Source of the DNA: Mariprofundus sp.
GTDB lineage: Bacteria > Pseudomonadota > Zetaproteobacteria > Mariprofundales > Mariprofundaceae
DNA length: 64,000 nt
Reading direction: 5' to 3'
Assembly: GCA_021772775.1 (NCBI GenBank)
Contig: JAJFLH010000035.1
Location: 62,001-126,000 of the forward strand
Shown: one piece after another, positions 1-64,000 of the stretch
Position numbering within the stretch: position 1 is the stretch's first letter
Layout of the letters: the number at the start of each line of letters is the position of its first letter
The notes under the pieces: model-generated
What the model was told of the DNA's origin: nothing
Seen by the model: only the letters and a program-made list of their open reading frames with translations
The model's database searches: none
Position numbers and translations under genes: made by a program

Positions 1-468
1 CGAGGCAATTTTTGCGAGGAACTTATTGTATGAGACACCGGCTGATGCAACCAGTCCTGTCTCGGTAAGGATCTCCTCTTTGATCCTCTGAGCAATCTTT
101 GTGGCAGAACCATCACATGACTCTGTGTAGGTCACATCGAGATAGGCTTCATCGAGTGATAAGGGCTCAACCTGAACCGCATAGCACCAGAAGATCTCCC
201 GAATCAGTTTGGATGCCTCGCGATAAGCCTCAAAGCGCGGTGGGACAAACAGCGCCTGCGGACAACGTTTAAAGGCTTGGGCGCAGGACATGGCAGAGTG
301 AATACCGAATTCACGAGCTTCATAGCTGCATGCAGCCACCACCCCACGACTATTGGGCTGGCCACCGACAATCAGCGGTTTATCGCGATAGTCCGGGTTA
401 TCGCGCTGCTCCACCGATGCAAAAAAGGCATCCATATCCACATGGATAATTTTCCTTTGGATAGTCAT
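1..468 (-). CDS. dinB: DNA polymerase IV (Y-family), N-terminal part, cut by the window edge
   Basis: This is the first 156 codons of a Y-family translesion polymerase, which copies past damaged bases. The gene runs off the window start. The reverse strand reads [20 protein letters not shown], the canonical opening with the catalytic Asp in the [10 protein letters not shown] motif. It continues with a VAACSYEAR-type segment and the second catalytic motif [10 protein letters not shown]. The helix-hairpin-helix region begins near the edge ([16 protein letters not shown]). The start is the ATG at 468, the usual family N-terminus. No LexA-type operator (CTGT-N8-ACAG) was seen upstream, so SOS control is not evident. 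The family call is secure; the C-terminal part is outside the window. Confidence 0.95.
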
Positions 469-628
469 CGGCTCATTCAGGGGGAGCTACAGATCATAAT
501 GGTGGCAATCATAAGAGGCAGCTTAAACATTTCATTCCTATCAAACAAACGGGAGCTCCTACAGATAGGAGCTCCCGATTTGATGAAGTCAGTAAAGGCT
601 TATTTCAATCCCTCTACTTACCTCTGTT

Positions 629-787
629 CTAGTCTGACTTTTCTATCATGATCATCATCGTCATGATCTTAATCGTGATGCTTGCATAATGCTTATCGTG
701 TTTACCGTCACCTTTCTCAGGGAAAACAAACAGCACAGAAGCACTGGCTATGTTGCCGGAAGCATCGGTCGCTGAAACATAAAAACT
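629..787 (-). pseudogene. Decayed 3' tail of an Ig-like/adhesin-type protein gene
   Basis: On the minus strand an open frame runs from just after a TAA at 788-790 to a TAG at 629-631. It begins SFYVSATDASGNIASASVLF, which resembles the end of a bacterial Ig-like or HYR repeat, and then has a His/Lys/Asp-rich tail. There is no start codon or ribosome-binding site, and the upstream frame is closed by a stop. It therefore looks like the remnant of a larger surface or secreted protein whose 5' part was lost. The family assignment rests only on the short repeat-like motif. Confidence 0.45.
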
Positions 788-876
788 TTAGATCCTGAAC
801 AAAGCTTCGTAGAGCTGATGTAAATAGTAAGGCTAGAGAGTAACCAATGCAGGCTATTAAGCGCCTGAGCCTTTTA

Positions 877-2070
877 CTATTTCGTAACCAGATACACCTC
901 TACACGACGATTTCTGTCACGCCCTGCTTTGGTACTGTTATCTTCAATGAAGTTTGTAGCGCCAAAACCTTCGCTCTGAATAATGTTTCGATCAATACCT
1001 GCATCCACTAAAGCTTTTGCTACTGCTTCAGCACGAGCTGCACTCAAGGCCTCCTGAGAAGAGAAACGATGGCGAGGTATATGCCTACTTTCTGAATAAC
1101 CGCCAATCGGTTCTGCATCATTATAGCCGCGCACATCGATGGTATGTGATTGGCTATGTGGCAAGAACTCTTTCGCTATCTTCTTCACGACCTGACGTGA
1201 CTTGGCATCTACATTCTTATCTCCGGAACGGAAGGGTATGATGATCCAAAGCTGTTCTTCGGGAGCTTTTTCTACAACCGGTTCGATGCTTGCATCTGCT
1301 GCTGATCCCTCAATAAATGGCTCAACAACAGATTCTGTATCAACGACCGCTTGAACTACAGCCTCTTCCACCGGCTCCACCACTTCTTCCACAGGGGCTG
1401 GCCTCGATGTTATCTCAGCCATGCCAGGTTCAAAACCGCCCACAGCATAGTTTAGTGAAACCATTACCCCAGGTGCAAAAGTATCCATACCAGCATTCTT
1501 TCCTACTAGCGGAAGGTTCGGAATAACTATACCGGCATCAATCATATATTTTGGTGCTAATTTCCAGGATATACCGGCACCAAGCCCTAATCCGATATAG
1601 CTATCGGAGTAGACGATTTTACCAGCAGCATTGGTAAGCCTATGCTCTACAGGGCCAAGTGCCATCAAGCCGTATGCACCAAGCTTATCTGAATCAATAT
1701 TGATACCGTATGCATCAAGACCATCAAGATCAAACCAGCGTTTACGCATATAAGCTTTAGTTGAAGCTGGAACTTTCATGTTGATGCTGTTCAAACCATT
1801 AGAAATATTCTTTTTACTACTATCGAAATACATCAGTCCCAACTCTAGTTCTGGTGTAATAGCATAACCGATGTTCAGCATATAGGTGGGCATCATTGCA
1901 TTAAAGTTACCCTGAGCCGACGTAGTGGTATCCAGGTTAGCCAGCCCAACTCCAGCCCCCAAACGAATATTGTCCCTGTTAAAGTAATCCAGATAATTTT
2001 CAGCCAAGGCTGAACCTGATGAGATCAGCAGTGTCAGCAGGCTTATCGTAACAATATTACTTTTCTGCAT
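877..2070 (-). CDS. OmpA-family outer membrane protein (OprF/OmpW-like barrel plus OmpA C-terminal domain)
   Basis: A 397-residue outer membrane protein. Residues 1 to about 24 form a signal peptide ending in a SALA cleavage motif. Residues of about 25-210 look like a beta-barrel of alternating polar and aromatic stretches (for example GAGVGLANLDTT and YMLNIGYAI). A Pro/Glu/Val-rich linker follows (about 220-275). The C-terminal 110 residues are an OmpA peptidoglycan-binding domain, with VRGYNDAEP and the RDRNRRVEVYL signature. It probably anchors the outer membrane to the cell wall and may form a pore. I chose the second ATG (2070): GGAGG lies directly against the first ATG at 2076 but 7-8 bases before the second. 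It is monocistronic, between dinB and a divergent DNA ligase. Confidence 0.88.
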   Translation of the reverse strand: MQKSNIVTISLLTLLISSGSALAENYLDYFNRDNIRLGAGVGLANLDTTTSAQGNFNAMMPTYMLNIGYAITPELELGLMYFDSSKKNISNGLNSINMKVPASTKAYMRKRWFDLDGLDAYGINIDSDKLGAYGLMALGPVEHRLTNAAGKIVYSDSYIGLGLGAGISWKLAPKYMIDAGIVIPNLPLVGKNAGMDTFAPGVMVSLNYAVGGFEPGMAEITSRPAPVEEVVEPVEEAVVQAVVDTESVVEPFIEGSAADASIEPVVEKAPEEQLWIIIPFRSGDKNVDAKSRQVVKKIAKEFLPHSQSHTIDVRGYNDAEPIGGYSESRHIPRHRFSSQEALSAARAEAVAKALVDAGIDRNIIQSEGFGATNFIEDNSTKAGRDRNRRVEVYLVTK

Positions 2071-2287
2071 CGCCATTCCTCCAGCTGTTTCGATCTAATA
2101 GTGCGCAATGAAAGATAAACAGCGATGGTAATATCTTTACGCAACTGCATGAACAACAATCATGCCATTGACCAAAACATTAAGAACAAACAATCTGCCA
2201 TATATCTGAGCAACTGCAACTATCCAGGAGGTGATTTATAGTTTTCAATATTGCGATTATACATCCAGAGCCATTTGAGAACCCGTT

Positions 2288-3115
2288 TTGAGACTTTTTA
2301 TCTTTCACATCTGTTTTTTATTCACTATCCCTGCCTTGGCACAATCCAAGCAGGAGATGCTGCATTTAACCATTTGGCAGCCCTCTCAAAATGTAAAAGA
2401 GTGGTTGATGAGTGAAAAACTCGATGGCGTTCGGGCACGCTGGGATGGACAAAAACTCGTCAGTCGAGGTGGTCACACCTTTGCCGCACCTAAATGGTTC
2501 ACCAAAAGTTTCCCGCCATTTGCACTTGATGGTGAACTTTGGAGTAAAAGGGGCGACTTTGAAAACATCGTTTCCATCGTACGCCGAAAACATCCGCATT
2601 CCGGCTGGCAGCAGCTCTCTTATCATATATTTGAAGTGCCGCATCAGCCTGGCGGTTTAAAAGAGCGTTTAAAGATAGTGGAAAATTATCTTTCTGATCA
2701 CCCTTCCCCTTATCTTCTCATCATCGAACAACTTCTATGCCGTGGTGAAAAACATCTGCAACAGCATTTACAAGATTTAGTCAGCCATGACGCAGAAGGT
2801 CTGGTTGTGAGAGACCCAACAAAACCCTATCAAACAGGACGCAGTCCGGATGCATTGAAAGTAAAAAAATATTCCGATACAGAGTGCACTGTTGTGGCTT
2901 ACAAAGCGGGCAAGGGGAAAATATCAGGGCTCACAGGTGCCCTTGTTTGCCGCATGGATAATGGAGAACTGGTCACGATTGGCAGCGGACTGAATCAGCA
3001 GCTAAGAACGACCCCTCCGGCATTGGGGCAAATCATCACATTCAAATATTATGGTCTGACAAAAAATAACACCCCCCGACATCCAGTTTTCCTACGTCTA
3101 TGGAAAAAACAATAG
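2288..3115 (+). CDS. Secreted ATP-dependent DNA ligase (LigE/Lig-type)
   Basis: A 275-residue ATP-dependent DNA ligase with an N-terminal signal peptide (FHICFLFTIPALAQS). The adenylation motif EKLDGVRARWDG places the nucleophile Lys at about residue 44. Motif III is FALDGELW, motif IV is AEGLVVRDP and motif V is ALKVKKYSD. A small OB-fold of about 80 residues completes the protein. These minimal ligases of Gram-negative bacteria are exported and seal nicks; roles in DNA uptake or extracellular DNA repair have been proposed. The TTG at 2288 is the only start that keeps the signal peptide, because an in-frame TGA lies 12 bases upstream. The ribosome-binding site is weak. The enzyme class is secure; periplasmic location follows from the signal peptide. 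Confidence 0.88.
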   Translation: MRLFIFHICFLFTIPALAQSKQEMLHLTIWQPSQNVKEWLMSEKLDGVRARWDGQKLVSRGGHTFAAPKWFTKSFPPFALDGELWSKRGDFENIVSIVRRKHPHSGWQQLSYHIFEVPHQPGGLKERLKIVENYLSDHPSPYLLIIEQLLCRGEKHLQQHLQDLVSHDAEGLVVRDPTKPYQTGRSPDALKVKKYSDTECTVVAYKAGKGKISGLTGALVCRMDNGELVTIGSGLNQQLRTTPPALGQIITFKYYGLTKNNTPRHPVFLRLWKKQ

Positions 3116-3343
3116 GCATGTGAGCTCAACCCGCGGTTATTCGGTGAAGAAATAAATGAAAAAACTTTCCACTTACGATGACCTACACCCTAGTCATACA
3201 AGACTAATATCGTTAATTCATGCAACAACACAGCTTAATCTAAAACTACCAATTTATCAATTAAAGCACTGAAATTAAAAGAAAACAAACCTCACAAAAC
3301 ACCATCGCATGGCTTTTAAAGCTAGCGTGACATACTGAGACAG

Positions 3344-5506
3344 TTATCTCGTGTCCTCTTCAGTAGAAATCATCTTATCAATGACACTAAACAGGTTCTG
3401 CACATTAATAGGCTTAGTAAGATAATCATCAAAACCTGCCGCACGCCCTTTGGCATCATCGCCTGTCATAGCATTAGCAGATAACGCAACGACCTTGATA
3501 TGACTCGTTTCAGCATCCTTTTTAAGCACTTTCAGTGCCTCATAACCATCCATGCCCGGCAGGTTGATATCCATCAAAATAAGATCAGGTTTTTCAGATT
3601 TAGCCAATACGATGCCATCTTCTGCAGTTTCAGCTTCCAGCAAAAGAAGCTTGGAGCGAGCAGAAAAGAGCTTATTCACAATCAATCGATTCACCATATT
3701 GTCCTCAACGAGCAACACTTTCGGCTGCGGCCTGTCTGGATTATCTCCCTCTACCTGCATACTTTTTGATACTTCTAACTCGGCCTGTGGCAATTCAAAA
3801 CTGCCTGTGACTGGAAATTCGATCCAGAACGTACTCCCCTTACCTACGTCGCTTGAGAAACCAATCATGCCACCCATGGATTCAACAATGCGACGAGTGA
3901 TCACTAAACCAATGCCTGTGCCCTCTATCTGACCGCGCTCAGCTCCAAGTCGATCAAATGCATTAAATATGCGTGCCTGACTCTCTACAGGAATTCCCAA
4001 ACCTGTATCAATAATATTGATGCGAATTCGTCCATCATTGATCTGGCTGCTAAGTGTCACAGAACCATCTGGCCGGTTATATTTAACCGCATTGGAGAGC
4101 AGGTTGAGCAAGGTTTGATTCAAACGGACATTATCAGCTTGCACCGTCACATTCATATTTTTACTGTTTTCATCTATCAGCTTGATCGCATGTTTTTTAG
4201 CGATAGGTGCAATCAATGAAAGACTTCCAGACAATACACAAGCAACCGATACAGGCTCCAGACTAAGATCCAGTTTGCCTGACTCAATACGAGCCAAATC
4301 AATCAGATCATCAACCAGCGCTAGAAGATGGTGACCGGCCCGCTCAATTTCACCAGCACACTCTCTGGTTTCATTTGTAAGCTCTTCATCCATCACAAAG
4401 AGTTGTGAAAAACCAAGTATTGCATTCAATGGTGTACGCAACTCATGGCTCATACTGGCCAGAAACTCACTCTTGGCTCGACTTGCACTTTCAGCCGCAT
4501 CACGCGCTTTGACAAGCTCACGCTGAGACTCCGCCAGAGCCGTAATATCACGGGTAACTATAACCACATGCGTAATATCACCTGCCGTCTGCCCATAGGG
4601 ATAACATGTAACAATGCATTCACGACGTCCAATTTTTGGCATTTCAATGACAGCCTGAGCCGATATTTCGACACCTTCAGCAAAACAGCGCGCTATCTCT
4701 GCATCCACCTGCAGAGGCGAACCCCAAACTTCACTTGTGGAACGTCCAATGACATCTTCACGTGAACGCCCTACCACTTTGCACCAGCTCTCATTGACAG
4801 CTTCATACTGGCCTGAGCGATTGACCATACTCATCATATCGGAGACCGTATTGACGATGAAGTCATGGCGACTGAGCATATTTTCACGCAGTTTCATCTC
4901 ATGCCGATGGCGAATATTACTCTGTTCAGAAGCTGAGAAACGTCCTGCAATAACAAACATAAATACCGCAAACACAGCCATCGCACCAAGCATAGCCAGT
5001 GAGACTTCGCTATTAAGCAAAAGCAATTTTAACATCAACGGAAATAGCAATGGAGCTACATAGCCAATCAAGGCAAACCGGTCGACAGAAAGCGATGATA
5101 CAGCCCCCGCCATCAATGCCGTAAGTACAAAGGCAAAAAACAGTTGGTTTACCACATCATTGATAGGAAATAGCAGAACAGTACACGCACCCCATGCCAA
5201 TCCAGTAGCCATCGCCCCAATTCGGAAGCGCAATAACCAGCTATGATAGTTCACTATAGTTATCGATGATTTTCGCCATGTAAGGACAGTAATCAGACGA
5301 AATATAAGCGCCAAAGCAAGCATCCCTACCCAGACATAGACTGAATTACTATTCGCTTCTGTCCATAGAAGTGGCACGACTACAGCAGCAAGCAAAGCAT
5401 TTGATACAATCGCCAATGGCAGACCGGCGTAGAGCAATTGAACTATATCAAGTCCAACCGATTCGTTGATGGAAGTTGGCTGATGCTCATTCATCGGTTT
5501 GTTCAT
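3344..5506 (-). CDS. Membrane hybrid sensor histidine kinase (6-TM, PAS, HisKA, HATPase, receiver)
   Basis: A 720-residue hybrid kinase. Residues of about 20-190 hold roughly six hydrophobic helices that form a membrane sensor with no large periplasmic loop. A PAS domain follows (about 210-325). The dimerisation/phosphoacceptor helix is SMSHELRTPLNAILGFSQ, with His354. The ATPase has N-box NLLSNAVKYN, G1 DTGLGIP and G2 GTGIGLVI motifs. A C-terminal receiver (about 598-715) has the acid pair VEDN and phosphoacceptor Asp in LILMDINLPGMDG. The start at 5506 has AGGAGG four bases upstream. No separate response regulator or output domain lies next to it, so its partner is probably encoded elsewhere. 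The signal sensed cannot be read from the sequence. Confidence 0.92.
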   Translation of the reverse strand: MNKPMNEHQPTSINESVGLDIVQLLYAGLPLAIVSNALLAAVVVPLLWTEANSNSVYVWVGMLALALIFRLITVLTWRKSSITIVNYHSWLLRFRIGAMATGLAWGACTVLLFPINDVVNQLFFAFVLTALMAGAVSSLSVDRFALIGYVAPLLFPLMLKLLLLNSEVSLAMLGAMAVFAVFMFVIAGRFSASEQSNIRHRHEMKLRENMLSRHDFIVNTVSDMMSMVNRSGQYEAVNESWCKVVGRSREDVIGRSTSEVWGSPLQVDAEIARCFAEGVEISAQAVIEMPKIGRRECIVTCYPYGQTAGDITHVVIVTRDITALAESQRELVKARDAAESASRAKSEFLASMSHELRTPLNAILGFSQLFVMDEELTNETRECAGEIERAGHHLLALVDDLIDLARIESGKLDLSLEPVSVACVLSGSLSLIAPIAKKHAIKLIDENSKNMNVTVQADNVRLNQTLLNLLSNAVKYNRPDGSVTLSSQINDGRIRINIIDTGLGIPVESQARIFNAFDRLGAERGQIEGTGIGLVITRRIVESMGGMIGFSSDVGKGSTFWIEFPVTGSFELPQAELEVSKSMQVEGDNPDRPQPKVLLVEDNMVNRLIVNKLFSARSKLLLLEAETAEDGIVLAKSEKPDLILMDINLPGMDGYEALKVLKKDAETSHIKVVALSANAMTGDDAKGRAAGFDDYLTKPINVQNLFSVIDKMISTEEDTR

Positions 5507-5788
5507 CGATCCTCCTGGGCATGAGTGTCACCTCTTTCGGAAGGAGTGCTCACTCATCGGGGCTGTTGTAACAGATGCATTATTCACACATATTTTCAAT
5601 ACAACGAAAGCATTACGATAATATGACATCATCTATCTACACCATTAATCATGACAAGCAAAAGTCTTGCCGTAAATTAAGCATATGTTTTTTTTACAGA
5701 AATCGAAAACATCTGTGCGTAGCCCATTTACACTAAACGTTCCATTCTCTTGGAGATATATTGATCTTCACCCATTAAAATAGCAGAG

Positions 5789-7114
5789 CTAAATTTTGCT
5801 GATATTGGACTCAATGGAGATAATAAGCTGATGAATTTCAGCAAAACCTGGCCGTTGATCTATATTTTCTGAAAAACAGGTTCGCTGTAATTTTTGAAGT
5901 TTATCCATGCCATCGGCATGTGATGTTTGCTCATCTACTTTGACTCGATGCAATAACTCCTCCAACAGACAAGCAAAAGCTCTGACTTCAAGCCGTTCAA
6001 TCGCGTGGCTGACTTTGGGATCCATATCTTTGTATAAAGTAGCCGCCCCAAAGTCCCCAAGCAGACAATGTGCCTCATCATTGATGAGAATATTATGACC
6101 ATACAGATCCCCATGTGCGATACCATCTTCATGCAGGTGCGCCGCCGCCGAAGCGATAGCATCGGTTATTTTGAGCAGCTCAATCAAGCTAAAGCGGGCA
6201 TCTTTAGCATAAGTATCGCGCGTACAGGAGTCCAAACAGGGAGGACCGGCAAGGTTATTAAAATCATCAGCGATCAGGGAGAGTAAAAGACCATCCTTTT
6301 GCTCTGGGTGACCTTTGAGTTTACCGATGACTTCAACCAGATGATCATGTTTACCGGCGGCCATTGAAGCAGCCATTTCATCCGCAGGATAACCATCACT
6401 GGTGACATCACCTTTAAACTCTTTAACTGCAATATCAATATTATCTTGCCATGAAGCTTTAGAGATAATACCTGAGGCCCCCTCTCCCAGCTGATGCTCC
6501 AGTTGAAGTTCGTCCCAATGGATTTCAGCCAGAGTGTGGTCACTGTGTGTGTGGTTCGTGCAAGGGTTACCTGCAAAGGCTAGCCAGGATAACTTCGGCA
6601 AATTGAACAACCATTCAGGCAGCTCTGCTATTTGATTGGCAGAGACCCTGAGCAGCTCCAGGTTTCTGCATTTTTTCATTTCAGCGGGCAATGCAGTCAA
6701 CCGATTGCCAGCCAACATCAGTTTTTGCAACTGCGTGTATTGCCCCATAGATGCAGGAAGTGCTTCCAGCTTATTATCAGTCAAAATAAGCCAGCGTATA
6801 TCTGTTGGCAAAGCATCTTCGGGTACCTCTGATATTTGATTGGCTTTAAATCCAATCATATTCAGATCTGGACATTGTGATAAAACGCTAGGCAACACCT
6901 GAAAGTTATTATCGGACAAAAAGAGAATGCGTAGCCTGGTGAATCGGCCAAAGTCATCAGGCAAACGGCTTAATTGATTACCGGAGAGGTCTAAAACCTC
7001 TAAGCTATCCACCAGTCCAAACAGTTCTTTTGGAAACACATCAAGACCACATGATATTTTCACACGTTGTTGGCCAAGCAATTGACCAGATTTAAGAGCA
7101 GAGAGGGTATGCAT
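5789..7114 (-). CDS. Leucine-rich-repeat protein kinase
   Basis: A 441-residue cytosolic protein. It joins about seven leucine-rich repeats (residues about 35-185, for example LEVLDLSGNQLSRLP and LQKLMLAGNRLTALP) to a eukaryotic-type Ser/Thr kinase domain (about 205-440). The kinase residues are present: glycine loop LGEGASG (209-215), Lys231 in IAVKEFKG, an acidic residue near 246, HGD catalytic loop (334-336) with Asn341, and DFG (354-356). No transmembrane helix was seen. The LRR array probably binds a protein target. The ATG at 7114 has AGGTGG four to five bases upstream. A GCCCCC/GGGGGC inverted repeat at 7135-7160 lies in the leader. The HGD in place of HRD is typical of this bacterial subgroup. 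Confidence 0.9.
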   Translation of the reverse strand: MHTLSALKSGQLLGQQRVKISCGLDVFPKELFGLVDSLEVLDLSGNQLSRLPDDFGRFTRLRILFLSDNNFQVLPSVLSQCPDLNMIGFKANQISEVPEDALPTDIRWLILTDNKLEALPASMGQYTQLQKLMLAGNRLTALPAEMKKCRNLELLRVSANQIAELPEWLFNLPKLSWLAFAGNPCTNHTHSDHTLAEIHWDELQLEHQLGEGASGIISKASWQDNIDIAVKEFKGDVTSDGYPADEMAASMAAGKHDHLVEVIGKLKGHPEQKDGLLLSLIADDFNNLAGPPCLDSCTRDTYAKDARFSLIELLKITDAIASAAAHLHEDGIAHGDLYGHNILINDEAHCLLGDFGAATLYKDMDPKVSHAIERLEVRAFACLLEELLHRVKVDEQTSHADGMDKLQKLQRTCFSENIDQRPGFAEIHQLIISIESNISKI

Positions 7115-7300
7115 ACAACCACCTATTCAGAATAGCCCCCTGAGATAAGAGTTTGGGGGCGGTGCAATCTCATTAAAGCCTGCTTCAAGTCACGAGCCAA
7201 TTTGAAAAGTGCTGATTATTTAATACAAACATTGAAACTACATACAGGTACTGCGCTGAGGCATTATGATGAATTGTTTTATCAGTTAACTCATCTCAGA

Positions 7301-7771
7301 TTAACTATTTTGAGTACACTTTAATGCACCCAGATTCGCATTAATTGCAATAAGCGTTTGTCGCATCAGTTCTAAATCCTGAGATGGAATACCAGCTAAA
7401 GCCTGATCACTGAATTTATTCAGCTCCGGCCAGACCTGAATGAAAGCCTGTTTTCCCTCTTCAGTGATCTGGGCTCGAATAATGCGTCTATCCTGCTGAT
7501 CCTGAACACGGCCAACTAAACCGCTTTTAACCAATGTATTCATCAATCGCGTTACAGCAGCTTTGTCTTTACCAAGAATATTGGCTAACTGTGATTGCGG
7601 CAGACCATCGCAATGGCGAATGATCATCAGGGTATCCGCCTCTTCAGGCGTAATATTGTAACCAGCATCTTTACAGATACGACTGACATGTGATCGAACA
7701 TGACTGGTCATAAAACCAATCAGAGGCATGATTGCACCAAGGCCGTCGTTGTGTTGATGATCCGTTTTCAT
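7301..7771 (-). CDS. MarR-family transcriptional regulator
   Basis: A 156-residue winged-helix regulator of the MarR type. The DNA-binding helix-turn-helix is visible around residues 50-75 (LPQSQLANILGKDKAAVTRLMNTL). The wing follows with GLVGRVQDQQDRRIIRAQITEEG, including the DxR signature of the family. It is divergent from the tolC-like/RND efflux pair and separated from it by 112 bases. That gap contains two TTGA-N-TCAA palindromes, the expected arrangement for a local repressor of an efflux system that responds to a small molecule. Regulation of the pair is inferred from this context. The ligand is unknown. Confidence 0.92.
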   Translation of the reverse strand: MKTDHQHNDGLGAIMPLIGFMTSHVRSHVSRICKDAGYNITPEEADTLMIIRHCDGLPQSQLANILGKDKAAVTRLMNTLVKSGLVGRVQDQQDRRIIRAQITEEGKQAFIQVWPELNKFSDQALAGIPSQDLELMRQTLIAINANLGALKCTQNS

Positions 7772-7794
7772 AACAGCAACACTGCTGAATATGG

Positions 7795-7839
7795 TTGATC
7801 ATATCAATAGTTGACATTATCAACCTATTTGCAAATCAT
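7795..7839 (+). promoter_or_regulatory. Efflux promoter with two MarR-type palindromes
   Basis: Two imperfect palindromes lie side by side: TTGATCATATCAA at 7795-7807 and TTGACATTATCAA at 7811-7823. A -35 box TTGACA (7811-7816) lies inside the second, followed after 17 bases by AATCAT (7834-7839) as a plausible -10. MarR-family dimers bind TTGA-N-TCAA type sites, so a repressor here would block the efflux promoter. This is inference from sequence pattern and the divergent gene order. Confidence 0.55.
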
Positions 7840-7883
7840 TCAGTTGAATGCGTAATACTAATTATTCACGATAAGGACGTTCC

Positions 7884-9440
7884 ATGAAAATGCTATTTAG
7901 TCATTTTATCACTGCTTTTGCGGCCCTGTTTCTTGCCTCCTATCCCGCTTCAGCATCCGAGCCACTAAGCTTAAAACAGGTGCTTGAATCTATACTGATC
8001 AATCATCCCGATCTGAAAATCAATCAGATCGACCGCAGCATTGCAAAAACCGAAAGCCTGCGAGTTGAAGGTATGTTGGATCCAACAATAGCTGCGACCT
8101 TCAAAGCCAGTGAGGAGAAAGTACCTGTTTCCAGTGATTTTCAAGCCAGTGAAACACGCCTCGGTCAAATATCTGGAAGCATTAGCAAGCCCTTATCCAT
8201 TGGTGGCATAGTCAGCGCCAACTTCACCTACAATCGCACCGGTCAGGCATACAACTCCCCTATTGCAGCACAGTTATCCCGTTTCAACCCGGCTTTTCAC
8301 AATCAGGTTAACTTAAGTTACCGTCACTCCCTGTTTAAAGGTGCCAACCGTCCGGATTATCATCAATCACTACTGCTAGCTGAAGCAGGGGTTGAATCTG
8401 CCGAGATACAGTCACAAGTGATCATGCAGGGGTTAAGCCTGCAAGCCATCAATGCTTTTTATCAACTGGCTGCCGATGAGATCAATATTCATATTGCCGA
8501 ACAGGCTGTACAACGCTCCAAAAAACTACTCAATTACCAACGTTCACGTGAAAACTTCGGTTTGATCGAAAAAGCTGACCGTTTGCAGGCAGAAGCTCTG
8601 CTGGCAGCCCGCAATACAGATATGCAACGGGCCAAGGCCCAGCGCTTAGCGGATCAGAGCATGCTGAATCGATTGATGCTGCGCGCTTCTGACACACCTA
8701 TTGCAATACAGATAGCAAACATAACCAGCATCAAGCCTCCATCCATTGCAGAAGCAATCGAGCAGGCCGAGTCGCTACGACCGGAATTACTGCTATTAAT
8801 AACTCAGATGAAATCAGCCGATGCACAACTACTGATGGCTCTCGATGCAGATCAGGTGCAGCTTGATGTCATTGCAGAAGTTGGAACACGCGCACTGGCA
8901 ACAAGCCTTGGTAAAGCTGTGACGCGAGGTTTTGAGGTCAATGATCAGCGCTATTATGCCGGCCTATCCTTTGAGCTTAGCGAGGTCTTGGGGCGCAACA
9001 GCAGCAATGCCACAATTCGCAAAGCTGAACTCTCACGCCAACGTATTCTAAGCCAGCGACAGCAAATCATACAACAGATCCAGGATGATATTGCTGCCGC
9101 CAGCACCACCATTACGTCGGGCATTCCAACTCTGGCCATTGCCAAAAAACAGGTTGCTGCTGAAGAGAGAAAGTTTGCGGCAGAGATGAAACGCTATCGT
9201 CAGGGGCGCTCGGATACAGCCACACTGGTACAATTTGAGGGGGAACTACGCAATGCCACGCTGAATGCCGAATTGCAGCAACTCACGCTGCAACTGGCTG
9301 AGAAACAACTGATCTGGGCAGAGGGTAAATTACTGCACGATCTTGGGCTTGTTGAGTCAGTATCGCATGCTGAGTCCAATAAAAAGCCTATCAAGAACAT
9401 GGTCTCAGCAAACAGTCATGCAAAGGGTAAAAACGAATAA
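7884..9440 (+). CDS. TolC-family outer membrane efflux protein
   Basis: A 518-residue outer membrane efflux channel. It starts with a signal peptide ending near ASYPASASEP. Two repeated OEP domains follow, rich in long amphipathic coiled-coil helices (for example SRENFGLIEKADRLQAEALLAAR and a second helical pair near residues 370-470). Such proteins trimerise into a barrel-plus-tunnel that joins an inner-membrane pump to the outside. The ribosome-binding site is AAGGAC, eight bases before the ATG. The stop codon overlaps the start of the RND gene by one base (TAATG), so the two are translated together. The short Lys/Asn-rich C-terminus is ordinary. The substrate is unknown. Confidence 0.9.
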   Translation: MKMLFSHFITAFAALFLASYPASASEPLSLKQVLESILINHPDLKINQIDRSIAKTESLRVEGMLDPTIAATFKASEEKVPVSSDFQASETRLGQISGSISKPLSIGGIVSANFTYNRTGQAYNSPIAAQLSRFNPAFHNQVNLSYRHSLFKGANRPDYHQSLLLAEAGVESAEIQSQVIMQGLSLQAINAFYQLAADEINIHIAEQAVQRSKKLLNYQRSRENFGLIEKADRLQAEALLAARNTDMQRAKAQRLADQSMLNRLMLRASDTPIAIQIANITSIKPPSIAEAIEQAESLRPELLLLITQMKSADAQLLMALDADQVQLDVIAEVGTRALATSLGKAVTRGFEVNDQRYYAGLSFELSEVLGRNSSNATIRKAELSRQRILSQRQQIIQQIQDDIAAASTTITSGIPTLAIAKKQVAAEERKFAAEMKRYRQGRSDTATLVQFEGELRNATLNAELQQLTLQLAEKQLIWAEGKLLHDLGLVESVSHAESNKKPIKNMVSANSHAKGKNE

Positions 9441-12400
9441 TGAAAAGCGTCATTACCTTTTTTGTCAAACGCGGCGTCCTTGTCAATCTGGTCTCTCTCT
9501 TCCTGCTCGCATCAGGTATTTATGCAGGCATCAATATGCAACGTGAGGCTTTCCCGAGCGTCAACTTTGATATTGTCGTGGTTGCTGGCGCCTATCCGGG
9601 AGCCGCACCGCGTGAAGTAGAACGACTAATGGTAGCCCCCATTGAACAGGAGTTAAAAGGAATTGATGGCATCAATGCGATGCGCTCCACTGCCTTCTCC
9701 GGCACCATGCAGATCACCATCGAAGTGGATCCTAACTTTGAGGATCGATCACGCCTGGTCTCCGATATCCAGCAGGCCATTAACCGGGCAGATCTACCGG
9801 TTGATCTGCCTTCCGACCCCATTATTACCGAAATAAAATCGGAACAGACCCCGGTGATCACCTTCTCCATCTTTGGCGATTTCAAACCGCTGGAGCTCAA
9901 ACATTTGAGCAACAGTATTGAAGATGATGTTCGGGACCTCAAAGGAGTCGCCAAAGTATTTGTACAGGGTGACCTTAAAGAAGAGATACGTATCGTGCCT
10001 GACCCTGTGAAAATGCGTAACAGCCGGGTCTCGATCACTGATATTATGACGTTGGTTAGAGGCTGGAATGTTAATGCGCCGGGTGGGCGACTGAAATCAC
10101 CCGAAGGGCAGAGTATCATTCGTATCACAGGTGAATTCAGCTCTGCTGAGGATGCCGGCAATCTGGTTCTGCGTGCCAATGAACTGGGCCATGCCCTGCT
10201 GCTCAAGGATGTCGCTGAAGTGACTGAGACTCTGCAACGCTCTTACCGTTATGTTGGCGCACAAGGTGATCCGGCCATCAGCATGATTGTGATCAAAAAT
10301 GCCGATGCGGACATCATTCAGCTGGTTGACGGCGTACGCAGATATCTGGACACCATCCCTGAAAAGTATGGCGCAGAAGTACATGTCAGCGCCTATAACG
10401 ACCTCTCCACCGTTACCCGTTTACGGCTTGGTGTATTAACCAATAACGGTATGATCGGCTTGGGCATGGTGCTGCTTCTGCTGATGTTATTCCTACGTCC
10501 GTCTGTAGCACTGACAACGGCATGGGGACTACCCATCATCTTTTTCTCCGGCATTGCCGTATTATATGCCGCCGGTATCACACTAAACTTGTTGGTAATG
10601 TTCGGCTTTATCATGGTACTCGGATTGATGGTAGATGATGCCATTATTATCGGCGAAAATATTACTTACCACATGGAACGCGGCCTCTCTCCAGAACAGG
10701 CTGCCATTGAAGGCACCCATGAGTTGATCGGCCCCGTAACAGCCACTGTGTTAACCACTATCGTGGCCTTTTTACCCCTGATGTACATGGACGGTATCAT
10801 CGGCAAGTTTGTCTATTCGATCCCGGTTGTAGTCGTCGTGCTGCTGGCTTTCTCCTGGTTCGAAGCGATCTTTATTCTACCCAATCACATTCGCGATGTG
10901 GCCAATGCCAACAAATCTCCAAAAGAGCGCGTCCTATTCATATGGATTACAGGGATCTACGGCTGGATGTTGCAAAAAGCCGTTAAACTGCGCTATCTCA
11001 CCATTATACTGACCATCGCGGGCCTGCTCGGTGCGGCGGGACTTGCCAGCACCATGAAATTTCAGCTCTTTCCACCCGGTGCAGAGTCCACCTTTTATCT
11101 GCGTGTAAACATGCCTACCGGCACAACACTGGAAGAGATGCGTGATAAATTGAAACTACTCGATATTGAAGTACGACAACGCATTGATCCGGCTATGCTC
11201 GAAACGACCACCATGGTGGCAGGGGAAAATAGTGCCGACCAACGCGAAACACTCAAACAGATTGGTGACCGCTTTGGTTTTGTTCGCGTCATCCTGATTC
11301 CGTTTACTAAACGCGATGCCAGTGCTTACGATATCATGGCGACGATAGAAAAAGAGATCCCTGCCCTGTTCCCGGATATGGAGATCAGCTTCGCCATGCA
11401 AAAAGGCGGGCCACCGGTTGGTCGCGCACTACAAGTTGAGCTCACTGGTGGTGATGAAGAGGCCATGAAACGCGTAGCCAAGCGCCTGATCACTCAGCTA
11501 GACACTATCAAAGGTGTATATGCCGTTGAAAGTGATCTGGAGCCAGGTGACCCGGAAATTCGCATTGTAATGGATAGGAAATTGGCAGCCTATGCCGGTG
11601 TTGATCTGGCTACGGCTGGCACACACATCAAAGCGGCTTTCGATGGCCTGCGTGTATCCACCATCAAACGTGGCAAAAAAGAGATCGATGTCACCATTCG
11701 TTATCCTGAAAAAGCCCAACGTGATATTGATACATTGATGAAGTTGGAAATCCCCAACAATCGCGGCGGGCTTGTTCCCCTGTTCCGAATTGCACATCTC
11801 GAACACAAATCGGGAACCAGCAGTATTCGTCATAAAGATGCCCGACGTGTGATCAATGTTTCAGCGGAAGTGGATCAGAAAAACATCAATTCCAAAGAGG
11901 TCAATGCCAGGGTAACTGAACTCAAGGAGATCTGGCTGGCTGATGATGCCGGAACAGTAAAAGTAAATCTTGGTGGTGAAGAAGAGAAGTCACAGGAATC
12001 TGTGCGCGGCCTTATATTCAGCTTCATGTTCGCTCTATTTGGTATCTTTGCCATCTTAGCTATCCAGTTCAATCGCATTGGTTATCCGATATTGGTGATG
12101 CTGGCGATTCCATTTGGTGTGATCGGCATCATTATTGGTTTCTATCTGCACGGTGCCCCCATTTCTTTCATGTCGATGATGGGCTTTGTAGCGCTTACCG
12201 GTGTTGTGGTGAATGCCTCGTTGGTGATGGTGGTATTCATTCAACGCCTGCTTGAAGACGGTGTGCCATGGCGTGATGCCATCCTTGAGAGTGGAAAGCG
12301 GCGCCTCAGAGCAGTATTGCTGACGGCTATCACCACAGTTGTTGGCCTGCTACCCACCGCCTATGGTTGGGGTGGCCACGATCCTTTCGTAGCGCCTATG

Positions 12401-12535
12401 GCACTCGCTCTCTCTTGGGGATTGATGTTTTCTACCGTGATTACGCTATTCTCCGTGCCTGCTGCTCTTGGCATTGCACTCGATATCAAACATGGTACGC
12501 AGCGGCTGTTCGGTAGAAAAGTAACGCAGAACTGA
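9440..12535 (+). CDS. RND-family efflux transporter (AcrB/HAE type)
   Basis: A 1031-residue inner-membrane RND pump. Twelve transmembrane helices are expected, and helix clusters are visible near residues 10-30, 330-480, 520-545 and 855-1010. The two proton-relay Asp residues are present in the TM4 motif LGLMVDDAIIIGEN. Two large periplasmic loops carry the usual porter-domain motifs, and the N-terminal segment REAFPSVNFDIVVV is typical. The family uses the proton-motive force to expel drugs, solvents or metals. It directly follows the TolC-like gene but no membrane-fusion adaptor gene is present in the operon, which is unusual. Export of drugs rather than metals is the more likely role but is not proven. 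Confidence 0.92.
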   Translation: MKSVITFFVKRGVLVNLVSLFLLASGIYAGINMQREAFPSVNFDIVVVAGAYPGAAPREVERLMVAPIEQELKGIDGINAMRSTAFSGTMQITIEVDPNFEDRSRLVSDIQQAINRADLPVDLPSDPIITEIKSEQTPVITFSIFGDFKPLELKHLSNSIEDDVRDLKGVAKVFVQGDLKEEIRIVPDPVKMRNSRVSITDIMTLVRGWNVNAPGGRLKSPEGQSIIRITGEFSSAEDAGNLVLRANELGHALLLKDVAEVTETLQRSYRYVGAQGDPAISMIVIKNADADIIQLVDGVRRYLDTIPEKYGAEVHVSAYNDLSTVTRLRLGVLTNNGMIGLGMVLLLLMLFLRPSVALTTAWGLPIIFFSGIAVLYAAGITLNLLVMFGFIMVLGLMVDDAIIIGENITYHMERGLSPEQAAIEGTHELIGPVTATVLTTIVAFLPLMYMDGIIGKFVYSIPVVVVVLLAFSWFEAIFILPNHIRDVANANKSPKERVLFIWITGIYGWMLQKAVKLRYLTIILTIAGLLGAAGLASTMKFQLFPPGAESTFYLRVNMPTGTTLEEMRDKLKLLDIEVRQRIDPAMLETTTMVAGENSADQRETLKQIGDRFGFVRVILIPFTKRDASAYDIMATIEKEIPALFPDMEISFAMQKGGPPVGRALQVELTGGDEEAMKRVAKRLITQLDTIKGVYAVESDLEPGDPEIRIVMDRKLAAYAGVDLATAGTHIKAAFDGLRVSTIKRGKKEIDVTIRYPEKAQRDIDTLMKLEIPNNRGGLVPLFRIAHLEHKSGTSSIRHKDARRVINVSAEVDQKNINSKEVNARVTELKEIWLADDAGTVKVNLGGEEEKSQESVRGLIFSFMFALFGIFAILAIQFNRIGYPILVMLAIPFGVIGIIIGFYLHGAPISFMSMMGFVALTGVVVNASLVMVVFIQRLLEDGVPWRDAILESGKRRLRAVLLTAITTVVGLLPTAYGWGGHDPFVAPMALALSWGLMFSTVITLFSVPAALGIALDIKHGTQRLFGRKVTQN

Positions 12536-12554
12536 TAGCTGCTATTCAAAGGCA

Positions 12555-12737
12555 TTTACCGCAGAGTACGCAGAGGAAGAGAAAGTAAAGTCAAACCATG
12601 ATAATGGTAAGCACGCGATTTTACTGCAGCCATTACGGCACTCTTATCGTATCTATCGTTCAGGAACTGTATCAATCGTGAATATCTCCTTTTCTATTGC
12701 TTTCCTCTGTGTAACTTTGCGTACTCTGCGGTGAAAG
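12555..12737. repeat. Intergenic inverted-repeat element
   Basis: The 232-base gap between the RND gene and the glycosyltransferases holds two long, imperfectly matching inverted arms. The core ACCGCAGAGTACGCA (12558-12572) is perfectly repeated in inverse at 12718-12732. The match extends weakly outward and inward: GAGGAAGAG-AAAG on the left, CTTTCCTCTGTG on the right. About 145 bases separate the cores. Similar 'cgcagagtacgcagag' repeats are known between genes in many Proteobacteria. The element could be a miniature mobile repeat or a folded transcript end. Confidence 0.6.
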
Positions 12738-12779
12738 TCTTTTGACTTTAGCTTAAAGAAAAACGAGGTGAGCACCCCC

Positions 12780-13550
12780 ATGTTATCCGTGTACATCATG
12801 GCTTATAACGATGAAGAGAAGATTGTCGATGCTGTTAACAGCGCCTTGTGGGCGGACGAAGTCGTTGTGATTGACTCACACAGCCAAGATCGTACAGCTG
12901 AGCTTGCAGAAAGCCTGGGTGCACGTGTTGTTCAAATGGACTTTGAAGGTTTTGGTAAACTGCGCAATGACTCTATCGCCGCATGCTCTCATGATTGGGT
13001 ATTCAGTCTAGACTCCGATGAGCGCTGCACAGCGGAAGCTGCAGCAGAGATTCGTGATATTGTCAGCAGGCCAGATGCAGCCGATGCATGGTACACACCA
13101 CGAAAGAACTGGTTCATGGGACGCTGGATCAAACATTGCGGCTGGTACCCCGATTATCGTCAACCCCAGCTATTTAGAAAAAGCGCACTGATTTTTAACA
13201 ATAACGATGAAGTGCATGAAGGTTTTGAAATTCACGGCAGCATCGATCATATGCAACAATCAATCTGGCAGCTTCCCTTCAAAGACCTCAGTCAGGTGCA
13301 AGAAAAATGCATGCGTTATTCCAGCCTCGGTGCGATCAAACTCGAACGCAACAACAGCTCTTCAGGCATGAGCAAGGCCCTGGCGCGTGGGGTTTGGGCC
13401 TTTTTCCGCATCTATATTTTGAAACTCGGCATACTCGATGGCTGGGCCGGATTTATGATCGCCTTTGGTAATTTGGAAGGTACTTTCTACCGCTACGCCA
13501 AATTGACCGAACGCAAAAAAGAGTGGAACAAACCACCAAAACTGCCATGA
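12780..13550 (+). CDS. Family 2 glycosyltransferase (WaaE/KdtX-like)
   Basis: A 256-residue GT-A glycosyltransferase of family 2. It opens with the nucleotide-sugar binding strand MLSVYIMAYNDEEKI. It has the first Asp motif VVVIDSHSQDRT and the metal-binding DSDE at about residues 77-80 (FSLDSDERC). The C-terminal segment, with RKNWFMGRWIKHCGWYPD, resembles the LPS-core glucosyltransferase WaaE/KdtX group. The start is taken at the ATG 12780, because AGGTGA lies eight bases upstream; the GTG at 12768 overlaps that signal. It overlaps the next gene by four bases (ATGA) and probably acts in the same LPS or surface-glycan pathway. The exact sugar cannot be determined. Confidence 0.82.
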   Translation: MLSVYIMAYNDEEKIVDAVNSALWADEVVVIDSHSQDRTAELAESLGARVVQMDFEGFGKLRNDSIAACSHDWVFSLDSDERCTAEAAAEIRDIVSRPDAADAWYTPRKNWFMGRWIKHCGWYPDYRQPQLFRKSALIFNNNDEVHEGFEIHGSIDHMQQSIWQLPFKDLSQVQEKCMRYSSLGAIKLERNNSSSGMSKALARGVWAFFRIYILKLGILDGWAGFMIAFGNLEGTFYRYAKLTERKKEWNKPPKLP

Positions 13551-14590
13551 ATATCCTTCAAATAGTTCGGCGTTATGGCCCTGTGGGGGGGATGGAACGT
13601 TATGTTTGGGAACTCAGCAAAGAACTTGCTGCAGCAGGTGAAAACGTCACTGTGTTATGTGAAAGCCTCTGTGCCGACAAAGCGCCGGACGGCGTAGAAG
13701 TCATAGCATTTGGTACAATCAGACCAAAACCGCGCTGGCTGGCACATCTCAGATTCTCAAAACGTGTATCCAACTGGGTGGCGACTCACCCTGATCAAAC
13801 ACGCATCATTCACAGCCATGAACGCACCTGCGTACACCATTTCACTACGTTTCATGGGCCTCCATTCGCCAAAGTAACAGATAAACCATGGTGGAAACGT
13901 CTCTCTCTGCGCATTGCGGCCAATCTATACCTGGAGAGGCGCGAACTCTGCTCTCCACAGGTCAAAGCGGTCATCCCCAATTCAAAGCTCATTGCCGATG
14001 CTCTGCTGCACTATTATCCAGAACTGGTTAAAACGATAGCAAAGCCCGTCACACCTGGAGTCGGTGCTATTCCTCTCCGCCCTAACCGCCTGGTTGAAAG
14101 CGATGCTGGTGTAATCGGTTTTGTCGGCAAAGAGTGGAAACGCAAAGGATTGGATATCGCTGTACAAATTGTCAGTAAAATTCGCCAGCAACGCCCGCAT
14201 ATGAAATTCATCGTTGCTGGCCCTAAGCCAGCTGATATTCGGCATCTGTTTCGAGATTGGCATGAAGACAGTTATGAACTGTTGGGCGAAACCGATAGCA
14301 CAGCCTTATATGCGCAATTTGATCTGTTATTACATCCTGCCCGCCAGGAGCCTTATGGTATGGTTATTGCCGAGGCCAGAGCTGCAGGTTTACCTGTTGT
14401 CATATCGGATGCATGTGGCATTGCAGATGAATTAGATGAGCATGCTGTGCTTGTATTAACGGCAAGTATCACTAATTGGGCGAAGGCTTGTGAGCTGCGG
14501 ACAGGTAAAGTATCTAAGCCGTTTATTAGGGACTGGAAAGCTGTAGCAGAGGATCAACTGGCCTGTTACCGGCAACACACAAACGATTAA
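13547..14590 (+). CDS. Family 4 glycosyltransferase (GT-B fold)
   Basis: A 347-residue GT-B glycosyltransferase. The N-terminus MNILQIVRRYGPVGGMERYV has the typical acceptor-side GGMER motif. The C-terminal half contains a nucleotide-sugar site with the E-x7-E signature (PARQEPYGMVIAEARAAGLP, about residues 265-285), a hallmark of GT4 enzymes. The start is the ATG at 13547, overlapping the previous stop (ATGA); an upstream in-frame ATG at 13523 would overlap the neighbour for 27 bases. Such enzymes act in LPS core, O-antigen or exopolysaccharide assembly. The convergent LptF/G permease nearby supports an LPS role. A run of seven G lies near the 5' end at 13585-13591. Confidence 0.85.
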   Translation: MNILQIVRRYGPVGGMERYVWELSKELAAAGENVTVLCESLCADKAPDGVEVIAFGTIRPKPRWLAHLRFSKRVSNWVATHPDQTRIIHSHERTCVHHFTTFHGPPFAKVTDKPWWKRLSLRIAANLYLERRELCSPQVKAVIPNSKLIADALLHYYPELVKTIAKPVTPGVGAIPLRPNRLVESDAGVIGFVGKEWKRKGLDIAVQIVSKIRQQRPHMKFIVAGPKPADIRHLFRDWHEDSYELLGETDSTALYAQFDLLLHPARQEPYGMVIAEARAAGLPVVISDACGIADELDEHAVLVLTASITNWAKACELRTGKVSKPFIRDWKAVAEDQLACYRQHTND

Positions 14591-14598
14591 AAAAATAT

Positions 14599-15768
14599 TT
14601 ATCTCGTTTTCCCACTGCGGCGTGCCAGTTTCAGCACGATCCATTGATGCAAAATGCTTATAGAACCAGCAACTTGTGAGAAGAACTTGGGCAAACGATC
14701 TGCTTCGGCGCGTTTCCAGAGATAAAGGCCGTAGATTAGCAATAGACTCTGCTCCAGCCACATGCTCCAGCCAGGGAGCACCCCCTGATTCACCTGGCGA
14801 TGAAACATCAGTTGCAAGTTATAAATAATCACCAATAAAGCGATCCCGGCAATCATGGAACCAGCTTTACCTGAACGCTTCTGGGTTAACGACAGCGGCA
14901 GAGCAAAGAAGAACAGTACCAATATTGTAGTTGGCAAAAGTAAACGTCGATTCCATTCAGCCAGTGCACCCGGAGCATCTTTCTCTACGGCTTGCCACAA
15001 CTCAGTTGGTGTCATCATAGTGACATGATCACTGGAGTTACGTTGCTGCCAATTTCCATCTGACACAGGAATCGCCACTTGATAACGATCAAAAGCTAGC
15101 ATCCTTTGATCGGCTCCTTCCCCTTCGAGACGAACACCATGATTCATATGTAATTCAAGCTGGTTGCCACCCATTCCGTTCGCACTCATGTCAAACTGCG
15201 CGGATTGAGCCGTATAAATCACCGATACACCATCACGATGGTCTTCCAAAATAACGCCGTGATAGGTGCCCTGACCATCATCACCATCAACATACACTGT
15301 CACACCATCAAAGCCTTGTGTGAAACGTTGCGGGGAAAATGTAATCGCTCCCTTGAGCGCATAAATTTTGGTAAGAATATTATTAAAGCCCAACTGCCCA
15401 TCCGGCAACAACACCATCGAAGTATAGGTTAAACTCCCCCATAAAAGCATCACAATAACAAAGAAACTGCGAAACATACGTGTATATGAGAGGCCTGCTG
15501 CGCGCAGCACATCCATTTCACTGCTCTGTTGCAAGCTGGATATGGTATTCTGCATGGAAAGAAAGAAAGCCATCGGCACCGTCAGAAGTAGAAAATAGGG
15601 CATGGTTAAGGTCAGCAACTCAGCTACAAGTGACCAAGCCTGGCCATTATCAGAAACTGTACCCAATAGCTTTAAGGTGCGTCCCAGCAGCAGCACGCTG
15701 AGCACCAGAATCAACCCGCCTGCAAATGGAGCCAGCCAGAGGCGAAGCATATAACGGTCAAGTGTCAT
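14599..15768 (-). CDS. LptF/LptG-family LPS export permease
   Basis: A 389-residue permease of the YjgP/YjgQ family. Hydrophobic helices are seen at about residues 10-33, 55-78, 100-120, and three more near 275-365; between them lies a periplasmic beta-jellyroll. The motif SSEMDVLRAAGLSYTRMF, following TM2, is the coupling helix that contacts LptB. LptF and LptG pull LPS from the inner membrane and hand it to LptC/A. The gene stands alone here, without its partner, and is convergent with the glycosyltransferase pair (8-base gap). The sequence suits LptF slightly better than LptG, but I leave the symbol open. Confidence 0.82.
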   Translation of the reverse strand: MTLDRYMLRLWLAPFAGGLILVLSVLLLGRTLKLLGTVSDNGQAWSLVAELLTLTMPYFLLLTVPMAFFLSMQNTISSLQQSSEMDVLRAAGLSYTRMFRSFFVIVMLLWGSLTYTSMVLLPDGQLGFNNILTKIYALKGAITFSPQRFTQGFDGVTVYVDGDDGQGTYHGVILEDHRDGVSVIYTAQSAQFDMSANGMGGNQLELHMNHGVRLEGEGADQRMLAFDRYQVAIPVSDGNWQQRNSSDHVTMMTPTELWQAVEKDAPGALAEWNRRLLLPTTILVLFFFALPLSLTQKRSGKAGSMIAGIALLVIIYNLQLMFHRQVNQGVLPGWSMWLEQSLLLIYGLYLWKRAEADRLPKFFSQVAGSISILHQWIVLKLARRSGKTR

Positions 15769-15834
15769 TTCAGTCGGTAAACCTCGCTGTTTTGCATGCC
15801 TGACAGACTAGCACCACCATAACATTGTATAAAA

Positions 15835-18645
15835 TCAAATCACCGACTTTAGGTATGAACCGGTATGTGACGCAGCACATGCAGCGACCTGTTTCACACT
15901 ACCTGCAATCACGACAGTTCCACCTTTATCTCCCCCTTCTGGGCCCATGTCAACAACCCAATCGGCCGTTTTGATCACATCAAGATTGTGTTCAATGACA
16001 ATCATTGTATTGCCGCGATCAACCAGAGCATGCAATACATCGAGCAATTTAGCGACATCATGAAAGTGTAAGCCCGTGGTCGGTTCATCGAGAATATAGA
16101 GTGTATCCCCTGTCGCACGACGCGCCAGCTCTTTAGAGAGTTTGATGCGCTGTGCTTCACCACCGGAAAGTGTAGTCGCCGACTGGCCCAGCTTGATATA
16201 ACCCAAACCAACCTGCTGCAAGGTGATTAATCTGTTTTTCAGAGGAGGGATAGCAGCAAAAAATTCCAAGCCCTCATCAACCGTCATATGCAGCACATCA
16301 TCAATGGTTTTACCTTTATAACGAATATCGAGAGTCTCACGATTATAACGTTTGCCCTGACATGATTCACAATGCACATAGACATCGGGCAAAAAGTGCA
16401 TCTCTACCTTGACAATGCCATCACCCTGACAGGCCTCACATCGCCCACCCTTCACATTGAAAGAAAAACGACCGGCTTTATACCCCCTAGCCCGCGACTC
16501 CGGAACCTGCGCAAAAAACTCTCGAATCGGCGTGAACAGACCGGTGTAAGTAGCTGGATTTGAACGTGGAGTTCTACCAATTGGGCTTTGATCAATATCG
16601 ATAATTTTATCAATGAGATCAGCACCAATGAGTTTTGTATGGCTGCCCACCTGCTTACTTTTCAACCCTTTGGATTTAGCCAAAGCTTTAAACAGGGTGT
16701 CATTGGTCAAAGTTGATTTTCCTGAACCTGAGACACCTGTAACGCAAGAGAAACGAGCCTGTGGGAACAGTGCTGTCACCTCTTGCAGGTTGTGTTCACT
16801 CGCCCCTTCAACACCAAGCATCGCATGACTCTTTGTTACTTTACGCCATTTCGGTATGTGGATCTTTTTACGTCCCGACAGATAATCTGAGGTAAGCGTT
16901 TTAACTTTTAGTATCTCTTGCAACGGCCCCTGCGCTACAACCTCACCACCATGCACACCAGCTTCCGGCCCCATATCAATGACCCAGTCGGCCGTACGAA
17001 TTGCATCTTCATCATGCTCAACAACAATCACCGAATTACCCAGATCACGCAACCGCCTCAAGGTAGCCAGCAGACGATCATTATCGCGCTGATGCAGACC
17101 AATCGATGGTTCATCGAGAATATATAATACGCCGACCAGAGCAGAACCAATCTGAGTCGCCAGCCTAATTCGTTGCGCTTCACCACCTGAGAGTGTGCCG
17201 GATGTCCGCTCTAAACTAAGGTAATCCAAACCTACTTCAATCATAAAACCTAAACGCCCTGAGATCTCTTCCAACACTTTTTCAGCAATCGCCTGGTGCT
17301 GTTCACTCAATTCCAACGCCTTCACCCATGCCTGCTCATCACGCAATGGCATGGAGACGATTTCCGGCAATGATTTACCTGCAATACGTACATATCGGGC
17401 TGGTTTTGTCAGCCGCGACCCTTCACAGCTAGGGCAATCGATAGTGTTAATATATTTCGAAAGAGCCTCGCGCACATCATCGGATGTGCTCTCACGATAA
17501 CGCCGCTCCAGGTTGGGAATCACTCCCTCAAAGGGACGCTCCACCACCCTGTTCTGACCCGGAGTTTCATATACAAAGCTAATTTTCTTTCTACCGCTGC
17601 CGTAAAGAAACAGCTTACGAGCCTCTTTGCTTAGCAGATGAAACGGCATATCCATATCTGCATCAATTGATTTTGCTACCGCTTCCAGCGTCTGGCGATA
17701 CATAAATGTTTCACGCCCTGCCCACGGTTCAATCGCACCATCGGCGACCGACAAGCGATCATTCTGTATCACTAAAGCCGGATCAAAAACCGTTTTATCA
17801 CCCAATCCATCACATGAAGAACATGCTCCAACTGGTGAATTAAATGAGAATAATCTTGGTTCGATATCTGGATAAGAGATACCGCAATCGGCACAGGCAA
17901 AGCGTTCAGAGAAGACCTGCTCTTCTGCCCCAATCAGGGCAATCAACGAGCCCTCACCATAACGCAGGGCGGTCTCTACCGAATCTGCCAAACGGGTACG
18001 AATACCTTCGCGAACCACCAGACGATCCACCACCAGCTCGATATTGTGTTTAATATTCTTTTGCAACTCAGGGGCATCATCGAGTGCCATCACCTGACCA
18101 TCAATACGCACACGCACAAAACCATCTTTACCAGCCTGCTCCAGCTCTTTACGAAACTCGCCCTTGCGACCTCGCGCAATCGGAGCCAGTAGTTGCAGTT
18201 TTGTACCCTCTTCAAGTGCCTGAATATGATCGATAATCACACTGGCTGGTTGCGATGTGATCTCCTTTCCACAACCATAACAATAGGGCTGACCGATACG
18301 GGCAAACATCAGGCGCAGATAATCATACACTTCGGTAATAGTCCCGACGGTGGAACGCGGATTGCGGCTGGTGGTTTTCTGCTCAATGGAGATTGCCGGA
18401 GACAAACCTTCAATAGCATCGACATCCGGTCGCTCCATCATACCCAGAAACTGACGCGCATAAGCCGACAACGATTCGACATAACGTCGTTGCCCTTCAG
18501 CATAGAGCGTATCAAAAGCCAGACTCGACTTTCCAGAGCCCGACACACCGGTAATCACCACCAGTTTTTCTCGTGGAATTTCCAAACTGATATTTTTTAG
18601 ATTATGTACCCGTGCCCCTTCGACGCGAATCTTATGACCACTCAC
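15835..18645 (-). CDS. uvrA: Excinuclease ABC subunit A
   Basis: A 936-residue UvrA, the damage-recognition ATPase of nucleotide excision repair. It has two ABC cassettes. The first Walker A is [19 protein letters not shown] and the second [18 protein letters not shown]. Both signature motifs ([11 protein letters not shown] and [11 protein letters not shown]) are present. Zinc modules are visible as CADCG..CSSC and [14 protein letters not shown]. Length is normal for the family. The gene is monocistronic or co-transcribed with ffh upstream (40-base gap). uvrB lies 4.8 kb away on the same strand, with ffh and a SNF2 helicase between them. No SOS box was seen. Confidence 0.97.
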
Positions 18646-18685
18646 CTTATTACCAACATGCTATGAATCAAAAACAAATGCCTAA

Positions 18686-20053
18686 TCACATCTTCGGCAT
18701 GCCCGGCGGCATACCACCACCCATGCCGCCAAGTTTACCCATCATTTGAGTCATCATGCGGCGGCCTTTGCCACCTTTCATGCGCTTCATCATCTTCTGC
18801 ATCTGGGCGAACTGTTTGAGCATGCGATTGATGTCAGGCACCGTTGTGCCGGATCCTCTGGCAATACGCTGTTTGCGGCTACCATTGATCAATTTAGGAT
18901 ATTTACGCTCTTTCGCAGTCATGGAGTAGACCATCGCCTGCATACGTTTAACTGGTTTATCATCCATCTGTGCCAATGCGTCCTGTGGTAACTTTACACC
19001 TGGCATCATTTTTAACATGCCGGCCATACCACCCATATTCTGCATCTGGCCCAACTGTTCTGCGAAATCTCCAAGATCAAATTGTCCCTTGTTGATTTTT
19101 GCTGCAGCTTTCTCTGCAACTTTCTGGTCGACGTTGGACTGAATCTTCTCAACCAGGCCAACCACATCGCCCTGCCCTAAAATACGGCCAGCCATACGTG
19201 ACGGATCAAACAGTTCAAATGCTTCAATCTTTTCGCCCGTACCAACATAACGAATCGGCACGCCGGTACTGTGTGCTACCGACAGTGCTGCACCACCACG
19301 CACATCAGCATCGGTTTTGGTCAGGATGCAACCGGACATGCTCACCGCAGCATGGAACTGCTCGGCAATCTGCAGCGCTGTCTGCCCAGTCATTGAGTCC
19401 AATACCAGGAAGCGTTCACTGGCATCGACTGCATCAGCCACATCTTTAATCTCAGTCATCAGTTCATCATCAACAACCTGACGACCTGCGGTATCTAGAA
19501 TCAGAATATGATGTCCATCGCGACCGGCCTGTAACATCGCCGACTTGGCCATTTTTGCTGCAGTTGAGCCTTCACCTGCGAGAAATGGTACACCCACCTG
19601 TCCAGCTAGAACCTGCAGCTGTTCACGTGCCGCCGGACGCGTCGCATCCACCGAGGTCATAGCAACTTTTTTACCTTGGGATGCCAACAAACGCGCCAAT
19701 TTACCTGCCGTTGTCGTTTTACCCGCACCCTGTAAGCCGCATAACAGAATAACAGATGGAATTTTTGATAGATTCAAATCACGACGTTGGCCACCGAGCA
19801 GATCAGTTAGTACATCATTAAGAATTTTGATAATGACCTGACCGGGTTGCAAGCTCTTGGCTACTTCAACACCAAGTGCGCGCTCTTTCACTTCAGCCAT
19901 CAAATGACGCACCACCGGCAGCGCTACATCTGCCTCCAGCATAGCCAAACGCATTTCACGCAGAGTTGTATCCAAATCAGCCTCGGATACTCGGGCAGCA
20001 CCACGCAGCTTATGCGCAATATCTCCGATCTTTTCACTTAAACGACTGAACAT
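18686..20053 (-). CDS. ffh: Signal recognition particle GTPase
   Basis: A 455-residue Ffh, the protein of the bacterial signal recognition particle, which targets nascent membrane proteins to FtsY and SecYEG. The N-domain helices (MFSRLSEKIGDIAHKLRG) are followed by the G domain with P-loop GLQGAGKTTTAGKLA, SVDATRPAA, ILDTAGR and TKTDADVRGG. The C-terminal M domain is rich in methionine and glycine (ending GGMGGGMPPGMPKM) and contains the RNA-binding helix with IARGSG. Length is as expected. The 4.5S RNA gene was not found in the window. Confidence 0.97.
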   Translation of the reverse strand: MFSRLSEKIGDIAHKLRGAARVSEADLDTTLREMRLAMLEADVALPVVRHLMAEVKERALGVEVAKSLQPGQVIIKILNDVLTDLLGGQRRDLNLSKIPSVILLCGLQGAGKTTTAGKLARLLASQGKKVAMTSVDATRPAAREQLQVLAGQVGVPFLAGEGSTAAKMAKSAMLQAGRDGHHILILDTAGRQVVDDELMTEIKDVADAVDASERFLVLDSMTGQTALQIAEQFHAAVSMSGCILTKTDADVRGGAALSVAHSTGVPIRYVGTGEKIEAFELFDPSRMAGRILGQGDVVGLVEKIQSNVDQKVAEKAAAKINKGQFDLGDFAEQLGQMQNMGGMAGMLKMMPGVKLPQDALAQMDDKPVKRMQAMVYSMTAKERKYPKLINGSRKQRIARGSGTTVPDINRMLKQFAQMQKMMKRMKGGKGRRMMTQMMGKLGGMGGGMPPGMPKM

Positions 20054-20138
20054 ATCTATCTCCTACTATCCCAAAAAGAATAATGGCTACTCTGTAACCT
20101 CAATCCAGTGGGTCAATCTAAAAACGCTGAACTACGTT

Positions 20139-23100
20139 TCAATTCAATGGTGCAAACAGTGCATCAAGCTCTTCAGCTGACCACAGGGGTTGTTTGGTCG
20201 CATTTTTATTATGAATGGCATCGGCCAATTCACGTTTGCGCTCCTGCAGTTCCAAAATTTTCTCTTCCACAGACCCCTCAGTAATAAGCTTATAGACAAA
20301 CACCGCTTTATCTTGGCCAATTCGATGCGCCCGGTCTGTGGCCTGCCTTTCCACCGCAGGGTTCCACCATGGATCAAAGTGAATCACGGTATCTGCCGCA
20401 GTTAAATTCAGACCAACACCACCGGCCTTTAAACTGATCAGGAACAAGGGTACTTTCTCGTTCTGGAACATCTCAATAGGAGTAGACCTATCCTGTGTTT
20501 TGCCGGTCAACTTCACATAATCGATGTTTTGTTCTTTGAGCTCTTCTTCAATCAGTGAAAGCATCGAAGTAAACTGAGAAAACAGCAGAATACGTCGCCC
20601 TTCTTCAATCATTTCAGGCAGTAGCTCCATCAACATCTGTAATTTTGCTGATGCTGGCGCTTCACCCTGCAACCCATTCACCAGACGCGGATCACAACAC
20701 ACCTGTCGCATTTTCAACAACGCATCGAGTACAACAATCTGACTTTGTGATGACCCCATCGAAGCCATCGCATCACGCACCCGTTTTTGCATAGCCAAAC
20801 GCACACTTTCATACAATTCACGCTGCGGCCCTTCAATTTCGATACTGCGTATAATTTCCGTTTTTGCAGGCAGTTCCAGTGCAACATCTTCTTTACAACG
20901 CCTCAGCATGAATGGCCTTAGACGCACATTCAAGGCATCCTGGCGAGCTGTATCACCTTGAATTTCAATCGGTTTCCGGAACAGCTTGGTAAAACCTTTC
21001 AGGTCATGCAGATAACCGGGCATCAGAAAATCAAACTGAGCCCACAACTCACCCAAATGATTCTCTATCGGTGTACCTGTCATGCATAGCTTATGCTGCG
21101 CATTGAGTTGACGCACCAAACGAGCCACTTTCGATCTTGGATTTTTGATGTATTGAGCTTCATCGAGAATCAACAGATGCCAGTTTTGCGCTTCTAACAC
21201 TTCAAAGTCACGTGCCAACAGTGGGTATGTCGTAATAACCAGATCATAATCCGACAACGATCCAAAGTGCCTAGCACGATCCGGCCCATGTACCACCAAC
21301 AGGGAGAGGTTCGGCGTAAATTTTTCGGCCTCACGTCTCCAGTTGTGCATCAAGCTGGTCGGAGCAATCACCAGAGCAGGATGCTGCAAACGTCCCTCTT
21401 CTTTCTCTTTTAAAACATGGGCAAGTGCCTGTACTGTTTTCCCTAACCCCATATCATCGGCCATGATACCAGCCAAATTCATTTGACGAAGAAACTGCAT
21501 CCAGCTCAAACCTTCACGTTGATACTCACGCAGCTCAGCTTTAAGGTCGACAGGTACTTCACACACCGGCAAATTATCCAGGTCGGCCAGGTGTTTCATC
21601 TGCTTGAGCCATACACTCGAACTAATCTGTACCGGCTCAGCCGACTGACTCAAACTCTCCTCCAGTGCCAAAAGTTGCGGCACAGAGAGTTCAACCGTCG
21701 GATTGTCACTGGCTCCAGCAAATACATCCATCATAAAATGTAAAATATTGGCAACCATCTCTCCGGGAGCAGGTAATAGGCGCCCATCCGGAAGAGGCAA
21801 TGGAATATGTGCTTTTTCTTTCAATTGTGCCAATGAATCCGCTTTTAACAAATCAGGTTTACTGCCCACCCAACGCGCTAATGCATCAATCAGATCAATC
21901 TCATCTCCACTATCGAGTGTAACCATAAAGCTGGCCTGCCCCATCAAACTGCTGGAAGCATCCGAGCTACTTTTCTCCAGATTCAGCTCCCATGTAGAAG
22001 CCTGCTCAACACGAAAGGCAAAACCATCCGCGACCTCAACATTGAACCCCTTCTCCTTTAATTCAGGGACTTCATACAGCATCCATTCAGGCCAATCATC
22101 ATCGTCTGTCAGGCGGAATGCATGTTCGGGAAAATCGACATGGCTGGCAATTTTACTTTCATTGGCAAAATACAAACCGGCACGAGAGAGCATCTCTGCC
22201 GCCCCCTCTTCACAGGCCCGATCACGTGCATAATCAATAACTTTGTCTCCACGGATCGAACGCACCGATTTAGGCTGTTTGGATAAGGGTACTCTCTTGC
22301 CATCGTAATCAAAATAGAGCTCCACCACATGACACTGTTCCGGTGTTCTATAACCCCACTGTTGAGCCAGTTTCATCGTCTTGAGTTGAATAAACAGTAG
22401 CGGCTTCACCTCTCGGTGCACATGCAACAGATGTACCGGCCCCTGTACATCTTCGGGCAACTGGCGATTCACAGCCTCAATAGCTTCATCGGAGCAATCG
22501 AGTTCAACGGGTGGAATATTCAGCAAAATTTCCGCCACATCAGCAACCTGACCACTCTCAACCTGACCACAGGCATGTTGCTCAATATCAATGAACCAGG
22601 GCGGAGAGGTTGGCACAATCATTTCACCACTTGGCATGTGCAGTGTCAGATGCTGATCACCTCGCTCACCTAACTTCCAACCCCATTCACCATTACGCCT
22701 ATCCACCCGCTGCAATGCATCTGAATCTTTCGTCTGCCAATGACAACGCCCACTACTCAGCGCTCGTTTCAAGATTTTCAGACCCTGAGTTCCCTTGATA
22801 CGATAACCATGCAGGGACGACAGTGAACGATCCGTTGCAACTTCCCGCAACACACTTTCATCACTGGATAAGATAAAGTGTGGCGTGCTGTAATTCAGAA
22901 TGTTGCTTGGATTATAATCCTGCGATTTACCATAACTTCCCGATTTCAATAAACGAGCCGTAATAAAACGCAGCTGTACATTCAAATCACCATCAGGCTC
23001 CAGAATATACAACAAGCGCTGCTTCACTGTATCGGGAAACTCCTGATGCGCCACATTGCCATCACTGACCTGCTCTAGCGCCCCCAGCCATTGACCAAAG

Positions 23101-23426
23101 GCCATCGGCCCGGGTGATGAAACTGGAGCTGCTACATCATCCTGCTGATCCATCCATGCATACAACACCGCAGCAACATGCTTACAGTTTAATTTTTCCG
23201 GGCAGGTACATTCACCACGAATGTCCGAGTCCGATGGAAATTGAATCAACACTTCATAAGGTTTAGCAGCAGTTCCCTGCACATCCCCCATCAATTCAGT
23301 GCCCTCCTGTAGAGGTTCAACATCAGTGACTCGATCATGTTTAAAATATCGTTTACCGCGCATCGCAAAAGTATTGCCCACCCATGTTTTGATCAGGGCG
23401 TCGCTAATTTTAGGCATTTTACTCAT
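20139..23426 (-). CDS. SNF2/DEAD-box-like helicase with N-terminal SWIM zinc finger
   Basis: A 1095-residue Swi2/Snf2-type DNA translocase. A SWIM zinc finger (CTCPEKLNCKHVAAVLYAW, about residues 78-96) lies near the N-terminus. A long middle region follows. The helicase core occupies the last 450 residues: motif I MADDMGLGKTVQALA, motif II LLILDEAQYIKN, motif III CMTGTPIENH, and motif VI QATDRAHRIGQDKAVFVYKLI. Bacterial homologues of this kind (SNF2 with SWIM) are thought to remodel protein-DNA complexes, but no precise role is established. It sits between uvrB and ffh on the same strand. Stop-to-start gaps are 85 bases to ffh and 49 from uvrB. Confidence 0.93.
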   Translation of the reverse strand: MSKMPKISDALIKTWVGNTFAMRGKRYFKHDRVTDVEPLQEGTELMGDVQGTAAKPYEVLIQFPSDSDIRGECTCPEKLNCKHVAAVLYAWMDQQDDVAAPVSSPGPMAFGQWLGALEQVSDGNVAHQEFPDTVKQRLLYILEPDGDLNVQLRFITARLLKSGSYGKSQDYNPSNILNYSTPHFILSSDESVLREVATDRSLSSLHGYRIKGTQGLKILKRALSSGRCHWQTKDSDALQRVDRRNGEWGWKLGERGDQHLTLHMPSGEMIVPTSPPWFIDIEQHACGQVESGQVADVAEILLNIPPVELDCSDEAIEAVNRQLPEDVQGPVHLLHVHREVKPLLFIQLKTMKLAQQWGYRTPEQCHVVELYFDYDGKRVPLSKQPKSVRSIRGDKVIDYARDRACEEGAAEMLSRAGLYFANESKIASHVDFPEHAFRLTDDDDWPEWMLYEVPELKEKGFNVEVADGFAFRVEQASTWELNLEKSSSDASSSLMGQASFMVTLDSGDEIDLIDALARWVGSKPDLLKADSLAQLKEKAHIPLPLPDGRLLPAPGEMVANILHFMMDVFAGASDNPTVELSVPQLLALEESLSQSAEPVQISSSVWLKQMKHLADLDNLPVCEVPVDLKAELREYQREGLSWMQFLRQMNLAGIMADDMGLGKTVQALAHVLKEKEEGRLQHPALVIAPTSLMHNWRREAEKFTPNLSLLVVHGPDRARHFGSLSDYDLVITTYPLLARDFEVLEAQNWHLLILDEAQYIKNPRSKVARLVRQLNAQHKLCMTGTPIENHLGELWAQFDFLMPGYLHDLKGFTKLFRKPIEIQGDTARQDALNVRLRPFMLRRCKEDVALELPAKTEIIRSIEIEGPQRELYESVRLAMQKRVRDAMASMGSSQSQIVVLDALLKMRQVCCDPRLVNGLQGEAPASAKLQMLMELLPEMIEEGRRILLFSQFTSMLSLIEEELKEQNIDYVKLTGKTQDRSTPIEMFQNEKVPLFLISLKAGGVGLNLTAADTVIHFDPWWNPAVERQATDRAHRIGQDKAVFVYKLITEGSVEEKILELQERKRELADAIHNKNATKQPLWSAEELDALFAPLN

Positions 23427-23475
23427 TCAGTTCTTGATCCTTTTTCCATGACTCATTTATTGTTCTTGTCCACAT

Positions 23476-25443
23476 TCATCTCTGCAAACTCAGCAGTTCA
23501 TCACGATATGTAGCAGCATCTTCAAAACGCAAATCAGCAGCAGCTTCGGTCATCAAACGTTCCAAAGCATTGATACGCGCCTCTTTTTCTAACCCACTCA
23601 ACGGTTCAGGTTCAGCGATCTCAGGAATATGGGCGTAATCCATCTCATACACTGAACCAAGAATATCTTTTACTTCTGACCTCACCGTTTCAGGCGTGAT
23701 GCCATGTTGCTCATTGTAGGCCAACTGCTTTTCACGGCGGCGTTCAGTCTCAAACATTGCCCGCTGCATGGAGTTGGTGATTTTATCTGCATACAAAACC
23801 ACATAACCCTCAACATTTCGGGCAGCCCGACCTATGGTCTGAGTCAATGAACGCTCCGAGCGCAAAAAGCCCTCTTTATCGGCATCAAAAATTGCCACCA
23901 ACGCCACCTCTGGCAAATCCAGACCTTCACGCAACAGGTTAATTCCAATCAACACATCGAATATACCCAAGCGCAAGTCGCGCAGTATCTCCATGCGCTC
24001 CACGGTATCAATATCTGAATGCAGGTAGCGTACTTTCATACCCAGATTATTAAGGTATTCTGACAGGTCTTCAGCCATGCGTTTGGTTAAACATGTCGCC
24101 AAAACGCGAAAACCTTTGGCAATAACAAGGTTGGCTTCCGACACAAAATCATCCACCTGTGTTGATGCTGGACGCACCTCAATGGGTGGGTCAATCAAAC
24201 CGGTGGGACGAATAATCTGCTCTACCACCACACCACCACACTTATCCAGCTCATAAGGACCCGGAGTTGCAGAGACATAGATGGCCTGTGGCACCACAGA
24301 TTCAAATTCGTGGAATTGCAAAGGGCGATTATCCAATGCTGAAGGCAAACGAAACCCGAAATCAACCAGAGTCTGTTTACGCGAACGATCCCCTTTAAAC
24401 ATGCCGCCAATTTGCGGCACTGTCACATGCGACTCATCCAGCATGACAATCGCATTATTGGGTAGATAGTCCAACAGTGTTGGCGGTGAATCACCCGTTG
24501 GTCGACCGGTAAGATGGCGTGAATAGTTCTCTACCCCTGTGCAGTAGCCCACCTCTTGAATCATTTCCAAATCAAATATGGTGCGCTGCTCTAAACGCTG
24601 CGCTTCAACCAGTTTATTCTGATCATGCAAGTCGGCCAGCCGTTCAGCCAACTCATTGCGGATAGCATCCATCGCTTTGAGCAGCTGATCACGTGGTGTA
24701 ACAAAATGACTTTTCGGGAACACGGTATATTTATGCAGCACTTCCAAACGCTTCCCTGTCAGAGGGTCAAACTGGCTGATGGCGTCAATCTCATCACCAA
24801 AGAATTCAATGCGAATGGCAAAATCATCGGAGTGAGCTGGATAAACTTCCAAGACATCACCGCGCAAACGAAATGTGCCACGATGAAAATCCATATCATT
24901 GCGCTGATACTGCAGTTCAACCAGCTTATTCACGGCAGCGCGTTGATCAACCTCACGCCCCACTTCAAAATAGAGTAACATATTTGAATAAGCTTCAGGA
25001 CTGCCAAGCCCGTAAATGCACGATACAGAAGCCACAACAATCACATCCTCGCGCTCCAATAACACACGCGTAGCCGAATGACGCATGCGGTCAATCTGTT
25101 CATTGATCGCAGAATCTTTCTCGATATAGGTATCACTCGACGGCACATACGCTTCGGGCTGGTAATAATCATAATAAGAGACAAAGTATTCTACGGCATT
25201 ATTCGGAAAAAACTGTTTGAACTCGCCATACAACTGCGCAGCCAAAGTCTTGTTGGGGGCTAGAATAAGTGTCGGTTTTTGCGTACGCTCAATCACGCAG
25301 GCCATACTATAGGTCTTGCCTGAGCCCGTGACGCCAAGCAACGTCTGATGAAGGGCACCCTCATCTATGCCTTGAACAAGCTCAGCAATAGCCTGTGGCT
25401 GATCGCCCCGGGGGCGGAAATTTCCTGTCAGTTCAAAGCGCAT
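23476..25443 (-). CDS. uvrB: Excinuclease ABC subunit B
   Basis: A 655-residue UvrB, the helicase-like subunit that verifies DNA damage after UvrA and recruits UvrC. It has the Walker [15 protein letters not shown], the beta-hairpin tyrosines [21 protein letters not shown] (about residues 87-107), the DEAD-type motif MLDESHVT and helicase motif [11 protein letters not shown]. The C-terminal UVR domain ([25 protein letters not shown]) contacts UvrC. Length is normal. It opens the group uvrB-SNF2-ffh-uvrA on the minus strand. The palindrome CACTAT-N7-ATAGTG (about 25565-25583) lies upstream but is not a recognised operator. Confidence 0.97.
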
Positions 25444-25731
25444 CGCGCGATGCTAACCCCAAGCAAAATTGAATCCAGCATCTATTCACAATAACTCTAT
25501 TTTTTCACTATAACAGAGGGGCTGTTCTCTCCCATTATGATAAACCTGCAGTAAGGTTTTTATTCACTATCTAATATATAGTGATCATTCGCTTCCAGCC
25601 CTAAAGCCGGGATGGAAACAACACAATCCAAGATTATATAACATCTAGTCAAATCATCTATTGTAACTGGCCGAATCATTAGCGTAAAAAGCAGCATTAA
25701 ACTCTATCTCGCAGACAGAGCTAAGACTTAG

Positions 25732-26139
25732 CTACAGATTCCGGTCATCCTGCACCACTTCAAGCAGAATACCGCTGGGGTCTTTGATAAAGAAATAATC
25801 GATCCCCGTTCGTCCCTGATTCACTTCAACACCATCAGCCAGCCCCAATGCCCGCAAATGACATTTAGCGGCATCGATGTCTGCCACACGCAGTCCAAAA
25901 TGTTTAACACCAATGCGGGGTAAATCCGTCACCAAAGCCTGTGATGATCCTGGTGCGGCATCACACTCGGCAAAACAAAACAGCTCCAGCACTGTTTCCC
26001 CATGTTTCAGATGTACGATTGAAACTCCGCCATCATCAGCGCTCCAACGATAGGCAGGTGAAAAACCGAACACCCCATAAAACTCAATTGATGCCTCCAG
26101 GCTCTGCACACTCAATGCAACGTGATGAAAACTAAACAT
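25732..26139 (-). CDS. VOC (glyoxalase/dioxygenase) superfamily protein
   Basis: A 135-residue protein of two beta-alpha-beta-beta-beta units. It opens MFSFHHVALSVQSLEASIEF and carries potential metal ligands at His (FHHVALSV), Glu (TVLELFCF), His (VKHFGLRV) and Glu (GILLEVVQ). These positions match the glyoxalase I pattern, so it probably binds a divalent metal. The ATG at 26139 has GGAGGG six to eight bases upstream. An in-frame TTG at 26154 sits inside the upstream signal. The substrate is unknown; VOC proteins include lactoylglutathione lyases, epimerases and resistance enzymes. It is monocistronic. Confidence 0.82.
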   Translation of the reverse strand: MFSFHHVALSVQSLEASIEFYGVFGFSPAYRWSADDGGVSIVHLKHGETVLELFCFAECDAAPGSSQALVTDLPRIGVKHFGLRVADIDAAKCHLRALGLADGVEVNQGRTGIDYFFIKDPSGILLEVVQDDRNL

Positions 26140-26530
26140 TCTGTTGCCCTCCAAAAGTGCAATGGAAGCATACCAGCTTCAATTAAACCAGCATGTAGAG
26201 TGCGAGCTTTTATCCCTTCCTCCCTTACTTCAAACATCCAGGACAGAGATTTATAGCCAATCAACCGCCTGCCATTCTGGATTCGGAATCGATGATTAGC
26301 ATCTACTTAAATCGATGAGCCCAAGCTTCAAACAGATGCTCTGCGGCAGTGTTAATACGTTTCATGATCAATACTGATTCTAAGACAAATCATCCTTAAT
26401 ATGATCTTAGCCAGACCTGCCTGTATTCTTAAGAGATCAAAGCACAAAAAATCCATCCTAAAGTCTGCAGAAAGATTACCGATATGTTGTAGTGATCGCA
26501 CAACAATATAGGTGGTACACGGATTCCTCC

Positions 26531-26564
26531 TGCGCTTAGCGCAACCCATGGGAAATGATTTCCC
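26531..26564. repeat. Two adjacent perfect palindromes upstream of a small gene
   Basis: TGCGCTTAGCGCA (26531-26543) and GGGAAATGATTTCCC (26550-26564) are both perfect inverted repeats around a single centre base, separated by six bases. They lie 46 bases before the start of the 104-residue gene at 26611. They could be protein-binding sites or hairpins in the leader. No T-run follows, so a terminator is unlikely. The rest of the 456-base gap (26155-26610) shows nothing else I recognise. Confidence 0.5.
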
Positions 26565-26610
26565 AGCTCACAAACAAAAGCGATCAAACTAACCTTGTGA
26601 GGAGGACTCT

Positions 26611-26925
26611 ATGATTATTTTACCTACAACCACACCGGCAGCTGTGATCGATCAAAGCAGTGTCAACCAGTCTCAGCAACAACAAGTATCCAGCGCCGAA
26701 CAGTCCAGAAAGGCAACTGTAACCGTTCAACTCTCTTCAGAGGCGCGTGAATTGGCTGGAGCGGAGAACAAAGAGGCAGCACCACAACAAAAAGCTGAAA
26801 TTCAGTTGAGAATTGAGGCTCACGCCGATAAACTGGTGAATTTAGCTGCTGAAGCACAAAAACAGCAACCTATAAACGAAACAACCAATCGACCAGAAAA
26901 CAATAAAATTGATATTGTTGTATAA
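26611..26925 (+). CDS. Small Gln-rich protein of unknown function
   Basis: A 104-residue soluble protein with no signal peptide or membrane helix. The first half is rich in Gln, Ser, Thr and Ala. A segment KATVTVQLSSEAREL (residues about 34-48) resembles the conserved 'V.LS.EAREL' motif found in FlgM-like and other small motility-associated proteins. A Gln/Ala/Lys helix follows (about 60-92). AGGAGG lies eight bases before the ATG, so translation is probably strong. The motif is too short to claim FlgM function, and the gene is not next to the flagellar block. Function unknown. Confidence 0.68.
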   Translation: MIILPTTTPAAVIDQSSVNQSQQQQVSSAEQSRKATVTVQLSSEARELAGAENKEAAPQQKAEIQLRIEAHADKLVNLAAEAQKQQPINETTNRPENNKIDIVV

Positions 26926-27118
26926 ATAGACACTCTCTATTGCTTCTTCTTCCCCGCAGTAAGCCGCTTTCTTCATAGAAGATCACCGGTTTCATTAGAC
27001 TAATTCACGTTCAAACAGAGAGACTTATACGAAAGCTCGCCTCAAAGTGGAATCTGAAGCTTAATTAACCTAGTATTCGGGCTTCTTATCCAAGCGATGA
27101 TGGGGTGAAGTAAAAACA

Positions 27119-27355
27119 ATGAACGAACTGATGCAACAAGGTCTGCAATTGATGGCACTAGGAATGGGGGTAGTTTTCTTATTTTTGGGCCTACTTATTG
27201 GCGTAATTAGCTTGGTATCCCAAGTGATTCAAAAATTTGAAACGGCTCCAGTTGAGGCTGCTAACGCCTCGACCTCCACTGAGAATGACCTCATTGAAGT
27301 CATCACAGAAGCTGTCAAACAATACCGTTCTGACCACCCCAACCGCAAAGGATAA
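27119..27355 (+). CDS. oadG: Oxaloacetate decarboxylase gamma subunit
   Basis: A 78-residue small membrane protein. One hydrophobic helix (MALGMGVVFLFLGLLIGVIS) lies near the N-terminus and a polar Ser/Thr/Glu-rich tail follows. This matches OadG, the subunit that anchors the alpha subunit to the membrane and helps assemble the complex. The assignment is strengthened by position: it lies 30 bases upstream of oadA and oadB follows. The tail lacks an obvious His/Asp-rich Zn site, which some OadG proteins have. It is the first gene of the probable oadG-oadA-oadB-HIT-dciA-Tim44 operon. Confidence 0.88.
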   Translation: MNELMQQGLQLMALGMGVVFLFLGLLIGVISLVSQVIQKFETAPVEAANASTSTENDLIEVITEAVKQYRSDHPNRKG

Positions 27356-27385
27356 ACGAACTATTTTTTCAGGAGACATCTTCAG

Positions 27386-29164
27386 ATGAATCAGCCGCTC
27401 GGAATTACCGAACTCGTCCTTCGTGACGGTCATCAGTCGCTATTGGCCACACGCATGCGTATTGAAGACATGCTACCGATAGCAGAAAAGTTAGATAAAG
27501 TTGGCTATTGGTCCGCTGAATTATGGGGCGGTGCTACTTTTGATTCCTGCATCCGCTATCTGGGTGAAGATCCTTGGGAGCGCCTGCGCCTGCTGAGTGA
27601 GGCTATGCCCAATACCCGCTCTCAAATGCTGTTTCGTGGCCAGAATATTCTTGGTTATCGCCATTATGCTGATGATGTCGTTAACACATTCGTAGAACGC
27701 GCGGCCAAAAATGGAATGGATGTGTTCCGTATTTTCGATGCCATGAATGATATGCGCAATCTTGAGACGGCCGTTAAAGCCACCCTTAAAGTTGGCAAAC
27801 ATGCTCAGGGCACAATCTCTTATACGGTTAGTCCAGTGCACACACTCGATATGTCGGTGGATATGGGCAAACAGCTTGAGGATATGGGCTGCCAATCGAT
27901 CTGTATTAAAGATATGTCCGGCCTGCTCAAACCTTATGTTGCAAAAGAGCTGGTTAGCCGTTTAAAAGAGTCCGTAGCCATTCCAATTTCACTGCATTCG
28001 CATGCAACTACCGGCATGAGTACTGCAGCAATTGTTAAAGCCGTTGAAGCAGGCATTGATATGGTCGACACCAGCATTTCATCCATGAGTCACACTTATG
28101 GCCATTCGGCGACAGAATCCGTTGTCGCAATTTTCGAAGATGAACCACGTGCTACAGGCCTAGACCTTAAGTTATTGGAAGAGATCGCAGCTGACTTGAG
28201 AGTGATTCGCAAAAAATATTCAAAATTTGAAGGATCTTTACGTGGCATCGATTCACGTATTCTTGTGGCCCAAGTTCCCGGTGGCATGCTAACGAATTTG
28301 GAAAGCCAACTGGTCTTGCAAAATGCTGATGACCGTTTTGATGAAGTACTACAAGAGATCCCACGTGTACGTGAAGACCTGGGCTTCATACCACTTGTTA
28401 CACCGACCTCTCAGATTGTTGGAACACAGGCTGTTTTCAATGTATTGACAGGTGAGCGCTATCGCACTGTTACCAAAGAAACCCTTGGTATTTTAAAAGG
28501 CGAATATGGAAAAACTCCTGCCCCAGTTAATAGTGAATTGCAGACTAAGGTTCTTGAAGGTGGCAAACCAATTACTTGTCGCCCGGCAGATCTGATTGAA
28601 GATGAAATGGATCGATTGACTTTGGAATTGGCCAGTGTTGCTGCTGAAAAAGGCTTTGAACTGTCTGATAACCTGGTCGATGACGTTCTCATCTACGCCC
28701 TATTTCCACAAATCGGTCTGAAATACCTCCAAAATCGTGAAAACCCAGATGCATTTGAAACAGCGCCTTGGCTTGAAGAGGAAGAGGACTTGATCGCTCC
28801 GTCTGTCTCTGAACGTTATAATATTAGCGTCAATGGTACAGACTACGATGTTGTCGTTTCCCCTGAAGGTGCGGTCACATCACTGCACCCTATAGATGCA
28901 GAACCGGCTTCACATGCTGCACCTGTTGCTGCACCTGCTTTAAATGTACCTACAACATCTATTGCTGCACCTATGGCCGGAAATATATTCAAAATCAATG
29001 TCGCACCAAACCAAAAGATTAAGGATGGTGATGTTATTTTGATCATGGAAGCGATGAAAATGGAGACTGAAGTCCGCTCCACGCATGGCGGCACTATTGT
29101 CAGTATCGAAGTCAAAGAGGGTGACACTGTCTCTGTTGGCCAGACTCTGGTTACTATCGCATGA
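27386..29164 (+). CDS. oadA: Oxaloacetate decarboxylase alpha subunit (biotin carboxyltransferase)
   Basis: A 592-residue soluble subunit. The N-terminal carboxyltransferase TIM barrel starts [15 protein letters not shown] (metal-binding Asp) and contains HSHATTG, the metal site. The C-terminal biotinyl domain carries the biotin-attachment motif EAMKMET at about residue 556-562, within an Ala/Pro-rich linker and a 75-residue lipoyl-like fold. It moves carboxyl from oxaloacetate to biotin. The neighbouring oadB then decarboxylates it and exports Na+. It could in principle be a pyruvate carboxylase PycB, but the adjacent gamma and beta genes favour Oad. The stop overlaps the oadB start by four bases. 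Confidence 0.95.
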
Positions 29165-30303
29165 TGGAAAGTGAACTATTCAATAAACTCTGGGTAACTA
29201 CCGGCATCGCCAATTTAGAATGGGGCCAGTTACTGATGATCGCCGTTGGTCTACTGTTGCTATTCTTGGCCATTGTTAAAAAGTATGAACCGCTACTGCT
29301 CTTACCCATGGGCTTTGGTGCCATCCTTAGTAATATTCCTATTGCTGCTATTTCCGGCCCCGATGGACTACTGGGCTTACTCTATACAGTCGGTATCGAA
29401 ACAGGTGTCTTCCCCTTGCTCATTTTTATGGGGGTGGGAGCACTAACAGACTTTGGTGCCTTGATTGCCATGCCGAGAACACTGTTACTCGGTGCTGCTG
29501 CACAATTTGGCATCTTCACTACCCTACTCGGAGCACTGGCGCTAAATTACATTCCCGGTTTCGAATTCAGCATGGCTGATGCTGCTGCTATCGGCATCAT
29601 CGGAGGTGCGGATGGGCCAACAGCCATCTTCCTCGCCTCAAAATTAGCGCCAGATCTTCTCGGTGCGATTGCCGTGGCGGCTTACTCTTACATGGCGCTG
29701 GTGCCAATCATACAGCCACCGATCATGAAGCTATTGACTACAGAGAAAGAGCGTAAAGTAAAAATGGCGCAACTTCGTCATGTCAGTAAAGCTGAGAAAA
29801 TCGCTTTCCCACTTATTGTTCTTATCCTTTGCATCATCTTTTTGCCAACTGCTGCGCCACTCATCGGCATGCTTACGTTTGGTAATTTGCTGCGTGAATC
29901 GGGTGTGGTGGATCGTCTCTCCAATGCGGCCCAGCATGAAATCATCAATATTGTAACCATATTCTTAGGTCTATCGGTCGGCTCCAAGCTTGAAGCCAGC
30001 CATTTCCTGAATGTTGAAACACTAGGTATTCTGCTGCTTGGCATGGTTGCCTTTGGTGTGGGTACTGCTACCGGAGTCCTGATGGGTAAAGTGATGTATC
30101 GCCTCTCTAACGGAAAAGTTAATCCGCTCATTGGTGCAGCAGGTGTATCTGCCGTACCTATGGCAGCTCGCGTGGTCAATAAAGTAGGTTTAGAAACCGA
30201 TCACCACAACTTTCTGCTGATGCACGCTATGGGGCCAAATGTAGCCGGTGTCATTGGTTCTGCCGTAGCCGCAGGTGTACTCTTAGCCATTGTCGGTGCT
30301 TAA
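29161..30303 (+). CDS. oadB: Oxaloacetate decarboxylase beta subunit (Na+ pump)
   Basis: A 380-residue polytopic membrane protein with about nine to ten hydrophobic helices. Hallmarks of the OadB/MmdB/GcdB family are seen: [26 protein letters not shown] with the conserved Asp, the [17 protein letters not shown] segment (Na+ and carboxybiotin site), and [12 protein letters not shown]. It uses the free energy of decarboxylation to export Na+. The start (ATGATG at 29161) overlaps the oadA stop. The family also serves malonate and glutaconyl-CoA, but the alpha subunit here fits oxaloacetate. Confidence 0.95.
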
Positions 30304-30321
30304 TTGTCAGGAGGCTCATGC

Positions 30322-30654
30322 ATGACTACAAACTGCCTGTTTTGTAAAATTATTGCCGGAGATATCCCATCTAATAAAGTGTACGAGGATAAGGATGTGT
30401 TCGCCTTTCATGATATTCACCCGAAAGCGCCCACACATGTATTAGTGATTCCTAAACAACATATTGCCACTCTGACTGATTGTGATGACAATGCCCTACT
30501 GGGGGCGTTGATGGATAGAGTTCGCCATATTGCTGATGATGAATTGAAACTGGCGGCTGGATATCGTGTGATTATCAATGTTCGCGAAGGTGGTGGTCAG
30601 GAAGTGTTTCATCTGCATGCCCATATTCTCGGTGGTAAAAAACTACCATTTTGA
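30322..30654 (+). CDS. HIT-family nucleotide-binding protein
   Basis: A 110-residue member of the histidine-triad family, which hydrolyses phosphoramidate or adenylyl bonds of nucleotides (HinT-like). The N-terminus CLFCKIIAGDIPSNKVYEDKD and the triad motif HLHAHILGG near the C-terminus are both present. The start is the ATG at 30322, with AGGAGG seven bases upstream; the more upstream TTG would lie inside that signal. It follows oadB by 18 bases. Its place in the oad operon is common among bacteria but a functional link is not established. Confidence 0.92.
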   Translation: MTTNCLFCKIIAGDIPSNKVYEDKDVFAFHDIHPKAPTHVLVIPKQHIATLTDCDDNALLGALMDRVRHIADDELKLAAGYRVIINVREGGGQEVFHLHAHILGGKKLPF

Positions 30655-30675
30655 TTTCCTGATAATAATCTTACT

Positions 30676-31179
30676 TTGAGTTCCCATAATAGGCGCCCAC
30701 GTTCAAAGCTGGCCGGTATCCACGACAACCTTGCCAAGATTCTTGGTGAAGATTCACTTGACCAACTTATCATTTTATCGCGCATGCGTCGTGCCTGGCC
30801 GAACATTGTGGGCAAAATGATGGCATCACGTACTGAACCGCTACAACTGCAACCGATTGAAGATAATGGCCTATGCCTGTGGATTGGTGTCGATCACTCT
30901 ATTATGGCGCAACAGATTCGTTTCCTACGCGATGACATCCGTAAAAGCTGTTTTAAACAGGCTGGCTTAACGAATATACACAAGATTAGCACACGCATGA
31001 TGCCCGGTGCTGGCATCAAACCCGCCCCTCCTCCAGCTCAACGCAGAGTCGTCAGTTTTAGTGAGAAACGTATGCTTGCACTCGATGTTGCATGCATTAA
31101 GGATAACACCCTGCGCAAAGCAATCTTTCAAGCGCACATGGCACAACTTGCATATGATGATCAAGATAATAAGAATTAG
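30676..31179 (+). CDS. DciA-like (DUF721) helicase-loading protein
   Basis: A 167-residue protein of the DUF721 family, which includes DciA, the ancestral loader of the replicative helicase DnaB in bacteria lacking DnaC. The typical core is visible: LIILSRMRRAWPNIVG near residues 33-48, followed by a beta-rich KH-like fold (GLCLWIGVDHSIMAQQIRF). A disordered C-terminus follows. The start is TTG at 30676; no strong ribosome-binding site was seen and the true start could differ. No DnaC was seen in this window. Function is inferred from the family. Confidence 0.75.
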   Translation: MSSHNRRPRSKLAGIHDNLAKILGEDSLDQLIILSRMRRAWPNIVGKMMASRTEPLQLQPIEDNGLCLWIGVDHSIMAQQIRFLRDDIRKSCFKQAGLTNIHKISTRMMPGAGIKPAPPPAQRRVVSFSEKRMLALDVACIKDNTLRKAIFQAHMAQLAYDDQDNKN

Positions 31180-31206
31180 TCAATTCCAATAAATAGAGGT
31201 GAAAGA

Positions 31207-32088
31207 ATGAAAAAACTGATGACACTGGCCATGATTGCCGTCTTCGGCCTTATGGTTTCCGGCGTAGATCAAGCCGATGCAAAACGCTTTGGTATGGGCT
31301 CCAGCTTTGGTAAACAGCGCATGTCTCAACCCAAATCAAACAACCTATCCCAGCGTCAGGCTACACCCAGCAAATCTGCAACTGCAGGTCAACGTGGTGC
31401 AGCCCGTACAGGTATGATGGGCATGATTGGTGGTTTAGCGCTCGGTGGCATTCTCGGGGCAATGTTCTTTGGTGGCGCTTTTGAAGGTATCAACTTTTTC
31501 GACATCCTTATGATTGGTGGCATTATCCTTCTGGTGTTCATGTTCCTGCGCAAAAAAGCACCTACCAGGCAACCATCCTACGCTGGTGCATCTCCGGCAG
31601 GCGCATCTTCTGCGGGTGACTTTACTCCAAACTTTGAAAGCAATGATGAAGAGATCGCAGGCAGTACTACACGAGAACCTGTCGGCGCCGCACTTCGACC
31701 GGACATCGATGAAAAACACTTTATACCCGCTGCAAAAGATATTTATATACGCATGCAAAAAGCCTGGGATAGCGGTGATATCGAAGATATCCGTAAGTTC
31801 TGTACTCCTGAAATAGCTGATCGCATCAGCCAGGATATGCAACCGGACACAACCAATAACACAGAAGTTGCCACATTGAATGCTGAAATTTCCGATAGCT
31901 GGCTGGAGTCTGACCTCGAATGGGTGGCAGTTAACTACACCGCCATGCTACGTGAGAAGACCTTACATAGTGATGGTACTAGCAGTGGTGATAACACCAC
32001 AGAAGTCAACGAAGTGTGGATTTTCCATCATGCTCCAGCATCAGATGATCCAACCTGGTACCTGGCAGGTATTCAACAAAGTCATTGA
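31207..32088 (+). CDS. Tim44-like domain membrane protein
   Basis: A 293-residue protein. A signal peptide (MKKLMTLAMIAVFGLMVSG) opens it, then a Ser/Gln/Arg-rich stretch, a Gly-rich hydrophobic segment (MMGMIGGLALGGILGAMFFGG, residues about 73-93) and a second membrane helix (ILMIGGIILLVFMFL). The C-terminal 150 residues have the alpha/beta fold of Tim44-like (DUF/Tim44) proteins, with IYIRMQKAWDSGDIEDIRKFCTPEIADRI. Bacterial members have unclear roles in the envelope. GAGGTGAAAG lies five bases before the ATG. It ends the oad operon, directly before a strong terminator. Confidence 0.82.
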   Translation: MKKLMTLAMIAVFGLMVSGVDQADAKRFGMGSSFGKQRMSQPKSNNLSQRQATPSKSATAGQRGAARTGMMGMIGGLALGGILGAMFFGGAFEGINFFDILMIGGIILLVFMFLRKKAPTRQPSYAGASPAGASSAGDFTPNFESNDEEIAGSTTREPVGAALRPDIDEKHFIPAAKDIYIRMQKAWDSGDIEDIRKFCTPEIADRISQDMQPDTTNNTEVATLNAEISDSWLESDLEWVAVNYTAMLREKTLHSDGTSSGDNTTEVNEVWIFHHAPASDDPTWYLAGIQQSH

Positions 32089-32103
32089 ACCATTTCACTG
32101 CAT

Positions 32104-32142
32104 AAAAAAAGGCTGGCAGAGTTTCTCTGCCAGCCTTTTTTA
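32104..32142 (+). terminator. Bidirectional intrinsic terminator
   Basis: A perfect 11-bp stem (GGCTGGCAGAG at 32111-32121, inverse CTCTGCCAGCC at 32125-32135) with a three-base loop is flanked by an A-run before and a T-run after. It would end transcription of the oad operon on the plus strand and of cheB on the minus strand. Confidence 0.93.
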
Positions 32143-32163
32143 TGATTCATGAAAGCCTTATCA

Positions 32164-33228
32164 TTATTTGGCCAATTGCGTAATTTTTTTACCTAATTCG
32201 ACCAAAGGTACTTCCAACTCAGCAGCCCCCAACTTGATAGCTGCTCCTGGCATACCCCAAACTACTGAACTGGCTTTATCCTGCGCCACAGTTTTAGCTC
32301 TGGCATCACGCATTTTTTTCAAACCGCTTGCACCATCTTCCCCCATACCTGTCATCAATGCACCAACAGCTTTTGAGCCGACATATTTAGCCACTGAATC
32401 AAACAATTCATTCACCGATGGGCAATGTCCACTGACCTTATCCTTGCCCCCTACCCTGCAGACTAAACTACTCCCACTCTTTTCAATGCGAAACTGTTCA
32501 TCACCAGCACCTACATAGATATGGCCACGCTGAATCTCAGCGCCCTCTTCAGCTGCCACAACATTCATTTTAGAAACCTTGTTCAGCTTATTTATAAACG
32601 TAGCAGCAAATGCCTTGGGAAGATGCTGCACAATAAGCACAGGAGAGAAACCAGCTGGAAATGCAGACACCACGTGGCGCAGCGCTTCAGTGCCGCCGGT
32701 TGATGCACCAATGGCAACCAGTGTATGTAAAAGGGGATTATAACGCTCTTTGCTTGATTCCTTGGAAACAACAGATTTCATAGAACAAGGAGCTATTTCT
32801 TTCTCCTGTTTTGCTACGGGTATGGCTTCCATCTTTATAAGAATATTTTTTAATTGCCTGACCAATGCTCTGCAAAATGATTCATCCTGAACTGTAATAC
32901 CTTGCTTGGGTTTAGCTAACAGACCTCCACCGGCCCTCATGACCTCTCGTTCACCACTGTTTTTTGGCAATATCTGACCTGATAACATAAGCACAAACAG
33001 TGGCTTATCTTGCATCATTTGCATCAAAAACCTATCCACTGCATCTGGCTGTTGATCGGTCGCAAGAATCAACATATTAGGTTTACGTAACTTGATTTGC
33101 ATGCGCGCTTGCATGACATCTGAGGCTACGCCAACCACCACCACTTCAGTTGAACGCTTTAGCATCTCAACCAGTGCCAACCTGGCAGATGCTTCTGGTT
33201 CAATGACCAGCACATTAAGTCTATTCAA
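32164..33228 (-). CDS. cheB: CheB-type protein-glutamate methylesterase with altered receiver
   Basis: A 354-residue CheB-like protein. The methylesterase domain (about residues 160-350) has the catalytic motifs GASTGGTEALR (Ser), LIVQHLPKAFAATF (His) and MTGMGEDGASGL (Asp). It would remove methyl groups from chemoreceptors. The N-terminal receiver-like domain is degenerate: VIEPE stands where canonical CheB has a DD pair, and Ala56 where the phosphoacceptor Asp should be. The start is TTG at 33228, with AAGGAG five bases upstream. A CheY-like gene and a large hybrid kinase lie next to it, but no cheR or cheA was seen. Confidence 0.87.
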   Translation of the reverse strand: MNRLNVLVIEPEASARLALVEMLKRSTEVVVVGVASDVMQARMQIKLRKPNMLILATDQQPDAVDRFLMQMMQDKPLFVLMLSGQILPKNSGEREVMRAGGGLLAKPKQGITVQDESFCRALVRQLKNILIKMEAIPVAKQEKEIAPCSMKSVVSKESSKERYNPLLHTLVAIGASTGGTEALRHVVSAFPAGFSPVLIVQHLPKAFAATFINKLNKVSKMNVVAAEEGAEIQRGHIYVGAGDEQFRIEKSGSSLVCRVGGKDKVSGHCPSVNELFDSVAKYVGSKAVGALMTGMGEDGASGLKKMRDARAKTVAQDKASSVVWGMPGAAIKLGAAELEVPLVELGKKITQLAK

Positions 33229-33264
33229 AACAACTCCTTTCGAAAAGTATTCATGCAATACATA

Positions 33265-33669
33265 TCAAGCTAGATCAAATTCCATGACACAACTAAGTTT
33301 ATTGCGCAGTTCAGGCCAATTCACCGGTTTAGTAATATAATCCGAAGCCTCAACCGCCATGGCACAATCCAGTGCAGCATCCCCCTCAAGGGCAGTAACG
33401 ATAAAAATTGGGACCCCAGCCCCCCTATCCGTTGATCGGATCATTTCACAGGCTGCAAAACCATCCATTTCAGGCATGTCACCATCGAGCATAATAACTT
33501 CAATTTCCTGCTGTTGCATAAATGCATTAACTCCCTGCTCGCCATCTTCAACCGTCACCACATGATAACCATTGGCTTCAAAAAACTGTTTCAGCATGAC
33601 ACAAAACATGCGGTCATCATCTGCTACCAATACTGTCGAACCTTTCTGAATCAAATTCATCTCTTCCAT
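33265..33669 (-). CDS. Single-domain response regulator (CheY-like)
   Basis: A 134-residue single receiver domain. It has the acidic pair in VADDDRM, the phosphoacceptor Asp in IMLDGDMPEMDG, Thr in FIVTAL and Lys in YITKPVNW. No output domain is present, so it probably acts by phospho-dependent protein contact, as in CheY or as a kinase relay. It lies between cheB and the 1111-residue hybrid kinase (73-base gap to the kinase) and is likely part of that signalling unit. Confidence 0.9.
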   Translation of the reverse strand: MEEMNLIQKGSTVLVADDDRMFCVMLKQFFEANGYHVVTVEDGEQGVNAFMQQQEIEVIMLDGDMPEMDGFAACEMIRSTDRGAGVPIFIVTALEGDAALDCAMAVEASDYITKPVNWPELRNKLSCVMEFDLA

Positions 33670-33741
33670 TATAGCACCTTTTCTTTTTTATTCAGACTTT
33701 CACAAACAATCAGTTCACCTACTTTTATACGAGCACATCAC

Positions 33742-36700
33742 TTAGCGTATCTCTTCTAACCAGCTCGCCGATAGCGCTTCTTTCACCTGCTCAGCAAGTT
33801 CCTTTAGCTCTTCGGTTAATGCTCTGGCAGCAGCCAAATCATTGGCTTTCCCAAACTCTTCAAATTTAAAACATAACTCTCCTAATGAGTCCGCCGCCAC
33901 TGAACGACTCGAGCCTTTGAGTCGATGACCATTTCGACGTAGCTCATCAGCATTTTCAGCATCGATTGCAGCTATAATACTATCAATCTGCTTAGGTAAC
34001 TCTTCAACATAGGTATCCAGAATGATCCCAATACCAAAGCCCATATCTGTATGTAACTGGCGCAATGCCTCTTCATTGATCGCCGGCAGTTCTGCATCAT
34101 TCATTTCTACTGATTCAGCCTGATCATGTGAAACGTCCAGAGCATTTTGTTCAGTCGAAACTGGCTCGTCCGTGACCACACCTCGGCCTGACAATGGCAG
34201 CCACTGCGCCAACATCAATTGCAGAGCTTTACCGGTCAAAGGTTTAGTCAAATGATCATTCATACCAGCTTCATGCGTACGCTGTTTATCTTCAGGCAAG
34301 GCATGGGCAGTTAAAGCGATGATAGGTACAGGTTCATCATCGGACAACATTTCCAATTCCCGAATTTCCGTGGTGGTTGCTAAACCATCGAGTTCGAGCA
34401 TCTGAATATCCATTAAGATGAGGTCATATGCATGATAGGAAAATAGTTCGAGCGCCTCGATACCGTGGTTCGCCACATCGATATGAGTAAACCCCTGGTT
34501 CTTTAACATACCGAGTGCTACTTGCTGATTCACGGCATTATCTTCAGCTAATAAAATACGCTCACTGCGCTGCACGACCGTGGCAACGTCCCTCTGAACA
34601 ATCTGTCGCTCTCTGACTCCCATCACGGCCAACATCGTTATAAACAATGAGTGTATATAAAGCGGTTTGCGCATAAAACCACTAAGCCCATAGGTATGAC
34701 GCACTTTTTCGTCAAAGCTCATATCCAGAGAAGTCATCATGATCGTTTTTATTTCAGATAGATGTATATCTTTTTTAATTAACCTGGCTAAAGAGAGACC
34801 ATCCATGCCATCCATGTCCTGATCAATCAAAACAACATCATAAGGCCTACCGGCACGTGCCATCGCCTGTAGGTTCTGCAATGCAGAGTTACCATAACCA
34901 GACACGTCACAATGCATACCCCATGCAGTAAACACGTCATCTAACATGGTTCTATTGGTAGCATGGTCATCCACCACCAAAACTCGCCATTTGGCAAAAT
35001 GTTCATGATAATCCAGAGGTTTATCTACAATTTCAGACGCTTTCTTTAAATCCAGTTCAAAGAAGAAACAGGAGCCCTTACCAATTTCACTTTCAACAGC
35101 TAGCTCGCCCCCCATCAGGTTTACCAAGCGTTTGCCGATCGCCAAACCAAGACCTGTGCCACCATGTTTACGACTGTCCGTACCATCAGCCTGAGTGAAC
35201 TCCTCAAATAACTTGTGCTGATCTGCTTCTGAGATGCCCGAGCCGGTATCCCTCACCTGAAATCGAATGCGAATAGAGCTATCACACTCTGACACCATAT
35301 CAGCTGCAACGGTGATATCACCCTGACTGGTAAACTTCACAGCATTCGACATCAGGTTCATCATCACCTGCTGTAAACGCCCCGCATCACCAATCAACAA
35401 ATGTGAAAGGCTGGGTATAGAACGCGCAATCAATTCTAGTCTGGATTCACCGACATTAACACGCTGTGAGAACAGTTTGGCAACATGTTCAATGATAAGA
35501 TTCGGATTAAATTCATCCAGTTGAGTTTCCATCAGCCCAGCCTCGATTTTTGAGAAATCGAGAATATCATTGAGAATCGCCAGCAATGATTCCCCACTGG
35601 ACTGTACAGTTTCTAAGCTTTCTTGCTGAGAAGCAGATAATTCAGTCGTTAATAGCAACTCAGTCAAACCAAGCACACCATTGAGCGGCGTTCTAATCTC
35701 ATGACTCATCGTCGCCAGGAACTGGCTCTTGGCTGTCGCTGCATGTTCCGCACTGAGTACCGCTTGTTCTAATTCGGCATTTTGTGCCTCTAATCTGCCT
35801 GCCAATCGAGCCAATTGGGCAGTACGAACACTAACTTGCTGTTCAAGTGCTACATTCAGATTCTCAGTTTTGATCCGTGTTTCGCTCAAATGCACCAGCA
35901 TCTGTTGCAGCGCAGCACCCAAAGTACCAATCTCATCATGAGTAATGATCGGAATGCTGACGTTTTCATCGCCATCACCAATACTAACTGCTGCATCAAT
36001 CATGCTGCGAATCGGGCGGGTGAGATAGGTTGCAACCAGAAACGTAATAAACCCCAAAGCAAGAGATATCATTAAGATCAAACCCAACATTCTATTGCGT
36101 AATTCGATAGATTGTTGCTGTAACTGTGCGATTCCTACAACCGCACCAAGCTGTAAAAGCTTTTGATCACCTTCATGACTCAGATGAATATTACCCAGTA
36201 GAAGTGCCTCCCCCTTATCTTCAAACAGATACTGATCAATAACGATTTCGTCATTTACATATGAACTATTCAAACGTTCATCATTCAATTGATAATCCAG
36301 CTGCAGTCGTTCTTGACGATGAAACTCAAAGGCCATGGCCTTCTCGTGATTGACGTGAATCAGATAATCACCTTCTGCAGTAGCAATAAAAGAACTGCTG
36401 TTATTTTTCTGATTACTGGGGCTTTGCAAGGATGCGGTAAATACATTGAAGTCCACATTAACCAACAAAACTCCACACAACTCTCCTGCATCATTAAATA
36501 CAGCAGTCGAAATCCGCAGCATGGGCTGAGGTGGCTGAGTTATTTTACCGTATTCACGACTAAACGTGATATTAGAAAAGAGAAACTCTCCAGCTTTGAG
36601 TTCAATGCTCTTTTGAAAATAATCACGTTTACCTTTCTGCTGCAGCTGCACACCCTCTGTCACTGTGACACCTTGTTTCGAACGTGCCACACGCACGACT

Positions 36701-37077
36701 TCCCGGCCACCCTCAGCGACACCAATTAAACGCACCTGATAATACATCGCACGCCGTTTTAGTACTATGGCGAAGAGTCTCTCTATCGCGGCTATATTCT
36801 TGGAGTCGTCTACGCTATTATTTTGATCAGAGGCATGGTTAGCCCACGCTTTTAGAAAATCCGACTGCGATAAAAATGATACATCATCTTTAACCATTTC
36901 AGCCTGATTTTCAAAGGCTCTTATCTCCTTCTCCATCGTCATGGTATAGCCATCCACCACTTCCTGCGTCAGCAAACGATCTGCTTCTTCGTAAGCAAAA
37001 AATGCCAGCGTAATCACACCAAAGAGGGTAATGACAAAAGAGAGCAGTGCGAACTTAATCGGCAAGGTTAATTTCAT
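33742..37077 (-). CDS. BarA-like hybrid histidine kinase (dCache, HAMP, HisKA, HATPase, 2 receivers, Hpt)
   Basis: A 1111-residue multi-domain kinase. TM1 (about 8-28) and TM2 (about 331-355) frame a large periplasmic double-Cache-type sensor of about 300 residues. A HAMP linker and coiled coil follow. The phosphoacceptor motif is MSHEIRTPLNGVLGLTELL. The ATPase has NLMSNAVKF, DTGSGI and GTGLGLAI motifs. The first receiver has VVLIDQDMDGMDG and the second LILMDIQMLELDG. A C-terminal Hpt domain carries the phosphotransfer His in NGHRLKGSSRSVAADSL. This is a full phosphorelay in one chain, like BarA/ArcB. The adjacent single receiver may be its target. The ligand is unknown. Confidence 0.93.
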   Translation of the reverse strand: MKLTLPIKFALLSFVITLFGVITLAFFAYEEADRLLTQEVVDGYTMTMEKEIRAFENQAEMVKDDVSFLSQSDFLKAWANHASDQNNSVDDSKNIAAIERLFAIVLKRRAMYYQVRLIGVAEGGREVVRVARSKQGVTVTEGVQLQQKGKRDYFQKSIELKAGEFLFSNITFSREYGKITQPPQPMLRISTAVFNDAGELCGVLLVNVDFNVFTASLQSPSNQKNNSSSFIATAEGDYLIHVNHEKAMAFEFHRQERLQLDYQLNDERLNSSYVNDEIVIDQYLFEDKGEALLLGNIHLSHEGDQKLLQLGAVVGIAQLQQQSIELRNRMLGLILMISLALGFITFLVATYLTRPIRSMIDAAVSIGDGDENVSIPIITHDEIGTLGAALQQMLVHLSETRIKTENLNVALEQQVSVRTAQLARLAGRLEAQNAELEQAVLSAEHAATAKSQFLATMSHEIRTPLNGVLGLTELLLTTELSASQQESLETVQSSGESLLAILNDILDFSKIEAGLMETQLDEFNPNLIIEHVAKLFSQRVNVGESRLELIARSIPSLSHLLIGDAGRLQQVMMNLMSNAVKFTSQGDITVAADMVSECDSSIRIRFQVRDTGSGISEADQHKLFEEFTQADGTDSRKHGGTGLGLAIGKRLVNLMGGELAVESEIGKGSCFFFELDLKKASEIVDKPLDYHEHFAKWRVLVVDDHATNRTMLDDVFTAWGMHCDVSGYGNSALQNLQAMARAGRPYDVVLIDQDMDGMDGLSLARLIKKDIHLSEIKTIMMTSLDMSFDEKVRHTYGLSGFMRKPLYIHSLFITMLAVMGVRERQIVQRDVATVVQRSERILLAEDNAVNQQVALGMLKNQGFTHIDVANHGIEALELFSYHAYDLILMDIQMLELDGLATTTEIRELEMLSDDEPVPIIALTAHALPEDKQRTHEAGMNDHLTKPLTGKALQLMLAQWLPLSGRGVVTDEPVSTEQNALDVSHDQAESVEMNDAELPAINEEALRQLHTDMGFGIGIILDTYVEELPKQIDSIIAAIDAENADELRRNGHRLKGSSRSVAADSLGELCFKFEEFGKANDLAAARALTEELKELAEQVKEALSASWLEEIR

Positions 37078-37265
37078 ACGATGATTTGCTCCCTTATTTT
37101 CCGGTCACAGGATATATTCATGAAGAAACCCCCAATCATTGATAGTAGCAATACTTATGCCACTGATATGACCACAGAAACAGCATGTAGCCCCCTCTTT
37201 TTTCCGAGAAAAACTCAAACAAATTGGAAGCCGGCATCAATAACTCAAAAACAACCTCAGGTGAA

Positions 37266-37427
37266 TCATCTCACTCTTATGTTCATACATTCGAGGCCTT
37301 TGCCCTTAAGAGATTCAAAGCCATCTACTGTGACTAAGCTGGGTTCATCGGCGGGCATGCCTGCGCCTCCGATCACTCTTAATAGATTGCTGCATAGCTC
37401 ACAGTGAATGAATTTAGAAACAGCCAT
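37266..37427 (-). CDS. Candidate small protein with a CxxC motif
   Basis: An open frame of 53 residues (below usual size cut-offs) starts at ATG 37427 and stops at TGA 37266-37268. It opens MAVSKFIHCELCSNLLRVIG and ends with GKGLECMNIRVR. A CELC motif and a later Cys suggest a small metal-binding or zinc-ribbon-like fold. No clear ribosome-binding site precedes it, and codon use was judged only by eye. It lies in the otherwise empty 528-base gap between the hybrid kinase and the EAL-HDOD gene; nothing else recognisable was seen there. Confidence 0.42.
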   Translation of the reverse strand: MAVSKFIHCELCSNLLRVIGGAGMPADEPSLVTVDGFESLKGKGLECMNIRVR

Positions 37428-37605
37428 AGATGATTCATAAAAAACATTGGCAGTATAATTGCTAGGCTTAGAATGAACATCCTATGATGATTGGAGAACA
37501 TGATGACAGTGAATTTAGTTAAATGTTGATGAAACTGTTTTTGAACCTTGCTGCTATGACTTCAGCCGTTTATTCACAGTACTCGAATCAGAAGAGGATA
37601 GCCCT

Positions 37606-38820
37606 TTGAAAACAGTCTTACTTGCCCGCCAACCCATTTTTGATATCCATCAGAAGACCTATGCCTATGAACTGCTTTATCGTGGTGATGCAATGAATAT
37701 TGGCGATGACGCCATGACAGCTACTGTCTTATGTAACACACTCAATCAGTTTGGAACGGATGTCATTACTGATGGAAGTCCTTTTTTCATCAATCTCTCC
37801 AAAGAGTTTTTACTCAGTGATTTTCCGAATTTACTTCCTACGGAGAGTGTTGTGCTTGAAGTTTTGGAGGACGTTCCTGCCGATGATGATGTCATTGCAG
37901 CTATGCAACACTGGAAAGAAAAAGGCTTCACCCTTGCACTTGATGACTTTGTCAGCATCAATTCTGAGCATATTAAGCTATTGCCTTATACAGATATCGT
38001 GAAAGTGGACATCCTTGAATATGAAGGAAAACTGGACGAAATTGTGTACGAACTTCGCCAGACGCAGGTCAAGCTACTGGCAGAAAAAGTGGAAACACAT
38101 GAACAGTATGAGTTGTGTAAAAAGCTTGGTTTTGAATATTATCAAGGTTACTTCTTTAGTCAGCCCTCTTTGATGATAGAACACCACTCATTGGACAGCA
38201 ACAAAGCACAGTTGCTACAGCTATTAAGCCGTACACTGGAAGCGGAAAGTCCTAAAGAGCTGGAGAATGATATTGCCCATGACTTGGCTCTCTCCTACAA
38301 ATTACTCTGTTACATTAACTCGGCATCAGTTGGATTAAGGAAAGAGATTCATTCCATTGGCCATGCCTTAAATCTAATGGGCTTAAATAATATTCGTACC
38401 TGGGTTTCGATGTTATTGATGGCATCGCTTTCCAAAGACAAACCGGATGCTCTACTCTCTTTATCTTTTACCCGTGGCCGCTTTCTGGAACTTCTTGCTA
38501 TCAGCTTAGGTGAGCCTAAAAAAGCCAATGATTATTTCATTTTAGGTATGTTCTCTCTATTGGATGCCCTACTCGACCAGGATATTGCAGATGCCACTGA
38601 ATCAATATCTTTGCCTGACCTTGTTCATAATGGTTTGTTAAACAAAGGTAGCAATGAAGCCAATAAACTGGAACTGATACGTGCACTTGAGCAGGCAGAC
38701 TGGCCTAAACTCTCTGAACTACTGCAACTCATCGGCATCGATGATGAACAGATGTCTTCGCTTTATTCCAAATCTGTGCAGTGGGCAGATGAACGCATGT
38801 CCTTAATAAGCTCCATGTAG
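37606..38820 (+). CDS. EAL-HDOD (YuxH-type) signalling protein
   Basis: A 404-residue protein. The N-terminal EAL-like domain (about 1-205) starts LLARQPIFDIHQKTYAYELLYRG and keeps DDF and a QGYFFSQP motif, but EAL reads ELL, as is usual in the YuxH subgroup. Phosphodiesterase activity is therefore uncertain. The C-terminal HDOD domain (about 205-400) contains LSYKLLCYINSASVGLR and HALNLMGLNNIRTWV. These proteins have been tied to motility and c-di-GMP signalling, in part by binding. The start is TTG at 37606 with AGAGGA 9-10 bases upstream. Confidence 0.88.
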   Translation: MKTVLLARQPIFDIHQKTYAYELLYRGDAMNIGDDAMTATVLCNTLNQFGTDVITDGSPFFINLSKEFLLSDFPNLLPTESVVLEVLEDVPADDDVIAAMQHWKEKGFTLALDDFVSINSEHIKLLPYTDIVKVDILEYEGKLDEIVYELRQTQVKLLAEKVETHEQYELCKKLGFEYYQGYFFSQPSLMIEHHSLDSNKAQLLQLLSRTLEAESPKELENDIAHDLALSYKLLCYINSASVGLRKEIHSIGHALNLMGLNNIRTWVSMLLMASLSKDKPDALLSLSFTRGRFLELLAISLGEPKKANDYFILGMFSLLDALLDQDIADATESISLPDLVHNGLLNKGSNEANKLELIRALEQADWPKLSELLQLIGIDDEQMSSLYSKSVQWADERMSLISSM

Positions 38821-38838
38821 GGCAATGATATGCTGCAG

Positions 38839-38848
38839 CCCCCCCCCC
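38839..38848. repeat. Run of ten C (mononucleotide tract)
   Basis: Ten consecutive C lie 20 bases after the EAL-HDOD stop and 110 bases before the next gene (38959). Such tracts can change length by slipped-strand replication and alter expression. There is no direct sign that this one does. Confidence 0.6.
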
Positions 38849-38958
38849 TCAAACTCCCTGCAATCATCTGATATTGATTTCTCATTACGCAGTGCGACAT
38901 GCAGTGTGATTGATAAATCCATCTTCAATATTTACTGATGGTTGCCGATAGGTAAAAT

Positions 38959-39546
38959 ATGAGAGCTAATACTGATATATCCATCCATACGGCAGAGACC
39001 GAAACGGCACTGTTCCAGCAGTTGGTCCTGGATGCTGAACATCAGGCAGATATTTCATTATCTGAGAATTTGGAAAGTTATCTGGTCTTTTTACTTCAAC
39101 GCTTTCACAAAAATGCCGATGGACTCTATGAACCTCTGGCACTCAAATATCTGCACGCAGAAAACAGATCAGGGCGTTGCCGTCAGCATGAGTTACGCGA
39201 TACAGGTGATAGCTGTCTCATTCTGGCAGGTCTGTTTCCTGAACAGGCGAAACAGCGTATGGTGAACATCAGCTACTATGTGCGTTTAGGCCGTAGCAGC
39301 TATCATGCTCTGGCCTGCAGCTTAAAGCAGTCTCATGCCCAACTGTATCAGCATGTCTGCCATGGCTTCGGCGCAATGCTCGATGTTTTGCATACCATCC
39401 ATGGATTCACACATATGCAAAATATATTAAACCCAATCGATGCCTATGATGTGTGGCAGCAGACTGGCAGCAAACATGCTTTATCCCATATCAATCAAGG
39501 TCGTGTTGCGACTCCCGTACGCAGTCACCAAACTCGGCTGATCTAA
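38959..39546 (+). CDS. Protein of unknown function (195 residues)
   Basis: A 195-residue soluble protein with no signal peptide or membrane helix. It is rich in His, Gln, Leu and Tyr, and appears mostly alpha-helical. Conserved-looking features include LESYLVFLLQRFHKNADGLYEP and a CLILAGLFPEQAKQR segment. A GxGCRQHELRD-like core with several His/Cys residues could bind metal. I do not recognise the family. An upstream GATAGGT lies near the ATG. It follows the EAL-HDOD gene and may be co-transcribed. Function unknown. Confidence 0.78.
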   Translation: MRANTDISIHTAETETALFQQLVLDAEHQADISLSENLESYLVFLLQRFHKNADGLYEPLALKYLHAENRSGRCRQHELRDTGDSCLILAGLFPEQAKQRMVNISYYVRLGRSSYHALACSLKQSHAQLYQHVCHGFGAMLDVLHTIHGFTHMQNILNPIDAYDVWQQTGSKHALSHINQGRVATPVRSHQTRLI

Positions 39547-39632
39547 TCATTCCAATGCATACTATCATTCCAGAGCCACAGGCTCTAAATTACGAACTTG
39601 TAGCTTAGACTATTACGACAGCTATTGAGGAG

Positions 39633-40679
39633 ATGAGTTTGGAATTTATTCAGTGTCCGCATTGCCAAAAACAATACGCTGTCAACGACAAGCTCAGAGC
39701 AGCTGTAGGTAAAAGAATCCGCTGTAAACATTGCACGCAAGCTTTTCAAATCATCATCCAACAGGCTTCGCAAACAGAAGCTTCTACACCAGCGGCATCA
39801 GCGCCTCAAACCGAGATGGTTGAAGCACCACAACCTGTGCCCAAACTACCTGAATCAATACAGCCTGGGGCAACACAGCCCGAGCCAGACCAGTTTGAGT
39901 CCAGACAACCTCATATTGAAAACGAAACTGATGATGGCCTCATTAAGCTTGTAGAAGCGGATAAGGGAACATCGGATGATGCCAATCAACAGAGTCAGAA
40001 AACACCATTAAGTCAGCCTACTGAGCAAACTAGTGAGCTCCCTGACAGTGATAAAAAAGCGGTTAAAAAAACGGCCCGAAAAACAGCATCAACAAAGAAA
40101 AAAATAAATCTGCAAATGCTCATTACGATCATACTTGTTGCCACCTTAATTATTGCAGCCATCGGCGCTTATTTTTTCCTTAGCAAAGAGAAGGTAAATG
40201 ACACGACAGCCAAACAAGAGATTCAGAATATTATACCTATGGAGATCATCAAACCTCTTGAGATCAAAGAGCCGCCCAAACAGCTAAAACAGCAGCCTGC
40301 TAAAACGCTAGAAGACACTGTGCAAATTACTCCGCAAAAAGTAGAAAAGAAGCCTCCAGTAATTCCAGCAAAAGTAAGTATAAAAAACACACCTAAGCCC
40401 ATCATGACATATCCAAAGACTCAGGCATGTAAAAGTGTCTCTGCATCTTACTGGATTCGCACCAATACGCTTGCTACCACGAGCATGGATACAGCCACAT
40501 ATATGAAGTTACTTAATCAGAATTTGGAGCAAGCCGATGAAATTCGTAAGCTTTGCAAAGATAAAACATTCATTGGTAAAATATCCAAAGCGGCAAGAAC
40601 AGATAACAAACCGGAATGGATTCAACAGGAGATCAATTCTCTGCTCCAGAAGCAGAAGAAGAGCAATCAAAATCTATAA
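39633..40679 (+). CDS. Zinc-ribbon (MJ0042-type) membrane protein
   Basis: A 348-residue protein. An N-terminal zinc ribbon (IQCPHCQKQYAVNDKLRAAVG...RCKHCTQAF) has paired CxxC motifs of the MJ0042 type. A long disordered Pro/Gln/Glu/Ser-rich region follows. A single hydrophobic helix (MLITIILVATLIIAAIGAYFF) lies near residue 165-188. The periplasmic part is Lys/Pro/Thr-rich and ends in a helical domain with two Cys. Such proteins are often membrane-bound regulators or anchors. The start ATG at 39633 has GAGG five to eight bases upstream. Function unknown. Confidence 0.72.
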   Translation: MSLEFIQCPHCQKQYAVNDKLRAAVGKRIRCKHCTQAFQIIIQQASQTEASTPAASAPQTEMVEAPQPVPKLPESIQPGATQPEPDQFESRQPHIENETDDGLIKLVEADKGTSDDANQQSQKTPLSQPTEQTSELPDSDKKAVKKTARKTASTKKKINLQMLITIILVATLIIAAIGAYFFLSKEKVNDTTAKQEIQNIIPMEIIKPLEIKEPPKQLKQQPAKTLEDTVQITPQKVEKKPPVIPAKVSIKNTPKPIMTYPKTQACKSVSASYWIRTNTLATTSMDTATYMKLLNQNLEQADEIRKLCKDKTFIGKISKAARTDNKPEWIQQEINSLLQKQKKSNQNL

Positions 40680-40699
40680 AGCCTAAAGGTCTAGCAACA

Positions 40700-41827
40700 T
40701 TACATTTCCAGCTGAAAATCAGCCGAACCCACTATAATGCCATTCACCATCACTTCTAGGCGATGCAAACCCGGATAATAAACACGCGTGGTTATTTTTC
40801 TCATCGCATGAGTCTTGCTGAAGCATAACGACTGTTTTGCAGCTAACGACGTTGTTCGCCACTTGAACACTTTCGCCGAAGTTTTGCCATTGGCCTTTTG
40901 ATGATGAATAACATAATCAATCATTAATGGCTGATCATGGTCAGCCGTTGAGTTGATGGATAAAGAAAACTGCAAAGCCATTCCAAACTCAACAACCGGT
41001 GTCTGAACCAAAACTCTGATTTTCTCTAATTGAAGCTCTCCATAACCGAATAGCTGCAGCACCTTTGCATTGCCCTGTTTGAGCAAACTTCGACAAGCAT
41101 GGCGAACAAGTTGCCGGCGCTGTTTGCTTGCCCCTTGCATCCACTGCTCAGCAATATCGGCCACAAGTTCAGGATGATCCTTGGCGATATCATTCAGGTT
41201 ATTGGCTACCGAACGGCGTACATAGGCATCCCGGTCATCCTTGAGCAACTCCAACAGCTCAATCACTGGTGAAGGATCATTGATAAATTGAGTCAATCGC
41301 ATCGCCCAGGGTAATCTCGGGCGTATACCTTCTGATGCCAGTCGACGGACATGTTTATCGCTATCTTGTGTCCATTGCTTCATCACCAGCCAAGTTTTTT
41401 CAGGCTCTTGCAATAGAAATAAGCGAACAGCAAATTCAGAGGAGAAGCGTTTGGTTAATTCTTTGAACAGATTCATAGCGGTCTCAAAATGATCATGCCC
41501 GCGTAAACCGACATAATGCGCCATCGGCATAATTGCCCAACCCGAAATACCATGCTCATCGACCAACTCGCCAAATATATCACCATCGTGTGCAGGACTC
41601 AGCGTTGCCAGGATCATCTCTGCCGCCCTGCTAAAATCAGCCGGCAGATAATCAATCATGGCAAACATAATCTGTTCAGAGCGTGCTTTTAATTCCAGTG
41701 CGTCTAAATCTTTCGACGCAGCAGCCGTAAACCCCTGCATATCAAACTCAGGCCATTGTTGATGAAAATGATCTGCCATGCCCGTAATAAGTGGCAAATT
41801 GAATGCATTCTTAAATGGCTCTGGCAT
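40700..41827 (-). CDS. DNA alkylation repair-type protein (HEAT repeats)
   Basis: A 375-residue protein with tandem alpha-helical HEAT-like repeats, for example DAYVRRSVANNLNDIAKDHP and RRLASEGIRPRLPWAMR. These are the signature of the AlkC/AlkD DNA glycosylase superfamily, which removes alkylated bases. The C-terminal 90 residues form a beta-rich extension (HHQKANGKTSAKVFKWRTTS). Catalytic residues could not be confirmed by eye, so activity is inferred. The gene ends close to the zinc-ribbon gene (convergent, 20-base gap). Confidence 0.8.
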   Translation of the reverse strand: MPEPFKNAFNLPLITGMADHFHQQWPEFDMQGFTAAASKDLDALELKARSEQIMFAMIDYLPADFSRAAEMILATLSPAHDGDIFGELVDEHGISGWAIMPMAHYVGLRGHDHFETAMNLFKELTKRFSSEFAVRLFLLQEPEKTWLVMKQWTQDSDKHVRRLASEGIRPRLPWAMRLTQFINDPSPVIELLELLKDDRDAYVRRSVANNLNDIAKDHPELVADIAEQWMQGASKQRRQLVRHACRSLLKQGNAKVLQLFGYGELQLEKIRVLVQTPVVEFGMALQFSLSINSTADHDQPLMIDYVIHHQKANGKTSAKVFKWRTTSLAAKQSLCFSKTHAMRKITTRVYYPGLHRLEVMVNGIIVGSADFQLEM

Positions 41828-41888
41828 TATAACATTCCTTATCTGTTCTGCTCTCTAAACAGAGGCAGCGGCTCCATATCCTCAAGCC

Positions 41889-43250
41889 TCAGTTGTTCAA
41901 TCTCTTTTGGTCACCAATTTCAACTCCTGAAAGCACCATATCCTTTAGGCTTTGATCTCCTATAACCTGATCAATGGCTCTATCCGTCGCGTCTATTAAC
42001 TGATCTACCACCAGCTCATTGGGTAATCGCCATGGCATCACACCTGTACCCTCATCACCTGAACGCACAGCATCAAGAATATGTTTAGTCTTCAATGTTT
42101 CCATATCCTGCCCCGGCAGATAGGGAGGTAAACTTTCGCTAGTGGGGATGATCAATCCACATTCGTGCAATTTATCCAGTATCTCCTGACTCACATTGAG
42201 TGGCACACCGAGCCAGCGGGCCATATCATCAACTTGCCAATGAGTCTGATGATTGTAGTAATGGCGTCCGATAAAAAACATGGCTAGAAGAGATAGTTTC
42301 TCCGCCATTTGGGCACTGATAAGCTGTTTTCCACGCCCTACTCCGAGATGTCCGGGATACTGACAATAGAATGCAATACTGGTGCCTAGTAGTAAAATCA
42401 GCCAACTCACAAACAACCAGATCATAAACATAATCAGGATAGCAAAACCTGAATAGATAGCTGTGTAATTGCCGGAGTTAACAACAAAAGTACCAAACGC
42501 CCAGCCCGCAGTCTCCCAGGCAATACCGGCCACTATGCCACCAATCAACGCCGGGCCAATTTTCACTTTGGTGTTTGGCATGAAGATATAAACAAAGGTA
42601 AAAGCGACGATTACCAGCGCGTAAGGAATAAGCTTGCCGATGGAGTCCACGATAATACCGAGAAATGGCATGCCCGAAACGGCCTCAACCACAGAAGAGC
42701 TCATGAGCGATGCAGTCATACCGAGAGCAGAAAAGATCAGCAGAGGACCAACCAGAATCACACTCAGATACTCGCTAAAACGTTGTCCAAGAGGTCTGGC
42801 CTCCTCGATGTGCCAAATATAGTTAAAGGATTTCTCAATTTTGTGCAGTAACGAGATTACCGTATAGATCAACATCCCCAATCCCAATGATCCCAGCACA
42901 CCTACTTTGATATTATCCACAAAACCGACAATCTGTCGGGCTATATCTTCCCCTTTATCTCCCAATGCCGACAGAGTATTTACAAGCGCTGGTTCAAGTT
43001 GATTCTGAACACCAAAACCTTTGAGTACAGAGAATGTAAGGGCCAGAAGTGGAACCAGCGATAACAGGGTTGTGTAGACCAGACTCATCGCACGCAAGGT
43101 GAGCTGGCCTTCGAGAAAATCACGTACTACTGCAAAATTCACCTGCAAGATGCGCGCTAGCAACACTTTCCAAACTGGAAGCGATTCGATCTCCTGCGGC
43201 CAAAGCATTTGCAGAGCGGCGGCTTTCCATTTCATCATTAGCTTGTACAT
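41889..43250 (-). CDS. YihY/BrkB-family inner membrane protein
   Basis: A 453-residue protein of the YihY (once called RNase BN) family. About six hydrophobic helices occupy residues 60-310. The family signature MSLVYTTLLSLVPLLALTFS and the segments AGIAWETAGWAFGTFV and YSGFAILIMFMIWLFVSW are visible. The last 140 residues form a soluble extension resembling a winged helix (ARWLGVPLNVSQEILDKLHECGL). The start is ATG 43250, with GGAGG five bases upstream; the longer frame from 43319 lacks a ribosome-binding site. Function of the family is unknown, and RNase activity is no longer accepted. Confidence 0.9.
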   Translation of the reverse strand: MYKLMMKWKAAALQMLWPQEIESLPVWKVLLARILQVNFAVVRDFLEGQLTLRAMSLVYTTLLSLVPLLALTFSVLKGFGVQNQLEPALVNTLSALGDKGEDIARQIVGFVDNIKVGVLGSLGLGMLIYTVISLLHKIEKSFNYIWHIEEARPLGQRFSEYLSVILVGPLLIFSALGMTASLMSSSVVEAVSGMPFLGIIVDSIGKLIPYALVIVAFTFVYIFMPNTKVKIGPALIGGIVAGIAWETAGWAFGTFVVNSGNYTAIYSGFAILIMFMIWLFVSWLILLLGTSIAFYCQYPGHLGVGRGKQLISAQMAEKLSLLAMFFIGRHYYNHQTHWQVDDMARWLGVPLNVSQEILDKLHECGLIIPTSESLPPYLPGQDMETLKTKHILDAVRSGDEGTGVMPWRLPNELVVDQLIDATDRAIDQVIGDQSLKDMVLSGVEIGDQKRLNN

Positions 43251-43444
43251 AACATCCTCCGCTGCAAACGTTTGTCCAATGTAACAGAATTCGTGACGTC
43301 TATTCATGAGCTCATGCAATCGCTGCTTTGACTCAAAACGGCCTCTCTATTGTGCCAATAGAACAACGCTTATTTCAGTTCATAAACAGCTATATTTCAA
43401 GATCCGATACGTAGCCATACTCCCCGCTATTGCAATGTTATACA

Positions 43445-44749
43445 CTAGTTATAATAGTGCTTCAGCACAGAGTAGAGATAAAACGCATCCAGACGACCGG
43501 CCAGTTCACGAATCGAATGCATAGCAAACGTAGGCACCCCCACATCAACAGTAGAGACCCCCAGTTCACTGGCTGTAATCGGGCCAATTGTACTGCCGCA
43601 TGCCATATCAGAGCGCACCACAAACGACTGCACGGGAACCGCTGCGCACTCACACCAATGTTTGAACATCGCACTACTTTCACTACTGCTTGCATAACGT
43701 TGATTGGCATTCACTTTGATCACCGGGCCGGCATTGATAAGCGGCTCATGATTGGGCTCATGCCTGTCAGCATAGTTGGGGTGTATGGCATGCGCATTAT
43801 CGGCTGAAATCATCATACTGGAGGCCATCGCACGCGACATCTCTTCTTCATTACCGCACAAACGCCTTAACACTGATTTCAAGAAGTTACCCTGAGCACC
43901 GGCTGCAGAGACACTGCCAACCTCTTCATGGTCACTGCAAACCAGCAACGCATTCTGTTTACCACTATTATCGAGCAGAGCCATCAAGCCTGTATAACAG
44001 CTAAGTAGATTATCCAGTCTGGCAGCGGCGATAAAGTCATCATTCTGTCCAATTACAGCTGGGGGCTGAACGTCATAAAAGCTCAATTCATAATCCAACA
44101 CCTTTACGGCTCTATTCGCTTCACCAGCTAGCTGAGCATTGACCATCTCTAGTAGCACTGTTTTGAAACAGGTCGCATCTGCATCACTATTCTCAGGTAA
44201 TCTCATCAACACAGGGGAAATATCCGTCTGTTTGTTGATCTTGCGATTATCATTGGCTTCACGATCAAGATGAATCGCCAGACTCGGAATGGTTGCGATG
44301 GCTTTTTGCCAATCGATCAAGCAGTGAGCTATCTGTCTATTTTCATCTAAATAACTGACACGTCCGGCCAAAGACAAATCACGATCAAACCAGGGGTTCA
44401 GTAAAGCACCACCATAGACTTCAACGCCCAGCTGCAGATAACCTTTATTGCTCATTTCAGGCGCGGGTTTAACCTTCAGGCATGGGCTATCGGTGTGCGC
44501 ACCTACCATATGAATACCATGCTCAATAAGTGGTTGCCTTAAACGAAATGCAATAATTGATGAATCATTGCGTGTCACAAAATAGCACTCATCATTCTGT
44601 GGCTTATTGACCGACCACGGTTCTTTTTCCGACAAACGCTTAAAACCGGCATTTTCCAATATCTCAACCATGTTCTGCACAGCATGAAAAGGGGTTGGTG
44701 AGCTTTGAATAAAATTCAACAAACCATTCACGAAATCTTCGTTTTGCAT
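43445..44749 (-). CDS. apeB: M18-family aspartyl aminopeptidase
   Basis: A 434-residue cytosolic metallo-aminopeptidase of family M18. Metal-ligand motifs are visible: HMVGAHTDSPCLKVKP (His, Asp), FIAAARLDNLLSCYTGL (Asp) and VCSDHEEVGS (Glu-Glu). The C-terminal MISADNAHAIHPNY and VRSDMACGSTIGP motifs are also present. The enzyme usually removes N-terminal acidic residues and forms dodecamers. The start is ATG 44749. Monocistronic. Confidence 0.95.
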   Translation of the reverse strand: MQNEDFVNGLLNFIQSSPTPFHAVQNMVEILENAGFKRLSEKEPWSVNKPQNDECYFVTRNDSSIIAFRLRQPLIEHGIHMVGAHTDSPCLKVKPAPEMSNKGYLQLGVEVYGGALLNPWFDRDLSLAGRVSYLDENRQIAHCLIDWQKAIATIPSLAIHLDREANDNRKINKQTDISPVLMRLPENSDADATCFKTVLLEMVNAQLAGEANRAVKVLDYELSFYDVQPPAVIGQNDDFIAAARLDNLLSCYTGLMALLDNSGKQNALLVCSDHEEVGSVSAAGAQGNFLKSVLRRLCGNEEEMSRAMASSMMISADNAHAIHPNYADRHEPNHEPLINAGPVIKVNANQRYASSSESSAMFKHWCECAAVPVQSFVVRSDMACGSTIGPITASELGVSTVDVGVPTFAMHSIRELAGRLDAFYLYSVLKHYYN

Positions 44750-44940
44750 GAAAGCCTCAGATGCTAAAGTATTTTTTAATTCGCTCTATGGTAGCTGGAT
44801 TCAAATTGTAAAAGCAACGTTGAGTGATCTCTTTTCAGTATTGAAAGGGTGACTTGATTCTCAACTGAGTAGCTAGTCAGCACTTCGTGCGCACATGCAA
44901 TCATGCATAAGTTAGTTACTTCACTTTTGACGGCGCTTTC

Positions 44941-45315
44941 CTACTTCGATCCCTGCATAAGTTCATGATAGCCCTGAAGCATCTTATCTCTCTCATCTGC
45001 TTTAAGGACTTCCATATTGACCAAAATATCACCAAGTCGAATTCTATCTTTCATTTGATGTTCAAGCAGATCATTGAGTTGATTTGTATTTAAATAACCC
45101 ATATTTACTGCGACTTCTCCAAAACGCAGGTTGGAGCAAGCCTGCTCTGAGAGCACAGCCATAACGCTATGCATATTCATAACTCTATGCTCTAAAGCCA
45201 ACTTCCCAATCGGAGTAATATTTTGCCTCTGAATTTCGAGAGCCTCATAGATAATACTCTCATCAATCTCTTCAATATGGATAAGGTAGGTACCAAACAA
45301 ATTAATATCACTCAT
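44941..45315 (-). CDS. Protein with two GspE-N/MshEN-like helical repeats, function unknown
   Basis: A 124-residue cytosolic protein made of two similar units. Each has the pattern seen in the N-terminal domain of type II secretion or pilus ATPases: LGTYLIH...DESIIYEALEIQRQ and LGDILVNMEVLKADERDKML. A further FGEVAVNMGYLNTNQLNDLL lies between them. The fold is known to bind c-di-GMP in MshE, but here no ATPase follows and the ligand residues cannot be confirmed. SD is not strong. It may be a small signalling adaptor. Function unknown. Confidence 0.72.
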   Translation of the reverse strand: MSDINLFGTYLIHIEEIDESIIYEALEIQRQNITPIGKLALEHRVMNMHSVMAVLSEQACSNLRFGEVAVNMGYLNTNQLNDLLEHQMKDRIRLGDILVNMEVLKADERDKMLQGYHELMQGSK

Positions 45316-45533
45316 GTCATTCGCTCCCCTCTGTCAGCTATAGATAATAGCAGGATATGTACCGACTTCAAATCATAAAACAGATCTGATTAGGCTATTC
45401 AGCGCATGTAATCATGTAAACGTAATCAATTGAGGTCTCGGCACAGATTTAGCTTTTCGTACAACTCTCTATTACAGCTATGATTGGCGCACTGTCGTTA
45501 TATGAGGACAATTTAAAGCAGTAAAGTGATCGA

Positions 45534-45568
45534 CAAAAAAAGGAAAGGCCACCCGTCGGTGACCTTTC
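45534..45568 (-). terminator. Intrinsic terminator of the 45.7-kb hybrid kinase gene
   Basis: A 10-bp stem (AAAGGCCACC at 45544-45553 and GGTGACCTTT at 45558-45567) with a CGTC loop is followed on the minus strand by TTTTTTT. The single mismatch becomes a G-U pair in the minus-strand RNA. This supports use in the minus direction, downstream of the kinase gene. The rest of the 345-base gap 45316-45660 shows nothing else. Confidence 0.8.
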
Positions 45569-45660
45569 TGAGGCTCACGAGAGCCACTAATTTATTATAG
45601 AAAAACGATAACCCAAATGGCGTTAACTGTCAATCTTAATTTGCTTAAAAAAGCCTTTTA

Positions 45661-47460
45661 TTAATTCTCAAAGGGTAAAGAATCATCGGTTTCATTTATC
45701 ATACTACTCACGCAGCGGCTCAGTTCACTCAAGTGGAACGGCTTGGTTAATATTGGCTCCAGATCCTGCTCAGGCATAGATGATGCATTTCGATACCCCG
45801 ACATGAAGAGCACTTTGGCTTGAGGGTTAATGCAATGGATCTGTTGTGCCGCTTCTATGCCATCTATACCAGGCATAATCACATCAAGCATAATCAGGTT
45901 AATTTCCTGTTTTTTATCAATATAAATATCAATCGCCTGCTGACCGCTCATCGCAGTAAAAACTCTATAATTCAACTTTTCAAGCAGAGCACACACAACC
46001 TTTATCACCTGTTCATCATCATCGACAACAAGTATCAACTCACCGTTACCAAAAACATTACGGGGCTTGCTAGCACTCACTTCAACAGGTGAACTATCAA
46101 GCAATGGGAAATAGAGATTAAAAACGGCCCCTTCTCCCCTCCTGGAATCAACCTCAACAACTCCACTATGAGATTGCATGGAGCCATAAAGCATCGAGAG
46201 ACCAAGCCCAGTACCTTCGCCAACTTCTCGGGTGGTAAAAAAGGGTTCAAAAATATGCGGTAGGTTGTTCTCGTTAATACCGGCCCCATTATCAGCCACT
46301 GAGATCAGCACAAAATGATCCCCTTCCAGCTGAGGATGTTTACGCTGAAACTTCGCATCGGACTCATATCTGGAAACAGTGACTGTAATGGCAGGTAATT
46401 TTTTATCTTTCAGTGCATAATTGGCATTCAGTAAAAGATTCATGACCATCTGCTGGATTTGATTGGCATCACCCAGAATAGTTTCATCCGTCAAACCTGA
46501 GTTAAAAACAAGCTTAATATGCTGTGGGATTACTACCTTATCCAACTTAATGATTGATCGCATTAATGCATCTATAGCAACAGGTTTAAAGACCGTCGAT
46601 GACTTACGCGCAAAAGAGAGCAGTTGCTGGATCATCTCTGCCGAACGAAACGCGATGGTCTCCGATTCATCCAGGTAGTCCAGGCAAACCTGCTTGTTAT
46701 CCAGCTCCAATCGAGCCAACTCGATATTGCCCGTAACACCTGCAAGATTGTTATTGAAATTATGCGCAATGCCTCCAACAAGGCCGCCAATCGCTTCCAT
46801 TTTTTGGGACTGAATAAAATTCTTTTCCATCTGCTTGCGTATTTTATTTTCCGTTTCCAGATCTTCCAAAGCCGCAGCCATCTGTGTGGTTTGCGAAAAG
46901 TTTTTCGATAACATTCTATGTGAGTTGCGTGCAATGCTCCAAACAGCGGCCGTGAAAACAATCAACAGGCTTCCCATAAGTATGGTTCTCTCATCATCTT
47001 GTAGAAAAAGGAATATGGTTATTGGAACCAGGGTAGGTAAAAAATAGACCGAAAAGGCTAGCATTGATGCTGACATCGAGTTTGCTGCTGCAGCAGCAAA
47101 ACCTACAAGTACAGCCACCCAAAACACCCAATAAAATATATCACTCTCCAGGGAGAAAGCCACCGAACCTACGCCCCAAAGAAGACCAGCTGAAAGCGAT
47201 GTAGCAATAATAATATGATTAATTCGAGCGTAGGAAGTTGGCGTATTTAAACGCTCTTTTATCCAGAAATAACTCCACAGTCGCGCCATACAGACAAGTA
47301 GGCCCATAACGATCCAGCTGTAAAAAGTTACTGGTTCGATTATCTCATGGAATAAAGCAAAGATGATAAAAATTGCACAGAAAACCGTACCTACAGCTAA
47401 CGGTATATTGGCGCATAAGAATTCAAGTCTGTTTTTTTCTATGGATTCCTGTTTAATCAT
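45661..47460 (-). CDS. Membrane hybrid histidine kinase with C-terminal receiver
   Basis: A 599-residue kinase. About six hydrophobic helices occupy the first 190 residues and form the sensor. The phosphoacceptor helix is [20 protein letters not shown]. The ATPase has [16 protein letters not shown] and GTGLGLSM motifs. The C-terminal receiver has VVDDD and [13 protein letters not shown]. It closely resembles the kinase at 50.9-52.7 kb in its kinase and receiver parts, and the two flank the integron-like cassettes and the RNase H gene. I took ATG 47460 as the start; a TTG at 47499 would add 13 residues. Neither has a clear ribosome-binding site. Confidence 0.9.
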
Positions 47461-47733
47461 TATTTGTACTTTATCTATAACGCCGTCAGAAACCAGCAAA
47501 TAGTCATTTAAGCCAAAGCAAAGCTGAGAGTGATCACTTGGCTTTGTGGCATTGCATTAAACGCCATGATATATTGATAAGCGGCATATTTTCACATGAC
47601 ATGCACAGTTATTATCGAAGCGACTCCCCAAACAAACACCACCGCATCCACATGCTAATGATTTGCAATGCTCTTACCGGACAATCCTGTTAAACTTTAA
47701 AATAGATGCTTTATCGATCTGGACAGTTGTAGA

Positions 47734-48507
47734 TCAGCCAGTTCTCAGCGCTAATATTTTTTCCAGATTCAGCTCTTCTTCATAACGCCTAAAAGCACCG
47801 TCTCGGGCCTCAATCGCCATGATCGACATGCGGTCGGCCAACTCATTACCTTCAACGCCTACATGACCATTCACGTGCAATACCTTAATTTTATTCTTTA
47901 ATTCCTGATGTAAGGCAAACATCTCTTTGATCAGCTCCAGGTTTTTGATGTCCCCCCCCTGCTTCTTCCAACCTCTCTTCTGCCAGTTAACCACCCACTG
48001 GGTAATGCATTGAATGGAATATTTGGAGTCACAAAAAATCGCTACTGAGCGACCATCTTCAAGCTCATTTTTTGCCATAATCATAGCTTGATGCAGTGCA
48101 TTTAACTCAGCCGTGTTGTTGGTGCCGTTCGGGTTGAACAGTCCATACCAAAGCTCAGCAACCCGATCATCTCGATATATAGCTACACCAGAACCAGCTT
48201 TACCAGGATTCGGTTCACAGCCGCCATCGGTGAAAATTTTTGTATCGATCTTCATGGCTGCAATCTCTGCTGCCGTATAGGTTTTAACCGTTTGATTCGA
48301 TGATCTCTTTTTAGCACGACTACCCGATACCCCAGTACCAGCCAAAGAAGCCCTGTTCCCAGAAAAAGCCGCTTCTGCTTCAGCTAAGGTCTTAAAGGAT
48401 TTATATCGAGCACCAGCGAAACCATCAATATGCTTTTTACAGGTAACCCAATCGTTAAAAATACCCGTCTCTCTGCCCTGCCATACGACGTAAAACTTTT
48501 GAGCCAT
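47734..48507 (-). CDS. rnhA: Ribonuclease HI with N-terminal viroplasmin domain
   Basis: A 257-residue protein. Residues 1-50 are a caulimovirus viroplasmin-like domain (KFYVVWQGRETGIFNDW and the YKSFKTLAEAEAAF repeat), which binds RNA/DNA hybrids. The RNase HI domain (about 90-245) has the DEDD set: TDGGCEPNPG (Asp), NNTAELNALHQAM (Glu), FCDSKYSI (Asp) and GNELAD (Asp). It cuts the RNA of RNA-DNA hybrids. An eight-G run in the coding strand at 47952-47959 (KKQGGD) could slip. Length and layout match the known fusion. Confidence 0.93.
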   Translation of the reverse strand: MAQKFYVVWQGRETGIFNDWVTCKKHIDGFAGARYKSFKTLAEAEAAFSGNRASLAGTGVSGSRAKKRSSNQTVKTYTAAEIAAMKIDTKIFTDGGCEPNPGKAGSGVAIYRDDRVAELWYGLFNPNGTNNTAELNALHQAMIMAKNELEDGRSVAIFCDSKYSIQCITQWVVNWQKRGWKKQGGDIKNLELIKEMFALHQELKNKIKVLHVNGHVGVEGNELADRMSIMAIEARDGAFRRYEEELNLEKILALRTG

Positions 48508-48731
48508 GTTGAAAAACCTCTATAGTGAAAAAGCACGGTGTTGCATCAATCAATCTTTGATGCCGGCAGCAACTGTAACCTGAGATTTGAACGTATCAAT
48601 TGATCTAAGTCAAAAATCATCACTCGATGCGATATGAGTGATATTTATTGCCATCAGGCAACCAACCCCAAATAACTCATGCCAGGCACCGTTATATCTG
48701 CTAAATTTTGGCCATATCACTTCCTACACTG

Positions 48732-48793
48732 CATAACGATTTGCATGAGGGGCTGGAGCGAAGCGGAAGTCCCTCTCTATGCATTGGTTAGCT
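48732..48793 (-). repeat. attC-like site 3 (after the 171-residue lipoprotein gene)
   Basis: On the minus strand the site begins AGCTAACCAATGCATAGAG and ends AAATCGTTATGC. The outer TAAC and GTTA boxes, the GAGGGA/CCCCTC inner stem and the central GCTTCGC loop match attC architecture. It lies just downstream of the 171-residue gene. Confidence 0.78.
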
Positions 48794-48809
48794 GTGCTGA
48801 GCCCCATTA

Positions 48810-49325
48810 TTAATTATTAATGATTTTATCAATTGCTGAAGAAAAAGCTCTTTTCTCGGCTTCAAGTTCAGCCGGGTCAATTGCCCAATTCTTATCCTGC
48901 TCTCTAAAGGCCGCGAAATATCCCCAAGACTCAACTTTTCCAGTACCTTCACTTTCGCTCTCTGAAATAATTTTATTATCATGGACAACTTGCAAAAGAC
49001 AACGAACATCAACTGAATAATCACGCCCTATAAAGCCAAATGCAAAAGCTGTTGCAAATATTTCTCCCATACTTGGTTTCTTGGTGTTTAAGTGAATAAA
49101 GTGGATATTAATTGTGGGGAGAGTCTCATTGGCAGATAATAATGTCCTATATTTATTTCGGATAAACTTTTCAAGCTCTTTGCTATGTTTGGATTCAATC
49201 TTTCCCAAATAATATTGCTCGCTTCTTTCATATTTAGATATCGGGATATTCATATTTTGATGCCGAGCACAGCCAGAACTTAAAAAAGTTAAAATTAAAA
49301 GCGTTGCTAAAAATATTTTTGACAT
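48810..49325 (-). CDS. Putative lipoprotein (cassette-borne), function unknown
   Basis: A 171-residue protein with a lipoprotein signal peptide (ATLLILTFLSSGCARH; lipobox LSSGC, Cys19). The mature part is mixed alpha/beta with no recognised domain, including GEIFATAFAFGFIGRDYSVDVRCLLQVV and a helical end. It may sit in the outer or inner membrane; residues after Cys are ARHQ, so no Asp retention signal is seen. AGAGGA lies six bases before the ATG, and 38 bases separate it from the upstream attC. It is A+T-richer than the flanking genes. I do not recognise the family. Confidence 0.68.
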   Translation of the reverse strand: MSKIFLATLLILTFLSSGCARHQNMNIPISKYERSEQYYLGKIESKHSKELEKFIRNKYRTLLSANETLPTINIHFIHLNTKKPSMGEIFATAFAFGFIGRDYSVDVRCLLQVVHDNKIISESESEGTGKVESWGYFAAFREQDKNWAIDPAELEAEKRAFSSAIDKIINN

Positions 49326-49362
49326 ATATTTCCTCTTAATGTTTTTTGATCTGTAAAATTGA

Positions 49363-49424
49363 AGCTAACGCTTTAGTTGAGGGGCAGCGGCGAAGCCGGT
49401 GTCCCTCTCGAACTTTTTGTTAGG
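49363..49424 (-). repeat. attC-like site 2 (overlapping the end of the PG-binding gene)
   Basis: On the minus strand the site begins CCTAACAAAAAGTTCGAGAG and ends CTAAAGCGTTAGCTTC. The inner GAGGGA/CCCCTC stem and GCTTCGC loop match the other two sites. It contains the last codons and stop of the neighbouring gene (TAA at 49373-49375). Confidence 0.82.
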
Positions 49425-49930
49425 TTCTTTTGTAGTGTCTGAAAATTTTGGATAGGTTCTATGTTTAGTTCCGAGATGGTTTTTAAATCAAGAACTCCAG
49501 TCTTTGGAAGTTTCTTCGTTTCCTGAAAGCTAAGAATTGATTTTTGAGTAGCGACACCTATATGACCATCTATTCCACCTTTATAGTATCCAGTGTTTTG
49601 CAAAGCTGCTTGAGCCTTGAATATAGTAACTGTATCCATTAATGCCAAAGAAGCTTTGGAATTATTCAAAGAAATTTCTTTAACTTGTGCAACTTGTGAC
49701 TTTGCTTTTTCCGCTATGTCGATAGCGCGATCAAGTTTGGCTTTAATCCCATTTACATCGACAGATACATCAATGCTCTTCCAAACAGACATTCCTACTA
49801 ACATAACAGCAAATCCAGAAAGGCAAATTCCACCAAGCTGAAGAACTTGATGCTTAACGTATACGAAGCAGACCGACAAAAGCATTATTGCGCCAAGAAC
49901 CAGCGCTACTATATATACTGGATTTTCCAT
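49373..49930 (-). CDS. Membrane protein with peptidoglycan-binding-like domain (cassette-borne)
   Basis: A 185-residue protein. Two N-terminal hydrophobic helices (VYIVALVLGAIMLLSVCFVYV and LSGFAVMLVGMSVW) precede a short linker with coiled-coil character. The C-terminal half has a peptidoglycan-binding 1 fold (LQNTGYYKGGIDGHIGVATQKSILSFQ). It may bind the cell wall. The start is ATG 49930, with GGAG six bases upstream; ATG 49942 lies closer to the previous attC. The C-terminus (about the last 16 residues, SRGTPASPLPLN) is encoded inside attC site 2. Function is unknown. Confidence 0.7.
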   Translation of the reverse strand: MENPVYIVALVLGAIMLLSVCFVYVKHQVLQLGGICLSGFAVMLVGMSVWKSIDVSVDVNGIKAKLDRAIDIAEKAKSQVAQVKEISLNNSKASLALMDTVTIFKAQAALQNTGYYKGGIDGHIGVATQKSILSFQETKKLPKTGVLDLKTISELNIEPIQNFQTLQKNLTKSSRGTPASPLPLN

Positions 49931-49943
49931 TATAATCTCCATT

Positions 49944-50005
49944 CCCTAACGCTTTAGTTGAGGGGCTGAGGCGCAGCCGAAGTCCCTCTCTAACTTTTTG
50001 TTAGA
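49944..50005 (-). repeat. attC-like site 1 (after the 176-residue gene)
   Basis: On the minus strand it starts TCTAACAAAAAGTTAGAG and ends CTAAAGCGTTAGGG. Outer TAAC/GTTA boxes, AGTT/AACT and GAGGGA/CCCCTC stems and a GCTGCGCC loop follow the attC pattern. It lies between two small minus-strand genes. Confidence 0.85.
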
Positions 50006-50012
50006 GTGCAAT

Positions 50013-50543
50013 TCACCTAGATACGTGTCTTGCAATCTGATTCCCTGACTTTCCAACACTAAGAATCACCTCTGATGAAGATGCTCGAAGGATATCTAGA
50101 GCTGTTTTTTCACTGATACCGGCCATTGAGGCAAGCTTTCCAATTGTGCGCCAGCGATATTTATGAACTTTTAGGCCTTCAAGCATACGTTCCTTAGCCT
50201 CGTTAAAAACTGCTTCATTTAGATTATGAATTTCCATTTCTATGACCGGTAGATTCTCATTTACAACGCCATCGCGATTATTGTTTTCAAGAACAGAAAC
50301 TCTATCTTTCAGTAATTGTATTTCTTCCTGTAGTGGGTTTAATTCCTCATCAATTCCATCTGATAAATCTTTTAACTTGATATGCCTATGCTCTCCCCAG
50401 CTAATTTGTATGTCTCCACGCTCAAGTAGGGCACCGACCTTTCTTCGATAAATATATACAAATATAGCAACTCCAACAAATAACAAAAAAGGCCAATTCA
50501 TTATTGCTAAAACTATATCAAACCATGATTTTGTAGGCTCCAT
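50013..50543 (-). CDS. Membrane-anchored coiled-coil protein (cassette-borne), function unknown
   Basis: A 176-residue protein. An N-terminal hydrophobic helix (WPFLLFVGVAIFVYIY) is followed by a positively charged stop (RRK). A cytosolic coiled coil (about 65-95; ELNPLQEEIQLLKDRVSVLEN) and a C-terminal small helical domain resembling a winged helix (RWRTIGKLASMAGISEKTALDIL) follow. It could be a membrane-bound DNA- or partner-binding protein. GGAGG lies six bases before ATG 50543. It is the first cassette gene, ahead of attC-like site 1. I do not recognise the family. Confidence 0.68.
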   Translation of the reverse strand: MEPTKSWFDIVLAIMNWPFLLFVGVAIFVYIYRRKVGALLERGDIQISWGEHRHIKLKDLSDGIDEELNPLQEEIQLLKDRVSVLENNNRDGVVNENLPVIEMEIHNLNEAVFNEAKERMLEGLKVHKYRWRTIGKLASMAGISEKTALDILRASSSEVILSVGKSGNQIARHVSR

Positions 50544-50886
50544 TTAATACCTCCATTTTTAAAAGGATGTTCTCTAACTAACACAATATGAGTAATCGTT
50601 ATTCCGCATATTATGCTCCTATAGGTGGACACATATTCCACAATATCTCATATTAAAGGCTAATTGTGGATTGAAATTACAAATGCCTTTTGGGAACGAT
50701 CAAAAGCATTCTTCACGCAGTCAATCTCGTGCCTAAATCTATTACAGCTCCAATCATTCCGTTGCCCAAAGGATACAGCATTAAATTCACTTGTATGTCC
50801 CATAAATATGGGACAAAGAAAGACTGCGAGAACCAGAGTGATTATGAAGAGAATGGATGCTTAGCCCTTCTGATAGCTATTGATCC

Positions 50887-52656
50887 TCAGATGACGTAAT
50901 AATCACTGGGATTATCATCAGTGGTATTTAATGTCTCAACGGCCTTTAATAAATCTTCGACTTTAAATGGTTTTTCCAGCACTGCGCTGGGAGCGGATTC
51001 AGTATCTATCTTGCCCAATTCTTGAGAAGGATCATAACCTGTGACAAAGACGATGGGAGCAGTGATTGATATCTGTCGAATCTGCCTGGCGGCTTCAATA
51101 CCATCCATGTAGGGCATCACGACATCCATTAATATAAATTGTATTTCGGCCTTGTTTGCAATGAACTTCTCAACGGCATGACGTCCATCAAACGCTTCAA
51201 TGACACGGTAACCAAGCTCTTCAAGTACGCCTCTATTGATCTCTCTCAACACCGCGTCATCATCGACTAAAAGAACACACCCACCCGCCAAACGTTCAAT
51301 CATTTTCGTATCTGAATGCGCTGTAGTGTGAAGCAGATCGGCTTCCAATAGAGGTAAATAGAGACTAAAGATGGTTCCCTCTCCCACACTGCTTTCAACA
51401 TCCACAATGCCACCATGAGATTCAATGCATCCCTGCACCATAGAGAGACCTAAACCTGTACCCTTACCAATCTCCTTTTTTGTAAAAAAAGGTTCGAAGA
51501 TCTCTTTTAGATCCATCGCGGCAATGCCATGGCCATTATCTGAAACGGTAATGCATGCATACTGTTCAGAAGTTTGTGATGAATGTTTTAAAACAACTCT
51601 TTCAGGCAAACTCTTCTTTTCAAGTAGCAGGGAGATAGCTGGCATCTCAGACTGCTCAAGAGCGTCTCTCGCATTATTTGCTAGATTGATCACAGCCTGT
51701 TGCAGCTGGGTAAAATCACCATTTACAGCAAGTCTCTCTTCACAGACACTCACATTAAAGCGAACGCGCTCAGATACAGTTAATCTAAAGAGTGTTGATG
51801 ACTCATCAATCAAGTCATTCAACGACATCGCACTCATCTTGCGACTGTCTTTACGGGCAAATGCCAACAGCTGTTTTACCATCTCTGCAGCCCTACTTGC
51901 TTGTGATTCGATGCTTGCAAGCCTCCTGTTTTTACCCAACTCTCTCTGTGCAAGAAATACCGATCCAACAATGCCCGCTAATATATTATTGAAATCATGC
52001 GCAATGCCGCCAACCAAAGTCCCGATAGACTCCATTTTTTGGGCTTGAAACAGCTGGTTTTCCATATCTACAATATTCTGTAAGTTCTGTAATACGCCGG
52101 CATAATGGATCACTTTACCATTTTGATCATGAACAGGAGAAACTGTCAGAAAAGAAGCAAAAGTTTTGCCCGCTTTATCTTTGCAAACCACTTTGCCTCG
52201 CCATTCATCGCCATTGGCTGTTGTAGCTTTCAAAGCTCTGAAAAAGATATCTACTGATTCGGAAGTAAGAAGAAAATGTGGTGATTTACCCAACACTTCT
52301 GATTCAGAATAAGCTGTAGTTTGAGAAAAAGCAGGGTTAACAAACTCGATTTTACCATGCTTGTCCGTAATAATAATGGAGTCACTCGCCTGATGAATCA
52401 CTGAAGATAGTTTACTGGTTTCGCTAAGTTTCTCCTGAACTAAAGAAGCCAGCTGCTTACTTTCGGCTAATCTTCTGTAAGAGAACCAGATACTACCTAT
52501 TAGGAGAAAGAATAGTGCAATCAGGAGCTCATCAACCTCCCAATCTTCATGTTGAAGAAAGATTGCATCCATGCGCTCATAAAGGTCGACTTGTACTGCA
52601 AGAATAAACGCAATCGATGTAATAGTGACAATTACAATACTATCTTTAAACCACAT
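50887..52656 (-). CDS. Hybrid histidine kinase (TM, PAS, HisKA, HATPase, receiver)
   Basis: A 589-residue kinase. Two hydrophobic helices at about residues 5-25 and 43-60 anchor it. A PAS domain (about 80-195; IIITDKHGKIEFVNPAFSQTT) senses an unknown signal. The phosphoacceptor helix is VGGIAHDFNNILAGIVGS. The ATPase has DNGHGI and GTGLGLSM motifs. The receiver has LVDDDAVLRE and FILMDVVMPYMDG. It is clearly related to the kinase at 45.7-47.5 kb. Both may act on other receivers, as no separate regulator is adjacent. Confidence 0.92.
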   Translation of the reverse strand: MWFKDSIVIVTITSIAFILAVQVDLYERMDAIFLQHEDWEVDELLIALFFLLIGSIWFSYRRLAESKQLASLVQEKLSETSKLSSVIHQASDSIIITDKHGKIEFVNPAFSQTTAYSESEVLGKSPHFLLTSESVDIFFRALKATTANGDEWRGKVVCKDKAGKTFASFLTVSPVHDQNGKVIHYAGVLQNLQNIVDMENQLFQAQKMESIGTLVGGIAHDFNNILAGIVGSVFLAQRELGKNRRLASIESQASRAAEMVKQLLAFARKDSRKMSAMSLNDLIDESSTLFRLTVSERVRFNVSVCEERLAVNGDFTQLQQAVINLANNARDALEQSEMPAISLLLEKKSLPERVVLKHSSQTSEQYACITVSDNGHGIAAMDLKEIFEPFFTKKEIGKGTGLGLSMVQGCIESHGGIVDVESSVGEGTIFSLYLPLLEADLLHTTAHSDTKMIERLAGGCVLLVDDDAVLREINRGVLEELGYRVIEAFDGRHAVEKFIANKAEIQFILMDVVMPYMDGIEAARQIRQISITAPIVFVTGYDPSQELGKIDTESAPSAVLEKPFKVEDLLKAVETLNTTDDNPSDYYVI

Positions 52657-53065
52657 TAGCTCTCCTTGTGATCACAAGTATTCATCAAGCTGGCTGTAAT
52701 CTCAATGTAAAACCTCCACCTCTAAAGCATTAAACAGGCCAAGTTAGAAGTCCTGAAAACATACATTTACTTTATAGTTTTCCACCCTGAAAATGTTCAA
52801 CCCTATATAGCGCGTGGCTGGAAAGTGACTAATAATCGTCTACTCAGAGAGCATTACTATGAGCAGACAATCCATTCCCCACCCCATTAAACACTCTTTT
52901 CTACAGCTCACCAGCAGCATTTTAACTTCATGAAGATAAGAGACAGGCTGGCGAATCAACCTATAACAATCACTTAATCGCAATGGATTTAACTCCACAA
53001 CTTAATGGAGAGCAATTAAAAAACGTTACCCTCAAGAGGAAAGCATTGGAAAGCCGACACATCCG

Positions 53066-53314
53066 TCATTTCTGAGTAATTTCATCGGGCAAGGTGAATG
53101 CTCCATGTGGCAACTCAGATGAATCAGGAAGTGAAAGAATATCCCCTGGGGAGAGTTCCTCTGAAAAGATTGCAATATTATCGCACGATGGATTCCGGCT
53201 AGAAGCATGGCGAGATAGCGCTGATGTGGAACTACTCAGTTTTGCACCATCAACATCATTTTCACTGACAATATGAGCAATAAACTGCCGACTATGCTCA
53301 AGGACTAAAGGCAT
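53066..53314 (-). other. Possible small reading frame or gene fragment in the 52.7-53.3 kb gap
   Basis: An 82-residue minus-strand frame starts MPLVLEHSRQFIAHIVSEND and ends PHGAFTLPDEITQK. Its composition is acid-rich and protein-like, but there is no ribosome-binding site and its upstream half overlaps the region before apbE. A 60-residue plus-strand frame (53094-53276) covers much of it, so only one, if either, can be real. The rest of the 695-base gap 52657-53351 shows nothing I recognise. Confidence 0.25.
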
Positions 53315-53351
53315 AGCTTGCCAGCAGGCTGATTCACATAAGTATAGCGAT

Positions 53352-54326
53352 ATGGTCCAAAAACTCCTTATAGCGCTCATACTGATGCTCAGCGCTTGCT
53401 CATCACCTGCTGATATCCACGATACCCGTTTTATCATGGGTACTCTGGTTGAATTCACTGTTGTACGAGGTGAACACGACGATAATAGTGTTGAGGCTGC
53501 AATAAGCGCTGCTGCCAATGAGATGCAGCGCATTGAAGCTGCTTTTACTATTTATGGTGAACAGCCCAATGTAGTCAAAATATTCAATGCCAGTGATGTA
53601 AATAGTCCAGTTATATTACCCGATGAGGTGAACGACCTGTTAGAGCTATCCCTATCGATACAGCAACAGAGTGGCGGCAGCTTCAATCCAACGCTGGGCT
53701 CCCCCAACCTGTTATGGGGCTTCTCTGGGGCTGATATGCCCTCCTCTCCACCTTCGCCAGACGCTATTCAATTGGCCATGCCACCAGCTCACTGTATTGA
53801 GAAACAACCAAGTACAGCGGCTGAGCATCGCTGGATACGCAAACATCCAAATTGCCTGCTCGACTTCGGTGCTATCGCCAAGGGATATGCGATTGATCAA
53901 GGTATCAAGATACTCAAAGAACAGGGCATTAAACATGCCATTATCAATGCCGGTGGTGATATTCGGTTGATTGGAAGCCATGGTGATCGAGCCTGGCGCA
54001 TTGGAATTCGCCATCCGCGCCAGCAGAGTGACGTGATTGAAACATTAAACTTGCAAGGCGACGTCAGCATTGTCACTTCAGGCGACTATGAACGCTTCTA
54101 TATTTATGAAGATAAACGCTACCATCACCTGCTTAATCCCAAGACAGGCTGGCCTGCAGAGAAGAGTCAAAGCGCCACCATTATTGCCAGCAGCGCAGCT
54201 CTTGCCGATGCTTGGAGTACGGCTCTATTTATCCAGGGAGCAGCTGGGATAAAGCTGCAGGATAACTTAAAACAAAGAGCATTACTTGTTGATAGTAATG
54301 GTAAAATAGACGGATCACTTGATTAA
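53352..54326 (+). CDS. apbE: FAD:protein FMN transferase (ApbE-type lipoprotein)
   Basis: A 324-residue flavin transferase that attaches FMN to Thr/Ser of periplasmic redox proteins such as NqrB/C or RnfG. A lipoprotein signal is present (LLIALILMLSACSSP, lipobox LSAC). The family motifs FIMGTLVEFTV, DFGAIAKGYAIDQ, NAGGDIRLIG and HHLLNPKTGWPA are seen. The ATG at 53352 has no clear ribosome-binding site. No Nqr or Rnf gene is in the window, so the target is unknown. It follows a non-coding gap and is monocistronic. Confidence 0.93.
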   Translation: MVQKLLIALILMLSACSSPADIHDTRFIMGTLVEFTVVRGEHDDNSVEAAISAAANEMQRIEAAFTIYGEQPNVVKIFNASDVNSPVILPDEVNDLLELSLSIQQQSGGSFNPTLGSPNLLWGFSGADMPSSPPSPDAIQLAMPPAHCIEKQPSTAAEHRWIRKHPNCLLDFGAIAKGYAIDQGIKILKEQGIKHAIINAGGDIRLIGSHGDRAWRIGIRHPRQQSDVIETLNLQGDVSIVTSGDYERFYIYEDKRYHHLLNPKTGWPAEKSQSATIIASSAALADAWSTALFIQGAAGIKLQDNLKQRALLVDSNGKIDGSLD

Positions 54327-54617
54327 AGGCTTAAAGTCCACAGCTTATTAGAGCACAATCAATTTCGGCTAAAGCCATACCGGAATAACGTTGCTTTGTC
54401 GCTACCACCGCCTTGCGTTAAGCCGCATTATTCTCAAACAGTGCCACGCCCTTTCTTGTTCTTTTTCCCGCCGATCATTACAGCAATATTCAGTAATTAA
54501 AGGCAACAACTGAATCACGAAAAGGTATAATACAGATTCATAAGCTTCTAAATCTGTGTCCATCTGTGGTTCCAATGCTTACTGATCTGCCCATTCACTA
54601 CTCAAACAGACCGACTT

Positions 54618-55139
54618 TTATTCTTGTTCCAGCTCGATAATGGGTAATATCGTCATCGGTTGAATAGGCACATCTGCAAGCACCTTTTCCACTGCCACTT
54701 CATCACAATCAGCAAATCGTGCGCAATGCACACATACTGTCCAGACCTTTTGCGGTAAACTCTCTTTGCTGACTATGCGATAACCAAGCTTGATGAAAAA
54801 GCCTGTGACATAGGTTAACGCAAACACCTTGGCTACACCTAGCTCTGCGACCCACTGCTCACAGCCTTCAACAAGCAAACGCCCTATGCCATGTTTTTGA
54901 TAAGCAGGATCAACGACCAGAGAACGCAATTCAGCCAGGTTTTTGCCATAAATATGGACGCAAATAACACCTGCAATTTTCCCATCATATTCTGCGACCA
55001 GGAACTCCTGCAAATGCTGGAAAATATTATCTTCATCACGTTGTAGAATGATGTCCTTGTCGGCAAAGGGAATTAATAAAGTATAAATATGCGGCACATC
55101 TGAAGCGATGGCATTACGTATAGATATACGATGTGTCAT
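54618..55139 (-). CDS. GNAT N-acetyltransferase, short N-acetylglutamate synthase-like
   Basis: A 173-residue GNAT protein. The acetyl-CoA motif A is SLVVDPAYQKHGIGRLLVEGC (about 85-105), with the RxxGxG/A loop QKHGIGR. The C-terminal segment with PQKVWTVCVHCARFADCDEVAV resembles the stand-alone short NAGS proteins that start arginine synthesis. An N-acetylglutamate role is plausible but unproven. The start ATG overlaps the recN stop by four bases (ATGA), so it is the last gene of the nadK-recN operon. Confidence 0.83.
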   Translation of the reverse strand: MTHRISIRNAIASDVPHIYTLLIPFADKDIILQRDEDNIFQHLQEFLVAEYDGKIAGVICVHIYGKNLAELRSLVVDPAYQKHGIGRLLVEGCEQWVAELGVAKVFALTYVTGFFIKLGYRIVSKESLPQKVWTVCVHCARFADCDEVAVEKVLADVPIQPMTILPIIELEQE

Positions 55140-56818
55140 GAGCTTGGAACAGTATGACCACGTTGCAAGAAAGCAGCGGCATGCTCTAAACCATTAGCAT
55201 CAATACCACCGAGCATACGAGCGATCTCTTTCTCTCTACCAGCTTCCTGCACAGGCTCCAACTGCGTCACCGTTCGCCCATCTTTTTCATGTTTATTGAT
55301 CACAATCTGATGATCTGCACAGGATGCCACTTGCGGCAGATGCGAAATCACCAGCACCTGACGCTCACGCCCCATCGCAGCCAACAGTTCACCCACACAC
55401 CAGGCGGTCTCACCACCAATCCCTGTATCAACTTCATCAAACACAGCAATATGAGGCATGTCATCCAATGCACCACACCCTTTTAATGCCAGCACCAAAC
55501 GCGATACTTCACCACCAGATGCGACTGCCGCCAAATCACGCCATGGCTCGCCCGGATTGGACATCACTTTCATGCCAATATCGTCCCAGCCGCTAGCAGA
55601 CCAACAGCCCTCATCCTGCTGAGACTGCACATCAAAACGTACCTGCATCCCACCGAGAGCCAAACGATCCAGGAATGGGCGCAACTGGCTGGCGATCTCT
55701 TTCGCGTATGTTTTACGCTGTGTGCTCAATATTTCGGCCTGCTGACGATAATTCATTGCTGCCTTCTGCACCGCTTCCAGCAACTCAGCTTCATCCCAAC
55801 TGGCAGTATCAAGTGCAGCCAAGCGTTGTTGCCACTGCTGCATCAAACTCAACAAACCTGTTTCATCACAGCCATGCCGACGCATTGATTCATGCAGCGC
55901 CATCAAGCGTTCTTCAGTTTGACGCAGCTCTAACTCATCAAAAGACTCATCCATAACACTACGCAGTTCAGGCACTGCTTCAGCCAGCAGTGCATCCACC
56001 TGCTCAATCAGTTCACGACTGCTGCGCAGACCCTGATGATAATCTTCTACTGGCAGCAACGATTGGTTCGCACGCGCCAACAATTCACGCACACATGGCT
56101 CGGATTCATCCAACAACATCAAGGATTCAGCCGCTGCATGCTGAACCTGAGCATGATGACGTCCGGCATCAACTTCAGTTTGTAGCGCGTCGCCCAGCCC
56201 CGGCTCGATCTGCAAACCTTCAAGCCGACTTAACTCTTCACGCATCCAGTTCGCCTGTTGCTCTGTATCTCCACGTTCAGCATGCAAGTTTTTCAATTGA
56301 GTTTTCAGCTCTTTCCATGTGTCAAAAGCTGAGCCCACAGCAGTCAAAGCATTGGCTGACGCACTGTTGCAAACACCTGCATCAATAACCTGTTGCTGTA
56401 CCGCAGGCTGCATCAGGGATTGATGTTCGTGTTGCCCATGAAAGTCCAGACATACATCGCCAATTTGACGCAACACTTTTAACGCTACCGGAATACCATT
56501 GATATAAGCACGGGAGCGACCATCTTTGCTCACCACCCTTCTTAAAATCAACTCACCATCATCATCAATATCGTTGTCATCAAGCAGACTGGATATACGT
56601 GGATCATCAGCTTCCCAAACCACTATCACATCAGCTCTGTCAGCCCCGTGACGTACCCACTCCACACTGGAACGGGCACCAAACACAGCACCTAAAGCTC
56701 CTACCAACATCGATTTACCAGCACCTGTTTCACCAGTAAATACCGTCATACCGGCATGCAGCTCCAAATGAACATGTTCAATTAAAGCAAACTGTTTAAC
56801 GGTTAATGAGACCAGCAT
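55136..56818 (-). CDS. recN: DNA repair ATPase RecN
   Basis: A 560-residue SMC-like protein for repair of double-strand breaks. Walker A is FTGETGAGKSMLVGALGAVFG near residue 30. A long coiled-coil middle (about 150-350) is followed by the C-terminal signature VASGGEVSRLVLALK and Walker B VFDEVDTGIGGETA. The start is ATG 56818, overlapping the nadK stop by one base (TAATG); a longer frame to 56845 lies inside nadK. Order in the operon is cytochrome, nadK, recN, GNAT. Confidence 0.96.
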   Translation of the reverse strand: MLVSLTVKQFALIEHVHLELHAGMTVFTGETGAGKSMLVGALGAVFGARSSVEWVRHGADRADVIVVWEADDPRISSLLDDNDIDDDGELILRRVVSKDGRSRAYINGIPVALKVLRQIGDVCLDFHGQHEHQSLMQPAVQQQVIDAGVCNSASANALTAVGSAFDTWKELKTQLKNLHAERGDTEQQANWMREELSRLEGLQIEPGLGDALQTEVDAGRHHAQVQHAAAESLMLLDESEPCVRELLARANQSLLPVEDYHQGLRSSRELIEQVDALLAEAVPELRSVMDESFDELELRQTEERLMALHESMRRHGCDETGLLSLMQQWQQRLAALDTASWDEAELLEAVQKAAMNYRQQAEILSTQRKTYAKEIASQLRPFLDRLALGGMQVRFDVQSQQDEGCWSASGWDDIGMKVMSNPGEPWRDLAAVASGGEVSRLVLALKGCGALDDMPHIAVFDEVDTGIGGETAWCVGELLAAMGRERQVLVISHLPQVASCADHQIVINKHEKDGRTVTQLEPVQEAGREKEIARMLGGIDANGLEHAAAFLQRGHTVPSS

Positions 56819-57690
56819 TAGTTTGCTTCGACCTGCCCGGCCCAATTGAGTTTACTTCTCAACACCTCGTAATAGTGCCGATCCGGCAGATAGACCAGAG
56901 AAATATCAGCACCCTTCCGGATAACTACCCGATCTCCCTCTTCCAATGATAACAGCTCCTGACCATCCAGGTTCAGCGCGGCGCAGAGATGCGATTCATG
57001 CAGATGCAGTTCAATATCATCGTCAGCAGATACAACGATTGGACGGTTGGAGAGCGTATGCGGACAAACCGGAACTACAGTGATGGCGTTAACACTCGGA
57101 TGCACAATCGGGCCACCAGCTGACAGAGCATAAGCAGTCGATCCCGCTGGTGTTGCCAGCACAAGACCATCACCGCGCATGCGAAATACAAACTGTCTGT
57201 TTACATACATTTCGAATCCAATCATGCGTGGATGTACACTGCGTTCAATCACCACATCATTCATGGCAAGCCCGCTGGCAAGCATCTCTTCACCACGCCA
57301 AATTTCAGCATGGAGGCTAAAGTGACGTTCAGTAATCAAATTGCCGGACAGGATCTGCTCCACCGTCTCAAGCATATTACCAACCGGGGTTTCTGTTAAA
57401 AATCCTAAACGACCCAAGTTGATACCGAGTATAGGGGTTCCCGAACCAATAAAATTCCGTGCTGCATGAAGTAATGATCCATCACCACCAAGCACAATCA
57501 TCAGATCAATTTTTCCCAGCATTTTTGCCAATGATACCGATTGACATGCATCACCTAAATCAAGCCCATGCTCTACAGCGTTATCAACATAAATCTCACA
57601 ATCCTTGGCCAATAACCAGCCGTACAGTTCATCCAGAACAATGCAGGCACGCTTATCATTCGGCTTCAGACTGATTCCAATACGTTTCAC
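56818..57690 (-). CDS. nadK: NAD kinase
   Basis: A 290-residue NAD+ kinase that makes NADP+. The conserved GGDGSLLHAARNF (about 70-82), the NLGRLGFLTE loop, the catalytic LNDVVIER-type segment (MNDVVIERS) and the GSTAYALSAGGPIVHP motif are present. The start is GTG 57690, overlapping the cytochrome stop (GTGA). Length is normal. It stands upstream of recN, an association seen in many bacteria. Confidence 0.96.
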   Translation of the reverse strand: MKRIGISLKPNDKRACIVLDELYGWLLAKDCEIYVDNAVEHGLDLGDACQSVSLAKMLGKIDLMIVLGGDGSLLHAARNFIGSGTPILGINLGRLGFLTETPVGNMLETVEQILSGNLITERHFSLHAEIWRGEEMLASGLAMNDVVIERSVHPRMIGFEMYVNRQFVFRMRGDGLVLATPAGSTAYALSAGGPIVHPSVNAITVVPVCPHTLSNRPIVVSADDDIELHLHESHLCAALNLDGQELLSLEEGDRVVIRKGADISLVYLPDRHYYEVLRSKLNWAGQVEAN

Positions 57691-57968
57691 TTAGGTGCTC
57701 CTGCCCACCCTTCTGGTTGGGTATGGCATAAAAAACATCTGTCCATTTTTGTATGCGTAGCCGGTTGCGGATGCACTCCTGCTGAATCATGACAGGCCAT
57801 ACAAGCAGCTTTAGCGGTCACAGAACGATGTGTATCATCACTGGGCACCGCGATAGTTTTTCGATCCGTCGTCCCTAATACCAGCACCAATACTACGGCT
57901 GCAATAACACCAAGAAATACTAAATCACGTTTCCCGGGTTTCCACGATTTCTTTTGCTGCTCAGTCAT
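57687..57968 (-). CDS. Small membrane-anchored di-heme cytochrome c
   Basis: A 93-residue protein. One N-terminal hydrophobic helix (LVFLGVIAAVVLVLVLG) anchors it to the membrane. Two c-type heme motifs, CMACH and CFLCH, lie in the periplasmic part. Its size and layout resemble small multiheme redox carriers or NapC-like tails, but no larger family was recognised. The start is ATG 57968, with TGGGG five to eight bases upstream. It leads the nadK-recN operon, overlapping nadK by four bases. Confidence 0.82.
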   Translation of the reverse strand: MTEQQKKSWKPGKRDLVFLGVIAAVVLVLVLGTTDRKTIAVPSDDTHRSVTAKAACMACHDSAGVHPQPATHTKMDRCFLCHTQPEGWAGAPK

Positions 57969-58234
57969 CTTTACCCCACATAAATTCAATATCAGCAATT
58001 ATTATGTATCTTTAATAACGATGCTAGCCCGGATTCATCCAAACAGCTCATACGTCGATATCATCTTATTCAGGTGATTCTATTAAACTGCTATGTTAAC
58101 GAAAGAATGCTTGATGGTTCCCCTAGAGCTTTCATGGATATATTCCGACTATTTTTTTTTATTGCCCCCACTGCTAGCTTGTCCAGCTCATCGGAACCAC
58201 TCACCGATTAAATACATGCAAAGAGGATAAAATT

Positions 58235-58405
58235 ATGAACGTTGATCAGCATTTGAAAGTTGCACAGTGGCACATCGAGCAGGCTCGTCTACATGCAACC
58301 ACCCAGCACGGCTGCGGCTGCCCAGTCAATGACCACTATCAGAAGATCATTGATGAAGTCGAAGGCGGAAAAATCGAAGAGGAATTGGCCTGTTCAATCG
58401 ACTAA
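58235..58405 (+). CDS. Small conserved-looking protein of 56 residues
   Basis: A 56-residue protein starting MNVDQHLKVAQWHIEQARLH and ending EEELACSID. AGAGGA lies seven bases before the ATG, and a terminator hairpin follows 28 bases after the stop. It contains a GCGCP motif in the middle and one C-terminal Cys, so it could bind metal or form a disulfide. There is no signal peptide. I do not recognise the family. The strong signals on both sides support it as a real gene. Confidence 0.7.
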   Translation: MNVDQHLKVAQWHIEQARLHATTQHGCGCPVNDHYQKIIDEVEGGKIEEELACSID

Positions 58406-58433
58406 TCACCATTTTCTATACGCTTTAGAGTTC

Positions 58434-58461
58434 AAAAAGTCGTCCATTCGGGCGACTTTTT
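58434..58461 (+). terminator. Intrinsic terminator after the small protein gene
   Basis: AAAAAGTCG at 58434-58442 pairs with CGACTTTTT at 58453-58461, extended by a short CC/GG pair around the ATTC loop. The T-run follows on the plus strand, matching the gene that ends at 58405. Confidence 0.78.
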
Positions 58462-58577
58462 ACTTTTGTGAACCTCAAACAGATATATCCACAATTTAAT
58501 AACGCAATACCTGAGCGTAACTATCGGGTATTATGCGCACAAAATAATAGAGAGCTATATCTCTACATGGAGTAAAT

Positions 58578-59165
58578 ATGAAAATACTATTAGATCACAA
58601 ACTTACTATTGTGGCTGGATTTGTACTCACAGCTGTACTTATTGCTGTTGCAACTGCGACTGGCGGCGGCTTAAGCGGTGAGCAAATGCTCGGTGCTGTT
58701 GCACGTTGGGGCCACTTCCTGGCTGGTATCACTTGGATTGGTCTGCTTTACTATTTCAATCTTGTTCAGGTTCCATCCCTTGGTGGTGTTAGCGCTGAAA
58801 CCAAAGCTGATATCTTTAAAGAAGGCAGCATTGTACGCCGTGCACTGTTCTGGTTCCGTTTTGGTGCGCTGTTCACTGTTATCTTCGGCCTGTTGTTACT
58901 GCTTGGCCTGTACAAACAGGGTGGAGCATCTGCTATCAGCACCGACATCATGTTTGGCGCGACATTCGGCATCATCATGTGGCTAAATGTACACTTCATC
59001 ATCTGGCCTAATCAGCAGAAAGTAATCGGTATCGTTGAAGCAGATGCGGAAACCAAAGCTGCTGCAGGCAAAAAAGCATTGATGGCTAGCCGCATCAATA
59101 CCATGTTGTCCATTCCAATGTTGTTCTTCATGGCATCAAGTGCTCATTTCCCAATCTTTGGCTAA
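58578..59165 (+). CDS. Urate hydroxylase PuuD-like membrane protein
   Basis: A 195-residue polytopic membrane protein with four to five hydrophobic helices. The N-terminal domain of PuuD (DUF989) is clear: ARWGHFLAGITWIGLLYYF, SIVRRALFWFRFGALFTV, MWLNVHFIIWPNQQKVIG and a last helix near the end. Conserved His residues in these helices suggest heme binding. PuuD is a urate oxidase in some bacteria, but it usually has an added cytochrome c domain that is missing here. No purine gene is nearby, so urate oxidation is unproven. Confidence 0.83.
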   Translation: MKILLDHKLTIVAGFVLTAVLIAVATATGGGLSGEQMLGAVARWGHFLAGITWIGLLYYFNLVQVPSLGGVSAETKADIFKEGSIVRRALFWFRFGALFTVIFGLLLLLGLYKQGGASAISTDIMFGATFGIIMWLNVHFIIWPNQQKVIGIVEADAETKAAAGKKALMASRINTMLSIPMLFFMASSAHFPIFG

Positions 59166-59200
59166 GTTTTAGCTTTACTGCACAATCCACTGCCCCGCAT

Positions 59201-59390
59201 CATTCATAAACTGGCGTGATGTTTGCGCAGAACCTTTGTTTGTAACGGATTACGAGAAGGGAGACCGTAGCTATACTTACGGGTGACTGACGAGGAGTTC
59301 GTTGCGGACAAAGGAACAAGTAAGGCCACGGCAGTGTTTGTGAATAATACGGGTTATAAAGGGTCTCTGATTTCAGAGGCCTTTTTTTTT
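59201..59390 (+). ncRNA. Candidate structured RNA with its own terminator
   Basis: After the PuuD-like gene a long imperfect inverted repeat spans 59202-59345. CCTTTGTTTGTAACG (59233-59247) pairs in full with CGTTGCGGACAAAGG (59300-59314). In plus-strand RNA this gives 12 Watson-Crick pairs and 3 G-U pairs; the minus strand would have mismatches instead. Inside is an ACCGTA/TACGGGT stem, and outside TTCATAAAC pairs with GTTTGTGAA. A terminator hairpin follows. It matches no riboswitch I can name. Confidence 0.5.
59357..59390 (+). terminator. Intrinsic terminator after the candidate RNA
   Basis: GGGTCTCTG (59361-59369) pairs with CAGAGGCCT (59374-59382) around an ATTT loop, followed by a run of T to 59390. 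It would end the PuuD-like transcript or the candidate RNA before the flagellar operon. Confidence 0.88.
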
Positions 59391-59446
59391 ATCGTTTTAG
59401 TATCCACAATTTCAATTAACCTTTAATCTTTGTCAGTGAGATAAAT

Positions 59447-59462
59447 TAGCACGCTTCTTGCT
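59447..59462 (+). promoter_or_regulatory. Probable sigma-54 promoter of the flagellar operon
   Basis: TAGCACGCTTCTTGCT fits the sigma-54 consensus TGGCAC-N5-TTGCW with one mismatch (A for the first G). The spacing between the -24 and -12 elements is correct. It lies 72 bases before the motA start. Flagellar class II/III operons are often under sigma-54 control in Gram-negative bacteria. Proposed from sequence only. Confidence 0.6.
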
Positions 59463-59534
59463 AACTGTCTTAAAAAGACGAAAAGGCTCACCCACTCTAG
59501 CGGAGAGCCAACTTCAACGATGCGGGAGGACTCC

Positions 59535-60293
59535 GTGGATATAGCAACGCTTATAGGCATTATTCTTGCCTTTGGTTTGGTCGGGTTTGCCATCGGAAGT
59601 GGCTTACCCAGTTTCATTGATCCCCCTTCAATGATGATTGTGATTGGCGGTACGGTAGGTGTATTGCTCGTTGGTTATCCACTAGCCAAATGTATCGGTG
59701 TCATCGGCGTTGTAATGAAAACATTCATGTACAAGGTGGATGGCGGCTCTGATGTGATCGCCAAACTGGTTGAGCTTGCTCAAACTGTGCGAAAAGATGG
59801 GATTCTCGCACTAGAAAGTGAAGTCCCCAATATCGAAAATAAATTCATGGCGAAGGGGTTACAGATGGCCATTGATGGCCAGGAACCAACCGCCATTGAA
59901 GAGATCCTCTATATGGAGATGGATAAAGTATCCGAGCGCCACTCTGCCGGAGCCGACATGTTCACTTCACTTGGCACCTATGCGCCCTCAATGGGTATGA
60001 TTGGTACGCTTGTTGGACTAGTACTCATGCTTCAAAACATGTCCGACCCCTCCTCCATCGGCCCCTCCATGTCTATCGCACTGCTTACGACCTTCTATGG
60101 GGCATTATTGGCCAATATCCTGTTCTTACCTATGGCTGGGAAATTAAAAACACGTAGTAAAGAAGAGATGCTCATTCATGAAATCATATTGGTTGGTATC
60201 CAGTCGCTCGTAGCAGGTGAAAACCCGCGTGTGATGGAGCAGAAGCTTTTGGGCTACCTACCACCGAAAGAACGCAAATCGTCCTTTGATTAA
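59535..60293 (+). CDS. motA: Flagellar motor stator protein MotA
   Basis: A 252-residue MotA-type stator. Four hydrophobic helices lie near residues 3-24, 30-52, 145-170 and 178-200. The conserved cytoplasmic loop starts after helix 2 and the Pro residues of TM3/TM4 lie in GTYAPSMGMIGTLVGLVLML and MSIALLTTFYGALLANI. It forms the ion channel of the motor with MotB. GTG at 59535 is the start, with GGGAGGA four to five bases upstream; ATG 59520 is too close to that signal. Two MotB-like genes follow. Confidence 0.93.
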   Translation: MDIATLIGIILAFGLVGFAIGSGLPSFIDPPSMMIVIGGTVGVLLVGYPLAKCIGVIGVVMKTFMYKVDGGSDVIAKLVELAQTVRKDGILALESEVPNIENKFMAKGLQMAIDGQEPTAIEEILYMEMDKVSERHSAGADMFTSLGTYAPSMGMIGTLVGLVLMLQNMSDPSSIGPSMSIALLTTFYGALLANILFLPMAGKLKTRSKEEMLIHEIILVGIQSLVAGENPRVMEQKLLGYLPPKERKSSFD

Positions 60294-60314
60294 GGTAGAA
60301 CAAACGGACTAAAC

Positions 60315-61088
60315 ATGGCCAAACGCGATAAAAAACCGGCACCATTACCGTTTCCATCCGATCCGGGGGCTGCACTGTTCCTTGAATTAATGATGCAGAT
60401 GTTAGCCTTTTTTATTCTACTGACATCTTATGCGGTCATTGTGGAAGATAAGCGTCTTGCCGCTATCGGCTCTCTGGCGGGCACATTCAACCCCATGCCG
60501 CGTGGTGCAAACTTATCAAAGGGAGATGGTCCGGCACTGCCCACACGTGATGTCGTTGATGGGTCAACCGCGCCCAAACGAACCGCCAAAGAATTGACGA
60601 AAATGTCCAAAGAGCTCGGTTTAGATGGAGCAATGACTGTGGTACCACTTGAAAAGGATACGATTCGCATCCGTTTTTCTGAACATATTGCCTTTCAACC
60701 GGGTAAAACTGAACTCTCCCCCGAGACCATGCCGTTTATTGACAAGTTAGCTGAAAGTTTCAAACGCCCGGAAATCATTGAGATCAAAATTGAAGGTCAC
60801 ACCGATGACAAGCCAATGCGTGGTGGAGGTTATCACTCCAACTGGGAACTCTCCGCTTCACGTGCTATGAGTGTGTTTCATGCTTTTTACGAACGCGGTG
60901 TACCAAGTACCCGTATGATTGCATCTGGTATGGGAGATAAACACCCTCTTCAAGATCATCCCGAACTTGATCGCAGGGTAGACATTATTCTGAAGTTCCG
61001 TCCAACTACCGATAAAAATGTGGAAAAAGGGCAAATTCATCAGGGCCAGCGACCAGCTATACAGCGCCCTACCTTGAGTACATTCTAA
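60315..61088 (+). CDS. MotB-like OmpA-family protein with Glu at the ion-binding site
   Basis: A 257-residue MotB-type protein. An N-terminal helix (about 17-38; LFLELMMQMLAFFILLTSYA) would plug the stator. A C-terminal OmpA/MotB peptidoglycan domain is present (IKIEGHTDDKPMRGG, NWELSASRAMSV). The helix has Glu24 exactly where the following gene has Asp24, the ion-binding Asp of MotB. It is followed, one base overlapping, by a canonical MotB. It may be a partner subunit rather than the channel-forming one. Confidence 0.87.
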   Translation: MAKRDKKPAPLPFPSDPGAALFLELMMQMLAFFILLTSYAVIVEDKRLAAIGSLAGTFNPMPRGANLSKGDGPALPTRDVVDGSTAPKRTAKELTKMSKELGLDGAMTVVPLEKDTIRIRFSEHIAFQPGKTELSPETMPFIDKLAESFKRPEIIEIKIEGHTDDKPMRGGGYHSNWELSASRAMSVFHAFYERGVPSTRMIASGMGDKHPLQDHPELDRRVDIILKFRPTTDKNVEKGQIHQGQRPAIQRPTLSTF

Positions 61089-61786
61089 TGGCTAAGAAGA
61101 AAAAATGGCCCGTCGTATACCAGCCTAATACTGAAGCATGGATGACCACCTTTGCAGATTTAGTCAGTCTTATGCTGACTTTCTTTATACTGCTTATCTC
61201 CATGTCGACTATGGATAAAACGGGTCTTTCCGATATAGAAACTTCATTCAGGAATGCAGTTTCCGTTCTTAATGCAGGTGCAAAAACGGAACTTCAGATC
61301 ATGCCACCTTTTGAAATGCAAAAACTAGTTTCGCCTGAAGAGCTTATGTTGGCTATGCGCCAGAACTGTATGGCACTGCTGAAAAACAGTACGCTGAAAC
61401 ATAAAGTAAAAGGGATCATCATCAAAGATCGCTTATACCTCAGAATTCCTGATGCTGTGTTATTTGAACAGGGTTCCGCAAAACTCCAGCCTGAACATGT
61501 CAAAACCATCAAGAAGCTTGCCCAAATGCTGGCTATGTCGCCTGGGAAAATCCGTATTCAAGGCCATACCAATGAAGATCCCGATTTAACCGATAGTCAA
61601 TTTGCTGACCCATGGTCACTATCTTTGGCCAGAGCGGCATCAGTCTTGCATATACTGGAAGATGAAGGGGTCAGTGAATCACGCTTATCACTGGTTGGCT
61701 ACGGCCCTTCTCAGCCCGTTTCGACTGAGGCTACGCCATTTGGACGCAGCAAAAACAGACGTGTTGATATTGTTATATATCAATAA
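61088..61786 (+). CDS. motB: Flagellar motor stator protein MotB
   Basis: A 232-residue MotB. The channel helix has the canonical sequence WMTTFADLVSLMLTFFILLIS with the ion-binding Asp24. The C-terminal peptidoglycan-binding domain has IRIQGHTNEDP and the closing RSKNRRVDIVIYQ. It pairs with MotA and fixes the stator to the cell wall. The start ATG overlaps the previous stop (TAATG). Whether it conducts protons or Na+ cannot be told from this sequence alone. Confidence 0.92.
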   Translation: MAKKKKWPVVYQPNTEAWMTTFADLVSLMLTFFILLISMSTMDKTGLSDIETSFRNAVSVLNAGAKTELQIMPPFEMQKLVSPEELMLAMRQNCMALLKNSTLKHKVKGIIIKDRLYLRIPDAVLFEQGSAKLQPEHVKTIKKLAQMLAMSPGKIRIQGHTNEDPDLTDSQFADPWSLSLARAASVLHILEDEGVSESRLSLVGYGPSQPVSTEATPFGRSKNRRVDIVIYQ

Positions 61787-61843
61787 CAGGTAGGGTTTGA
61801 ACAATAATGCACTTAAAACACACGATGAGCGTGGAGGAATATC

Positions 61844-62356
61844 ATGGCAGATAACGAAGAGACCGAGGACAAGGGAAAAGGTGGAGGCATACTTCCAATC
61901 ATTAATCTTGTATTGCTGGTGCTGGTATTGGCAGTCGGCGGTTTTGTGGCCTGGAAACTCATGAGTATGGAGCAACCTGCTGAGGAACCAACTGCAGCAA
62001 TTGAACAGACAGAAGGCACCGAAATCCCGGAAGCAGAAGATGAAAGTGATGCTCCCCCAGTGCTAATGGATATAGATAATATCACCGTGAATTTAGCCGA
62101 TACTGACCAGAGTCGTTTTCTACGCACAAAAATTAAACTGGAAGTACGTAACGAAGAAGCTCAGGCCAAAGTGACTGAGAATATCGTCAAGGTCAATGAT
62201 TTGATCATCACCATCCTCTCCAGTAAAAAGTTTTCTGAAATCCGAACGCCACAAGGTAAATATGAGCTTAAAGAGGATCTAATTTATCGCATGAATAGAG
62301 CTGTTGGTGGAAAACCAATTAAGAATCTCTATTTCACTGATTTTGTATCCCAGTAA
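61844..62356 (+). CDS. fliL: Flagellar basal body-associated protein FliL
   Basis: A 170-residue single-span inner-membrane protein. The helix (IINLVLLVLVLAVGGFVAW, about 19-37) is followed by an acidic Glu/Pro-rich linker and the conserved FliL domain (LMDIDNITVNLADTDQSRFLRTKIKLEV and FSEIRTPQGKYELKEDLI). FliL surrounds the stator and modulates motor torque. GGAGG lies eight bases before the ATG. Order motA-motB-motB-fliL-fliM-fliN-fliO supports the call. Confidence 0.93.
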   Translation: MADNEETEDKGKGGGILPIINLVLLVLVLAVGGFVAWKLMSMEQPAEEPTAAIEQTEGTEIPEAEDESDAPPVLMDIDNITVNLADTDQSRFLRTKIKLEVRNEEAQAKVTENIVKVNDLIITILSSKKFSEIRTPQGKYELKEDLIYRMNRAVGGKPIKNLYFTDFVSQ

Positions 62357-62408
62357 ACGGGCCGACATCAGATGGTAGGTTCTAAGACAATGGTTATGGG
62401 AGAAGCGT

Positions 62409-63395
62409 ATGAGTGAACCCATTCTTGCACCCGAAGAAATTGAAGCATTGATGGCTGAAGTAGCTCCGTCTGAAAAAACAGACGCAATGTTTGCTTCCCT
62501 ACCACCGATGCAGCAACCCGAACAGGTCGATCTATTTCGTTTCGACAGCTTCGATGAGGATAGCCCTGAGCGTTACCCCATGTTTGTTAATCTGCAGGAA
62601 AGATTAGTTGAGATGCTCGACGAACAATGGGATGAACTGTTCAGACGCGATATCAGCGTACAGTTAAACAAACTGGAAAGTACTGTTTATAAAGAACTTA
62701 TCACAGTTGACCATCCACAAGTCTATTTTGTCTTCGAAGTAGAATCCTTTGGCCGTATGATGGCAACATTTGATACCGCACTCATTGTCGCTTTTGTCGA
62801 TGCCATGCTTGGTGGTGATGGAGAAGCAGCAGATGATCCAGAATCCTTATCGCCTGTTGAACTGCGTTTAAGTGAACGTATTGCCGAAAAGATTGGTCAA
62901 ACGCTCGGCAAACTTTGGAAACCGGTACACCCCCTGGAATTTACTCTCTTTAAAATTGATCATGATCCACAGTTTCTGGCCATGACAGGTGCAATGGAAA
63001 AATGCTTCAGCACCTATTTTGATGCCAAAATAAGCGAAGAATTAACCGGTCAATTTGGCCTGCATTATCCGCATCCTTTCCTTGAGCCTATGTTTGAAAT
63101 TCTGCGTGTCGCGGTAAGCGATGAACCGACGTCTGATGATACTGAGTGGTCCGATAGCTTAATGGACCGTATTTCCAAAACATCTTCTGATGTACGCTTT
63201 GAATTAGGCCGATGTCAGATTGATATTGGTACATTTCTGGATCTCAAACCCGGTGAATTTTTACCCCTTAACATCAGAACCAGTGACCCATGTTCGTTAT
63301 GGGTTGAAAATATCCCCCTATTTCAAGCCCGAGCTGGTGAAAGAGAGGGTATATTGGCAGCAGAAATCATAGAACCAATCCGCATGGAGGCATAA
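62409..63395 (+). CDS. fliM: Flagellar motor switch protein FliM
   Basis: A 328-residue C-ring protein that sets rotation direction. The N-terminal CheY-binding peptide is seen as LAPEEIEALMAEV. The middle CheC-like domain includes VYFVFEVESFGRMMATFDTALIVAFVDAMLGGDG. The C-terminal SpoA/FliN-like domain follows (ELGRCQIDIGTFLDLKPGEFLPL). Phospho-CheY binding is therefore likely. The gene has no truncation and overlaps no neighbour; three bases separate it from fliN. Confidence 0.95.
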   Translation: MSEPILAPEEIEALMAEVAPSEKTDAMFASLPPMQQPEQVDLFRFDSFDEDSPERYPMFVNLQERLVEMLDEQWDELFRRDISVQLNKLESTVYKELITVDHPQVYFVFEVESFGRMMATFDTALIVAFVDAMLGGDGEAADDPESLSPVELRLSERIAEKIGQTLGKLWKPVHPLEFTLFKIDHDPQFLAMTGAMEKCFSTYFDAKISEELTGQFGLHYPHPFLEPMFEILRVAVSDEPTSDDTEWSDSLMDRISKTSSDVRFELGRCQIDIGTFLDLKPGEFLPLNIRTSDPCSLWVENIPLFQARAGEREGILAAEIIEPIRMEA

Positions 63396-63397
63396 TC

Positions 63398-63700
63398 ATG
63401 ACTGATGATGCGTTAGAAAACCAACAAGGAGGCGAACAAACAGCTAACCTTGAGACCATTATGCATGTTCCACTGGAAATCAGTGTCGAGCTTGGCCGAG
63501 TCAGAATGCCACTGCATGAAATAGCACGCATGAATAAAGGCATGGTGATTGAACTCAATAAAGAAGCCAATGCTGAAGTTCAGATATTGGCCAATGGTAG
63601 TATTTTTGCCAAAGGCGAGGTGGTCACCACAGGAAACAAACTCGGTGTACGTATCACTGAAGTCGTATCTACGTCCGCCCGCATCAACAGCTTGTCTTAA
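63398..63700 (+). CDS. fliN: Flagellar motor switch protein FliN
   Basis: A 100-residue FliN. The C-terminal SpoA domain is nearly the whole protein: HVPLEISVELGRVRMPLHEIARMNKGMVIEL followed by VQILANGSIFAKGEVVTTGNKLGVRITEVVS. It forms the lower C-ring with FliM. The N-terminus is a short acidic segment, less extended than in E. coli. Two bases separate it from fliM. Confidence 0.95.
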   Translation: MTDDALENQQGGEQTANLETIMHVPLEISVELGRVRMPLHEIARMNKGMVIELNKEANAEVQILANGSIFAKGEVVTTGNKLGVRITEVVSTSARINSLS

Positions 63701-63720
63701 AACCCTTCTGAGTTAATTAA

Positions 63721-64000
63721 ATGGAAACCAGCATGTTATCGATGTTATTTCAATCTATGTTGGCGTTGGCCTTTGTCCTAGCTCTATTCGCTCTACTGGT
63801 GTGGGGAATGCGGCGTTTGAACCTCCACAACGGGGGACCCGCTAAAGGTGATTTTAAAATCATTCAACGTATGCATATCGACAATAAAAACAGCATTGTC
63901 GAAATCCGCCACAAAGATCAGCACTACCTGCTTGGCCTATCTCCTGGCGGCATGGTGCAACTTCGAACGGATCAAACGACAAACGCATTAAAGGCTGATA
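63721..64000 (+). CDS. fliO: Flagellar biosynthesis protein FliO, 5' part (cut by the window edge)
   Basis: The first 93 codons of FliO, an assembly factor of the flagellar export gate. A hydrophobic helix (LALAFVLALFALLVWGMRRL) is followed by the cytosolic FliO domain: FKIIQRMHIDNKNSIVEIRH and YLLGLSPGGMVQL. It follows fliN by 20 bases. The 3' end lies beyond the window. Confidence 0.9.
   Translation, partial: METSMLSMLFQSMLALAFVLALFALLVWGMRRLNLHNGGPAKGDFKIIQRMHIDNKNSIVEIRHKDQHYLLGLSPGGMVQLRTDQTTNALKAD

Follow-up and report, generated by a model that had tools for sequence, protein, structure and literature searches.

What can an array of gene cassettes do when no integrase gene lies beside it? 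The locus shown here raises this question. It belongs to a window (the whole stretch of 64,000 nucleotides that was analysed) from a genome assigned to the iron-oxidiser family Mariprofundaceae (3.12 Mb in 40 contigs, 99.96% complete). The initial annotation had placed a three-cassette array without an integrase at 48732-50582. Its right end should reach about 50724 to take in an attI-type element and a putative promoter (Table 1).

Table 1. Features of the cassette array and of the region that precedes it (window positions)
Feature	Position	Strand	Description and basis
Cassette 1, 628 bp	49950..50577	-	ORF 50543-50013 (176 aa), then attC; predicted crossovers
Cassette 2, 581 bp	49369..49949	-	ORF 49942-49373 (189 aa), then attC; predicted crossovers
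Cassette 3, 632 bp	48737..49368	-	ORF 49325-48810 (171 aa), then attC; predicted crossovers
attC of cassette 1	49946..50004	-	repeat, structure alignment, covariance model 76.4 bits
attC of cassette 2	49365..49423	-	repeat, structure alignment, covariance model 79.8 bits
attC of cassette 3, last in array	48733..48791	-	repeat, attC scan, covariance model 79.0 bits
attI-type element (attI core and PintI region)	50574..50671	-	CTAACTAACACAATATGAGTAATC...CTCCTATAGGTGGACA...TTCCAC-N24-GTGGAT
Putative Pc	50696..50724	-	TTGACT (50724-50719), 17 nt, GATCGT (50701-50696); reads into array
Relic PintI promoter	50626..50654	+	TGGACA-17-CATATT; scan 9 of 12; points to where intI would be

Three attC-type sites

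A repeat search of the window found a direct repeat with a unit of 59 nt in exactly three copies, the attC entries of Table 1, at spacings of 632 and 581. Compared with the middle copy, the outer ones show 90% and 71% identity, and the mean column identity of the three is 87%. The initial annotation had described three minus-strand palindromes, each following a small gene. Repeat search and ORFs agree with this, but not with the length of 62 bases given for them: the repeat measures 59 nt with its outer CTAAC/GTTAG boxes and 57 nt when counted from TAAC to GTTA.

At all three sites the strand that would pair (window plus strand) folds better than dinucleotide shuffles, with z values of -2.5, -4.0 and -2.2. 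In an alignment of eight sites, which includes sites of relatives, the imposed attC structure had 93% of the cells paired, and pairing fell to 33-55% when the structure was slid along the alignment. The L arms, which are separated by a 3-nt bulge, showed seven compensatory double changes versus 2.1 in shuffles. Like attC sites, the window sites are R/L box palindromes that fold on the bottom strand and conserve structure rather than sequence. A covariance model (R1) was trained on eight sites, among them those of the window, and scored all three strongly; a verdict of non-attC at all three, which the initial annotation had named as a refutation, was not obtained.

Applied to the 3.1-Mb genome, R1 found only five sites: the three of the window and two others outside the training set, each on a contig with an attI copy. 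One lies 0.7 kb from the attI copy of contig 11, and the other, a weak match of 23.5 bits, 7.9 kb from that of contig 34. Matching attC sites elsewhere in the genome, which the initial annotation had proposed to look for, are thus present. The same type occurs in 44 of 74 genomes of the family Mariprofundaceae; in genomes of the genus Ghiorsea it forms arrays beside intI (L074, L078), and it also occurs at an integrase-less dock (L089). The attC of cassette 3 is almost the same as one in a Ghiorsea array that adjoins intI (L078 277-333). A scan for attC arms gave 27 candidates versus 10 in shuffled sequence, so only sites with a good energy or covariance model score were used.

Could the palindromes be ordinary repeats or terminators instead, for example REP-like elements? 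They are short, G+C-rich and located 3' of genes, as such elements would be. Yet a terminator scan made no call at the three sites, and their layout is that of attC with bulged, covarying L arms. Moreover, just five family members exist in the genome, all on attI contigs and all in the cassette direction of the attI. We regard this alternative as hardly credible. An Rfam search of the array region gave no match. Judged by fold, covariation and model score, the three palindromes are attC-type sites and the cassettes are read one way, as had been claimed at the outset.

Cassette contents

The cassette genes are mutually unrelated. Their G+C contents are 38, 39 and 36%, and the 600-bp pieces of the window have a median of 45.5% and a 5th percentile of 39.5%. 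Both properties, lack of relatedness and A+T-richness, had been noted before and are borne out. The ORF of cassette 2 overlaps its own attC. The proteins of cassettes 1 and 2 each have an N-terminal hydrophobic segment; the former gave a weak helix-turn-helix match (Pfam HTH_10, E 0.017), and the latter has a PG_binding_1 domain at 109-157 (Pfam PF01471, E 3.6e-10). The cassette 3 protein has a lipoprotein-like N-terminus (LSSGC). All three products may be envelope-associated.

Among the 74 family genomes, cassette 1 had no relative except for a 55-residue match (E 6e-4) inside a 974-aa frame, and no relative was found among viral contigs. Cassette 3 had none in 398 genomes of the phylum, the 74 of the family included. 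A search of plasmids gave no match for cassettes 1 and 3, and for cassette 2 only three partial matches, covering 29-34% of the query. PADLOC gave no match among the cassettes.

The same genes and palindromes in conserved order across distant relatives would have spoken against a cassette array, according to the initial annotation. This was not seen; the window genes are not kept in order. The RNase H gene that neighbours the array was found in 10 congeners, where no other window gene lies within 1.5 kb of it, with the exception of one weak histidine-kinase match in one genome. The flanking histidine kinase has matches of 51% or lower and many paralogues. PAS-histidine kinase-receiver hybrids such as those at 45661-47499 and 50887-52656 of the window are very numerous in genomes of the genus; one of them has 53 matches in the source genome at E 1e-60 or better.

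An attI-type element and a putative promoter upstream of the array

The attI element lies directly upstream of the first window cassette, with a predicted crossover at 50578/50577 (between AG and TTA on the minus strand). When positions 50585-50654 were compared with the sequence that immediately precedes an intact intI on contig 34 (see below), the local alignment score was 61; the maximum in 500 shuffles was 30, and the next best score in the window was 24. The homology spans about 70 nt of the attI/PintI region, and a second genus has this region ahead of its intI too. By this homology, the window array hangs on an attI-type site related to the one adjacent to intI, with cassettes inserted at GTTA.

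With at least two attC sites in the same direction and no intI adjacent, the window array has the anatomy of a CALIN, and it could have arisen by IntI-driven insertion at a non-attI genomic (attG-like) site that was never a platform. Integron integrases are flexible in site use, and insertion at attG is described in work cited in PMC12444791. However, the upstream homology to a true intI-adjacent region goes far beyond an attG core. This origin is disfavoured because it needs that homology to be due to chance, which the shuffles and the distribution in the family exclude; we consider it highly improbable.

In the alignment of the family copies, conservation of the element starts at the crossover and extends as far as two inverted motifs, TTCCnC / GnGGAA; where the middle base of one motif differs between copies, that of the other differs with it (A/T, T/A and one G/C). 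Past this pair the integrase-less copies diverge except for GTCAA, which is TTGAC on the cassette strand. The PintI hexamers are kept in most family copies. At 50636-50671 of the window, TTCCAC / GTGGAT flanks the PintI -10; with its compensating changes across the family copies this might be an operator, kept also in copies that have lost intI. A search for an intI remnant at 50681-50886 found none (alignment scores of 28 and 36 versus a shuffle mean of 33.5).

TTGAC is found at a fixed place, 127-138 nt from the start of the motif, in 14 of the 18 integrase-less copies, seven of the 14 falling into two related groups; by chance a mean of 0.85 and a maximum of 4 were obtained in shuffles. After 17 nt comes a hexamer which in nearly all cases has A as its second and T as its sixth base. 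In intI-bearing copies the letters in question belong to intI codons and to the start codon, which leaves the orphan class as the only informative one. The -10 is weak and a general promoter scan did not list the site. We read the conserved TTGAC-17-nAnnnT arrangement as a putative cassette promoter, Pc.

The integrase of the genome and the dispersal of docks

Genome-wide, one gene scored above the TIGR02249 cut-off (265), a full-length intI on contig 34 with 438 bits; matches on contig 36 had 50-72 bits and stayed below the cut-off. The encoded IntI aligns over its full length with the solved Vibrio IntI4 (2a3v, E 2e-93), and the RHRY catalytic residues and the IntI-specific insert are visible in the alignment. 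The gene adjoins its own attI and attC-bearing cassettes. As this intI is intact, the window array is without an integrase only locally. The initial annotation was right that no intI lies beside the array, and the genome search it had proposed found this one intact gene. Its reading of the locus as a cluster lacking its integrase was not supported in the sense of a bare attC cluster, since an attI-type site homologous to the one before the intact intI lies upstream.

Next to intI, the contig 34 integron (L008 1-9800) carries a GIY-YIG-like protein, an OLD-like ATPase and a C5 DNA methyltransferase whose partner has 266 aa and which may form a restriction-modification cassette with it; these proteins were named by reading their sequences.

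A pattern search for the attI element that allowed up to three mismatches found 31 copies in 21 of the 74 Mariprofundaceae genomes, and none with the reversed pattern as the control. The source genome holds four, on contigs 29 (window), 34 (with intI), 8 and 11. Outside the family the element was not found among the 398 sampled genomes of the phylum. In a search of 84,980 named species, exact matches were on 12 contigs, all from Ghiorsea, Mariprofundaceae or other Zetaproteobacteria. An intact intI follows five of the 31 copies and a broken or truncated one follows seven; the other 19 are without intI. The contig 11 copy (L073 / L133, at the contig start) is interrupted by a stretch that also ends contig 8 (L072) and is probably an insertion sequence.

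The integrase-less copies lie at many unrelated loci, and within subgroups their similarity runs beyond the expected start of intI as far as the TTGAC box. Hence the integrase-less attI/Pc element might be a small mobile or copied unit, similar to a MITE, that seeds docks and is not a remnant of an integron. Against such a unit, neither terminal inverted repeats nor target duplications were identified, and the decay of intI is graded: one and the same dock locus has a long intI remnant in one genome (G030) and a short one in two others (G087/G088). A copied unit therefore appears quite improbable.

The explanation we favour, and think probable, is that the window array is a dispersed chromosomal attI/Pc dock whose own integrase is absent and whose cassettes were exchanged by an integrase acting in trans. 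The contig 34 IntI would bind the folded bottom strand of attC sites and the attI copies at other docks, and would insert or excise cassettes in trans at docks without their own intI; the Pc of a dock would then transcribe the newest cassettes. The window dock would be one of four sequence-related docks in the genome, of which only that on contig 34 has an intact intI. We infer that it arose through loss of intI from a formerly complete integron, and that IntI may currently act on it.

Probable cassette exchange at docks without intI

Docks that are orthologous between species were recognised by their right flanks. In five pairs of integrase-less or truncated docks (G079/G083, G082/G083, G088/G087, G078/G088 and G078/G087), sequences are 85-94% identical rightwards from the crossover, the match starting 14-18 nt left of the motif, i. 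e. at the crossover. Pairs that include G030 are more distant, with 73-83%. Leftward of the crossover the orthologous docks share nothing, except for one piece in G082 that repeats its own right flank.

G088 and G087 have one intI deletion junction in common, so intI was already missing in their ancestor, and yet their first cassettes differ. In G079 and G083, where the dock is without intI, the attC-bearing cassettes are different too. In addition, the orphan dock of G087 and an array of G084 that has intI hold the same cassette of about 280 nt; the two copies are about 91% identical and both end at crossover sites. This suggests that cassettes were exchanged at orphan docks after intI had been lost.

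In the relatives where cassette exchange is clearest, G079, G082, G083, G087 and G088, no intI was found in assemblies that are 87-90% complete, so an integrase of an ancestor, or one from outside, may have been at work. As the left flanks of orthologous docks are non-syntenic even far out, some of the difference on the left side may stem from rearrangement instead of cassette exchange.

Where docks agree in the right flank (L120, L124, L089, L080, L159-L162), their left flanks are unrelated even at a distance of 15 kb, and one set of left-flank genes is found at dock A in G087 and at dock B in G079. Docks may be breakpoints of rearrangements, or the pattern may reflect low synteny or assembly error. 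On contig 132 of G082 (L121), the right flank is repeated at the left end in the same orientation, with the array and attI between the repeats; this may be a tandem duplication, a circle or an assembly artefact.

The window dock might also be a dead relic, in which intI was lost and attI and cassettes were frozen without function, as argued for Treponema phagedenis and for several Xanthomonas lineages. The series of decaying intI genes in the family fits this, as does the view in the literature that arrays without intI turn static or stable (PMC3607928; PMC12444791). No attC was found behind the cassette on contig 8, and the contig 11 element is cut by the insertion-sequence-like stretch. But integrase-less copies from different genera have retained the attI core and the TTGAC box, although the stretch between the two has diverged, orphan docks that descend from a common intI-less ancestor carry different cassettes, and the genome holds an intact intI. 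All in all, a dead relic seems unlikely.

Comparison with known integron systems

A complete sedentary chromosomal integron, for example the contig 34 platform, has in common with the window dock the homologous attI/PintI region and the attC-bearing cassettes that diverge from it. In contrast, the window dock has no intI and only a short array of three cassettes. Since intI is not adjacent to the window attI, the array does not count as a complete integron. From CALINs it differs in that it retains an attI-type site and a probable promoter, both conserved from species to species. For attI, detection by IntegronFinder is limited to class 1 (PMC9024848).

Mobilisation in trans has already been proposed for CALINs (PMC9668308, PMC12444791). 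In Xanthomonas, as here, intI is at one locus and attC clusters are at other conserved chromosomal loci, namely the CALINs outside ilvD; the accessible text of PMC12444791 describes no attI element at those loci. There, loss of intI is tied to stable arrays, whereas the orphan docks of Mariprofundaceae differ in their cassettes. The Treponema study likewise regarded arrays that lack intI as static or stable (PMC3607928). Sites derived from attI and away from intI are known from the Delta-attI cassettes of mobile class 1 and 2 integrons (PMC12901181). Those are attI fragments that serve as cassette ends, whereas at the window dock the whole attI/Pc region is located upstream of the array. In the open-access literature, outside which most subscription papers fall, we found no account of an orphan attI or of an integron in Mariprofundus or Zetaproteobacteria.

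By its anatomy, the window array is a CALIN and mostly of a known kind; what appears new are the conserved, dispersed attI/Pc docks without intI. The surprising part is that one attI/Pc element is shared by many integrase-less copies and that orthologous copies carry different cassettes. Integrase-less arrays are usually described as static relics, and the comparisons made here point to cassette replacement after intI loss. A recognisable attI/Pc element is now available for scoring.

As a tentative generalisation, to which we give somewhat less than an even chance, the Mariprofundaceae integron could be distributed: several attI/Pc docks, most of them without intI, would each hold a few expressed cassettes and be served in trans by one integrase. 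If so, many CALINs could be functional docks of a multi-site integron, and expression of the integron would not be confined to the head of one array. A genome would have several first-cassette positions versus one long, mostly silent array.

A related Mariprofundaceae assembly (G065, e. g. L127 and L140) contains 52 attC sites of the same family spread over many contigs, one of which carries intI; this is probably a large chromosomal integron.
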